Assembly (NCBI GenBank): GCA_028554795.2
Contig: CM068835.1
Location: forward strand, 54,772,219 to 54,836,218
Length of the DNA: 64,000 bases
Source of the DNA: Sinohyriopsis cumingii
Taxonomy: Eukaryota > Mollusca > Bivalvia > Unionida > Unionidae
Direction of reading: 5' to 3'
Of this stretch, positions 1-64,000 are shown in pieces. Within the stretch, counting starts at the first letter, position 1; each line of letters starts with the position of its first letter. The translations under genes were made by a program, and so were the position numbers. The notes beneath the pieces were generated by a model, which saw only the letters and a list, made by a program, of their open reading frames with translations, did not search any database and was not told the DNA's origin.

Positions 1-108
1 TTTTGAGGTATTCTGCAACTTTTTTCAAAAATAAAAGGTTTCCATGCGTTAAATTTTAAAACTAAAAAGTGATTTCTCATCCTTTCAAATGTCTCTACCT
101 CTGAAAAA

Positions 109-356
109 GGGGCCCCGAGTGGCCAAGTGGTCTAAAGCACTCTCCGTTACGAATCACTACCATCTCACCTCTGTCGGTGTAGGTTCGAGTCTCGGATTCA
201 GCCAATGTGGGTATGTGAGAAAGTTTGCCAGTAGCTTCTCGTGGGTCAGTGGTTCTTTCCGGGGTTTTCCAGGATTCTTCCTCCACCATCAATACTGACC
301 GCCATGTATAGCCTATCGTGTGCTGAAAAATGGCGTTAAACCCTACAACAACAACA
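109..356 (+). mobile_element. SINE-A copy 1, full length
   Basis: tRNA-derived SINE. The head GGGGCCCCGAGTGGCCAAG resembles a class II (Leu/Ser-type) tRNA with a Pol III A box, and GGTTCGAGTCTC is the B box. A conserved body follows (GTGCTGAAAAATGGCGTTAA) and a (CAA)n tail. A perfect 12-bp target-site duplication ACCTCTGAAAAA sits at 97-108 and 357-368. The copy is antisense to SF3A3, downstream of its exon 9. Confidence 0.93.
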
Positions 357-576
357 ACCTCTGAAAAACAAGCTGACATTATCTTATGCATCAGCAGCAA
401 ATTATTGTAAAAATATACATTTAAGGAGAAAGTCTGAGCATTGCAATGAAAATTGGGCTAAATTTTAAAGAAAGAAAAAGCCTGAATTTAACTCCAAATA
501 GCCCTACTTCATTCAGACCCTGTGAGTATAACTGATAATTAGGACTGCATTTAATATATATGAAGACAGAACTTAC

Positions 577-3500
577 CGGCCATCCTGGAAAAATTCCATC
601 TGCCAATTTCTTGTCAAAGTCAGTTCTCACAGTTTCCATCTCCTGCAGAAAAAAGAAAAAAAAATATCAGTAATAACCTGTTTGGCTGCAAGGGTAAATC
701 ACTTCTGTTATTTCAGAAGAAAAGAATATGACATGATTATAAAATTCAGAAATTCCCTAATACATAAAACAAGCAATAGTAGAATTCATGACTTGTATGC
801 GTTTCCACAAGAGAAATTCAAGGACTTTCCAGGGATTAAATAAAACATTCCAGGACCTTAAATTTAGACAGTACAAGAAAAAATCATAAAGGAATGATCA
901 GCAAAACAAATAAAAAATGTTGAAACATTGGAGATTGGCAAATACACATAGTAAGATCACTGATGAACCAACCATGCTGACATTCCAAGAACCATAAGAG
1001 GAAACAAATGGTCCAAAATAAATTGTAAGGTACAAAGATGATTTTAAAGGATTGTACAACTAATTTGTCAATTTGCAAGGCAGCATACAAACCCTGAAAA
1101 ATATACATTCTAACAAGAGTTTTGTTGAAAAACACATTATACAAAATCCTAATAATGCTTATGATGATATCACCTGAAAAAGCACGTCTTTTAAGTTCTG
1201 ATGATGCAGACAAAACAAGCGGCCAAATGGACCTGATATTGCTCATCAGACTTACATATCTATTGACAGGTCAGCTGAAAACCTTCTGGATCTAGATAAT
1301 GTACAACACGACTTATATGATTCACCAATAAAGAGCTTTATTTCTTTTTTAACTTTTAAAGAAGTTCTTAAAACATTCAGATAATTTCCATTTGATTTGA
1401 CACGAATCATCACATGTCTATTTTTTAAAATAAAGTTTATGTATGTTTTGTTGCATATTATGCTAATGATTGACAGTCATGACATTTACAATCTGAGCCA
1501 ACCCTCATCATACATCTTATGGGTACAGCACGTTTCCAAAAGAGAATTTTTTTTAATAAAACCCACAAGTGATCACAACCAGTGATACATGCCCATGTTG
1601 ACAAAAGTACCATGAATTAAACATTATATGCTAGTCCCATGTTTAATTAATATTTCTCTAAGTAGATACATGAATTTTTGTGCAGAAACCATTTCCTTCT
1701 TTCAGTCAGTGACCTTGGCCTCCTACCTTCTGACCCTACAAGTGATAAGCTTCTTCCTTTCCCAAAAGCATGCCATTCACAAAGACTGGTCTAGACCTGT
1801 CACATATAACTAATGTCATTGTGAAGAAACCATTCTTATTCTTCCAGTTAACCTTGACCTTTTGACCCCAAAAGCAACATGTTTCTTTCCTGCTCAAGTA
1901 TGAGCTATCCAAAAAGCGATCTTGACCTTCAAGATTTAGACTCCAATATTAACAGAGTACTTGCTCCCCAAAATGTGAGCAAATCAGAAAATCAGGTCCC
2001 CACTGATGACAAATGAATGAAGTTATTCAATGACCTTTAAGCCCCAAAATCAATATAGTTCTACCTTACCCAATGTGCAAGTCATCCACAAAGTTTGGTA
2101 ACATTACATAGTGGAGTACTAGAGTTATTGTGCAGAAACCGTTTTTGTTCTTTTAGTAACCATAATATAAGTCTTTCAATCCTTTCACCCTGAAAATAAC
2201 AGGGTTCATCCTCACCCCAAGTACAATCCATCCAAAATACTTGTGAGCTTAAGATGTTGGACTAGTTAATGTAAAGAAACAATCCTGTAACAGACTGATG
2301 GTCAGATCAACATCATAAGACATGCTGCCTCATGGCACACATATAAAATTAACTCAAGGATCTGCATGTCTATACACATATTGCTTCTAAGCAACTTTTA
2401 TACTAAACATTCTGCTCCTTCAGTAATTTGCAATCAAATGAGCAGATCAGTATACGAGACTGTTCCTAACAAAGGCGACTCTAGTTTACATAGGTTACAT
2501 AGATACAGAAACAGACTATATAGCACACATGCATATTTTAGCTCCTTAATGATTGAAACCAACAACTATAATGGTAAATCAAGAAAAAGAGGATAATTTT
2601 ATTTGGCCACATAACCAGACCAATGGCTACATTGGATATGAATCTTAAAGACCAACTTTGCTGCTCATATTGACACAGACACAATTAAAATAACGACTGT
2701 GAAAACATATTTGGGTACATATAGATGATTCAAATGAAATTTAAAAATACTCACAGTACATAAAAAAGATACAATGTCAAAATATCACAATATGTTTTCT
2801 TTGTTCTCTAGGACTGAATGCATATCCAATATTTACCTGCTGGATATCAAGGAGAGGCTTCACTCTTTGTGTGTAAGATTCAAGATACTCCAACAGAAAC
2901 AATAGGTACCTGAAAATAAAAATTCAATTTGTAAATATACAGTACTATATATGTTCAGTTTGGTGTTTTAAAGCTAAGCAACAAGTAGGTAATTTAGTAC
3001 CAATGCAATCAATGCAAAGTGCCTTGCCCAAGAACACACCATGTTATCTAGTCCTAGATGATCCAATGGTAGGATTCAAACACACACCCTTTCGGCCATG
3101 AGTCCAGCATGCTAACAAATGAGCCACAATGGCCCTTGCTTCTGTTAGTTACCTCGCACAACATGAAGGAAGGCACAATGTGTTTCTTCTATAGTCAAAA
3201 GAAAAAAATACAAACGGCTATTTCACTAATACCTACTGTTAAAACACACTGAAAATAATATCGGATACCCTAAGTAAATTAGTCTAAAAATTACATGCTC
3301 TAACAAAAAAAAAAATAAAAAAAAATAATGATGCAGTAGAATTCCTACCATGCTTAAAAGCTAATCTCTCATGTAACTGAATTTAGATTCAAACTAGTTC
3401 TTATAATCAATATTATGGCACTTTTCAGAAAATATTTCTGAAATGAAACTTCAGTAGGGGACTAGTTTGGCATCATAATGTTCTTCATCTGCCTGAATTA

Positions 3501-6500
3501 CTCTAAATCACATTTTTTTGCAAAATTAAAATTAAAATGATGAACTTCTGTAGGGACTAGTTTGGCATCATAATGTCCATCAGCTCATATTAATATTCAA
3601 TTAATTTTGCAACACATTTATAATATATATATTTACATTCAGGATTTCCATTAATTTTTCATTTTTTGTATGTCTTGTACTTGGCTGGAAATTCTCAAGT
3701 CACCTACTTCAAGCACACAATCCCTAAAGTAAATAAAACAAGAATTCCTCAATAGGACTAACAAACTGGCAACAAAGAATTTCCACCGCCATTGAGATTA
3801 TTCAGCAATATTATGATTTTCAAATCAGAATATCTGGTTTATATATCAAATGTTAGATACACACAATTTTCATTTAGAACAAAGTACAGATCAGTCAAAC
3901 TGCTTTGTTGAAATCCCATGTCAACATGATCGTCCATTCAAGAGGATTAGTGACAATGAGCTTTTCAAAACGGCCTTTGTGCGCATCACTGGCACCATTT
4001 TTGTAAGGAGACTCATTTGGGAGAAGCTGAGATAATATTTTTATGATGGCCACCATGATAAACAAAAATTGAGTTAAACTTGGCACTGTTTTCATTTGGA
4101 ACCAGCTAGACGCCTTAACAACTCTTCGGATGAAAAACCCATGTCATTTGAGAGCAGTTACAAGATTTTCAAGGTTACCACCATGGCAGCCAGACTGGAT
4201 GGATGTGCAAATGGCACCCTTTTTATTTAGGACCAACTAAACAAGCATGTCTCCTGATGAAAACCCATGCTGATATGACCATCCATCCATTCAGGAAGAG
4301 TTAAGACTGCCATATTGGACATCCGATTGGGTGTGTGTGATTTAGATTTTTAACATAGGTTTAACAATTTTTATAGTGACATCTTGCACTGGGGCATCAT
4401 GCTGCAGACATGTAGCATCATGTCCCACCCAGTCACATTATCCTGACATCAGGCCTACCAGTCCTAACACTAACCTCTTAATGCTGAGTACCAAGCGAGG
4501 CAGCTGTTAGTACCATTTGTATAGGACATCAGATTGTAACCATTCTTATTTAGGACCAATTAGATATCTTAGTCTTTTATGTTGATATGACCATCCACTC
4601 ACACATGCAGCAATGTGAGTTTCAAGATGGCCCCTGTGGCGGCCATAATGGACATCAGGCTGGCACCCTGTTCATTTATAATGAACTTGACATCATAAAA
4701 AGTCTTCTACCGAAAATTCCATGTCAGTATGGCATTCAATTTAGTAGAAGAAGCAATAACAAAATGTTTATGATGGCTGTAATGGCCATATTGGATGTCA
4801 CATCAGCACCATGTTCATTTGCTAAGAAAACTTTGTACATTTGAGCACTGCTTTTTCAGGGTTCATAAAGACTTAGTGATATTTTTTCCTAGACCTTTTC
4901 ACAAGTTTTCAAGGAGTAATTTTTTAATCAAGTATTCTTTCAACAGATTTTTTTTAAACCAAGTACTCTTTTAAAAGAAGATTTAGTGTGGAGAGTCATA
5001 AACTTTGGTGTTGCAGTCCAGACTGAAATAGATGCAGAATTTTTTTTCCAGCTTTTGCAAACAATACAAACTGAAAGCAAAACTGACTAGAATAGTTCAC
5101 ATCTGATAATTTTGACATCATATCATTACATTTACATGTTTACTCATTCACAAAGAATTCTTCCTCCGTTACTAGATATGTGCTTTTCTAGACAGCATAC
5201 TAAAGGAAAAAAATCTGAGGATTCCAAATGATAGAAACAGACCGTTTCCTGTTTGTCTTGATGTAACAGGTGTTATGTTTATCTATATTGCCTCTTAACT
5301 TACAGTACATGACTGTAGATTGCAATGATTTATAAACAAGTTTTAATATCAATATTAATAATAAACCTGTTTACGAGTATGGAGAACTTTCTAGCTGGAT
5401 AATTAAGTTATGTGTCAGAGTACTGTGATGTAAGTCGAATGTGGTAAGTAGTGAGGTTTGTCATGTAGAAATGAACTGCACCTTAGTGTCATAGTGGAGC
5501 TGTGGGGTTGTGTGTGTGTGTATGTGTGTGTGCATATATATATATATACAGCAGACCCCCTTATAAATGGCACCCCTGACCAGCAGCCACCCATTTTTTA
5601 TTGCCAGAATCCCTCAGTACCAACAAGTTTGTGTTCAAAAGTACCCCTCAAGAAGGCCACACCTCTAATGTGACCAGCAGTCAGCATATTGGTGCAAAAA
5701 CGTAAAATATACCTTTCACAAGCAGTATCATTTTATTTAATATATTTCCAGAACCAATATTTAATTATACGGTATGGTAAGTAATCTGATTATGTTTACA
5801 GATGTCTGTTTCCTGATGTCAGGTTTTCATTACTTAAAGTGTTGTATAAGGTACATATACAATTATGGTTATTATTATATCATTAATGTGGGCGTTTACA
5901 GGAAACAGGGTCAACAATGTTGTGATAGAGTTTTGGGCGTCACATAGTGGCTGAGTTGTTTTCTTTGATGATTATGACCCAGTGTAACTGTCAGGATCAT
6001 AACATGGTCAGCATAGGCTAAATATAGATTATGTGGATTAATACACGGAGAGAAATTAACCTTGAACAAAACATGGTACCAGATGAAGACAGAAAAATCA
6101 TGTGACAGTACATGTATAAATTCCTTTACAAACAAGGCATTTTGTTGACTACAAATGTTTTGTCTGCATAATTAAGTTACAGAACTGAACAATTAGCAAC
6201 ACAGGAATAAATCACTATAAAACTTTAACATGTCATCAGATAAATGGAGAATTAATACTTTAGAAGAAAAAGTAAAAGTTATTCGAGTTAATGACAATGG
6301 GGATAGTTCAAGAGTTCTTGCCGAAAAATTAAGAAGAATATCCTGCAGCAGTGGGAAAATGGAGTAAATGGAAAGAGATGCCAAGCAATCTATGTATCAA
6401 GATTTAAATTACATTTTTGAATGGTTTTGCTATGTGCATGTCAACAATAACCTACTTGCATTTCATGTTTAAGAATAACAGCTCTTAATTTATGTTGACT

Positions 6501-9500
6501 TGAAATAAGTCAGTTCTTAAGACAAGAACCTTTAGTTGTTGTTGTTGTTGTAGGGTTTAACGCCATTTTTCAGCACAAGATAGGCTATACATGGCGGCCA
6601 GTATAATTGGTGGAGGAAGAACCCTGGAAAACCCCGGGAAGAACCACCAACCCACAGAACCTTTAGTAAGTGGTGCTACTTTTAAATGAAGACATTAAAT
6701 GCTTTGAAGTTATCTGTAGCTTTCTTACTTACACCTCTCCCTCGATAACTTGCGCACATCTGGGTCCAAAAACATAGATCGCACTATAAGCGAGAATGTG
6801 AGTTACCATGGGACCTCCAAAAAATCCGCTAGACATCCAGACAACCACGGGGTTTGGTGGGGGAACTGAGCTGTTTAATGACTGAATCCTTGTTTTATAA
6901 TCATGTTGAGAATAATTGTCAGTAAAGAGCTTTTTCTGATTAAGTTGTTCGTTATTCTGTATAAATTATATTTATTTTCAAAATGTCCAACATCTGAAAG
7001 ATCAATAACATGATTCCAACTGGTTTCAATGATAAACACGGTATGAGAAAACATTCATGTATTATGTCAAGGCTTTTGTTTTGTTGATTAGTCTGGTTCC
7101 CGGAGTGGTGTGTATAGTATCTTGTGAAACAAGGAATCAAAGAAGCAGGGAACCAGACTAAATGTTGATACACTACCAAACAAGATTCCCTTTTATATTA
7201 AAAAACCAACAAATGCAACATTTCGTGAGACAATCATCGTCAAAACTCAATTTCTGAATTGTTCAATAAGTGAAATATTGATGCCAATATTTCATTACAA
7301 GTAACAGTGAAACGTCTTATTATCCTTGTGGATATCTCTACGTGCAAATTCAGGAATTCACTGAAGCTCATTTTTCCCACAACAGTCTGTAGCTGTGAAA
7401 CAAATCTCTTTATTTTATGAAGAACTCGTTTTGATTGGTTGCCTTATCTTTAATCACAGTGATGACTGAGTAATGATTAAAGGTAGTTTAATTAGATTAC
7501 ATACACAATAACATTTATAACAGTGTTCGACTGATCAACTGAAATGAGCTACCTTACATACGACTGGGGCCGCTGATTCTTATGCATGTAGGATTTGTAT
7601 GCCTTTTAACTTTTTTGTTTATTCCACTTCCTTTATTGGATTCAAAAGTCGTAATTAACATGATAATAGAAAAGGGGTCCAGCTATTTATTTAGTGCAAG
7701 AATACAACAAATGCTTCCGCTAGTCCAATATCAAAACACATTCAGCACTTAATTAGGTTCTCAGAGAAACGCTCGTGGACATAGCTTTTATGGTAGTTCG
7801 ACACATTTTACATTAAACTACAAGAGGACATATTGTATTTATGATGATTACACTTAAAAGGAACTAAAAGATAGAACTAGAACACAAATTCCATGACTTT
7901 TAAGTTGATATTTCATAATGTTGATCAAAATTTCCAGGTCCTATCTACCGTTTTCGATGATAAAACGAGCGATATATAAAAGTTTCAGTTACCAATTTTG
8001 ATAGTGATTTTCCTCAAGTTCGACAAATAGGGATATATCTTTTGGCATTTTCTGGCTTAAAAAATGGGATCCACACATGACCCCACATTATAAGTGGATT
8101 CACAAGTTATCAGGGTGCGAGCTGTCGAGGGAGTGGTGTACGATGATAAACTTGTCACAAATAGTCTCCCTCTGGAAAGGCCACCCATCTTATACAGCCA
8201 CTTTCCACCTGCAGAAGGGGCGGCTGTATAAGAGGGGAACGTACATATGTACTAATATATATATATATAGAGAGAGATATGAGCAATTACATTCATCCAA
8301 ATTTGGATTCCTATTTCCTAAATTTTTGTTTTAATAACAGTCTGCAGATGTGTTTAATGTTGTTTTTAGCTATAATCTGAGAGGAAACATTATTTAAATT
8401 ATATACTGGAATTACAAAGTGCTCATCAAGACTGCTGGCACTTTAGTACATTCAAGGCTATTGGTATATCAGCAGATTCAGATCTGGAATTTATTTTGGG
8501 ACCTGTGATAGAACTTTTAGTATAATTTGGGATTTAGTTTACAACACTGTAAGTTCCTCTTAAAATGCAATTTTTTAACTTAGAGAATTAAATCATTTAA
8601 ATTTTACCAAACTTGTTGGTTTTGCTTTTCTATTATTAGTTCAAGACCAAAATGTCATAATAACATTCAGGTGTCAACAGTTGAAGTTGGGCATGTAGTA
8701 TGCTGAAATGTGTTAAATGTAACCATACACATTATAGTAACAATTTATCTTATGAATACTACTGACTGACGATAAGTCAAAAAAAAAAATTCTGGTGAGG
8801 ATTTAATAATACACAGTTTATATTAGCAGACCTTTCCATACTTTTACAGCAAAAAAATGCATATTCCAAAGAAAATAATGGGGACACATACATTGTGTTG
8901 CACATTTTCAACAATTTTTTTTAATTTATCAAAGATTGTATGTATGATTGTGCCATTCTAAGCATATACATCAACTGTATGAAAATATGTGTAGCAGTCT
9001 GCAGACTTTGATCATAGTTTTTACATGAAATCATAGTTACACTTACTCTCTGTATGCTGCATTTTTTCTTTCCTTCGGAATGTCAAACAGCTGATCAAAT
9101 GTGGCAAGATATGTAAGGTAGTCAATTTTCTGAAAAATAAGTATGAAATAATTGAGCAAAATTCTATGGTGTTTATTATTATTATTATTATTAACATCAA
9201 CACCACAACGATAAATGCTTTTGTCATGGTTATCATTGTTTTATGACCTTACAGAGACCAGACTTTTTATATGTTGCTCAGACATATTAGTTAATAAAAA
9301 TTTGTAGGGCATCTACATTGTACACTATGTACTAGATTTTTACAATTGTTAGGACATAGGAAAATTTTACGACTTGTTTTGATTTGACCCAAATGCACAG
9401 GTGGCTAACACATCATTGGCATTTTTAATTGTCCATTAGTACAACTAGACTAAATTTGAAGAAGTATGGGCTGGCGTTCTTGGGAGTGAACGAAATCTAT

Positions 9501-12500
9501 GGCTGGCATGCAGAGTATCTTGCCCTCCTGCCTCTCTTGGACATCATATAACGGCGGAAATGTGGAACAATTTCCACCCGCCTAAAGCTTGGTGTCCCGA
9601 TGTGATGCCATCGATACGACCAATCACAATGGGTGTTACATACTGCTTGGGTCGACACCTAGTACAGTCAATAAAAGACTGAAATCAGCTCTTTGTTAAC
9701 ATGAGTGTGTGTTGGGCCCATTCCCACTCATGAAAGCCCTTCATTCAGGTCGTGAGAGACATATAGTCCTACGACCCGACGGTCGTTAGGGGCATAGAGT
9801 CCTATGACCTGACGTCTAAATTAGCAGTGCTCCTTGAGCATATAAACGCCTGGGGGATGTGGCACTAATTCCTTCCCCCAGGAACATTTAGCATCCCACT
9901 GTGCAGGAATAAACCCGTCGCACATGCCCTTCTGGACACATGCAACATAAATCCAAGTAATCAATCAATCAATCATCATGACTTGAGTAGCAGTGGCATT
10001 AAAAAAATGTATTCATGGAATACAGATGCCCCACCAGTGCCTAAAAGGATCTGCATGACTTAGGAAGTGGCAAACAAAGGACAGATGGACAGGGATAATG
10101 TTATGTGCAATATCACCTTTTTGAGTGGTTTTAAAAAATGAAACCATGTAATTGTCCTATTAATTGGGTTTTACCTGCAAAAATCAGAACATTCATTTTG
10201 TGCTTTTTGTATCTCATTATACTTATTAGGAATGATTTTGTTAGCTGTAATTGTACCAAAGACACAAAAAAGCTTGTCAGTGTGAAAGTCTCCATTTAAT
10301 TGCATCCAATTACAAAATATTAAAATTATGATCAAGCACATTCATGTCTTATGCTTTATTTATATACTCATATGACCATTTTAACAAGGCCATGCTTATA
10401 GCAAAGTGCATGAAGACGTGGAATAAACAGCCATAATAATCAACAACTATCTGGCATTTTGCTTACCAATGTACATTTTCATCCCCTTCTTCCCAACCCA
10501 AAGCATTACCTCAAGAAGATGGGATGAAAATTCTAAACCATTTTCTCAGGGCTCTAAACCAATGTTAATCACATTACAGTCATAAGGTTAATATTTTCTA
10601 TGTGGTTGACACTACCCATATTTGCATATGCAATAATCCATGTCTACAAAGGCAAGATCAAATCCCTTTTCCTTCTAAAGTTTCCTTTTTCATATTTTTA
10701 CAATCAATGATTCTAATTCATGCCTTATTTTTCAGGGTTAACTACTTAAAGAAAAAGTATAATGTCAAAAAAACTAAATAATGAGAACACAGAAAGACAC
10801 ACACAAACAAATGAAATGCAACTGTTTATAAGTGGGATGGGAAGAGACAGAACATCACAACTACTCCCATCAAAACAAATATACAGCATCTCAGGAAATG
10901 TTGATCCCTACTAACACACCCATGCTGACAGACTAGCTATTACAAATACAAATTAACAATTTTGCAAGTTGATGTCCAGATACCACTGTCTTCGATCTAT
11001 CAAGCACAGACTCAATAGGAAGCAACTCCTTCTCAGATATAATGCAACTATGAAGTTGATAAATATTTTATGCAAAAATCTGGGGGAAAGGCAAATTATG
11101 TGGAACATGAAGGTGGCGCTGTACAGTTTCATATTTTGCACAGGGTTTGAATCTTAAAGAAAAAGAATTTCCCTGAGTTTCCTCACTGGTTATACTGGCT
11201 ATTTAAAAAAGACCTTGTATATCTTAGGTATTGCTGAAAGAACCTTTAATTCCACTTATTTTGGTATATGATTGATGGTTGTAATATGGGTTATAGAGTA
11301 TAGTGCTTGGCCTTACTCCAGATGTGCACCTTTCAAAAAGACTTCCTGAACTTAGAGGTAAATTGTATAAAAAAAGAGCCAATAACTATTTTTACATTTT
11401 ATATTTGGTACTTCATTCACTGCACTTTCAAAAGCTGATAACATACTTTAGACAACTTCAGGCTGATATTTGGAGCACAAGGGAGCAGTCATTTTAGTTA
11501 GCTGTGTGCCCAGATCATTTACAATTTCTAAAAGTACAATATCCAAAGAAAAGTCAGCCACATTCCATTAAAGTAGTTTAGAGGTATGCCAACATTCTCT
11601 CCACTGTGCAAGTATTAAATGCAAACAACTTCACCTTATGTAAGTCACTCTCCCAAATGTACATAATAACTGGTGAGTGCCCCCAAAACAACAATTTTAG
11701 CTCCTGTATCCTTGACCTTTGGACTCAAGAATCAAGCTGACGTGGTACAATGGTGAACACTTAAAAAGTTAAATGTTTTACTAAGTCTTGACATTCTGCA
11801 TTCTCTTGAACACATTCAATGAGTTTTTAGACAAATTCATGAGGTTTGGCACAAATTCAAGTAGCTTTCAAGGCAAACACCCAGAATTCAATAATTTTTC
11901 AAGGTTGTAAAATCCATAGATTGACAAACTATGGCCAATGAAACCTGACTTTAATAACACCTTTCAGCTCCAGTGATTTTGACGATGGACACTTTGGCAT
12001 TAAAATCAATAGCCTTTTGCCTACATCAATAGGTAAGCCAAACGAGGTTTGAGAAAAAAAAATCCACAGTAAAACTAAAGTAATGTTGCAGAAATCAACT
12101 TGTTTACGAACAGACAAACTGACCTTCAGCTAACTAGATGAACAAAGGCATAAAAAACAAACCTCCATTCCTTTCAAGTTGAGAAATCTTTCATAACATT
12201 CATGCAAGTCAAGGTACTTTCCATAGCCCTCCTCATCTGTGAAGTCGGCCAGATCTAGAGAAAACAAAATAATATATGTATTTTTTTAATACCTCTCATA
12301 GAATTTGATTACTAATAAGCAGCTGATATGGAACTGGCATAAACAAGGGCTAACTTTCCATGTAAGTAAAGGAAGTTACTCCATTCACAGCCAGCCTTGC
12401 ATATACAACATTATTTTGTACAGCATTACGGTACTTTGTAACTTGTCTCACTACAGGATGCAAGTCTTCAATTCTGGAGAATTTTTTTTTTTTCATGAAG

Positions 12501-15500
12501 GTAATGCTAGAAGTGGAAAACTGGTGAAACATTTTGCTCATTTTCAGTTTGCTTTCTTCTTAAATGGCCTCCTGTTCTCTTATATGTACCCACAGTTCTT
12601 AAAGAATGGGATTCCAGACTCATATTCTCATGCTCTTGCTCTAAATACTAAAACATTACCAGTCTATGACTTTAATTAAAGAAAGAACCTGAGAACCTTC
12701 AGAATTTTTTCTCTTATTACCCTTAAAAGACTAACAACGTTTCATGACACAGATGCACCCAAACAACCTCTGCATTTTGTATGATAGGCCAGTTAAATTT
12801 TGTTAGATGAAATTACTGAATTCAGCATAAATCAAAAGGTAGAACCTAATATCCAGACACAAACCTACATACATCTGAGTAAACCTAAGCTCCAAGAGAC
12901 AATGTAAGTATACTTTCACCGTGACAAGATGAGTAACACTAAAAATAATTGATAAGATCAATAAGCTACGGTAGTAATTCAACCAGAATATATAACAAAT
13001 ATATCATCACTGAAAAGCAAATGATGTAAGAATAACATCAACCTAGTTTAATAATTGACTCAACATATGTTTAGCAACTAAACGAGAGCATGTATTGTTG
13101 TTCTTGTTGTGGGGTTTAACGCCATTTTTCAGCACACGATAGGCTATGCATGGCGGCCAGTATTAATGGTGGAGGAAGAACCCGGGAAAACCCCGGGAAG
13201 AACCACCAACCCACGAGAAGCTACCGGTAAGTTTTCTCACATACCCACATTGGCCGAATCCTAGAATCGAACCCACGCAGGCAGAGGTGAGATTGCAGTG
13301 ATCTGTAACGGACAGCGCGTTAGACCACTCAGCCACTCGGGGCCCCACAGACATGTATTATTCGAAGCAATAAGAAATTACAATGGCTTTGATACATTTG
13401 AATATATACTTCAACAAAATACATTATTTACATGCAAAATAACAGAACAGCAATACTGAGGGTGAGAACTGATGACAACTGTATATTTGTCTGCAGACTA
13501 CTATATTTTCAAGTCATTTAAAAAATTCATGGAACATAGAATGGATTTTCCTAAAAAGAGATTATTGGCCAAAAAGTATGAACACTTCATAATTATATGC
13601 TGCTGAAATATACACTGCATACAGACTATGCTATAATAGTACACTGAGATAATGACATATTGCACATAAAGTTATATGTTGTGGGAAAAAAAATGAACAT
13701 ATAAAAAAAATAATAGAATTCACTTAAAGTAAACTTTCTGAGATTTTATATTTTGTATTTTTATCTATTTTGCAATGAAATGTGTGCAGATTATTGCAAA
13801 ACTTTAGTCTTCATCCTGTATAATATCAAACGATATATATGAAAGTGCATATAAAATTCAGACTGAATATGCACTTTAACCCCAACTTAACACATCATGT
13901 TGTTGTTGTTGTTGTAGGGTTTAACACCAATTTTCAGCACACGATAGGCTATACATGGTGGACAGTATTAATGGTGGAGGAAGAACCTGAGAAATCCCCA
14001 GAGAAGATCCACCGACCCTCGAGAAGCTAATGGCAAGCTTTCTCACATACCCACATTGGCTGAATCTGAGACTTGAACCCATGCAGACATAGGTGAGATG
14101 GCAGTGATCTGTAATGGAGAGCACTTTAGACCACTTGGCTACTCGGGGCCCCAACACATCATTTAATTAAGTAATAGATCATTTGTACGTAAGTGGAGGT
14201 GTCAGAAAAAAATTCCATTAAAATTAGTTTAGAATTAATAGCCCACAAAATTATACAGCAATATCACAGCAAAATTTAGGCTATCAAACATTATACTATA
14301 ACTGTAAATTGAAGCAATAGACCAATTGGGCAATATTTGAAAATATTAATCTCGCACTATCTAGCAAAATCTCAAAATTTCACAACAAAAAGATCAATGT
14401 TTGGAGATTTAAAAACAATCAAAATGTTGGATCATGAAAACTATATCAAATTTAGCCTAGAGGTTTTATAATGCTTAACCATGAAACATTTAGAAGAAAT
14501 CTTAAGTCTATCAAATGGTCACATTAGTCTCAGTTCAGTGGACAAATGGTCCATGCTTTCATTAGTGGGAAAACGGGCATTTCTCAGATAAATAAAAGAA
14601 TGTGAGTGTAATGTTGACATTCAGCATTTCACCATTTGTTGCGGCTTTCCAAAATTGACATGAGATTTTAACAACTTTAAAAAAATTACCAGAAACTAAT
14701 TTCCATCAGATTTAGTAAAGAAAACAAAAAGGTTTAACTCCTTAGTGATAAAATGAACAAATAAAATGTGCATATGTATTTTTCGCTTAAGGGCAAGTCA
14801 GTGACCTTCCTTGTGCAAATGCAAAAGTGATTGTTGTTGTTCTAGGGTTTAACACCATTTTTCAACACAAGATAGGCTATACATGGCAGCCAGTATAACT
14901 GGTGGAGGAAGAACCTGGAAAACCCAGGGAAGAACCACTGACCAGCGAGAAGCTACTGACAGGCTTTCCCACAGACCCAAGCTAGTCAACCATTGGACTT
15001 GAACCCACACAGACAGAAGTGAGATGATAGTGATCCGGAACGGTGAGCGCTTTAGACCACTCGGCCACTCTGGGCCCCCAAATGCGATTGCATCCATGAA
15101 ATAGAATATAATACTCGAACTATAGTAGAATGTTATTTTAAATTAAAATTGCCCATGTTTAGATAATTATCGGACTCAGATCCAGGATTCTGAAAAGGAG
15201 TTTATTAATATTAGTCTGTTAGCCAGAGACAAGGAGTTATCACCATGGACAAAAACCTGTACAAAAGTACAGTGTATTAATCCAGTGTGCAAAAATGGTA
15301 TTAAGAAGTTTAAATAAAAATAATTCTATCTGATTTGTTTTTAAATTTGAATGAAAGCAGTGCTAAAAAAATCAGCCCAACACTCAGACCCCTCTATTTT
15401 CAGGTCAGGACTCTCCTAAGTGAGGTGGCTATCAACCTTATTTAAAAAAATTAAATTTGCGAGAGAAGACCTCAATCATGGTGATGAAATGTAGAAATTT

Positions 15501-18500
15501 AATTTGATGATGTTGAAAAACTTGTAAATTATTAATATTTATTCCCATGTATTCCCCTTACCCTTATGAAGATCATCTACTTATCATACTTCTATCAAAA
15601 GCTGTAAACTATGTGATAAAAATCAACTCTTCAGACCCATATATTGTGAAATGGGTCTATTCTTTTGAGAAAGACACATCCACTACGACAAAAATCCTAA
15701 CTGCATGAGCTGAAATGTATGCTCGTGTTCCTTGTTTATTGAAAGTCAGTTTTTGACAGCATATGCAAAAAGAAAAATGGAAGTAGATCAATAAAACAGA
15801 AAATAACAGTGTAGGAGACTAGTGGTGACAGCCCAGATTTCACACCAAAGTATCAGCTGACTGTCAGTCAAATAAATGACATAAACATAAAGTGATTTAC
15901 CAAACTGAAAAATTTATCTGGAACACAATGAAAGCCAAACGGAGAACTAGGTACATACAATATTGATTTAAACTCATCTCATAAGCCTTCTTGTAGTTCC
16001 TAGGGGCAAAGTGAGTAATGTTTGTGCCCTCTTCCAGATACATCATATCTGATTTACAGATTCTCAGCTTGTGCTTGAGTTGCTCGCTCAAAGGTTTTGA
16101 GAACATGGTACTAAGACTCTCAGTAACAAAACCACCGTTGTCTCAGCACTAGCTTAATGCTAGACTTATGGAACACAGTCCATACAGTAGCATAGCTATC
16201 CAAGCACTAGCTTAATGCTAGTCATATGTAACACAGTCCATACAGTAGCATAGCTATCCAAGCACTAGCTTAATGCTAGACTTATGGAACACAGTCCATA
16301 CAGTAGCATAGCTATCCAAGCACTAGCTTAATGCTAGTCTTATGGAACACAGTCCATACAGTAGCACTAGCTTAATGCTAGTCTTATGGTACACAGTCCA
16401 TATAGTAGTGCTGCTATCCTAGCACTAGCTTAATGCTAGTCTTATGGAACACAGTCCATACAGTAGCACTAGCTTAATGCTAGTCTTATGGAACACAGTC
16501 CATACAGTAGCACTAGCTTAATGCTAGTCTTATAGAACACAGTCTATATAGTAGTGCTGCTATCCTAGTCTTATGGAACACAGTCCATACAGTAGCACTA
16601 GCTTAATGCTAGTCTTATAGAACACAGTCTATATAGTAGTGCTGCTATCCTAGTCTTATGGAACACAGTCCATACAGTAGCATTGCTATCCTAGCACTAG
16701 CTTAATGCTAGCCTTATGGAACACAGTCCATACAGTAGCATTGCTATCCTAGCACTAGCTTAATGCTAGCCTTATGGAACAAAGTCCATACAGTAGCACT
16801 GCTATCCAGCACTAGCTTAATGCTAGCCTTATGAAACACAGTCCATACAGTAGCATTGCTATCCTAGCACTAGCTTAATGCTAGCCTTATGGAACAAAGT
16901 CCATACAGTAGCACTGCTATCCAGCACTAGCTTAATGCTAGTCTTATAGAACACATTCCATACAGTAGTACTGCTATCCAGCACTAGCTTAATGCTAGCC
17001 TTATGGAACACAGCCCAGACCTCTCAGAAATGATATTAAATAGATTCCAAAGAGAATTTAAAAAATTCTCAAAGACTACTTACTTGTGAATTCATCTGAG
17101 GCACTCTCTCTAAGTTTATTCATTTCATCAAACTCAACAGACATTGGGATGCTTATCTGAAATGGAAATCAAACTTTATTTACTGGGTGGGATGGGGAAG
17201 AAAGTGTTAAGGGATTTAGGATTACTAAATAACATTCATATTCATATTAAAAAATCATCAGCATAAGAATAGAACTACCTTGGGTTTGTGAGTCTAAACA
17301 TTTCTTTCTCCTGAGCAAAAAAGGTCAGTTCTTTCTGCCTGAGCACAAAATAAAAATTCATTTGGCCTGGGCATAACATAAAAATTCTTTTTGTTTGATT
17401 ATAAAAAGTAAATTTCTTTTGCTTGAGCATAAAATATCAAATAAGCTATGTTCATCTAAGTCATAAACTATGACACCCTGTGTTTGAAGCAGCCACCATA
17501 AGGATGCTTTTGCTATAACATGACACTGATAATTGAAAATTTTACAAATTTTGTAAATGTTTGGATCACATGACAGGAAAGCTGACATTATCAGCAGGCA
17601 ATGATTCAAGGGAATTGTCAATTCATTTATTTTTATGGGTCTAAATTTGTCATGGTTTTGTTGCAATAAGTGTCAGGACTTACATTCCTAGATTTAAGAC
17701 AGAGCCCTTTAATTTCTACACAATGTCCTGGATTTAAGACAGAGCCCTTTAATTTGTACACAATGTCCTGGATTTAAGACAGAGCCCTTTAATTTCTACA
17801 CAATGTCCTGGATTTAAGACAGAGCCCTTTAATTTCTACACAATGTCCTGGATTAGAGAGAGCCCTTTAATTTCTACACAATGTCCTGGATTTAAGACAG
17901 AGCCCTTTAATTTCTACACAGTGTCCTGGATTTAAGACAGAACCCTTTAATTTCTACACAATGTCCTGGATTTAAGACAAAGCCCTTTAATTTCGACAAA
18001 ATGAATAATTGTCTTTAAATTTCACGGTTGTAACAACCATGAAATCAATGAAAACTGCAACCTCATGAGAAAAAGGTAAATTTATAGTAAACAATAAAGT
18101 AAAACAACTGTCCACAAGCAAACTAAACAATTTGTTTAACTATTCTGTTTAATTTATGAAATATTAAAACTGAAAAATACTTAAGTATTTTGATCTAGAG
18201 TTCTAAAAAACATCAATTTGCATATATGAAATTACCTCATTGGGATGCTTCCTGTGAAAGTCCTTAATATGTTTCAGTCTTGAGTAGAATTCAGCAAATT
18301 CATTCGGCCCAGACAAAGCTTGCACTTCTTCTTTTCTCATTCTAAAAAAAATAAGCAGCATTTCATTCTGTCAGTTCTAAGTCTTTCATTTAAGGAAACC
18401 TTAGGTTTCAAGCTTGCATTTTAAATTCAAATCTGTCTATACAAAACAGACTGAACCTCACATTACATTCAAACATTTTCTCATCATATTACAAAAGAAA

Positions 18501-18622
18501 ATCTGCTTCAACTCCGGATGGACTAGTGAAATTTTGCGTTACCCAGCATGGAACTAGCAGACTGCATGATATATTTTACCAGGTAGTGGAAAAACCTGGC
18601 TGGGCTGGTTACCCACACCTCC

Positions 18623-18695
<73 letters not shown>

Positions 18696-21600
18696 ACCAC
18701 AGAAGAACAAACACATGCATGGACTGACAATAACATAACATATAGTATTATGTAGAAAGGGAACAGATTATGCTACAGCTAATGCAAAACCCATGGTGGA
18801 GTTGGACTTTAAAACTCACCCATCCTTGTCTTCATAAAGATCCTTTAGCTCGGTTGTACTCTCAAGGTATCTCTGAAAAAGAGAAAAAATAACTGTTTCA
18901 TATACTCGAGAAAAATTATCTACAATTATTATAGTATTAAATGATCATGGTTGGGTTTTTATTGAAGTGTAAATCTGACCTACCTGATAATCAATCACAA
19001 AGTAAATAAAGTTAGATGGACTTTATAATAACTTTGTGAGTGATTAGGCATCAATTTACACTTCATTATGTACCCAACAATGATCATTTAATCCATATAA
19101 TTCCAGTTTTATGCACCTTTCTGTCATCAAATCAGTGGATTTCATCTACATAGCATTTAATTGTTGGCAACAAGTGGTTTTCTTTCCTTTCACTCTTCAA
19201 TCTGCACCATGATACTTGGCTCTGTCTGGGCTAGCCAAAGACCATCAATTCACATAGTATTATAGACAGGACAGTTTGTTTGAGTGAGTCACGAGGTATA
19301 ATATTTTTGACAGGCTATTTGCTTTTTTCAACATTAAGTGTACATCCTGAAAGTTTTTGAAGTAATAAATTCATTACATACAGCTGGATAGTAATATTAA
19401 TTTCATTTAAATATTGTGATCAATGTAGAAGATACAGAACAGGACTTTTAAAAGGTCTAACACAAAATCTAAATATTGTTGCTGCTGCTGCCATCATGAA
19501 GGTGACACAATGCAATTCAATGGGGAGACAATTCTATCACTTTCATCACCGAGATACAAGTCACTGATGTCAATATCAGGTTGATGTGTATCGTCATCAA
19601 CCTTAAACAAGCTGAAGTATTGATGTAATTACACTGTCAAATTTGTTTACTATATGCAGAACAAAGTAAAATCTTCAGTACAGCCAATCATTAAGATACA
19701 TGTACAGTATTTACAAAAACATCCTTCAGTTTATATAATTAAAAAAAAGAAATATCCAGATTACTTACTCATGCCTTCTCTTATCATAATGCATTCTTTA
19801 TGGTCCAATATGGCTGATCATAGTAAGTCCTCTCTCATTATAACACATTAGCTTAGTCCAATTTTGCTGGCCACATTGTGCACCAGATCATGGTAGAGTC
19901 ACCCTCTCAAGATAATGCATTAACTGTAGCCTGTTACTACCTGTCACAATGTTTATTTGATAATGGCACAGCCCATCCTTATTACAATACATTAGTTGGA
20001 GTCTAATAATGCCACTCACAGTGGGTAATGGATCATGGTAAAGCATGCCTTCACGATGATACATTGGTTGGGAGTCCAACTTTGCTGGTCACATTAATAC
20101 CTGAGCATAGTACAGCCCTCCATCATCAGATCACAAAGTAGAAGCCCATTATTCCTGGACAGAATGTATACTGGAGCATAGTAGAATACAATTACAGTGC
20201 ATTAGTTGGGAGTCAAATATTGCTGGTCACATTTTTGTATACCTAAAAAAGGTAGAGACCTTCCTTATTTCAACAGAACACATTACTTGGAATATACAAT
20301 TGCTGGTAACATTGTACCTGATCATGATACAGCCCTCTTTTTGTTATAATGCATTAGTTAGAGTCCATTATTCCTGGTAATATTGTGTTTTTGCAAGATA
20401 TTGTTTCAAAAAGGGATATAAAGCAGTGTTTCCCTTTACGCACATTTGTGTGTCAGGGACGCACGCTGGAGAACATTGACGCACACATTTCGTTACCGTG
20501 CATTTTTTTTTTTACGCAAAGGATTTTCATAATATGATCATGATTTATTTAATACCCAATGCATTGGACGATGGATGGCATCGTATATACTTCGCGTATA
20601 GGCACTGACTAGTTCCCCGCTTTGTTTGCTTCCTGCCTTGCGCTCCTCTATTCGTATAGCAAAGTGCAACACATAGCTTCCCCTAATCTCGCGATTTCCA
20701 TAGAGCTCAGCAAGCTGTTCTAGATATTTAACATCAAGGCTCGTTGCACTAGAAGGTGATCTCCAGATTAAAACATCATGCACTAAAAAGCATTAGCAAA
20801 GAAAGTGAAAGAAGCAGAACACAAAAGAGTAACTGTGGATCTATCTTTAATGAAAAATGGAGAAAATTATTCCCTTGACTGGAATATTCATTATGATTAC
20901 TGGTGTGACTTCTGATCGGGTGATTGCAAAGACTGCAAAAGTGAATAATCCTTTCATGACAGGATTTTAAAAATTTTAAAAATAGGCCATTGTTCGCCAT
21001 AAGATATCTGGAGAACACATTATAACCTAAGACATTATTTCACAACAAAGAAATCAGTAAACTTGCAGAGACAAATGCGTTATTTGGATTACAAAGTCAG
21101 CGGGTCATTGCAGATTTTTTGGGTTTTTAACTTTTACTGCAATAAAAGAAAGATCTTAAAGTTCAAGTGTAACTTATTAGAAAGAAGATGAATCAGTATC
21201 CTCCTTGATATTTGGATAAATGTGTTCTAGGACGAAGTACAATGAAACCTATGATAGAACACATTTGATGATAGGCAGTAAATTAACTCCCATTTGGTTA
21301 AAAAGATTTATTTGGCTTTTTGTATTGGCTTATATGTAATGTGTTGGGCTATAATATTGTTGAGGAGGCTGTTAAAAGTACAACTTTAAAAGAAAAATGA
21401 ACTAATGAAATTAATCTTTGAATGGACAATGCATTTGTTTGTTAACTGTGCATGTTGGTATATTTGTATGTTTAGAGAAAGAGAGAGAGAGAGTATGTTG
21501 TGCAAGTTGCAATATCCTATTTCAAGCTGAAAAAGTAGGAGTTGTATGAAAATTTGTCAGTACTTTTGAATAAAAACTCATCGGTGCCAAGGGATTCTGG

Positions 21601-24600
21601 CTGTAAGAAGCAGGCGGCCGCTCGTCGTGGGGGCTTCAAGAGGGGAATACTCTATTTCTGTTCATATAAGGCAGAGGAAGGAAACAAAGTCACAATAAGA
21701 GCAACGTCAGCCTTTGCTATTATAATTTATGCAGTGCATTCCACCGGAGGCAAATTACCAAACAGATCAAACTGATGTGTATTCCTACAGCTATTTCCAA
21801 AGTTATTTTATGACCTGATGGAAATGGCCACTTTATGTTCTGATCAGAAAAATATAGTCTCATCAATGGTAAAGACCTAAGCCAATCAAATGCAAGATCA
21901 CCTCATTAATATGCACAGATCTCACTTATTACATGGCCTACGAATATAAAAACATTATTTTTAAATTAGTTGCATGGAATTAATCATCCTTATGGCCCTC
22001 TATCATTTTTGCATATTTTCATACATACTGAAGAAACAGAAATGTGACTCTTAATTCTTTCTAGTGGATCAAAATACACACAAGGTACAGCAATACTCTG
22101 CCAATGAAAATCCATATACTCTTTACTATATGTTCCAATCCCATAAACTGTGGAAAAAGTCGTAAACTGAGTAAAATAAAATATAAATAGAAGCATATAT
22201 AAAGAAAACAGCAGCAAATTTAATTGCTTTTGTAAATTTGAGCAAGGCATAATTAAAACCCTAAACACAAACTGTAAACTACTTTCAGTGTCCTCTGCCA
22301 ACACAAAATGTTGGTGCCACCAAGGTCATAGCATAAGGTCTCAAGTACTTCACACAAACAAGCTAAGAAAGCTTCTTGGATAATGGGGAAACAGTAACAG
22401 CAGTTCTGCTGTGTCAGTCATTAGAGATGGTTCAGAGTGAAACTGACAACAAACTCTTCTACAAATCGTTGCACATGGTACATGTACTTCAAATTAATTC
22501 CATAGCTCCAGTCTTTCTGACATAACCTGATGTATAGCTAATATGAATACAATATTTCACCATAAATCATAAATTGTAAGATACTTACGTCCAACAGCAG
22601 CTTCATTCTATGGTCCGAGTTGATTTGCTCCCTGGCCTTAAAAAAAAAAGAAGAGACAAAACTATGAGATTCAAAAGAAACAAAAATTTCCAGAATGGAA
22701 AATTTGATTATTCTTGAAGCAACATAGCAACCTTGTAAGAATTACATGTTGGAACTAGTTGCCAAGAAGTCTTAAGATTGCAAATTGTAACCAAAGCTCA
22801 GCTCTGTAACTGTATTGGTTCTGAATGTGGATGAGTTGGTGGAACATAAAACATACTGCAAGAGTCATGGGTTTATACAAGTGAGGGAAACAGGACATCA
22901 GATTAGTAGATTTTAAAATTATGATCGTTAAACCAGCTTCTAAGCTTGCATTTTGATTAGATCAGCTAGTAAATTGATCATGTGCTCTAACATTGCAGCA
23001 ATTAAATGCATAACTGGGAAAAGAAGGGCTGTAAATGCTATTTATATGGACTTTAGGCAGACGATGGGCAAGCTTAGAAACTTCTGGATGATATTACAAA
23101 CGTTAAATTTACTGGACAAACAACTGCATGCCATGACAGTGACACCTGGTGAGTGTGTTTAAGTCTTTGATATGGCTTGGCAGGGGTTCAAACCTGCTAC
23201 CTACCACAAGGCAAACACACTAACCATTCTGGCTAAAAGGGCAGTTGACATCAAACTGAAGGGTTCATTACCAAAGGCCTTCACTGATAACAATGGTATT
23301 AAAATCTTCAATTAGCAAGCGAGCTAACACATAATGGACCGATTTCAGGATCCTGCAGAGCCTCTATAGCTTCACTTTCAAATAGTTTATTTGACATCTT
23401 GGTGTGGCCACACTCCCTAAATGAACTTGCTGTGTAAGGGAATGAAGCTGCTGGTTCCATGTATGCTTCTTTCCAAATGTTTTGCCTCAGGATATCAGAT
23501 TGAGTATTCGTAATCAAAGGAAGAATCTAAAAGCAAGAGAGTCTATGCAAAGTCATGTTACTCAATGGTGGTTCTCTCTCAGCTTCTTTAAACCACATAT
23601 AGTAAATGCATGTGAAGACCATGGTAGAATTGCTCTTTACAATTTCACCTTCCACAGCCAAATGTTAAATGCTATTTTCTTCAATGAAACAGATTAAAAC
23701 CCATTTGCAGTACACAAAGTCAGACAAATCAAATCAGTCAGACAAGGATTGTTGCCAATGGACCTAGTTAAATGACTTTTGAGCCAACATAAAATATACA
23801 TGCATTTGTTAAACAAAGACCCTATACCAAAACACTTCATTCATAGACAAACAGTGGAGTTCTCAGTCTGAACAACAACCTGGTGCAAGCCAATCTCAGC
23901 TAGAGTCAGCTGATGTACACTTTCATGGGTCAGTAAGGTCAGAAAGAAAGTGAAGTTCACCACAGCTTAAAATCAGTGTAATCTTCAACAATATGTGTGA
24001 ACTGATGTGTTTGTAACAATTCAGCTTTTCCAAAGCTAAGTTTTTGTTCATTTTCATTGCCAAAACAATGACTCGCCACAATAAAGAAACAAATTAGTGT
24101 GGGAAAATGGTCTGGCATTCATCAAAGGTATGCTAGTAAGCCAAACTTTGGATATGCATACAAAGTCGAATGCCTGAGCTAAACATCAGTAGCAAATTTA
24201 TTATGCTACGTGAAATGTAGTTTGAAATATCAGCGTCTATTCTTAAATAGGTCATGTGAGAAAGGAAAGAAGGGTCCTCTCTTGTAGTTATTATATAGTA
24301 CATGACAGGTAAATTATAAGCAACGATATGAGCCCCTGTTTGCTGGACTCGTCTCAGTAGGATGGGACGAAAATGAAGCTGGACGATCTTTCACTTTGTT
24401 ATCACACTTCCACCTGACCTGTCGCTACCATATTTGCAATTATCCAGACAGAGCAACATATGTTGTTTTACAGTCAAGCGTGTATGTATCAGTGTATTAT
24501 TTAGATGTAGATTTCATCGCAATAGTGTCTTCATGTGTATACCACCATGTCTGCGCAATGATATGACATTCCTGTAAACATTGGATCATATGTTGTTTTT

Positions 24601-25679
24601 GGCCAAATATCCAATTTGTATCAAGAAAGAACGATCATCCTTTTATTAAGGAAGTGATATTCATGAACTGTACAAAAATATCACATATTTCACCCCTAAT
24701 TGCATATGAAAACGTGATTTCTAAATGTCAACATGAAGACCCATTCCATGACTGTCTTTAACATGTTACCCCGAAAATCCTGTTTAGTATGAATCTTTTA
24801 GAATCATAAAATAAATACGTTATATAAAAGATGGAAATGTATACCTTAAAATAAGACTGCACTTTAAACCATGTTTCCAATTCTGCAAGATGTCCCACAC
24901 ATACAAAAATCATCTGCTGTGCAACATGTCAACTTGCCACTAGAATGGGATTCTCAAGAAATTTCCCGGCTTATAGCCTGTTTCTAAATTCTTTAGTAAT
25001 TTTGTTTCCATAAGCGAGAAGTTGTAAACAAAACACATTACATCCTATTCATTGTTGGTTCTCATCCATATGATTGCTTATTTTTTTAAATAAAATGTTG
25101 GACTTTACTAAAAAAAATTTACAGTTTAGTTTACTTAATATTTCCAGCCATTTAATGGCATTGTTACGTTGAATTTTGTAAAACCAGCTAAAAACCTGAC
25201 CTAATTACTCGGCCGAAATGCTGACAGAAACAGTTCAAAGTAATATATTTCATTTCCGTAGCCCGATGGATAAATATTACATCTTTTCAAAGCTATACAC
25301 AGAATAGGACGAAATATCGCGAGTCATGAAAACACTGGAGTGGTATCCCGCGTGTCCAAAATTAATATTTATTTTGAACAGAATATTCTGGTGACAATTG
25401 CCTCTTTTCAGATGGTAAGCATTGTAGTATTTTATTTTCGTCAATCGGTCGAATTCGGTATGCATTTTGCTTCAATATTGGTGACGGAAACCTTAGGTGC
25501 CCAGAAATGCCCGACAGCATTGTATATAACGAAAACACGTTACATGCGATCATTGTCAAACTTCTCACTTTCTGTACACTTACCGTTTTTACTGGATGCA
25601 GTCTTTCCTTCTTCATGGTATCCATCAACCTCTCCCTCTCCTCATGATAACGTCTTTGTTGCTCAAGAAGTGTTTCCAT
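577..25679 (-). CDS. SF3A3: Splicing factor 3A subunit 3 (SF3a60), 5' half, 9 exons, continues off left edge
   Basis: Subunit of the SF3a complex of U2 snRNP; acts in the nucleus in branch-site recognition and pre-spliceosome assembly. Coding exons, in order of transcription: 25679-25584, 22636-22589, 18872-18820, 18341-18236, 17156-17084, 12254-12163, 9129-9047, 2909-2837, 642-577. All introns are GT-AG and all phases join, giving residues 1-230 of a family about 500 aa long. Landmarks match the animal family: METLLEQQRRYHEERERLMD at the start, QINSDHR (exon 2), LYEDKDG (exon 3), SGPNEFAEFY and FHRKHPNE (exon 4), FTDEEGYGKYLDLHECY (exon 6), FDQLFDIPKERKNA (exon 7) and FPGWP closing exon 9. 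The N-terminal region that contacts the largest SF3a subunit is therefore present; the SAP-like segment and C-terminal zinc finger must lie beyond position 1. The start is the first ATG and begins a conserved N-terminus. The introns carry SINEs, a nested pogo-like element and two minisatellites. Confidence 0.96.
1640..2260. repeat. Degenerate tandem repeat of the CTTGACCTT...GACCCCAAAA type
   Basis: Recurring GTGCAGAAACC, TGACCTTGACCTTTTGACCC, TCAATA(G/T)(G/A)GTTCT and ATCCACAAAG words at about 150-bp spacing. Similar repeats are widespread in aquatic animals. It is in SF3A3 intron 8. Confidence 0.6.
2985..3140 (-). mobile_element. Probable tRNA-SINE fragment
   Basis: Contains GTGCCTTGCCCAAGAACACA and, at its right end, the complement of a degenerate tRNA-like head (GGATTCAAACACACACCC, then AATGAGCCACAATGGC). 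This arrangement is common in marine invertebrate SINEs. It is in SF3A3 intron 7. Confidence 0.5.
3850..4815. repeat. Degenerate repeat block of about 180-bp units
   Basis: Recurring GGACCAACTAGA, GATGAAAACCCATG, TATGACCATCCA and AAGATGGC-CCATATTGGACAT words. It is interrupted by the SINE-B copy at 4329-4522. It is in SF3A3 intron 7. Confidence 0.6.
4329..4522 (-). mobile_element. SINE-B copy, truncated, with target-site duplication
   Basis: Shares with three other copies the core words CCAGTCACATTATCCTGACA and CTAACCTCTTAATGCTGAG. The tRNA-like head is missing. The flanks repeat GGACATC(C/A)GATTG at 4316-4328 and 4523-4535. It sits inside the degenerate repeat block at 3850-4815. Confidence 0.75.
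5508..5548. repeat. (TG)n(TA)n microsatellite
   Basis: GTGTGTGTGTATGTGTGTGT is followed by (TA)n up to the left end of the pogo-like element; the terminal TA serves as its flanking dinucleotide. Confidence 0.85.
6230..6476 (+). pseudogene. Tigger/pogo transposase N-terminal remnant (CENP-B-type DNA-binding region)
   Basis: The first frame reads MSSDKWRINTLEEKVKVIRV then SSRVLAEKL, matching the psq-type helix-turn-helix at the start of CENP-B/Tigger transposases, and stops after GKME. A shifted frame continues QQWENGVNGK. A third stretch, YQDLNYIFEWFCYVHVNNN, corresponds to the second (HTH_Tnp_Tc5-like) domain. The DDE catalytic domain is absent. It is broken and not functional. Confidence 0.75.
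6536..6655 (-). mobile_element. SINE-A copy 2, 5'-truncated
   Basis: Only the 3' half and tail of SINE-A are present; on the plus strand it begins with (GTT)n. The 11-bp duplication AGAACCTTTAG at 6525-6535 and 6656-6666 shows that truncation occurred at insertion, as expected for LINE-driven retroposition. It lies inside the pogo-like element at 5549-8241. Confidence 0.92.
6732..8138 (-). mobile_element. TIR element D, copy 1 (non-autonomous Tigger-like, 1.4 kb)
   Basis: Left end CACCTCTCCCTCGATAACTT and right end (complement) CACCACTCCCTCGACAGCTC, both flanked by TA. It is colinear, in inverted orientation, with the copy at 44010-45579. Near 7088-7161 both carry an internal fold-back, TTAGTCTGGTTCCC...GGGAACCAGACTAA. 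No transposase frame seen. It is inserted in the element at 5549-8241. Confidence 0.82.
9470..9976 (+). mobile_element. Probable retroposon or LINE 3' end with (AATC)n tail
   Basis: A GC-richer block in an AT-rich intron that ends in four AATC units, as many non-LTR retroposons do. It contains two related segments (CATATAGTCCTACGACC and CATAGAGTCCTATGACC). No coding remnant and no second copy seen in the window, so the class is uncertain. Confidence 0.4.
11077..11247 (+). repeat. Dispersed repeat E, copy 1
   Basis: Shares GGTGGCGCTNTACAGTT, AAAGAATTTCCC, CCTCACTGGT and a 20-bp word starting TGGCTATTTAAAAAAGAC with the block at 43373-43505. Class unknown. It is in SF3A3 intron 6. Confidence 0.6.
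13097..13346 (-). mobile_element. SINE-A copy 3, full length
   Basis: Complete from the (GTT)n complement of the tail to the GGGGCCCC head. The flanks share CATGTATT (13089-13096 and 13352-13359), with a few extra bases beside the head. The copy lies in SF3A3 intron 5 in the sense of the gene. Confidence 0.9.
13899..14152 (-). mobile_element. SINE-A copy 4, full length
   Basis: Complete copy with a perfect 10-bp duplication AACACATCAT at 13889-13898 and 14153-14162. It lies about 550 bp from copy 3, in the same orientation. Confidence 0.92.
14831..15078 (-). mobile_element. SINE-A copy 5, full length, older
   Basis: Complete but more diverged copy (altered B-box region, GGGCCCCC head). The flanking duplication is imperfect, around CAAATGC. 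It is the third same-orientation copy within 2 kb. Confidence 0.87.
15962..16130 (-). other. Coding-like segment in SF3A3 intron 5, unassigned
   Basis: The minus strand is open across this segment and includes KPLSEQLKHKLRICKSDMMY and HFAPRNYKKAYEM, a composition unlike the AT-rich frames around it. A possible acceptor (TGCTGAG|AC) and a good donor (T|GTATGT) give ends whose phase matches both SF3A3 exon 5 and exon 6. Human SF3A3 has no counterpart and the acceptor lacks a pyrimidine tract. It could be a cassette exon, a nested gene fragment, an old pseudogene or chance. Confidence 0.2.
16146..17012. repeat. Minisatellite, 58-bp unit with a 44-bp short variant
   Basis: Units begin GCACTAGCTTAATGCTAG and contain CACAGTCCATACAGTAGCA. 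Full units add GCTATCC(A/T)A before the next start; several lack this part. Each unit carries the 6-bp stem ACTAGC/GCTAGT around TTAAT. It lies in SF3A3 intron 5 and ends 72 bp before exon 5. Confidence 0.92.
17687..17998. repeat. Minisatellite, 40-bp unit, about 8 copies
   Basis: Unit CCTGGATTTAAGACAGAGCC plus CTTTAATTTCTACACAATGT, very homogeneous, with one shortened unit near 17850. It is in SF3A3 intron 4, about 240 bp from exon 4. Confidence 0.93.
18624..18693. repeat. (TA)n microsatellite, about 34 units
   Basis: Uninterrupted TA run in SF3A3 intron 3, about 127 bp from exon 3. Open frames over it encode only Ile-Tyr repeats. Confidence 0.95.
19770..20400. repeat. Degenerate tandem repeat, about 85-100 bp units
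   Basis: Recurring ATAATGCATTA, AGTCCAATTTTGCTGGTCAC and GATCATGGTA words at roughly 90-bp spacing over about 630 bp. It is in SF3A3 intron 2. Confidence 0.7.
20538..20783 (-). other. Unassigned 81-codon ORF in SF3A3 intron 2
   Basis: Locally GC-richer than its surroundings, with a peptide containing DVKYLEQLAELYGNREIRGS. It is preceded on the plus strand by a stretch repeating the word ACGCAC (20458-20516). No splice signals tie it to SF3A3 and I do not recognise it. It may be a transposon-derived fragment. Confidence 0.15.
22637..25583 (-). other. SF3A3 intron 1
   Basis: A 2.9-kb GT-AG intron. Apart from a short tRNA-like repeat trace near 23170-23245 (GGGGTTCAAACCTGCTACC), I see no gene, transposon or array in it. 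Confidence 0.7.
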
Positions 25680-25970
25680 TTATTTAAAGTTGCATTTAAA
25701 GACAAGTAGGATTAAATTGAATCCAACATACGGGCCTTTGAAGAGGTAAAGTCAGCAAACAAATACGAAACTCAACGTACCGTATACGTCGGTCTTGATA
25801 ACACTAAAATTTTTGGAATAAGATACACTTGTTTTTGGTCAATATATATCTTTAAAAATTCAATTAAATTAGAAGAAAAATAACCCCTATAATTAGGTGG
25901 TAGAAAAAAAAAGAAATACAGGATTTTAATGTTTTAGCTATATGGACTAGCTTTAGCTTCTATGTTATAA

Positions 25971-26042
25971 GACCTCGTGGCGCAACGGTAGCGCGTCTGA
26001 CTCCAGATCAGAAGGTTGCGTGTTCGAATCACGTCGGGGTCA
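25971..26042 (+). tRNA. tRNA-Trp (anticodon CCA)
   Basis: A 72-nt intronless cloverleaf. The acceptor stem pairs GACCTCG with CGGGGTC (one T-G pair), with discriminator A and no encoded CCA. The anticodon loop CTCCAGA puts CCA at 26003-26005 on a TCTGA/TCAGA stem, and the T arm contains GTTCGAATC. The internal A box (TGGCGCAACGG) and B box are present, and a T5 run at 26047-26051 fits a Pol III terminator. The gene lies 292 bp upstream of and divergent from the SF3A3 start codon. The intact stems suggest a functional gene, not a SINE head. Confidence 0.95.
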
Positions 26043-26344
26043 AAGATTTTTATATCATTTTTAATTACCCGATCTCTTCATTGTAAAGTAGTCCAGTCTG
26101 CAACTGCACGTGCTATCACCTAACATCATTACTACATTATTAGATGTTTAATGAAGTCATTGGCATGTAATATATGTATTTATCCCATACTCCCTTTACT
26201 TCACATACATTGTGTAGTTTCATAATTTTGATATGACAGCTTGTTAAAATATCACTTATGCAATTATGATTGATCCAAATAAGTCCATGAAATTCTTACA
26301 CATTATTCTCTTTACTGATCGGCTGCAATCATGGGAATTTTTCC

Positions 26345-26425
26345 ATAATAATTAATAATAATAATAATGAGGACTTTGTATAGCGCCTAATCTTTAGAAG
26401 CTCTAAGCCCTTTACAACATTAGAC
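26345..26425 (+). mobile_element. Short dispersed-repeat fragment beginning with (ATA)n
   Basis: AATAATAATAATAATGAGGA is followed by TATAGCGCCTAATC and CTCTAAGCCCTTTACAA, a word set typical of invertebrate retroposon 3' ends. The boundaries are approximate. Confidence 0.35.
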
Positions 26426-26654
26426 AACAACTATAACATAAAAAACATATAATGATATGATTACAAAAAACAAACACCATGAAATTAGAAAACGTTAAAA
26501 AAAAAAACATGCTGAAAATATACCTCGCCTTCTGGAACCATTTCTTCTAAGAAGTACTACCAATATAATCGCCACCATTCTTCAAATTTATTGATCAAAG
26601 GGAATTTGGAAAAAAGATAACGTTTGTCTCAGTATGGCAAATTTACTCCACAGG

Positions 26655-26715
26655 GGCTCACTACACCATGTATAACTATCATGCGATGAAAAATGGCTTT
26701 AAACCCCAAACAGGA
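26655..26715 (+). mobile_element. SINE-A 3' fragment, degraded
   Basis: Matches the end of the SINE-A body (ACCATGTATA...GAAAAATGGCTTTAAACCC) followed by an A-rich tail. The 5' part is not recognisable. Confidence 0.55.
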
Positions 26716-27777
26716 AGAAGAACAATAGCAAAGAAAACTTAACTTACTGTGACATCACACAGAATTTGCACTGGACATTGTGTTGAAAAATGATTTTTTC
26801 TGAATTAAAATTTACATTTATAAGAAAGAACAGATGCTCTTTGATTTATAAAAAAAATGTTTAAAAATACTTTTAGATGTTAATTGATATAGAACTGTGG
26901 CTGGGACTATTTTTTACAAGCAACAAAATTAATTTTTGTTCTTTCTTTGTACACTATTTTTCCATTAAAATAAAAATTCTGTCATATAAAGAATCTCAAA
27001 TGGGTAATGATTTAGTATTAAATATATGAAATTCATTGAACAATGACCAACATTTGCTTGCCAAAGCTGGACATCTATTAAACTCATTTCATAAAATCAA
27101 TATTAAATCATTACCCATTTGAGATTTAGGGATATACAAACTTTATAAAAGTCAGCTGATGGGAAAACTGAACTTGCCCATGAAACATCTGAGCTTGCCA
27201 CAAGCATAATATCCCAACATGAATAAAACTGTAAGTTCTAATATGGTAAATATCAAGGAAATAATATATATAGATATGCAGTTTGTAAAGAGTTAAATAG
27301 AATGCAGATATATAGTTGAAGAAGCAAAAAGCAGCCAGGTATAGTATACAGACAGATGAAGAGATTGGTATAAAAAAAGAATTTTTAAATATCTTTATTT
27401 TTGAGAGAGAAATAGAGACAGAGAATTAAATCATGACTGTTTTTAATGGTTTATTTGTACTCAAAACATAAGGATTTGCAAACACTTATTTTATTCATTT
27501 ATCAAAGAATGATCAATTAGTCACCTTTAAATTGATGACATGCATTAAAATGTCTGAGAATCCGACTTTTGAGAATGATTTGAGAACACTTATTTTTGTC
27601 CTTTTAACTTTTTGCACAGCAGGATGCATCACGCCTACTGTAATTATTACATAAACAACCTATCATAAATGACACCTGTAGGTGCTACATTTTCCTAACA
27701 CCAATCATGCTGACCATGACACTGATGAAAAGATGGAAATGACACAGCCTATAATAGATGAAAGAAACAGTAGCAAG

Positions 27778-27915
27778 ACTGTTGTTGTTGTTATAAGGTT
27801 TAACGCCATTTCTCAGCACAAGATAGGTTACAAATGGCGGCCAGTGTAAATGGTGAAGAAGAACCAGGCAAAACCCCAGAATGAACCACCGACCCAAAAG
27901 AAGCTACTGGCAAAT
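27778..27915 (-). mobile_element. SINE-A copy 6, 5'-truncated
   Basis: Tail (GTTGTTGTTG) and body are present up to the AAGAAGCTACTGGCAAA segment; the tRNA-like head is missing. No clear duplication seen. Confidence 0.85.
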
Positions 27916-28117
27916 ATGTGTATTGTGGTGAGATCAATGGGTATACAACTTGTAGAACTGAACATGACCATGTGTCAGTAAGTTTGGTAGTACCAGGTTA
28001 CTGTATTTAATATTCAATAAAATCCCAGTATCCTTCACTCAATTTTGTGGCTAGTTCATTACAAAACAGAGCTTGCCTGAACCAAATCTAAGCTTGTTCT
28101 GGGAATCAGGCAAGTGG

Positions 28118-28292
<175 letters not shown>

Positions 28293-28904
28293 CTATTCCT
28301 TGTACTGGTAGATCTAATGGAATAATAAATGTCATTTGTAAATGGCACTGTGGTGACATTTATGCACTATACAAATCTCTGACACAAAATCCGACTGATG
28401 ACATAGCTGCCTGAAAATGCTACTGTACACTAGACAATGACATTTTATGTTTGTTTATATAAGTTAAATTTGTGCATACCCGATGAACAAGTTCATGATA
28501 AGAAATATAAGCCAATTTTGACATCTGTCTCTTTTGAATATATTTCAGATGTTATACTGTTGTGCAAATATTTCCACATATGTTTTACTGCAACTTGCAT
28601 GTAACAGAAAGAAAAATTGATACATCTGTTGGTCAATATTATTTTGTAATACAGAGCCACAAATATTGGTGCAAATTTCTTCATTGATTTGTGAACAAAG
28701 GTCAGAACCAATGTAGGTTTTCCTTTATTCACAAGCAAACATTTAAAAGTAGTAATAATCATCGTATATAAAGTAAACCTAAAGCTAAGTTTGAGTTTAC
28801 CCTTATAAGGATTGTAACTTGGATTTAAATCAATATCATATGAAAATTATTTTCTGTATGGAATACAATACACATTAAATTGCTGCCCCTGGAAGTCACA
28901 CTTA

Positions 28905-30025
28905 ATAGTGACTGTAATAGTGCATAAGTACCACCTTATTTTGAGAATATCGCAGAGTACAGTACCACTGTACTGTAAGACATTGAGTATAGCACCACAT
29001 TATTGTGAAACTGTCACAGAGTAATGTACAACCTTATTGTGAGACTCTAGTCTGATAGAGTATAGTACCACCACATTGTTAGACTCTCAGAATATAGTAC
29101 CACCTTCTTGTAAGACTGTCATAGATTATAGCACCACCTTATTGTGAGACTGTCACATTGCATAATACTACCTCACTGTGAGACTATCATAGAGTATAGT
29201 ACCACCTTACTGTAAGAATGCCATAGAGTATAGTATCACATTAGTGTAAAAATGTCATAGATTATTGCAATACTTTATTACAAAACGGTCATAAAGTCAA
29301 GTACCACCTTATCGTAAGACTCTCATAGAGTATACATTGTTGTGAGACTGTCTTAGATTATAGTACCACCTTATTGGTAGGCTCTCAAAGTATAGTACCA
29401 CCTTATTTTAAAACAGTCATATAGTACCAACTTATGGTAAGACTGTCATAGATTATAACACCACCTTATTGACTCTCAGAGAATATTACCACCTTATTGT
29501 AAGACTTATAGATTTTAGCACCTTATTGTTCGACTTTCATATAGTACTGCCTTAATGTGAGACTGTTCAGTGTTGTACAATATAGCACTTTGTTGTAAGA
29601 CTGTCACAGAGCATCACACCGCCATACTGTAATTGAGTATAGTACGACCTTATTGTAAGACTTATAGTATAGTACCACCCTACTGTGAAACTGTCAGAGT
29701 GTAGTACCACCTTACTGTGAGACTGTCATAGAGTGTAGTACCAACTTAATGTGAGACTGTTATATAGTGTAGTACTACCTTACTGTGACTGTCATAGAGT
29801 GTAGTACCACCTTATTGTAAGACTCAGTGTATAGTACCAACTTACTATGAAACTGTCCTAGAGTGTATTACCAATTTACTGTGAAACTGTCATAGAGTGT
29901 AGTACCACCTTACTGTGACTGTCAAGGAGTGTAGTACGACCTTACTGTGACTGTCAAAGAGTGTAGTACCACCTTACTGTGAGACTGTCAAAGAGTGTAG
30001 TCTCAACTTACTGTGAGACTGTCAA
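28905..30025. repeat. Degenerate minisatellite, about 33-36 bp units, 1.1 kb
   Basis: Repeats of AGAGT(A/G)TAGTACCACCTTA and NTGTGAGACTGTCAT, with many indels. The right third is more uniform than the left. It is intergenic, between BLOC1S3 and SF3A3. Confidence 0.88.
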
Positions 30026-30739
30026 AAAGTTTATTCCATTGCTATAAATATTCATTTTAACACATCATTCAATTTGATTATTTTAAAAAGGACACACACA
30101 ATTTATCACAAAAGCCTGCCAAATTAAGTTTTAGTGTAACATGTTACCAAGAGTGAACACAGGATACACTCACCGAGCAATACTGATGGTGTGATTTAAG
30201 GAAAAGCATGTGTTCCTGCAAGATACGTGTGCTTAATGGAATGCAAGATGTCATACATACATTGATGTCTTTTGGGAATATATAAAGCAGAGAGAGATAT
30301 GAGTCTGGGAATGTGTGACTCCACCAAGTGATTTGGCCGGTTTTGGGGCAAGTATAGACTGGTAGTAGGAAGAGCAAAGACTTACGAATCTTGTAGAATG
30401 TTCTGGCTGGTGAAGGGAAGATTAAAAAATGTGAGCAGGAAAAGCAAAGATGTAGTGTTGAATTCTGGAACAATGAATGGTGTTGAATTGTGCCCACATT
30501 TAGATCTCAAATCATGACGAATATGTAAGTATATATACATACTGGTATGTATGGATGACAAAATGTTTATATTCATGGAGCCAAACTATGGAGTGATATT
30601 CAGATCAGGATACAAGTGGGAAAACTGACTTTGGAGAGTTCCTAATGTAGTACAATAAAATAACTGTACAATTAAAAGAGAGAGCTGGATAACATGACTT
30701 TGAAGCATTTTTCTATTAGTCTTATTATTTCAGTTATCA

Positions 30740-30941
30740 TTTTATTATCATCATTTATTATTTCAGTTATCATTTTATTATCATCATGAGTGGTATTTCA
30801 AAAGTGAGTGTGAGCATTACTAGTGTTATATGCCAGCAAATGTGATGTTGTGTATTGTCCACTGTTTGTCTTTGTTCCTTGAGTGATTATCACCTGTCCT
30901 AAACACTCCTTGAGTGATTATCACCTGTCCTAAACACTCAG
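30740..30941. repeat. Two small tandem duplications
   Basis: A 29-bp unit (ATTTCAGTTATCATTTTATT...) is doubled at about 30727-30786. A 33-bp unit (CCTTGAGTGATTATCACCTG...) is doubled at 30878-30941. Confidence 0.75.
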
Positions 30942-32012
30942 CCTCCCCATCTTAAATATCTGACTAAGTGTAGGGGAGTTCGTGATACAGTTATTATTTA
31001 AATATGACTGGATAGACTTAAAATAGATGATTCAAATGTACAAAAAGGCTACTGTTATAGTAATCTCAGTTTATTATGTATTTTCTTGAAAATAGCTGGA
31101 ATCTTTTCTTCACAATGGTCTTTATGAGAAATTCTCAAAACAAATAAACATAAAATCTTCAAGCATTTCAAATGGGAAGTGTACAACACATTATACGTCA
31201 ACATTATCTTTATTGTAGCCATCTTTATGTACAGTATTTGTATTTAATTTTTAATTCTCAAACATGTTTATCTTCCAACCTAGGACATCTTCACACATAG
31301 GAAAACTCAGAATTTTCTGATAATAGAACAAGCTTATCTGTTTAAAAAATGTTATGTACAAAAATCAATAATTATTTTATAGATTCATAAGTAAAATTAG
31401 AAGCTATCAGAAATTACATAATTTACAATTACTTTTAGCAAACACATGAAAATAAACATTTCATATTGCACTTCTCTCTCTCCGTCTTTCTTTCTGTCTG
31501 TCTGTCTGTCTCTCTCCATTGATAATAACGCCTTGAAAAAAAAACAATACACTATGTTCATGACAACATTCAGACCAAAACTGCAAACACACATACAAAG
31601 AAGATTAAAGAAACCTGAATCCAAGCAGTCTGCAATAATTCTAATTTGTAGAATCTATTACCATCTGGTTTAACAAATCCAGTAACTATCAAATAAAATT
31701 TGAATTTTATACATTTTACGGAAATAGTTAGGAACGAGAAGATCCTTTTGTTAATGTCACGATACTGGCTTTGAATCTTCAGATAAATTTTAATAGCGCT
31801 TTTAATTGATGCACAATGGTTGTATAACTTTTAGTTCACCCTCTTAGGAAGAACTAGAAGGACTAAGGGATGTATGAATAAAGAGTGCTGATTTGTTACA
31901 AATTGCCAATGTGACAAAATCTGTACATACTGATAATTCAAAACACTTTTCATTTGCTCTTCTGCTCTTCTTATAATGATCTTTTAAACAAATTTAGCAA
32001 TTATCCACACAA

Positions 32013-35000
32013 TCAAGGGGTATGAATTGTGTCCATAGCCAAGGCTCCCATAGCAACAGGTGGCAGAGTGATCTCTGGAAGAATTGTACATGTTGATATA
32101 GTGTCCACTTTATCTTCCAGGTGAAACAAATCATTGGTCAGGACACGCATGTGATTGGCAATATCCTGAAATTCAAATTACAGCATTTAGTTATAGAATA
32201 CATACACATTTTAATTACATAAGGCTATAAACAGTTCACTGCTTTTTAGCATTATAATTATAGAAAGCAGCTGCTTCCCCCATCTCCATATTGCAGGGGC
32301 CCCTTTTTCAACTCACATTCACGTTGCTATAATGTAATGTCACTGTGTTTGAACTGCAAGAATACATTGAAAAACCTGGCTTTTATGAAAGAAAAATATC
32401 AAATTTTTGTGAATACATGGCTTGGAGGGTTAGGGTAGTACAGCACATTAAACTGGATCAATACCTGTCATGTTGGCTACCTCAGTGTATTCTTTGGAAG
32501 GCACTTAGTTTACATTTATTCTGCCTACATTATCCCCATAATGAATGAAAGTGCATTATAAATCAACCAATCAACCACAAACAGAATAAAAAAGAAATGA
32601 ACACAAACAATGAGATACAGTTAATCAGATTTTGTTTTATGATCATAGGCAAATACCAATATTTCTCTACAAATATGAAATCTGATTTTTAAACATTTTT
32701 ATTTTTTAAAATCTTTATTTCATATGGAGAATTGATCAAGGACTTCACTAAACATTAGGGGCCCCGAGAGGCCGAGTGGTCTAAAGTGCTCACCGTTCTG
32801 GATCACTGCCATTGCACCTCTGTCTGTGTGGGTTCGAGTCCAAGGCTCGGCTAGCATGGGTACGTGGGAAAGCCTGCCAGTAGTTTCTCGTGGGTCGGTG
32901 GTTCTTCCCTGGGTTTGCCAGGGTTCTTCCTCCACCATTTATACTGGCCACCATGTATAGCCTATCTTGTGCTGAAAAATGGTGTTAAACCCTAGAACAA
33001 CAACAACAACAACTAAACATTATGAAACAATACATTTTAGCAAGTACCTTCAATAAGCATTTTCTACTCAATTTAAATCTGTAATGTTTTCAAATACAAT
33101 ATTGGTCGTACAGGATATCCACAATTTGTGGAAAAAAATTATATTTTTGTGAAATTTACATGAATTCGGTCTTTCTTTCTGGTGAAAAGGTATTCCAAAT
33201 AATCACCTCTAACTGTTTATGTAAGGTTACACTTTATGTCCTGCTTTCATAACACTTAACAACTTGAGTGTGTACTCAACACAAACTGTTGTACCCTTTA
33301 ACAAGTTTTACATCATATTTAGCATCTGAAGTTTGTTTTCCATTTGTTTTGATCAAACTCCAGCAAGCACTTTGTTGTTATTTAATAACACTTGACAAAG
33401 GAAGAGCAGACTGGTCTCAACTTATAATCACTTAAAACTAAAGTTCATAGGGTCACAGAATAAGTTAAAAACATGCTTTCAGATGATCAAATTAAGGGCA
33501 TTAACATAAATTTATATATTTCTAAGAGCTTGATAAGTAAAAGATTTTCTGGGCAAGTAAATTTGTAAGATATTTGCCAGAGTGAACAAGTGGATATTTA
33601 CAAATCTTTTTCAATCCATGTCCACACATTTTTCATGCTGTTTAAGATGTAAACATAGTGCAATGCTGCAATACCAATTTAGCCAGTGTGGTTTGAAAAT
33701 ATTCATCAACATCAGAAGATTTCATGTTGAAACTAAAAGTAAAACACTATGCAGAAGGAAGAAAGGATGAATGCAAAATTAAATACATTTTCATATCAGG
33801 TTTTGATTATTTTTATCATCTGTTGGCAGTGCATACATACATAAGGAATATAGTAATCTTTTATTAGTGCTGAATGGTCATTAATTTTCTTCATAGATGA
33901 GCTTTGAACTTTATTCTATTGTGTGATAAAATATATAATGGGATCTACAATTTGTGATGCAGTAGACAATTACCACTGTTGTCTGCTCAGCATACAAAAC
34001 TAGTTAGTTTTCCTCCGAAGAATAATTTCTGTGGTCTATGTCACAAATTTTAATCCACTTTTAAATTAATTTGCAAATTATTCAAATAATGAGCAAAAAA
34101 GTTCCCTAAGATTGTATTTTGAACCCATCTATTTTGCAAAATACACATGCATTAAAGTAGCAATGGCAATACATGTATCCAGAATGGCAAAATATTATCA
34201 GTTAGGTGTTGACAACAAATATGGTCGGCACTTTGTTAGAGAAGGATAAAGTAAAAGATGTCTATACAGCTGTATCCTTTAACATCAACTTTCCTGGAAG
34301 ATGTACTGACCCTGAACAAGTTTAACAGAATTTTATTCAAATGGTTTCAGAACTTACTCTTATCAGAAACAGAAATAAAATCTGTTTATACTTTTTTCTT
34401 GTGCTTTAACACTGTATGACTAAGAGGTAACTGTGGGAAATACGAATAGTGTCAGTCCAAAACAACTTAAGCACTCTATTTCAGGAATTTTATTTGAGTC
34501 AACTGTAATGGGAATTGACTATAACAAAAAGCTGCCTTTAAGTTTACTTGTAAACACCACCAAAAAATATTTCCGTTCTTTAGCAAAACTAAAACAGCCA
34601 ATACAATTTTATAAAAAGGTCATTTAAAATTTTATTGAATGCAGAAAAGTGTATTTAAGGAGTGCAAAATAGCAGTCATCTCAAACAAACATTGTACAAA
34701 GCATTTTTTTTTCTGGTACAATAAAAACAAACCAGCATCAACAATCCAAAACATTCAAACAAAACCTATCTATATTACAGCAAAAATATCAAATATCAAT
34801 TTTTATAACATTAGTTAAATCTGTTTTCTTCTCCATTTATGACAATAAATTTACAAACTAAATCTTTAAAGATATCTTTATAGGTGAAAACTGCAATTAT
34901 TTAAATGGCTAATGTCTGAAAAATTCTACCTGCAAGGTTCCCTGTGTTTTCAGTAATTGTAATGTGTTATTATGCAGATCCCTAGCTGACAACGTGTATG

Positions 35001-38000
35001 CCTGTAATACGGTGTCCACTAGATGTCGGCGGAAAGCAATATTTCTCTCTCCTGCAAATACAAAAAAAAATTACTTTTACCTAAACTCTGTACAATTTAC
35101 TTGATTACCAGGGAATTGTACATGATTATGCTACATAGATACTCACTTATAAGTTGAGAAAAGCTGTAAACAACACAGATCCTGATCTGCCATAGCATAA
35201 TTCACCTGCAGATCTGGGTCTATGTTGTATGTTCTACTGATTACTCCTAACAAACTGCACAGAGCCAGATCTGCATGCGCATTATGTGACAACAGATCTG
35301 GGTCTGTGCAGTCTGCAGATGAACTCATAAGTGAGTATATATGGTACTTATTTCACAAATATGTTTAAAAATCATAAAATTGCTCCAAATTTATTTATTA
35401 CGCAAGAAACATAACTTAACTTATTCTGGAATGTGAAATAAAAGAAATTTTGCAGTAAATTCTGTTTCTCCAAAAATACTTACCCAATCAAACTGACATT
35501 AGGAATTATTTTTCCTACCTCCACAATCCAGCCCATAGATTGGAAATAGACAGTCTGTTTATACCTTGTGTAGACAAAGGGAAGTAACTCTTACAGATTA
35601 CCGCAGTATACACTCTGAATGCTGGATATTTTAACTTTAATTTACAAGGTTAATGGGACTGGGTAATGTATTTTATGGAGAAATAAAGGATTTCAGTAAC
35701 TTCTGAATTAGTCACTCTGGCCTATTTCTGATCTAGAATGAAAAGACAACCACTACAAAATGTGGATTATGTCACATTACTCAAGGGTTTAAAAGGATAT
35801 TTCTTGAAACGACAGAATAAATGTTCACTGAATAAAATTCAGCCCTTGTGTATAGGTTGCACATGTCAGTCAATAATCACATATAACAAAAATTAAGATG
35901 GTCAGCTGAAAAATCCAGTCTCCATCTAGGTTTGAATCCTTACATAATCTAAAGGCCACATAAAAGCTTGTCCCACCAAGTTAGGCATCTGGATAGAGAG
36001 TATACTGTGGGCATTAATCTCATAGATTGATTAAAAATGTATATTTGTTGGTAAACAATATTTTGGTTTTAACATTTTAATATTAATAATAAAAATAAAA
36101 ATAATAATAATTCTTATTATTATTAAGAATTAATATTATTAAGAAGAAGAAGAAAAATAAATGTCATAAAATTCATAATGACAATGTATAAAACTAATAT
36201 AGATCTAAAAGATTTAAATGTCATTCAATTCACTGCCAACACTTAGCATAAATGCTTAGATAGGAATCAATCATCCTGACGTCCTTTTATATGCAATGAA
36301 AATCAAATGAGATTGTGTGTCTGTGATTTGGATTTTTAAGGTCACTTTAAGCAATTTTTAGTCATATTGCTATGTAGTCTGCAGTGTGGCAGTTTATAGT
36401 GATGTCTAGCACTAAGGCATCATACTGCAGACATGTAGCATCATGTTGCACCCAGTCACATTATCATGACACCAGGCTGACCAGCCCTAATACTAACCTC
36501 TTAATGCTGAGCACCAAGCATGGCAGCTGTTAGTACCATTTTTATAAGTCTTTGGTATGTTTCGGCCAGGATTTGAACCCATGACCTGTCATCTGAGGTA
36601 GACACTTGAACTACCTAAGCTACCAAAGTGGTCTTGAAGCCAATTAATATAAATTAGATTAACTCCACTTACGACAAATTATCAGTTCATACGTACGTAA
36701 TTATAAAACAAAATGGGTTTCAATAAAGCTATTGTTTTCAGCAGTTAAGTATAAAATGTAATTAGTAATAACATTTTCCTCATGTTCCATTTGCTCAGAT
36801 AGTACTTGTGAATAAAACAAAATATTTTGTGAGAACTTCTTTCATTCAGGAAATGAATATCAGAATCAGACACTATAAAAGGCAAAAAGCTGTGACATTT
36901 TATTTCTTGAACTTTAATGCTTTCATATTTCTAAGACGTTTGCAAATTTCTTTGACTGCATCAAGTGTTACTGAGTAGTTATTATTATAAATGGATATAT
37001 GTGCTTTCTGAAGTAAAGACAGACACAAACAGTAGGTTTACATTTATTACTCAAGCACCAGAGAGCAAAAGCATATAACATCTAACCAATACATATCATT
37101 ATGTAGGCTATACTAATTGGTTTAATTTGCAATCATATCCTTTCATTGCATTGTTGTAAGAAAGTGTGAGTGATGATAGTAAGAAAAATCCATTTCCAAA
37201 ACTAGATGCACCCATAAGACATGCATGGTACTGTATTTGTTCTTGGCTGTGTTCAGATTTAGTTGGAGAGAAGGACTAAGTTCATTATAAATTAACTGTA
37301 ATGCTTCTGTTGATTGTTGATTAATAGCAAAGGTAATGTTTCTTCAGCAACAGGGAATTAAACATCAAAGTTTTTATGTTATTAAAGGCATGTTTACCAA
37401 AATGAAGTCGTTACTCAGCTGAAACCTTACAGCTTAAGTCTATTTTAGCAGTCCTGTGTACTCCTAATCACAGACAATAGTTGACATGGACCAATTGCTA
37501 TAATATCCCATTACGGATGTAATTTCAGCTTTCACATTATAGCAACACATTATAATGAGGGAGAGCTGTATCAATTTTTCACACTATAATAAAGATTACA
37601 ATATTGTCCATACTCCTAATCACAGATAATAGTTGACATGGACCAATTGCTATAATATCCCATTACGGATTAATTTCAGCTTTCACATTATAGCAACACA
37701 TTATAATGAGGGAGAGCTGTATCAATTTTTCACACTATAATAAAGATTACAATATTGTCTGTACTCCTAATCACAGACAATAGTTGACATGGACCAATTG
37801 CTATAATATCTCATTACGATGTAATTTTAGCTTTCACATTATAGCAACACATTATAATGAGGGACAGCTGTATCAATTTTTCACACTATAATAAAGATTA
37901 CAATATTGTCCATACTCCTAATCACAGACAACAGCTGACACGGACCAATTGCTACAATAGCTCATTACGATGTAATTTCATAGATAATGGGAGGAATACT

Positions 38001-41000
38001 ACTGTCACTTTAGAAGAATAACTATTTATTTGGTTCATAAATTTAAATATAGAATCCATAAAATCAACAAACATTTATACCCCCCACCCCATAGTCAAAT
38101 TCACAGCATCTTATCTAATTGTGACTTACTCAATTTCTTGTGCAGCAATCTGAAATAAAAGCAGAATTTTCATTATTGTATTCATTAAATGAAGTGAAAT
38201 TTAAAGTGTAAAATGTAGTTAATACTGAGATATCGGAACATGAAAGCAATTAATCAAAAGATAAATAAAACAAGATGAGTCAGCTATTACACCCCCCCCC
38301 CCCATTCAAAATGCCTGCTAGGAGATTGATGGACATTGAAGAATTTGTCAAACATTTCATATTGAAGAAGTTTTGTACTAATGAAGTATACAGTGATGTG
38401 ATAGGTATCATGTGTGTGTGTGTGTGTGTGTGTGCATCTTTAATTTGTATTAATGCATTTGTAAAATTTAAATTGTTTTGACATGGATGGGCAACAGCAA
38501 AAGTACAAGTCTGCATGCATTTTTCTGTGTATAACCAAAATATTTCAAGAGGAATCAAGAAGCTGATATGTATCTTAGAAATATTTTGATTTTGCTCAAG
38601 AAATGAAAGGGCACATGACTGAGGGATTCAAAGAGAGATATAAGAAAATCTTCAGAATACTGAAGCTAACAAGTTCTGCTAGCAGAAGATTGGGAGGGAA
38701 AATTCCACTGTCCGGTAGAATAGGACAAACTTATGTCAGGAAAGTAGACAATTTAAGGATCTCTGAAACCCTGAAGAGATACATTCAAAATACTAGTCAG
38801 ATACTAAGTGTGGGAGTTCTGGAGTTTCTTCAATAAACAAGTGTTAATGACAGATGCAGACAGACCAAAGGAGAAAAGCATCAAAATATTGAAATTGAAG
38901 AATTACCTATAGCAAAAGGTACATCTTGGCCACTGGTCTAATATGTGTACCAAGGCACATCTTGGCCACTGGTCTAATATATGTACCAAGGCACATCTGG
39001 ACCACTAGTCTAATATGTGTACCAAGGCACATCTGGACCACTAGTCTAATACATGTACCAAGGCACATCTGGACCACTAGTCTAATATGTGTACCAAGGC
39101 ACATCTGGACCACTAGTCTAATATATGTACCAAGGCACATCTGGACCACTAGTCTAATATGTGTACCAAGGCACATCTGGACCACTAGTCTAATATATGT
39201 ACCAAGGCACATCTGGACCACTAGTCTAATATGTGTACCAAGGCACATCTGGACCACTAGTCTAATATATGTTGTTGTAGTTGTTGTAGAGTTTAACGCC
39301 ATTTTCCAGCACACGATAGGCTATACATGGCGGCCAGTATTAATGGTGGAGGAAGAATCCGGGAAATCCCCGGAAAGAACCACCGACCCTCGAGAAGCTA
39401 CTGGCAAGCTTTCTCACATACCCACATTGCCCGACTCCTAGACTCGAACCCACGCAGACAGAGGTGAGATGGCAGTGATCCGTAACGGACAGCGCTTTAG
39501 ACCACTCGGCCACTTGGGGCCCCCCCTAATATATGTACCAAGGCACATCTGGACCACTAGTTTAATTTGAGTTCCATGATGACATAAAAGGCACAATGGC
39601 TCAACGTCCGACCCCCTTCGACATCCACAGCGGGGTGAAACAGAGCTGCGTCCTTGCTCCCATGCTCTTTGGCATCTTCTTTGCCATCCTGCTCAAGCAC
39701 TCCTTTGGGATGTCCACAGAAGGGATCTACCTGCACACGCAATCAGATGGCAGACTGTTCAACATGGCATGACTGAAGGAAAAGAAGCAACATAAGGGAC
39801 ATACTCTTTGCATTGGAAAGGCATCAACAACTCTCTCCAGGTTGTCACAGAGAGTGTAGAACAACAGCATGCTGACCCTGAACACTAAGATCTCTGTGTA
39901 CCATGCCTGTGTGCTAAGCACTTTCTGTATGCCAGTGAAAACTGGACTCTGTACACTTCACAAGAGAAAAGACTGAGCGCCTTTCACATGCGATGCCTTG
40001 AATGTGTACTCGGAATAACCTAGAGTGAACATGCCACGATTCCCAGCATGGTCACATTCCTCTGCCAACATCGCATCATAGCCATAGCACATGCTGCACA
40101 ACCACCAACCGAGATATCTCTCGTGGGTGCACTTCCATCGTCCCTTGAGACTAACGGATGCCAACAACAACATTCCACCCCAAACTCTGAAATTTATGGA
40201 CATATGAAATTAACATATGGTCAGGATAATTTAATAGCAACTTTAGTTAATGTTGCAGTTCATATGCTAAAACATGTACTTGTAATCTTCAAATAAAATT
40301 AGACTATTTTATGACACACACATATCTTTATTGCTTGGTAATAATAGTTTGAGAGAATGCAGTATTTCAACAAGAATAAAATACATGTACTGTAACTGTC
40401 AGGTACTTTGAATTCTGACTTTGAAAGCTGGTCATTTTTCACAAACCTATTATGATAAACTACCTTCCTTGTGTATAAGTGTGTTTCGAATTTTTAATAT
40501 AGCTTTAACAATTCTGCAGTCATATCGCTATGATGTCTCACCCAGTGACATTTTCCTGACAACAGACCAACCAGTCCTAACACTAACCTCTTAATGCTGA
40601 ACATTAAGCAAGGCAGCTGCTAGTACAAGTTTCAGAAGTTTTTGGTATGACTCAATCAGGGTTTGAACCCACGACCTCCCACATCCGAGGCAGATGGTCT
40701 AACTACTAGCCCACCAGAGTGGTCTACTATTCGTCTTGAGAAACCACTTTTTGTTGCAGAAGGGGTGGTCTCTCAACACAGGTTTTACCATATAAACCTA
40801 TTTGGTTTGATCCATGCTGTACTTCCATGGATGAGATCATTGTTCCAAAAGTGACAGCACAATTAATTCACTATCATCAACCATATTTCAAGTTTCTAAG
40901 ATTAAAAAAATCTTAAAGACTGCACCTGAATGCAAAAATATAAATCTCTTATAAACAGAATAATTTACATGAAATTTCTTCCCTTCAGTCCATTTTTATG

Positions 41001-44000
41001 TTTCTGTACTTACGTATCATATTTTGGCTTCACTGTATCCTGATGTGGGCTGGTAGGGGATTGTGGAAGTCCTATGTTAGTGATATCTGCCTTATCACCT
41101 TCACTGTTTGGGTGGACTGAAAGCAGATGTGCCAAAGTTCATATATTTTGAAACGTCAACCTTCATAGCATGCCTTGTGGGACATTTTCATATTTGTTAT
41201 GTTTACGTATGTATTATAGAATCGTGTACCTTATGACCAACTAATGAGGTATGTATGCATGATTAGTGTTCAATGGCACATAAACACATCCCTGGTTACA
41301 TGATGATTAGTAAGTTTGGGTCTTGCCAGTAAGACACGCAAAGATAAAGCCAAAATAAGGCAAATACTTAAAACACAAATTCCAATTTTTGATATCTGCA
41401 CTCTTTTAAGATGTCCAAGAATTCTATGTTGGAGCAAGACAGTGGAATTCATCTCAGTGAAAAATGGTTGCCTCCAGTAGTTGCCTCTTAGAACATTGGG
41501 GCATATTCTACGTACCAAATCTGAGAAGGGCCTTTGGCCAATGTTGTTTGCATTGAGGCTTATTCTACATACTGTACACAATCTAATAGGGACCTATGGC
41601 AAATGGAGGGTGCAATGGGGCCTACCGGTATTCTACATACAAATCTAACAGTCGCCTATGGCAAATTGAGGGTGCAATGGGGTTCATTCTATACACAAAA
41701 GCTAACACAGTCCTATGCTAAATGGAGATCTTAGATTAATCACTGTGGAGGAGAAGGAAACAAGTGCATCCAGAAAAATTTACCAGAACATATAGCAATG
41801 AATCATTTGAAAATAATCCAGAAATTTGTGACAAATTTAATGTCAATTGATTTAAGTAAATATGTAATTAAAGCTCTTCACAGCTATTCCAAAGCAGGGT
41901 TTGAAAAATCTCTAAAGAAAAACAATTACCCAGTCTGGCAAGTACCATACTTTTTTATTTACCCATAATAAATCTTACTCAACTAGCTATTAAAGAAATA
42001 TAAAAGATGTTAACATCCTAAATTCAATCATGTAAGATTGTTTTCCAGAACATATAATGTTACCCTTCTATCACCAGAAAATATTTAAAAACTTAGACCA
42101 GTCTGCTCTCTGTCTGGCAAGTGTTTAATTGCAATTAAGAGTGAGATCAAAGCACTAGTATTAGTTTAATCAAAATAAATGGAAAACAAACTTTTGGTAG
42201 AAAGTATGGACCTTTTAATAAACAAAGTCTGCAATATTCTCAAATGAAACTCCTTTTCATTAAAAAGCCATCTGTTCTGAATTAACACTTGCCACTTAGA
42301 TTTGGAATAGTGAATTAGCAACCATTGCACAGGATGCTGTCTGGTGATCATAATAATCAAACAATTGTGTGTAGTGTAGCTTTAATTGCATTTTATTCTA
42401 CAAGTATGCTGCATAATTATAATATTCACACTTGATGGGTAAGGAGTATATTGAACAATCCACAAATTTTTCTAAAATGACTTTACTGTTTTCTTCATTT
42501 TTCTTGTTTTCAATGAGTTACGCTCTGCCCACATTTAACATCATTTGCCAAGAAAAAAGCTCATGCAAACTTTATAATGATCACATGATTTTTATCTTTA
42601 AAATGAGAAAATAAATGTCAAATTTGAACTGATCTAACACATGCTGTTATATCGTTTATTTTCATGGGGTTCTATTTTCATGGTTTCATATAAAAAGACA
42701 TTTTCATGGGTGCTTAAATTTATGGTTTTCTATGTCAACGTTTGCATATTGGTAGTCATTTTTTAAATTGTTTAATCTCTACAAATACCTCAAATAAATA
42801 ATGCAAAATAATAAAAATATGCTGATGCAAATGGCAATCGCATGATCAGTCAAAAGAATACTACCACATGGATAGAAACAAATCAAAGACCTGGCAAGTT
42901 CAACACTTACACAGGGCCTCCGCTAGGCTTAACATTCGTCACCAAATGCGAAAGAATTTCGAAAGTGGTGCTACTTTTTACTGGCGACAAAGTTTTATAA
43001 ACTAAATTTTTAATTTTTCATCGGTATAAATGACTCGGACCACTTAATACCTGTTTTCACTATCTTCGGCAGACAGTGGATTATGTTAGTAGATGACGAA
43101 TAAGATGTTATTCAAACATGATTGAAGCTAACCGCAAGCTGTTAGTCAGTTTTTAGAAGCAATTAAATGTGATTAATAGGAAATAAGGAATGACCAGGGG
43201 ATATACTCTATTGTTGAACAGGCTGGCAAAATGATTCAGTGTCATTTTCACATTAATTTTTGTTTGTTGCAAACTGTGAGTGTGAGATGCATTTGGGACT
43301 GCTTGGATTATTTACTGAGATAAGACGTTTTTGTTGTCCAAACTTAACTGAGTAACAAAGGATGCTGCTAGAGGTGGCGCTTTACAGTTGCGTATTTTGC
43401 ATAGGGTTAGGATTTTAAAGATAAAGAATTTCCCCAGCTTTCCTCACTGGTTTTACTGGCTATTTAAAAAAGACATTGTATATCTTAGGTATAATTCAAA
43501 GAACCATTAATTGTTGTTGTTGTTGTTGTAGGGTTTAACGCCATTTTTCAGCATGCAATAGACTATACAAGGTGGCTAGTATTAATGGTGGAGGGTCGGT
43601 GGTTCTTTCTGGGGATTTCCCAGATTCTTCCTCCACCATTAATACTGGCCGCCATGCATAGCCTATCGTGTGCTGAAAAATGGCATTAAACCCTATAATA
43701 ACAACAACTAGTGTTTAAATACCTTATGAATTTTCTCATCTCTCTGCATCCTTACCTTTCTCTTACTTTGAATTAAGGCAGTGGGTGCAAATTACCTGAT
43801 TCCTTTATAATATTATAATATGAGTTTATTGAAACAATATCAAATGTTTAATAACTTTTTCCAAGTGTTAAAATAAAACAAACATGTAAAAGCTAATATT
43901 TTATTACGAGGTTACAGTATTGACATTGAATTATCAAATATTAGCAGCTTTGTTAATCTGAAGGAATAAAACACATTAAAAAAAATGGGTGGCAGTGGAC

Positions 44001-47000
44001 ATCCACATACACCACTCCCTCGATAACTTGCGCCCTGATAACTTGTGAACCCGCTTATAATGCGGTGTCAGGCGTGGATCCCATTTTATAAACCCGAAAA
44101 TACCCACCCCCAAATTATCCCTATTTGTTGAAGAGAATCGCGATCAAAATTGGTAACGGAAACTTTGATGTATTGCTTGTTTTATCGTTGAAAACGGTAG
44201 ATAGGACCTGGAAATTTTAATCAACACTATGAAATATCAAATTTAAAAATAACTCATACAATTTTTTACATTTTCTTTCCAAACGACATTCCTAGTACAC
44301 CGCAATTAATGACATGTAAGGAAATTTTGATCCATGTAAAAGTCAATTACGCTGAGCGGAGGCACTACTTTAACAAAAAAATACAAATTAAATAATTTTT
44401 TAATCAACTGAAATTTGTATTCTAGTTCCATCTTTTAGTTCATTCTAAGTGTAATCATCATAAGTGCAATGTGTCTTCTTGTTATTAAATGTAAAATGCA
44501 TCAATCTACCGTAACAGCTATGTCCGCGAGCGTTTATCTGAGAACCCAATTAAGTGCCGACTGTGTTTTGATAACTGACTTGCGGAAGTATTTGTTGTAT
44601 TGCTGCACTGAATTAAAAGCTGGCCCCCTTTATATTATCATGTTAATTATGTCTTATGAATAAAAAAAAGGAGGTGGAATAAAAGAAAAGTTAAAAGGCA
44701 CAAAAATCGGACTAACTTACAATCTAGCGGCTTTGGTCGTATGTCGGGTGAACTCACTTCATTTGATCAATTGAACACTGTAATACACGTTATTGTGCAT
44801 GTAACAGAAACTAACTTAAATTATCTGACTCTTTCATAACTGTGACCAAAGATAACAAGGCAGCAAAGCGAAAAGAATACTTTGTAAAATAAAGAGCTTG
44901 ATTTCACAGATACAGACCATTGTGGGCAAGTGAGTTTCAGAGAATTCTTGAAATGGCATTTAGAGATATCCTCAGGGATGATAAGAAATTTCATTATTAC
45001 GACCAATGAAATCACGACATTAACACTGTACTAATTGAACAATAAAAAACTGAGTTTCGACGTAGACGGGTCATGAAGTAAATGTCACATGTTTTTGGAG
45101 AAAAAAAAAGGAATCTTGTTTGGTGGTGTATCAACAGTTAGTCTAGTTCCCAAATTGTGAACAACCGATTTGGCAAGATACTATTAAATACCACTATGGG
45201 AACCAGACTCATCAAGAAAACAAAAAGCAGTGACGTTAATACGCAGATTTTTCGTGTACACGTGATGGTTGTTCAAACCAGTTGGAACGATCTTTCATAT
45301 GTTGGATATTTTGATAATTTTTTATATTTAAACAGAATAATGAATAACTTCATTAGAAAAAGCGCATTATTAAAAATTATTATCGATGTGATTGTAAAAT
45401 GAGGATTCAGTCATTAAACAGCCCAGTTCCCTAATGCCGCCCCCCTGACAACTTATGTTTTTTTTAATGTCAAAGTGATTTTTTTCAATTTCTGGAGGTC
45501 CCTTGGTAACTCGCGCCTTGCTTATAGTGTGGTCTATGTTTGTGGACCCTGTTGTGCACGAGTTATCGAGGGAGAGGTCTATGTGGCTAATTTTTCATTA
45601 GGGTCTTTTAATTCGTGGTTTGGGGCAACAAGAAACCTTCAATATTGGTCCACCATGTAAGCTTTTGATACTACAGTAAACAGACTGCCTTAAATCAGAC
45701 AACTATGGTACCTGTTAAAGGAGGTAAACTTTGCTGATTTTCGCCGTCTTCATCCTCGGATTCAGAGGCCTCCCCGGATACAACTATACCATGACTAGGT
45801 GACTGAAATGAAAACAATATACATATACTGTTCTAACAGAACTGTCACAGCACAAGTACCATATATGCACTCTTAAATACCAAATCAAACTACAAACAGA
45901 CTCAGATCTACACTGCAGATCTGGGTTGATGTAGTTTGCAGTTGGACTCTTTTTATAAGTGAGTATACACAGTAATTACACATAAAGGGCATTTGTAATA
46001 GAGCACTTAAAGCTGGCATTTGCCAAAATGTACCTTTTATCAAGTGCATAAACAGTAGTCATGGAAACAAACTAACCTATTATTTTGTGTAATATAATGT
46101 GCTGCAAATACAAATAAATAGATGCCTTGTGTAGTTTATTGCAGAGAATCATGAAACAATCAATAGTCAAAACCTAGATAATTCCACCAACTTATAAGAA
46201 TATCATTTCAAATAAATCAATATTTCATTTTTGACAGTAGTCTTATCTGAATTCAAATTTCATGAATGTTGAATGAGAAATAACTACCAAATTTGATTAA
46301 CTGTGTACTGTAACAATGAATTAAATGATGACCATTATGATTGCATTCTGACTAATATGTTTTTCAAATGACTTCATAATTTATCTTTCCTCCAATGCAA
46401 GTACTTTCTAAATAACGAGTATGGAATCAACCAACAGATTTTTAATTGGATGCCAATTCAATAACTGACAGTGGTTAAGTCAGCTCTGCCCAGGTTAACA
46501 TGTCATCTATCACTAGTTCACAAAGCTCTGTTTATCAGCTCTACACTGTCCTACATCAAGTGGGAAAATGGAGCAATTGGAAAGAGAATTATGTATGTAC
46601 CAAGATTTAAATGTTTTTGAATTGTTTTTCAATGTGCATGACAACAATACCAGCTTGCATATCACGCTTACACCAAGAATAAGAACTATTAATGTATATT
46701 CAGTTGAAATGTCTAGTTTATAACAAGAAGAGCCATTTTAATAATTAATGTTACTTTTAAACGAAGATATTAAATGCTTGGAAGTATGTAGCTTTCTTAC
46801 TACATATATTACATATACTTCTCACAAAAAATTTAGTCCCAATCTGGAAAGGCCACCTGTCTTATAAGGTCACTTTCCTGGAGCAGAAGGGTGGTCATAT
46901 AAGAGGGGGACCACAGTACTTATATAATGAAAGCATTTAGATGTTGTTAAAAAGTATGTAATTGGTTTTTCAAATCAAATGAGTTGGGTTGTTTTGCACA

Positions 47001-50000
47001 CAGAAAATGTACGTTATTCGATGAATGCACAATATTCATAGATCTCACATTGTGGTTTATGGACCAACAATGGAAAGAAGCTCATAATTTTTTAATACAG
47101 ATATTCAATTGCACCATACATTTCTGTAACAGTTGTCAATACATGTACATTATTAAAGTAAACTGATATCACACATTTTGGCCCTATATCATGTATTAAA
47201 TCGAAATGAGACTTTCTGATTGCCACATATCTGATCACGATTTGTAACTCTGTGTTTCAAAATTATTTTCTACCAAGCTTTTTATGTCTTGTGATTTACA
47301 CTAGGAAAACAAAGGTTTGGAAAATATGAATACATGTGTGCTGTTATTCTAGGAATGCATTGTAAATTGAACTGTTAACTTTGTCAGCCACTGTAAGCAA
47401 TTTTGTTGTTGTGTAATGTTTCTTGTTGAAAAGTGAATATTTATGTATGCATTTTCTTATAGTACCAGTATGCATGTTTTGATAGTTCACTGCTTATCTG
47501 CTGGTTATTTTAGGATTACATCCCACATTATTCTATTAACATTGACATTCATTGTGTGCAATATTGTTGTGTTGTAAGGTTTCTTGCTGAAAAGTGAATA
47601 TCTCTGTATGCATGTTTTTATAGCTCGGTACTTATTTGCGGCTGTTATTCTAGAACTGCATACTAAATTGTACTGTTAAATTTATCTAACAGCCATTATG
47701 TGCAATATTATTTGTAGTGTAAGGTATATGTGTATAATTTGATATTAGAATCTAATATTCATATATTATCACTAAGTGTTCAGGGTTCACCCTGGGCTTT
47801 GCCAATGTTGCAACTGCAATGTTTTTCGGAGACATGCAACTGCAATTTTTTTTGGAGACGACCTTTTTGGCTGTTTAATTTGTATATACAATCATGGACT
47901 TTGAGTGGAGATATTCAAAGGGACCATGACAGGAACCCACAAACTTGGATGCACAATGCACTGGAATCTGCTACGTAAACAAATCCTTTATTCATATTGA
48001 CAAACTCATCTTTACAGTGCATTGTTATATCATAATCCGTTTATATTGTCATCTGGCCTAAGTACTATATGCTGTGATACACTCAGTCATGCTACTGGAC
48101 TATACCTACAATCGACTGACCTCTGAAGACACGAATAGAAACAGCTACAATTAATTGAAGGATGGCTAAACCTTCTGTTTTTTAAAATTAAAAAAATGTA
48201 CCAATAAAATAGTTTTGCAGAAACTTCACAGAAAATAGATTATTTTTGAAGTACCGATTGCTGTTTATAAATACAAAGCAAATGGCAAAAATCTCAATCA
48301 CAATTATATACTGTACACAGTGCAACTTTATCATGGGTAAATGAAAGTTTACTGTTGAGTGTTCATCATCTCATCCTATGAGTAAGTTAACAAAATCAAG
48401 AGCATTTGGATTTAGTGCAAATTCATCAGACTACACAATCAATTAACCTGATGTTATACCTGACAGTCCAACATCATTTGCATGCAGTGATGATAGTAAT
48501 ACTTCAAGTGCAACACCACATTATGATGAACGGGTCAAAACTTCAAGAAAATTTAAACTTGGGTGTATGTGGCTGAGATATTTGATACAAAGTTAAAGCA
48601 GATGTTCTGTGATATAAGTATCAAGGCACAAGTCATCAATTCATTTACAACTGGTCGTGATATTTTGAGTGTGTCACCAAACATGAATCCAGGCAGGTAA
48701 TATATGTTGATTTTGCTCATTGATCTGTTACTTTTGCCATCAATACCATGTGACGTCTCAAGGGACTTAAACTATGCAACAAGAAATAATAAAAAACACA
48801 AGTTTTGCACAATTGAAAATAATTTCTCAAAATACAGGAGTTTAAGAATTAAATTAACTTACAGCATGGTGAATAAATTCCTATTTCCTAAAAGTCCATT
48901 TATTCCAATTGTTCCAAGAAATCCGAATATATTCCAAAAATAAATGCCCCTTCTGTGTTGAAGTTTCAAATGCACAGAAAAATTTCCAAACAATTAAAAT
49001 AGTCGCTGAATATATTTAGTTAATACTGTTTATTCTAGTGTGTCATGCAAAAAATAAATCTTTTCAAAAACCAAGTTGGGAGATTGAATGCGAATACCCA
49101 CAGATTAGGACCTACCATCAGGAAGTTTTTTGAGACATATTTAAGCATGGTTTTCACTAAATAGTCACAGATTTCTGAGGTCCAATACACGTGAAATTCT
49201 CAAAGGACATTTCATTTCTCCCTGTGGAGAGCGTTATTCACCCTCCCACGTGCCCCCATTTCATATTATGATCAACTGTACCCAAACTGCACAATAGCTA
49301 AAGGTTAGACTCCAGCATCCTTGACATACTTCAAATACTTGCAATAACGGTACCTACAAGTCACACAATATATAGCAAACATCTATTTAAAGCCTAAATT
49401 ATATCAATAAAAATAATATATGCATACATATGTATTAAGGATTCTGAATGTATGTGAAACAGGAAAAGGATCAAGTCTTCACAAACGAAAATATTTATCC
49501 ATCATAAATCAATGGTCGTTATTTAATTAGGGCATTACCATGACAAAGTAGCCATGCGCAAGCCAAAGTGGGTTACATAAACTCTTATTCAGTCTTTATA
49601 TTTTATAACCAAGATAATGATTCGCTTTACTTCAAATATTTTCTTTCACAATTGATATTTGCCATATTTGAACTTTTTCACATTCAGTAACATGCAATAT
49701 TTTCTTCTCTGTTCCTTTTACAAAGAACAAGTAGTAGCATGTCGCAATTAATTTCATTATCTCTCAAGTATGTTTGTGATATACTGCACAATGATTCTCT
49801 ACTACCCATTATTTATAGATATTTCACAATAAAACAAGGATCTGATATTTACATATTTGTTATTTTTAATAGACATGGTACTAGTAAAATTAGTAACTGA
49901 TAAATAGGCAGTTTCGTTTTGGGTCGGGACTTTTAAGCATTAGTCCGTTTTGGTTGTTGGCTTTCACTGGTCATGCACGGGAATGCCATACAAATATAAT

Positions 50001-52052
50001 TACATTAATTATATATACTGTATATTGTAATTAATTATAAATATATTATGTACATGGCAACCGTGCGAATAGTCTTCCAGGAATAGCAGAGAACTCGCCC
50101 CATGGAGAACTCACCTTGGGAGAACTCATCCCATGTTGGTCGGAGAATTCGCCCCACTTAATCTAGAGAAGTCGCCCCAAGTATAATATATATTATTTCC
50201 GAGATGTCGCCACATGGTTGTTAAGGCTTTATTTATTGTTGTTTTTCTTCAACTTAATAACTTATTAAATCTATAAAATGTGAAATTTTTTCAAGTTTTC
50301 CATTTGATCAACTCCGCTTCTGTACATAACGAAAAATAATTGATTTTTGTAAAGTGCTTTTACGCTGGTTTTATTTGATAAATTTAGGAGACTATAACAT
50401 TTATTAATTATACGACGTAGATTAGATAATGAAGGATTGGACTGTATTGTGAAAGGAATTACATATCTCTCTATTTTACATTCTGCTGTGTTTAAAGCCT
50501 GATGTTGAGTAATAATATGGGCTTTGTTCAGCGCAGAATGAACTATATGTGTAGGATAATTTCTATTTTGTAAATATGTTTGTAATTTATTCAACGAATT
50601 TTGTAATTGACAATCATTTGAAATAATGCATCGGTATATTTTCGACTGGCTATATGGTATACCGTTTTTACATGACATAGGATGACATGAATAATATTCC
50701 ACATATTTGTGGATATTAGTTTCCTTGATATGAATATTTGTTGAGATAGTGCAATCAATATTTTATATCACCTTTACATCTAAAAATTAAACATGCGTAC
50801 TAAATGCAGTATAAGTAAATTTAATTGTCGGATGAAAATGATTTAGGCGATCAATAAACTTTTTCAGTTCTTCGGCCGACTGCTTCTAGATATAAATATG
50901 TCATCGAAAATTCTGAACCAAGAGATGATTAAACTTTTCGTTTTGAAGAAAACAACTTTCAAATTTACCCATGAAAGGAAAGAGTATGAAGGAGCCATAT
51001 TAATATCCATTATTTGTATGTAATTCATATTATTAAATTGAAAATAAGTATTTTCCATGATAAGTTTATTATTATATGAATATCTTCACAAGAAAGTGTG
51101 CTATTGCTGGGATTGTTATCAAGAAAATATTTACATGCTTCAATACCAACTGCATGCTGAAAGTTGGTATATAGTGATGTTACATCTAATTATACCAAGG
51201 TTGAAATTAACAGATAGCTGTGGAATAGACTTCAACTTTGTAATGAAAGTTGTTGTATCTTTAATGTATGATTTAATTACGAGTTTTGGGTAATATGTAG
51301 AATTGAGGTGTACGCATATTAAGAGGGAAAGTATCAAATTCCTCATATACAGAATTTTTTTTTTTTAGCCATCTCATTAATACATGTTGAAATTGTCTAT
51401 TTAATTTCTATTGACGGATCTTCAACAATATGTTTGTAGTAGTATTCATCATTTAATTGACATTCAACTTCTTTAACATAATCTTCTTGATTCTTAATAA
51501 TAATAGTGTCTGACTTATACTCCTTTTTAATCACTGTACTGTCGTCATTCATTAGATCATATAAAGACTTCATTTCGTCTTAAGCATATTACTATGTCAT
51601 TGCTTTTTATGATTACCAGTTAATATCTCTTTTGTGAACGCGTATAAATAAACATGTAAATATGAATCACGTAAAAGATGTTTTAATTCTGTTATCAAAA
51701 GGTTATCCGAGTTTTGGGGCGACTCCTCCAACCACTCTGGGGCGACTTCTCCAGATGCGTTGGGGCGAGTTCTCCATGGGGCGAGTTCTCTGCATACCGT
51801 CGTCTAGTCATCCAGATAAAGTACATGGTGGCCGTGTAAATTGTATCTTCCAATTTTTTGTTTTATAGGTGAACTGCGGCAGTGGGAGTTTAACTTGTAC
51901 TTTAGACTTAAATTCTATGCCTTGTCAATTCAAGACTCAAAATATGAAGTTACTTTTTGCACAGGAGGTAAATTACTAGAGCTGACATCTTCATCATCAG
52001 ATTCGGGTGCCTCGCCCTGTACAACGGTAGGAACTCTCCTTGTTTCATCCAT
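32013..52052 (-). CDS. BLOC1S3: BLOC-1 subunit 3, complete, 6 coding exons
   Basis: Subunit of the BLOC-1 complex, which sorts cargo to lysosome-related organelles on endosomes. Exons in order of transcription: 52052-51954, 45802-45712, 41116-41014, 38149-38130 (20 nt), 35051-34930, 32165-32013. Phases join throughout to 195 codons plus TGA; the human protein is 202 aa. The start ATG has an in-frame TAG four codons upstream. The acidic, probably disordered N-terminal half holds two related motifs, VVQGEAPESDDED (exon 1) and VVSGEASESEDED (exon 2), followed by SLPPLTV. Human BLOC1S3 has the same two-copy arrangement followed by DLPPL. Residues from about 98 form the helical region (LLHKKLRERN...), ending in CTILPEI, which aligns with CRLLPDI of human. 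The tail LPPVAMGALAMDTIHTP is specific to this copy. Introns reach 6 kb and carry SINEs, a LINE remnant, a TIR element and the Penelope-like unit. The 3' UTR end was not determined; TTTATT at 31209-31214 (AATAAA on minus) is a candidate signal. Confidence 0.9.
32758..33011 (+). mobile_element. SINE-A copy 7, full length
   Basis: Complete copy with the head GGGGCCCCGAGAGGCCGAG, a B box GGTTCGAGTCC, and a (CAA)n tail. The perfect 11-bp duplication ACTAAACATTA lies at 32747-32757 and 33012-33022. It is in BLOC1S3 intron 5, antisense to the gene. Confidence 0.93.
36313..36636 (-). mobile_element. SINE-B copy, full length, diverged
   Basis: Longest copy of the family. The conserved core is at 36455-36515 and a degenerate tRNA-like head lies at the right end (complement of TTTGAACCCATGACCTGTC and CCAAAGTGGTC). 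It is in BLOC1S3 intron 4. Confidence 0.78.
37456..37978. repeat. Tandem repeat, about 151-bp unit, 3.4 copies
   Basis: Units start GTACTCCTAATCACAGA(C/T)A and include ACCAATTGCTATAAT and GAGGGA(G/C)AGCTGTATC. They differ by few substitutions, so the amplification is recent. It is in BLOC1S3 intron 4, about 150 bp from the 20-nt exon 4. Confidence 0.92.
38292..38434. repeat. Poly-C (12) and short (TG)n
   Basis: A run of twelve C at 38292-38303 and (TG)n at 38411-38434 in BLOC1S3 intron 3. Confidence 0.85.
38918..39566. repeat. 36-bp minisatellite, about 11 copies, split by a SINE
   Basis: Unit CAAGGCACATCTGGACCACT plus AGTCTAATATGTGTAC, at 38918-39272 and resuming at 39526-39566 after SINE-A copy 8. 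TGTGTACC and TATGTACC variants alternate, giving a 72-bp higher-order unit. Since 36 is divisible by 3, both strands read open, which makes false ORFs. It is in BLOC1S3 intron 3. Confidence 0.93.
39273..39525 (-). mobile_element. SINE-A copy 8, inserted into the 36-bp minisatellite
   Basis: Full-length copy with an 11-bp duplication CTAATATATGT at 39262-39272 and 39526-39536, which is itself part of the minisatellite unit. The array resumes after it for about one unit. Confidence 0.94.
39566..40130 (+). pseudogene. Non-LTR retrotransposon RT fragment, internally deleted
   Basis: Reads FHDDIKGTMAQ, FDIHSGVKQSCVLAPMLFGI and GIYLHTQSDGRLFNMA, typical of LINE RT. It then runs IRDILFA and jumps to GKASTTLSRLSQRV, ISVYHACVLST, LYASENWTLYTSQEKRL and AFHMRCLECVLGIT. 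The catalytic DD that should follow LFA is deleted, together with the segment after it. Stops and a frameshift are present. It is in BLOC1S3 intron 3, beside the minisatellite. Confidence 0.82.
40479..40725 (-). mobile_element. SINE-B copy with clear tRNA-like head
   Basis: Read on the minus strand, it starts ACCACTCTGGTGGGCTAGTA and carries a B box GTGGGTTCAAACCC. The family core CTAACCTCTTAATGCTGAAC (plus strand) follows. It is in BLOC1S3 intron 3. Confidence 0.8.
43373..43505 (+). repeat. Dispersed repeat E, copy 2
   Basis: Same order of words as the copy at 11077, immediately left of the fused SINE pair. It is in BLOC1S3 intron 2. Confidence 0.6.
43511..43709. mobile_element. Head-to-head fused pair of SINE-A 3' ends (fold-back)
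   Basis: Positions 43511-43595 are a minus-oriented SINE-A 3' end, with (GTT)n first. From 43595 the sequence switches directly to a plus-oriented 3' end that runs to (AAC)n at 43709. The two halves share the body and would pair as a hairpin. No sequence separates them. Confidence 0.82.
44010..45579 (+). mobile_element. TIR element D, copy 2 (1.57 kb)
   Basis: Begins CACCACTCCCTCGATAACTT and ends, as complement, GACCTCTCCCTCGATAACTC, with TA on both sides (44008-44009, 45580-45581). The internal fold-back is at 45138-45211. The right end is 132 bp from BLOC1S3 exon 2. It has the same structure as copy 1 with scattered substitutions and indels. Confidence 0.83.
46545..46916 (+). mobile_element. 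Pogo-like element, 3' part, without the nested insertions
   Basis: Parallels 6350-8241 of the first copy: GTGGGAAAATGGAG, the transposase remnant YQDLNVFELFFNVHDNN (approximate reading), TGTAGCTTTCTTACT, then GGAAAGGCCACCTGTCTTAT and the end TAAGAGGGGGACCACAG followed by TA. It lacks both the SINE and element D. The left terminus is missing. Confidence 0.72.
47335..47725. repeat. Degenerate tandem repeat, about 165-bp unit, 2.3 copies
   Basis: Recurring words GTGTAATGTTTCTTG / GTTGTAAGGTTTCTTG, TGAAAAGTGAATAT and GTTATTCTAG. It is in BLOC1S3 intron 1. Confidence 0.65.
47726..50085. other. BLOC1S3 intron 1, central part
   Basis: Mostly unremarkable AT-rich sequence. A short duplicated word (GCAACTGCAATGTTTTTCGG / GCAACTGCAATTTTTTTTGG) lies near 47810-47860. 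No coding signal I can support. Confidence 0.5.
50086..51793 (-). mobile_element. 1.7-kb unit with perfect 27-bp TIRs enclosing a Penelope-like RT remnant
   Basis: Terminal inverted repeats at 50086-50112 and 51767-51793 are identical over 27 bp (outer words GCAGAGAACTCGCCCC). Inside each end, shorter degenerate repeats of GAGAA(C/G)TCGCCCCA continue for about 80 bp. No long target duplication is visible. The interior on the minus strand is a frame-broken reverse transcriptase. It lies in BLOC1S3 intron 1, 160 bp from exon 1. Confidence 0.75.
50271..51590 (-). pseudogene. Penelope-like reverse transcriptase, frame-broken
   Basis: Successive minus-strand pieces follow the order of Penelope-like RT: DTIIIKNQEDYVKEVECQLN (about 51520-51450), SYIKDTTTFITKLKS (about 51285-51230), then MAPSYSF and WFRIFDDIFI (about 51000-50900) with both catalytic Asp of the DD box kept. 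After these come SCHPMSC, GIPYSQSKIYR and NRNYPTHIV, and a C-terminal NLSNK...VMYRSG block (50702-50271). Stops and shifts separate the pieces. No GIY-YIG endonuclease follows, and the N-terminal part is short. The family assignment rests on recognised motifs, not a search. Confidence 0.7.
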
Positions 52053-52205
52053 ATTCTCTTCCTAACTTTCCACCTACGTCTCCAAATTGTTATACAAGAG
52101 TTTTGTCCCATGTACGTGGTGACTGCTTTTCACAAATACGTAGATGCAGAGTAAGAGGATCCGGCAGACGTCGTCATTGATGAACTCACGGTACTAATAA
52201 TAAAA

Positions 52206-52207
<2 letters not shown>

Positions 52208-52262
<55 letters not shown>
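52208..52262. repeat. (TG)n(TA)n microsatellite upstream of BLOC1S3
   Basis: About 21 TG units followed by TATATATATATAT, about 155 bp upstream of the BLOC1S3 start codon. Confidence 0.93.
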
Positions 52263-52263
<1 letters not shown>

Positions 52264-53254
52264 CTGGTTAGGATTGGTTGAGAATGAAAGTAGGATTGAA
52301 GTTTTTATAAATGTTTTTAGAGCTTCTTCCTGCTATAACTGACGAAATAGAGACATTGTTGTAATGATGGAATTCATAGTTTCGATTTGACATAATCCCT
52401 GGTACTCAACCAGTCAAACACCTACCTATCTGACTCAGATGAGTAGGTGATGACTCAGTTTTTATCCGTTAGCACCTTTGTGTTTTATAGTGAAGAAAAT
52501 CCTTTTAGTCTGCTTTTTTTTTGTTTTAAAACTAAATATTTATAACCAATAACATGTTGAAATGTAGTCCCAAGATTTTCCAAAATTCATTTTGAGAAAT
52601 TCTGTGATAATGAAATTAGACACTTGTAAGACAATATGAGGAATAATACCTGAGAAAACCATATATTTTCATGAACCAGAGCCGGGCATGAATTCTGTTG
52701 TAGCCATATGTAAAAATGATAAAATTCAGTCCTTTAACAAACTTGAGTTTGTTACACTCATTACTTAAATTAACACCTTACTCTTTGGTGGAGAATTGAA
52801 AACACTTGTTTCAAACTCATGTAGATCCAGAAATGGTTTGGCTCATATGTTTTTTTTTTTTTCTACACAGAAGATGTCATCCAGGAAGCATCTATACTGG
52901 TAAATATAGGTTTGATCATGAGTACTCCGAAATTTGAAGTTATTGAACTTTTAACGTCACTGTGTTTCTACATGTTTACTATTGGAACTGAAATAGTACT
53001 GTAATTCCTGAAGAGAATGATGCCTTGCCAGAACCTGTCATCACCTATTCTGATTTCCTGATTGAAATTCTCTCTGTGTTGGACCCTGTTAGTTTTGTGC
53101 ATTTTTATATCCTTGCTATTTTCATGTGTAAAATTGTTAGATTATTACAAAGGAATGGGAGGGTGTATGAATAAATTTAGTCATGTATAATACAATGATT
53201 TATCCCAAAATTATTTTAAAGCAAATAAACTCTGAGTCATGACAATCCCTCAGA

Positions 53255-53374
53255 TAAATACATAAATAAATAAATAAATAAATCAATCAATAAATCAATA
53301 AATAAATCAATATATACAGTTAGAAGAACAAGAAGAAGAAGACAAGCTACTACTATTACAACTACTACTACTAC

Positions 53375-53418
<44 letters not shown>

Positions 53419-53437
53419 TAATAATAATAATAATAAT
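53255..53437. repeat. (AATA)n / (ACT)n / (ATA)n microsatellite cluster
   Basis: AAATAAATAAATAAAT with AATC variants, then ACTACTACTACT and about 25 ATA units, in the BLOC1S3-SNIP1 intergenic region. Confidence 0.93.
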
Positions 53438-53724
53438 ATAAAATGTTTTACTATTTCACATCAAAGGAGAAAACCTATTCAAGCTCAATTATTCTGAAAA
53501 TAATGAGAAAATATCAACAATTAACTAATGAAGGTCATTCCTAATTGTCTTTAGTGGCTCTTGGCAGAACATTTTCCTATAATTAAAACAAATTCACAGC
53601 TTGCAGGTACACTGTACCAACATTAGCTCTTCACACCTATTTCAGCACTGATTCACATTTTCTCTCTCACAAATCAGAAAAATGAATGATATTTTAAATA
53701 TATGATTTGTAATAAATGGTCTCA

Positions 53725-53949
53725 TCATTTTTGAATATGAATCACTGCAATTTGAATAAAAGCAGATCTCCAATGTCCTACCGTCTTTACGTACAACAGA
53801 TGAGATCTTAATTTAAACAGATTGCGAATCACTGTTCTGTGCAAATGGCAACAGTGAACAATATCCCGGAACAAAGTTTCAAAATTGTTCGGGAGTAATT
53901 TATATTTAAAAAGAAAACCAATCGGAGTGTCCTCGGGTATTTTCGCCAT
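53725..53949 (-). CDS. Unrecognised 74-codon ORF, divergent from SNIP1
   Basis: Starts MAKIPEDTPIGFLFKYKLLP, 111 bp upstream of the SNIP1 start and on the opposite strand, so it could share a bidirectional promoter. Two possible donor sites (TAC|GTAAAG and ACG|GTAGGA) lie inside it, so it may be the first coding exon of a spliced gene, or a 5' exon or upstream ORF of BLOC1S3 transcripts. I recognise no family. It could equally be a chance reading frame; only its position and balanced composition favour it. Confidence 0.2.
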   Translation of the reverse strand: MAKIPEDTPIGFLFKYKLLPNNFETLFRDIVHCCHLHRTVIRNLFKLRSHLLYVKTVGHWRSAFIQIAVIHIQK

Positions 53950-54059
53950 TGATCGGTCAAATATAAGATGCGAGATGCTCCAATTGACTTAGCACAAGTT
54001 TATTCTTAATATGCCTTACGTATGTACGTTCCTGACTTTTTCGCACAGAATACTTTAGG

Positions 54060-57000
54060 ATGGTAAAGCCAAAGCACAAACATCGTACTAGTAGTAGCGA
54101 TAGTGACGAGGATGTTAAAAGAAAGAAACATAAACCACACAGACGATCGGAAAGTCCTGAACATTCGGTTTGTTTATGAGCAATTCTTACTTATAACCTA
54201 TTTTCGAATTGTTTGTCCGTTTCACAGGATATTGGTTTTTAGTCAGCGTGCCGAAACATTAAAAGTCTTAAATAATAATCTCCATAAAAATCCAATATCT
54301 TTAATAACAAATATATACCAGGAACGCAAGCGACGAATGTACATAGTTATATCTTGCTTCAGGTAAGATACATATTTTGTTCCCCAAAGGAAATATCACC
54401 AGTATTGATTAGTCCTACCACAGGGGCTCGTTACAAAGAAAATCAAGGGATGGGGGATCTAACCTGTAATAATATAACACAAGGAAAGACACCGGTCCGC
54501 ACCCTTCGGTAGTTCCAAAACTGCTAGTTTATCATAATTGCGTCTGCTAATTTCCAACTTAGGCCAGTCGTAATCAAGAATAGTTCAATTTTCTAAACAG
54601 CTCGACACGCTTCGTTCAGTTTGTGATATAATGGAGAAAATGCAACAATTGTTTGCCGATCTTGACGTCTGGACAACAGCCCGACTAGAAGTGCAGTTTT
54701 GCATTAGGACAGTCTTGAATTTCACCATTGACTGAAAGGTAAGATCCGAACAAACTCAAGTGTGTATAAAATATTGAACACAATTTTACATTTAGATAAT
54801 TAGCAGTATCTACAATGCTAATCTTATTTTACGATGGCACAATAAAATTGTCCATTTCTTTCTTTATTATCATCTGCTTGTATTTAGCGCTCAACTGCGC
54901 ACTCGAGTTTGTTCGGATCTTTCCTTTCGGTCAGTGGTGGAATCCAAGACTGTCCGATGCAGGAGGTCATGTGTTTGATCCCCAGCTGAGTCATAACAAA
55001 GACTTACAAAAATGGTACCCACAGCTGCCTTGCTTGGCGCTCAGCATTAAGAGGTTAGTGTTAGGACTGGTCGTCCTGATGTCAGGATAATGTCACAGGG
55101 TGGGACATCATGCTACTTGTCTGCGGCATGATACCCCTGTGCTTGACATCACTATAAACCGTCACACTACAGACATCGTAGCGATATGACTGAAAAATTG
55201 TTAAAGCTACGTTTAAAAAAGAATCCAAACCAAATCATTATTGGTTGCCAGTTGTGTGAGATATTCCTGAAAATTTGACTTTCGTTATGATGTTAGTCAA
55301 CATCAAAACATACTACACAGCACTGTTAGTTAGGCATTAAGACCCAGACAACCAAAACATTAATATCAGCATCGAGGTCTTACATGTAAAACTACAGTTT
55401 AAGATGTATCACATTATATTTTTGTTTTGGTGTTAGGTGTCTTACTGACTAAATAATGTCCTTGTTTAGCATGTTCCCAAGTTGACTGACAGGAGACTGA
55501 GGGGTAACATTTTGAAGAATATCTTACACACTTGGTAGCCCATATCGACACTCCCACAAATTTAAATCTAATTGATTATACCTTAATTTACTATCTCTAT
55601 CCTGATGGAATAAAAGCTGACCGTAGCAAATGGATGCACTTTCATGTTCCATTCAGCTGGTTGGAATGCAATATGTGATGTGTCTTACTTTGTAAGAATA
55701 CAGCTTTTATAAGAACTGGCGCCTAGTCCAGCTGCGATGTCATAGCTGGAACAAAGTTGAATCAACCATATGATCCTATACTTTAAAATGGAGCAAATAA
55801 AACAGTTGTCAAAAAAAATAGATGACTGTAGTTAAAATCTACTACCTAAGCAGAGCAATTTTGTTCAGGAAGTTTAGCTACTGATAAGTTATTAAATCCA
55901 TATCAGGTAAATTATATTGGTATGTTTACGCTAATTGTACTTTGTCCACCATGACAGATAACACAATATTCTTGTGCCAGTTCATCTTCCAAATAAGGCT
56001 TGTCATGCCAAATATGAATACATGTATTATTTGATACATTATTCAATTCATACCATGTATACTTTGATCTGTTAATGTTCCAGATAAGGCAGCAATGTAT
56101 TTATAAGACACTTGAAAACAAATGAGGCTGAAAACGGAAGTAGTTGTCAATTTAATTAATATGGTGGACACTCTTAAAGATAATATAGAAAGTAAACAAT
56201 ATTTTACATATATTTCTACAATGATAGGCAGCAATTTGGACTTTATAATTTCTTTATGCATATGGAAGAAAAGTGTTCAAAATTTTTGATAGACTGAAAA
56301 GTGTCAGTTGTGAATCGCAGTTGGTTGCTCCGTTAATACACATAGGCTGATGTTAGTATTCTGTCCAAGAAGTAGGAGTACTGATATTAGTGTAAGCTGT
56401 CCCCCTGATATTTATGTTTAGGTTGATGTCTTGCTGCCTAAATAACGGCATTGTGTAGTGTGTTCCCCAGTTGACTGATAGGGAAATGAGACATCAGTTT
56501 CAGGAATATTTGTCTCATAACTTGGCAGCCCATATCAATGCTTTTCCAGAAATTTTGGTCATATTGCTCTAGTTGGACTTTACTTGCACTGATGTCTTTT
56601 TCCTAATGGAGTCAAATTATGACACAAGCAGGCACAACAGTTTTCAATTTCTGTTGAGCTACATTTCAGTTGGTTGGAATGTGATGAAAGCCAGGAATGC
56701 CGAAATTGGTTTAGGATGATAAATATCTTGAACAAAATGAAGCTATCTAAACACTTTCTTCCGTATTAGTATATTTGCTATTCTTTTGTTTTCTGATTTC
56801 GGCACTCCCGGCTTCCATCACATTCCAAGCAGCTGAATGGATTGATTTAACTGTAAATGTTTATGGACCTTGATATGTTTGAATCACATGAATTAAAATC
56901 ATCTTTTGAAGGCTGGTGATTCTTTAGCAATGATGTTGTTGCCTTAGCGATGTTGAGGCTATGATCTGATCCTATATCTTACAATAGAGCAAATAAAACT

Positions 57001-60000
57001 ATGGCCTAAGACAAAAGGATGACAGTACAGTAAAACCTGTTATGAGAGACTGCCCCTTCTGCCAACAAAAATGGTCTCTTCTGACAGGTGGTCTTTTATA
57101 ACAGGTTTTCCAAAAAGACCAGTTTCCAAGGTCCAGTTTCATAATAATTTTAAAAAAAATAACCACAATCACTGTACATTAAAACTTTTGATTTGAGTGA
57201 CCGCTGCTATGAGCGATGACCTGTCATTTCTGACTACAATCATAATGCATGGATTGATTTTATTATATAAACACTCTGTTGTGAGTAACCACCTGCTGAA
57301 GCAACTGGCGACCGCAATGTTTTGGCAAAATATGCATTTTGACTGCTATGAACAACCGCATCACAAAAATGAGGATATAATACACCAACTTTTATTTAGT
57401 CCCAGTAACAATGACAGCTCATACCATTCCCCCAAAAATAGGCTGGCTACCGATATCTAAAAATGTTTATGTCTGCTTCTGGGGTTATATAGTTTTTGTT
57501 GTAAACCAGACTTAAGTACATGTAGTTCATTCCTTAGTCTGGTTCCCTGCTTCATGTGCTCCTTGTGTTGTTATTTGCTATTTATATAGGGCAGAGCAAC
57601 ACCGGGAACATAAGAAGCAGGGAAGCAGACTAATTATTCCCACACTTAGCCTGCTTCCCGGCCTTATCATAGATCATACATATGAGTGATTACATGCCGA
57701 CATCGTGGTGGTCAAGAAGTAAGCTTTTTATTGTCCTTTGAAAAAACTGGGGGGTGAAGATTCCTGAAAATCATATCTTTTTAAACATGTCCATGTCCTG
57801 GGGGTGTTGGGGGTTGTGTCCAAATTGTGTTTTTTGTATGACACAGCATGTTATGGCTGGCATGTCAGGCTGGCCTTTTTCAAGAATTCCCCAAGTCCTT
57901 CTCTGAAACACTGCCAAGGGTTCATCCTCACTATGTCCCTTATCATCATTAAGATTGAGATTTCTTTCTTGTTTTCATTTTCCATTTGATAAATGACCGC
58001 ATTGATGTTTGACCAGTCAGACAACTCTCCATCTTGTGAATGCATGTTAGACAAAATATTGTAATATTACAGTATTCTAGTCATTACATGGTAAGTACAA
58101 GTATATCATTAAATGCATCAGAAGTGCACTAATTTGTGCATTTTACTTGTTTTTTTTCTTCAAATTTATTTTAATTTCAAAGAAATCAGCTAAACACAAT
58201 ACAAACAAAAACAATTAGAGTGTATTAATAATGATATAGACGAGCCATTGTAAAATTTAAATGAATGGTATGCTTTATTGCTTGTATATCCGCTAACCAA
58301 AATTCGATAAGTCGGCCATTTAGTTTGTAAAACCAGTGAAATAGAAAATGGAGTTTGTAACTGATTAATGAATTTGCTGAAAGCAAAATATATTTACGAC
58401 CAATTAGTGCACTGCGGTCAAGTCAGTTTCTCACCTGACCACTACAGATCTTTATAAGAGATAGGCTTATTTATTAAATGCATCAATTTGCAGAGTAGAA
58501 ACTTGATGCATGCAAACAATACACATACTGTATCAAATTTATGCATGTAGTTTTCACACTTTATGCATATATGATATTGATTGTAATATTTTTTATATAT
58601 TTTGGTTTAATTTTTTTCTACAGTAAGATGTAATTACCTGTATTTTGACATGTTTTATAATAAATTGGGAAAATTGACAAAAACGTGTGAATAACACCAT
58701 GATCCACCAAGGAGTTGATAGACACTTACAAACTTGGATTCGTTAAACTTGGCTTAATTGACTGGCTTAGGTTAAGGTGTTACATTTTTAGCTCATGACC
58801 ATGCAGAGTTTTTGGCAGGTTCTCTGCATATGTAAAATATAAAAACTCATGGGTGCATCTCAGTGAACACTACACCCTCTTTTAAGTGGTAAATAAATAT
58901 CAGATATATTTTATATTTCACTGACTTGGGTTTTTTGCTTTTCATGTTGATTTCTTAGGATTGTTTATGCTGTTGTCATGCAATTGATGATGCTATGCAT
59001 TTCTGTTACTACCACACTCTTATGGATTATTGTGATCTGTTTTTCATTTTTCATCCTTTATTAGTTAACTCAAGACTATGTTTTTGTCAGGTTATATGCT
59101 CACTCTCCTATCTAGAATCATAAAATTAGGTGAGTGGGTACATCTTATATAGTTCTCAAACCTTTTTGCTAAAAGAAGTCTGTGTAACCCATATTTTATG
59201 TTCTTTGAATTTTATATGAACATCTCATTTCTTGGGACAGGGATGAAATGCTAATGTGGCAGATCCAATCAGTGCTGACTTCACTTTTATTTCAGCCAAT
59301 TAAACTCTGTCTTTCAGAAATATGTTGAAGGTCCAAATGTGTATTTACACTAACCATGGTCAGTGTGAGTTGATTGCCAGGTACTGTATCTGGTAGTTCT
59401 GCCTAATTGGGTTATCATATGTTGACAGATGTAGCACCTCGGCACACAAGGAAAACATAAGCCTATGACGAATATTTTTGTGTGGATTAAAACTGCTAGA
59501 ATTTGGGAGCTGTAAGCCCTCTAGATCAGCAAGTTCTCTGGTCCTTTTAGTTTAGCCTGCTATGACAGAAGTTCAACTTGGCGATGGCGATCATTTTCTT
59601 TGAGCTTGTTCATGTACATGCAGTCATTGTAGATGTACATGAAACGGTGTAGAGTTTGTGCAGTTGTTCATTGGAATTAAGAAAGTGTTTATGCATTTAT
59701 TATCCACCTTGGGATATTGGGTTTACAGGTTGAAGTCCAGTCCGTTGGACATCATTCTTGTATAAAAAAAAGAATTTGCTTTATTCCTTGAAAATGTGGA
59801 TTCTTTTTTGTGATCATCTTATTATAAAGTTTACTTTCAGGACGCCAGAGAGTATATAAAGCAAGAGCATAGTGGTTCAAGAAGTTCTAGTCCAGAGCCT
59901 GTGAAAAAGATGAAACAAGACCCAGACAGAGCAAAAGACATTAAATCAAGGCATTATGATAGAGATAGAAGGTACAGAGAAGATAGGGATCGGGATAAAG

Positions 60001-60722
60001 ATGGACGACACAGAGATTATGATCCACATCGAAGAATTAAACAGGAACCGCAAGATGATTATGAGTCGCAAAATAGAGAAAGACGCCAAAATGATGCAAG
60101 GCGTATTGAAGCTAGACGAAATCGAAAGGGTAATCCATTAAGACCTGATAGGCATGGAATGGAGATGGGTGGAGCTGAAAGGACTGATGATTCACAAGCT
60201 GAAAATAAACCAGCTGAAAAACCCAATTTTCAGCTCTCGGGAAAGCTCACTGAGGATACTAATACTTACAGAGGTGTTGTTATTAAGTATAATGAACCTC
60301 CGGAGGCACGGAAGCCCAAAAAGAGATGGAGGCTGTACCCATTCAAAAATGATGAGGCTTTGCAATTACTGCATATTCACAGACAGAGTGCATATTTAAT
60401 AGGTCGAGATAGACTTGTAGCTGACATTCCTGTGGACCATCCTTCATGCTCTAAACAACACGCAGTGCTTCAGTACAGAATGGTTGACTTAAAACGTGAG
60501 GATGGCACTGTTGGAAAACGAGTAGCTCCATATATAATTGACTTAGACTCATCCAATGGAACATATGTGAATAATGAGAAGATAGAACCACGTCGTTATG
60601 TGGAGCTTTTTGAAAGGGATGTGATCAAATTCGGGTACAGCAGTCGTGAATATGTTTTGTTACATGAAAGGTCAGATACAAGTGAAGTTGCGGAAGCTGG
60701 AGAAGCAGGGGAATCACCCTAA
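54060..60722 (+). CDS. SNIP1: Smad nuclear-interacting protein 1 (FHA domain), 2 exons
   Basis: Nuclear FHA-domain protein known in animals as a spliceosome-associated factor and a regulator of Smad/NF-kB signalling and microRNA biogenesis. Exon 1 is 54060-54167 (36 codons, Lys/Ser/His-rich); the donor after TCG is GTTTGT. Exon 2 is 59841-60722, preceded by TTTACTTTCAG, and keeps the phase. The model gives 329 aa against 396 in human. Residues 37-150 are an Arg/Asp/Glu-rich low-complexity region with KQE motifs. The block ending KPKKRWRLYPFKNDEALQLL leads into the FHA domain (about 205-310), which has the expected G224-R225, S240-x-x-H243 and N275-G276 phosphothreonine-binding positions. SSREYVLLHE and an acidic tail close the protein, as in human. 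An additional small exon inside the 5.7-kb intron cannot be excluded. The start is the first ATG and is followed by the expected basic N-terminus; exon 1 is the least certain part. Confidence 0.93.
54736..54926. mobile_element. Fold-back MITE in SNIP1 intron 1
   Basis: 29-bp arms at 54736-54764 and 54898-54926 match at 26 positions and include a perfect 16-bp core, AGATCCGAACAAACTC. The spacer is 133 bp and holds no recognisable gene. Confidence 0.6.
54931..55235 (+). mobile_element. SINE-B copy, full length, plus orientation
   Basis: Head TCAGTGGTGGAATCCAAGAC with B box GTGTTTGATCCCC, then the core GCTCAGCATTAAGAGGTTAG and GTCAGGATAATGTCACAG, ending near AAGAATCCAAACC. It abuts a fold-back element and lies in SNIP1 intron 1. 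Confidence 0.8.
55430..56690. repeat. Diverged direct duplication in SNIP1 intron 1
   Basis: 55430-55680 and 56405-56690 share TGACTAAATAATG / TGCCTAAATAACG, GTTGACTGA(C/T)AGG, TTGG(T/C)AGCCCATATC, CCTAATGGAG-like and GTTGGAATG words in the same order. The 700 bp between them is unrelated. Confidence 0.5.
56667..56835. mobile_element. Fold-back element with 40-bp arms
   Basis: Arms at 56667-56706 and 56796-56835 (around GGAATGTGATGAAAGCC) are inverted repeats with a handful of mismatches. The spacer is 89 bp. The sequence just left of it belongs to a diverged duplicate of 55430-55680. Confidence 0.6.
57028..57180 (+). mobile_element. Pogo-like transposon terminus (partial)
   Basis: TA then CAGTAAAACCTGTTATGAGA, with the subterminal inverted words GGTCTTTTATAACAGGTTTT, a pattern typical of pogo/Tigger ends. 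The opposite terminus was not located. It is in SNIP1 intron 1. Confidence 0.45.
57534..57633. mobile_element. 100-bp fold-back MITE
   Basis: 20-bp terminal inverted repeats, TTAGTCTGGTTCCCTGCTTC and the complement TTAGTCTGCTTCCCTGCTTC (19/20), enclose 60 bp. The same terminal word forms the fold-back inside both copies of element D. A further half arm (TTAGCCTGCTTCCCGG) lies at about 57647-57662. Confidence 0.7.
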
Positions 60723-61385
60723 TATTCTGGCATTGATTTAACAATGATTTTCATCTTTTATACAGTGTGAACACCTCATTTTGTGTATGTGTGCATAAAT
60801 AACAGAACGTTAATATCTTTTATCCTGTAATGATATATGGCAATTATGCATTATTTGGTCTAAACAATACAGAAATTATGTGTGACCTGAGTTGTAATGA
60901 AACTTATAGAAGGGATATGATATTTTAAAGTTTACTGTGTACAAAATTTACAGAGACAAATATTCTTTTATAACCTTAAGATGTTGCATTATTGTATTTC
61001 TTTGTATTTGCCTGTGTTACTTCACATAGTGTATGTGAATTTGGTAAATAATCATTTAACTTTTTTGATAATTACTTTCATTTGTTCATATGCATGGACA
61101 ACAAAGTGTTTAGAGACATGATATGGTTGGATGATGATTCATATTTCTATTTTTTTATTTCCCTTGTTGCCTAGTATATAAAATATTATATGATGTTTTT
61201 GGCCAACTGCATGTATTTCTGAAAGGAAATTTTTCACAAGAGTTTCCTCTCTTCTTGAACTTAGATGTTGATGGGAAAGGAAACGCTCTACATATATTAT
61301 GAAGTTCTGACAGGGTGAAGTTGTTTGCATTTACAACATGTACAAAGGGGAGAATCTTGGCATACCTCTATGTTACTTTCATGTA

Positions 61386-61622
61386 GGGGCCCCATGTGGT
61401 CTAAAGCGCTGTCTGTTATGGATCACTGCCATCTCACCTCTGCGTGGGTTCAAGTCTCGGTTTCGGCTAATGTGGGTATGTGAGAAAGCTTGCCAGTAGC
61501 TTCTCTATGGTCGGTGGTTCTTTCTGGGGTTTTTCCGGGTTCTTCCTCCACCATTAATACTGGCTGCCGTGTATAGCCTATTATGTGCAGAAAAATGGCG
61601 TTAAACCCTACAACAAGAACAA
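61386..61622 (+). mobile_element. SINE-A copy 9, near full length
   Basis: Begins GGGGCCCCATGTGGTCTAAA, with a deletion of about 10 nt in the A-box region. The B box is GGTTCAAGTCTC and the tail AACAAGAACAAC. The flanks share CTTTCATG (61376-61383 and 61626-61633). It lies downstream of SNIP1. Confidence 0.88.
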
Positions 61623-61979
61623 CTGCTTTCATGAACTGTACAAATTTCTATGGATATTATACTTGGGACATTGTACGTGATCTTAGCACACAGCTATGAC
61701 TGCTCCCATGTACTTAGAAAATCAGTCTGAATTAGTCTAAAGTACACTGTATTTAGCAGTTATTACAATGGGGAAAAGAAATTTTGCTAGAGTAGACAAT
61801 AACAGTTCCTGAAAATGCATTGAATGAATTACCAAATATTTAAATGGGAAAAAAGATTATCAGCTCTTTTTTTAATACAATTTATAATCCATATTCCACT
61901 CATCAATCATCATCAAAATAGTGGGAACTCAAGGTTCTTTTAACAATACCTGAATTAAAGGTCTGTTTTTAAATATCCA

Positions 61980-62070
61980 GTTTAATCAGCAAGGAAAGCT
62001 GAGGAAATTTCTTTTTCTGTGAAAATCATACCTTATGCAAAATATGAAAATGTAGGGCACCACCTTAAAA
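61980..62070 (-). repeat. Dispersed repeat E, copy 3 (partial, inverted)
   Basis: The complement reads GGTGGTGCCCTACA, CATATTTTGCATAAGG and TTTCCTCAGCTTTCC, matching the other two copies over about 80 bp. It lies downstream of SNIP1. Confidence 0.5.
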
Positions 62071-62954
62071 CAAAAAACGTAAATATAAATTTGTGCAATT
62101 ATTTTTCTTATTGTCATATTATGTATGAGATTTTCAACAAAATGGTACATTAACATTGATTTTATCCATGAAAATAAGCTAATTGTGCTTTTTTTGCTCT
62201 TGCTTATATAACATGCCTTGAGGCAGTATTGTGTGCAGTGACCTTAATTATGGGAAAATTAGAAGTTTAAAATCACAGGAGTGAAGTCATCTTAAGTTTA
62301 AAACTGTTATGTAAAGTGAACGAAATATGTATTGAAAATGATCTTTTTCATTCATTTGTAATGAAATTAAGAAATAAAATTCGTGACAAACCAAGTTCAC
62401 TTTCTTCCATATTCTGGTGTTGAAAGAATAAGCAAATATTATAACCTTTGACCTTCATGAACCATATCTGTTTCACCCAATTTCAAACTAAAATTTATTA
62501 GCGACATATCAGGAATAATTATGGCAAGTTTCATGCTCTTGTCTTTCAGCATACCATTGATTGCTATGTCAGTAAAATGAAATATGCATTTTTCAAATAG
62601 CTCACTTTTCATCTTGAGCTTTTGTGGGACTTTGCTAGTAATGCATACAATAGTGTACTGTGGGTGGGAAAAAATAGGATTATTCACAAGGTCTGCATTG
62701 ATGCTTGCAATTTTAACGTTTCAGCTATACAATCAAAATTAAATCATAAAATAATACTTATGTGGTCTTTGACTCTGGTTTTGCGGAAACCATATATTTA
62801 TGGATGATGTCACATAGCTGTGTATGCGCGAACCATACATTTACGGTCAAACATAACCTAGCTCAATGCAGTTACATATTTTTATGACACTGGACAGTGA
62901 TGTCTATGGATGTCCAATCACATCCAATCATTGATCATGAATTAATAATGTCAG

Positions 62955-63046
62955 GAAGGTAATGTGTAAATGTCAGGGGGATAACATGTGTAAATGTCAG
63001 GGAGATAACATGTGTAAATGTCAGGGAGATAACGTGTAAATGGTCC
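62955..63046. repeat. Short tandem repeat, about 25-bp unit, 4 copies
   Basis: Unit ATGTGTAAATGTCAGGGAGA plus TAAC with small variations. Confidence 0.8.
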
Positions 63047-64000
63047 AGTAGATAACGGATCTGCATCATTGTAATAGTACTTCAGCAAAACAAATGTTAC
63101 AACAGACCAGGAGCACCCACATAATTTTTTTTGGGGGGGAGGTGACATTTAGTGGTCAGTAAGTTTTACAGATTTAGGCAAAACATGTTTAGAGGTGACC
63201 CCCCACCCTTTGCCCCTATTTGTCTGTGCCCATGCAAGAGACTTGTTTGACTGAGAAAGTCTGTTCTCAACAATGGATATTTATGTAAACAGTACGGTGG
63301 CTGTTAAATAGTTGCAGTCTTGCAGCTGTTTCATAAATAGTTGCCACTGATTACTGTATATATGTGTGGGGTAGTCTCAATTAGAATAAGTTTGTTAGGG
63401 CTTTTTTGTGGCAATGTACAGGTATAAATAGTAATATACTGAATTTGCCAGATCTGAGAATTAATTTTCTGCAGGAGTATGGCACATGTTGATGTGAAAG
63501 TGCTCAGAAATTTTCACTTGTTGAATTGCAAGTGCAATGACATGGCCATCTCATTGAGTAACAAAGTCAGGTTCTTCTAAATCGAGCTTAAACTAGTGGC
63601 CAGATTTGTTTATCAATGAGTTTATCATCAATCAATCAATCTTCAATATACAAAGTGTGATTCCACTTGGACAGGTACGTAAATGATAACTAAGATTTCA
63701 AAAGACATAGTGACAACATACTGAAAATGTCTTGCAGGAAATTTCATCCATTTAAAGTTCCCTCAAGTTTCAGTAATTAAAATTTAAACACTGCTATAAA
63801 ATTTAAACAATGTCATAGACTGATACTTAAACACTTAGTTAATAATTGAATTCACTGCTCTAATTTACAGAATAACTGCTTAACTGCTTAGCCTTGTTAC
63901 TGTGTTTAGAATCATGAATCACCTGTAAGGACAATTGAATAGCTCTGAAACTGTGTTCAGAATAATAAATCCCCCGTAAAAACAACTGCTTAACCAATGT

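Follow-up and report, generated by a model that had tools for sequence, protein, structure and literature searches.

An element at positions 50081-51798 of the window (the whole 64 kb stretch of DNA that was analysed) is probably a dead piece of a Penelope-like retroelement that has been amplified as the passenger of a non-autonomous foldback-type DNA transposon. This transposon, which we refer to as the shell, looks like a foldback-type element of Mutator/Rehavkus-like anatomy and not like a Penelope element with odd ends.

Structure of the element in the window

A first-pass annotation of the window had described perfect 27-bp terminal inverted repeats with sub-repeats inside each end, enclosing frame-broken reverse transcriptase (RT) sequence. 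Positions 50086-50112 are indeed the exact reverse complement of positions 51767-51793 (27/27), and the ends of the element were corrected 5 bp outward on either side. The terminal GAATA and ATACC (51794-51798) that lie outside the 27-bp repeats also terminate other copies, with single-base variants; GAATA differs from the right end, which reads GGTAT on the other strand. Sub-repeats of the sequence GAGAACTCGCCCCA (at most 2 mismatches) start at 50089, 50120, 50143 and 50166 on the plus strand and at 51715, 51738, 51761 and 51777 on the minus strand, and no further ones were found elsewhere in the 64 kb at the same threshold. In the left arm, tandem sub-repeats of the GGAGAA(C/G)TCGCCCCA type are followed by AT-rich sequence. 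The arms of the shell are long terminal inverted repeats, as in Rehavkus elements, and are made up of tandem short sub-repeats, as in foldback elements.

The RT pieces are located on the minus strand. Their reading frames are broken, in agreement with the first-pass annotation, and they are recognized by Pfam only via their free relatives. The six pieces in the window gave no Pfam RT or GIY-YIG match at E values up to 1. The free copy L042 gave an RVT_1 match (E 1.1e-6) of 28.9 bits, just below the cut-off of 29.6, and a GIY-YIG match of 23.4 bits, above the cut-off of 22.6; the GIY-YIG match of free copy L043 (17.7 bits) was below the cut-off. The features of the element are collected in Table 1.

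Table 1. Features of the element and its flanks, in window positions.
Feature	Position	Strand	Remarks
Left target site duplication, GTCTTCCAG	50072..50080	.	7/9 match to 51799-51807
Left terminal GAATA	50081..50085	.	Outside 27-bp repeat; GAATA in 10/11 and AAATA in 1/11 tabulated copies
Shell left terminal arm	50081..50339	+	Homologous arm in other copies; sub-repeats
Internal deletion junction, left arm to Penelope piece	50330..50345	.	Junction common to L046, L047 and L048
Penelope-like piece: RT region, frame-broken, 5'-truncated at right edge	50330..51698	-	83-87% identity to free L041-L045
Open stretch with DD-box region of RT piece	50864..51085	-	Motif read by eye
Site where ~122 bp of RT coding sequence that free copies retain (L043 4111-4232) is missing	51270..51271	-	Row ends on L042 coordinates
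Shell right terminal arm, tandem sub-repeats, terminating CTCTGC-ATACC	51715..51798	-	Sub-repeats; other copies
Right target site duplication, GTCGTCTAG	51799..51807	.	7/9 match to left duplication

Shell ends and target site duplications

Patterns of 20 bases taken from the ends (at most 1 mismatch) matched 128 left and 252 right places in the genome, and the reversed control matched none. Both end lists are complete for C1-C3. On these, the 34 left and 59 right ends formed 11 facing pairs of up to 30 kb and no non-facing pairs within 30 kb, while random placement of the ends gave a mean of 0.06 pairs and a maximum of 3 in 2000 draws. Altogether, tens of shell copies were seen. As the first-pass annotation had envisaged, the same ends also occur around largely different interiors (L051, L052 and L053). 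None of these three was accepted as an unoccupied shell, since Penelope pieces persist in L053 and L052, and L051 retains the left part and the final 28 bases of the right end.

The 9-bp duplication flanking the window element recurs at other copies. A duplication of this length (at least 7/9 matching) was present in 13 of 14 same-ended copies, these being all those among 19 fetched shell loci, chosen by similarity to the window or its relatives, in which both ends were recognized; it was perfect in 8 of the 14, and L047 (1/9) was the single copy without it. The five loci left out were L037-L039 (left end unrecognized; for L038 a matching left part was found 12 kb away) and L035 and L036 (right end unrecognized), and copies known solely from 1.5-kb flanks stayed outside the sample. 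Mean identity over 9 bp was 0.87 in the 14 copies versus 0.28 in 182 shuffled pairings, none of which reached 75%. When the other lengths between 5 and 12 were tried, this level was reached by 0 or 1 of the 14 copies and by at most 5 of the 182 shuffled pairings. The duplications are distinct from copy to copy, as is required of Pack-TIR elements, and their length agrees with the 9 bp given for Rehavkus and the 8-11 bp given for the Mutator superfamily in PMC6446971.

It is conceivable that the inverted repeats are inverted pseudo-LTRs (pLTRs), and that the unit is mobilized through Penelope reverse transcription and takes foreign DNA along, as described for rotifer Penelope families. The interior of the shell does contain Penelope sequence, and PMC3846280 describes rotifer Penelope copies whose inverted pLTRs are accompanied by duplications of 9 and 10 bp, as well as foreign DNA mobilized by a pLTR with an 8-bp duplication. 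A 9-bp duplication by itself is therefore compatible with a Penelope mechanism, because the rotifer inverted-pLTR elements described there show 8-10 bp. The length of the duplication is nevertheless constant in all but one of the 14 copies, and both ends are present, within the stretch fetched, in 14 of the 19 shell loci. Moreover, in the longer shell copies the 3' end of the Penelope sequence is internal and is separated from the left arm by non-Penelope sequence, and the repeat motif (at most 3 mismatches) is absent from the five fetched free Penelope loci (L041-L045). Finally, the first-pass annotation had raised the possibility that the repeats occur only with complete Penelope elements. 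None of 101 Penelope protein matches lay 10 kb or less from any of the 141 ends checked (of 380 counted), whereas 22 of 30 shell copies did. Because of this last difference we take the shell not to be a Penelope element with odd ends. Movement as a pseudo-LTR unit is considered very unlikely.

A dead Penelope piece shared by the shell copies

The Penelope piece has kept its 3' end and, in the nine shell copies compared, is truncated at its 5' end; in the longer copies it extends across the endonuclease region and finishes at the normal 3' end. No Penelope target duplication was readable at the internal junctions. The related free Penelope family retains uninterrupted stretches and, in L042, RT is followed by a GIY-YIG endonuclease as expected of Penelope elements; free L041 occurs as tandem copies and L042 has an inverted repeat of 482 bp. 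Free copies L043 and L044 share 98% identity over 8 kb, flanks included, and hence are not independent. The shell as a unit, with its internal 3' end, truncated 5' end and a repeat motif that is absent from the free loci, does not have Penelope termini. It does not combine RT with GIY-YIG either, given the lack of Pfam matches in the window and a 144-bp loss common to the shell copies (see below). Hammerhead ribozymes are frequent in Penelope-like elements without defining them; Rfam matching (E values up to 0.5) gave none in seven loci (L040-L043, L045, L050 and L052; window and L044 excluded).

In a midpoint-rooted tree, 32 shell rows and 6 free rows were placed on two sides with support of 0.92 and 1.0. 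The shell copies also share lesions, the positions of which are accurate to about 3 bases. The 144-bp loss (L042 3151-3294) was found in 20/20 shell copies with data versus 0/5 free copies, and covers residues 27-74 of the L042 stretch in which the GIY-YIG match spans residues 50-87. Single-base deletions at 3996 (shell 31/31, free 0/5) and at 4078-4081 (29/30 versus 0/6) and a 1-bp insertion at 4321 (31/32 versus 1/6) are likewise common to the shell copies. The loss of RT sequence is visible on L042 coordinates, where shell rows stop at 4388 (31/33) or 4361 (2) and all 6 free rows extend to 4473-4480. The ratio of differences at codon position 3 to those at positions 1-2 was 0.90 within the shell copies, 1.36 within the free copies and 1.31 between the two; the shell copies show no codon constraint. 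The split in the tree, the common lesions and the lack of codon constraint argue that what the shell amplified was a dead Penelope insertion.

The window copy lacks ~1.0-1.7 kb that is present in the longer copies L031-L036, L040 and L050. The deletion junction is identical in L046, L047 and L048 and, but for a 4-base gap, in the window; that of L049 is similar with several differences. The window copy is thus a member of a shorter subfamily characterized by a common internal deletion, and it was through this second, larger deletion that the subfamily lost the rest of the endonuclease region. Since L046, L047, L048 and the window share the junction and their flanks differ, the short form has moved after its deletion.

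These data also bear on the proposal, made in the first-pass annotation, that the element is a Penelope variant with unusual termini and without an endonuclease. The window copy does lack the endonuclease region and its ends are unusual. However, the longer relatives hold this region with the partial deletion that is common to the shell copies and absent from the free ones, and free L042 has a GIY-YIG match above the cut-off. In addition, the 5' truncation and the shared frameshifts described above speak against such a variant. We dropped this proposal as extremely improbable.

Origin of the passenger and of the transposase

The possibility that the Penelope piece was captured at the DNA level, by template switching or gap repair in a Pack-TIR- or Pack-MULE-like manner, deserves more weight, although we still regard it as somewhat unlikely. 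Template switching is proposed for multicopy Pack-TIR elements in PMC8277862, and a second, unnamed repeat has sequence in common with the interior of same-ended elements. Of 40 scored matches to L052:480-1640, 28 stop near L052:1611 (84-87% identity). One match runs on into sequence that itself has 210 candidates, and in the C9 copy the left edge of the repeat lies between C9:108956404 and about 108956600. This repeat, located around C14:82328585-82329690 and C19:2492062-2493677, may be a captured piece or a longer relative of the shell (C19 place). Besides, an intact 3' end combined with 5' truncation is the usual outcome of target-primed insertion. The passenger envisaged in the first-pass annotation is supported, but its capture has to be qualified, as the piece resembles an ordinary Penelope insertion and probably arrived as one.

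No transposase was found within a copy bearing these ends. Matches to the MULE domain (132, with 150 of 474 candidates scored) were considered as helper, but by eye none was seen inside the end pairs compared; the listed ends cover 100 of the 128 left places and 100 of the 252 right ones. The copy on C52 (L055) contains a DDE_1 transposase. Tigger-type elements duplicate TA, and for this reason we take it for a putative nested Tigger-type insertion. End pairs of the 23-25 kb class (one of 25.5 kb on C1, and three on C10, C14 and C15 that were read by eye) were considered as autonomous source. The one followed further, on C14 (L036), is a shell copy interrupted by other sequence at the equivalent of window position 51644. 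Interruptions of the same kind, at 51606 and 51619 respectively, were present in L035 and L022, which fall outside the listed pairs, and among the interrupted copies only L035 showed Polinton-type domains.

The following scheme would account for these observations. A non-autonomous shell with foldback-type terminal inverted repeats built of sub-repeats, which duplicates 9 bp on insertion, would have been entered by a 5'-truncated Penelope-like element, most simply via the target-primed mechanism of the latter. The inserted copy would have become broken, and cutting and pasting of the shell by a transposase supplied from elsewhere, presumably in trans, would have multiplied the dead Penelope sequence as a passenger. 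Internal deletions during amplification would have given rise to shorter subfamilies, that of the window having lost the whole endonuclease region. A fold-back element carrying RT and mobilized in trans had been one reading in the first-pass annotation. Its first part is supported by the 9-bp duplications, the different interiors, the common lesions, the absence of codon constraint and the lack of Penelope protein matches near the ends checked; mobilization in trans is inferred.

Discussion

The results described above suggest that one class of jumping gene has apparently dispersed what remains of another. If repeats are annotated by homology to RT, the shell copies will be scored as Penelope activity, although they are dead and have spread differently. 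The passenger is usable as a neutral clock because it shows no codon constraint. Elements with the shell ends contain the Penelope piece, and those of the L052 type also share sequence with the second repeat. On this basis the shell might be a general vehicle for retroelement remains, a tentative idea that we consider rather improbable. Should the second repeat prove to be a passenger too, a class II transposon that contributes little sequence itself would recurrently amplify dead retroelement parts and so produce "retro" families that spread without reverse transcription; and if uptake of retroelements by the shell is repeated, it would constitute a natural case of cross-class hitch-hiking.

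The shell resembles Rehavkus, as described in PMC6446971, in its 9-bp duplications, in having terminal repeats within the range of 26-400 bp, and in the minisatellite adjoining a terminus. It differs in that neither a transposase nor a PHD finger turned up with the shell ends and that retroelement-derived sequence makes up a large interior part of many copies; the affiliation with Mutator/Rehavkus is a proposed one. Foldback elements such as FB of Drosophila have inverted arms built from tandem short sub-repeats, and the arms of the shell, like those of FB/FB4, are inverted and consist of tandem sub-repeats.

With respect to rotifer Penelope elements (PMC3846280), the likeness lies in the free copies, which have RT followed by GIY-YIG and tandem (L041) or inverted (L042) repeats. 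The shell piece, in contrast, is truncated, frame-broken and internal, and none of the free copies examined was seen to carry the shell termini. The literature searched yielded no description of a TIR shell with a Penelope passenger, although one may exist elsewhere.

The survey in PMC8277862 counts four cases of multicopy Pack-TIR elements and not a single Pack-MULE in the animal reference genomes covered, and its definition requires foreign non-TE sequence between TIR ends. Like Ssk-FB4 in that survey, the shell has a multicopy passenger between transposon ends, but this passenger is a retroelement fragment and not a host gene, and it is present in tens of copies versus three loci in the two cases described there. 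The shell falls outside the definition in that its foreign sequence is itself a transposable element; despite this passenger, it works like a multicopy Pack-TIR.

Ends and target duplications of the shell

The element under study is a real composite of a somewhat unusual kind, in which a non-autonomous DNA transposon of foldback type (the shell) amplified a dead Penelope fragment (the passenger, a reverse transcriptase (RT) piece). The perfect 27-bp terminal inverted repeats with sub-repeats described in the first-pass annotation were borne out by sequence comparison, and GAGAACTCGCCCCA-type sub-repeats occur four times per arm (≤2 mismatches) and nowhere else in the 64-kb window. Comparison with genome copies pushed the ends outwards to the element limits given in the Table; the outermost bases read GAATA at the left end and ATACC at the right end, apart from single-base variants among copies. 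Some other repeats in the window may be cephalopod-like.

Searching the genome (2.9 Gb, 1138 contigs) with the element gave 2397 candidates, the best 40 of which were scored and yielded 104 matching pieces. The best 30 places are L001-L030; the longer stretches retrieved were L031-L050 (twenty), then L051-L053, L054-L055 and three very short ones. Shell loci with wide or sufficient flanks numbered 19 (the window, L031-L040, L046-L050 and L051-L053), and the duplication test used the 14 with both ends recognised, leaving out L037-L039 (left end not recognised) and L035-L036 (right end not recognised).

The shell ends behave like DNA-transposon ends. Flanks of 9 bp match at ≥7/9 positions in 13 of the 14 loci, perfectly in 8; the window copy has a 7/9 match and the exception, L047, 1/9. 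For every other length tried (5 to 12), 0 or 1 of the 14 loci reach 75%. Among shuffled pairings (n = 182), 75% was reached by none at 9 bp and by 5, 1 and 2 at lengths 5, 7 and 8. Counted genome-wide with ≤1 mismatch, the end patterns occur at 128 left and 252 right places, and a reversed control pattern at none. Both end lists are complete for contigs C1-C3; of the 34 left ends there, 11 have a right end facing them within 30 kb, and wrong-way pairs within that distance number 0 (random placement mean 0.06); the remaining 23 left ends are without a partner at ≤1-mismatch stringency.

Seven right-end matches on C3 are separated by 22.3-22.6 kb in five of six gaps and by 49.0 kb in the sixth, and may reflect a tandem array with one shell end in each unit.

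Table. Coordinates of features
Feature	Location	Strand
Element	window 50081-51798	
Perfect 27-bp inverted repeat	window 50086-50112 / 51767-51793	
Shell copy L024/L035 interrupted by other sequence	window equivalent 51606	
Shell copy L022 interrupted by other sequence	window equivalent 51619	
Shell copy L023/L036 interrupted by other sequence	window equivalent 51644	
FHA open stretch	window 59814-60719	+
Seven right-end matches	C3:52198687 to C3:52359837	
Match starting inside left arm	C19:2492062-2492941	
C14-type continuation	C19:2493477-2493677	
Histone3 stem-loop match	L041 1351-1396	-
Histone3 stem-loop match	L041 2457-2502	+
MULE-domain arrays	C12:68.60-68.76 Mb; C12:77.59-77.67 Mb; C153; C478; C7:129.8-130.0 Mb	

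The passenger is a Penelope-like element that died before its spread

The passenger is a Penelope-like element. Free copies, located outside the shell (five loci, L041-L045, with six copies), match the window from about 50326 to 51694, and a GIY-YIG domain follows the RT stretches in both scanned loci (L042 and L043). One pair, L043 and L044, is 98% identical over 8 kb; L041 contains tandem copies and L042 a 482-bp inverted repeat. The shell repeat motif has no match in the five free loci. A protein search gave 8822 candidates, of which the best 100 were scored (101 rows). Identity is 72-100% in 73 rows, 14 of them without a stop in the matched stretch; the remaining 28, at 61-64% identity (26 without a stop), look like a related family. 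Of all 101 rows, 0 fall within 10 kb of any of the 141 shell ends compared (100 left ends and 41 exact right ends, out of 380 counted), as against 22 of the 30 shell copies L001-L030.

L041 also contains two matches to the Rfam Histone3 3'-UTR stem-loop, scoring 36.4 and 36.5 bits against a gathering score of 34; they are located close to either end of a 1.2-kb block that is 92% identical to a flank of L027.

The passenger was dead before its spread. Lesions were read on alignment to the free copy L042, with positions good to about 3 bases. A 144-bp loss is present in 20/20 shell and 0/5 free copies, a 1-bp deletion at L042 3996 in 31/31 and 0/5, another at 4078-4081 in 29/30 and 0/6, and a 1-bp insertion at 4321 in 31/32 and 1/6. 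By arithmetic, residues 27-74 of the open stretch in L042 correspond to the 144-bp loss; the GIY-YIG match in that stretch spans residues 50-87. Shell rows stop at L042:4388 (31/33) or 4361 (2/33), whereas free rows reach 4473-4480 (6/6). A midpoint-rooted tree separates the 32 shell rows from the 6 free rows (support 0.92 and 1.0), and many internal branches among shell copies are short. Shell copies, whose mean pairwise difference in the same region is 6.7%, differ evenly across codon positions (ratio 0.90); the ratio is 1.36 among free copies and 1.31 between shell and free copies, values based on few free sequences.

Short form, other interiors and a second repeat

The longer copies L031-L036, L040 and L050 carry 1.0-1.7 kb between window 50339 and 50330 that is missing from the window copy. 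One deletion junction is common to L046, L047 and L048 and, except for a 4-base gap, is present in the window copy; that of L049 is similar, with several differences. Because the flanks of the junction-sharing copies differ, the short form moved after its deletion arose.

The termini search proposed in the first-pass annotation found the same ends with largely different interiors (L051, L052, L053). Between the end patterns, L051, L052 and L053 hold 689, 2063 and 1035 bp, respectively: L053 has a Penelope piece, none was seen between the shell ends of L051, and L052 combines about 190 bp from the 5' part of Penelope with a middle of different sequence. Together with the 9-bp duplications (13/14), these interiors support the earlier suggestion of a fold-back element mobilised in trans, as do the shared lesions and even codon positions; the trans mobilisation itself is what we infer from them. 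The alternative put forward alongside it, an endonuclease-less Penelope variant with unusual termini, is not supported: the longer relatives hold the endonuclease region, and the 144-bp loss is common to all 20 shell copies with data.

A search with L052:120-1000 gave 1343 candidates, the matches being left parts of elements; among the best 40 scored, 23 stop at L052:905-930, which is also the point where Penelope-bearing copies such as L040 and L050 diverge from L052, and the other 17 continue to the query end. A second repeat matches the middle of L052: of 40 scored rows, 28 terminate near L052:1611 (84-87% identity). The continuation of this repeat on C14 is repetitive in its own right (40 of 210 candidates scored, 95-100%). 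The C9 copy lacks the expected left terminus; L057 was found once there, and L058 terminates in a TA run. On C19, the C14-type continuation lies about 0.5 kb beyond a match starting inside the left arm, so that the second repeat, instead of being a foreign piece, could also be a longer shell relative. This C19 arrangement makes it less likely, and we consider it unlikely overall, that the shell is a general vehicle for retroelement remains, with the L052 middle as a second passenger.

The three interruptions of shell copies (Table) lie within about 40 bp of one another, a possible insertion hotspot. L035 contains rve integrase and A32-type ATPase domains and is Polinton-like. An open stretch in L036 looks protease-like but gave no Pfam match. 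A 302-aa open stretch that starts about 8 kb from the element contains an FHA domain (PF00498, E 2.5e-18) and resembles SNIP1.

Entry of the passenger and affiliation of the shell

Longer shell copies have the same Penelope 3' end as free copies; on the 5' side, compared in nine shell copies, the passenger stops about 100 bp short of the right terminus. Target-primed insertion usually leaves an intact 3' end and a truncated 5' end, and insertion of a Penelope element into the shell by target priming is therefore the simpler reading, compared with capture. No target duplication from such an insertion was readable at the internal junctions, and capture by template switching is a possible route.

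MULE-domain matches comprised 132 rows (150 of 474 candidates scored), and by eye none lay inside shell end pairs drawn from 200 of the 380 end places. Some form regular arrays (Table): on C12, C153 and C478 the spacing is mostly about 12.4 kb, and part of the C7 group recurs at intervals of about 19-21 kb.

The main rival reading, a Penelope unit with inverted pseudo-LTRs such as PMC3846280 describes in rotifers, is weakened in that the Penelope 3' end is internal in longer copies, the free copies are without the shell repeat, and the duplication length is fixed. No transposase tied to the shell ends was found, and the affiliation of the shell therefore rests on duplication length and terminal anatomy: in both it resembles the Mutator superfamily and Rehavkus, as described in PMC6446971, which suggests that the shell is a Mutator/Rehavkus element.
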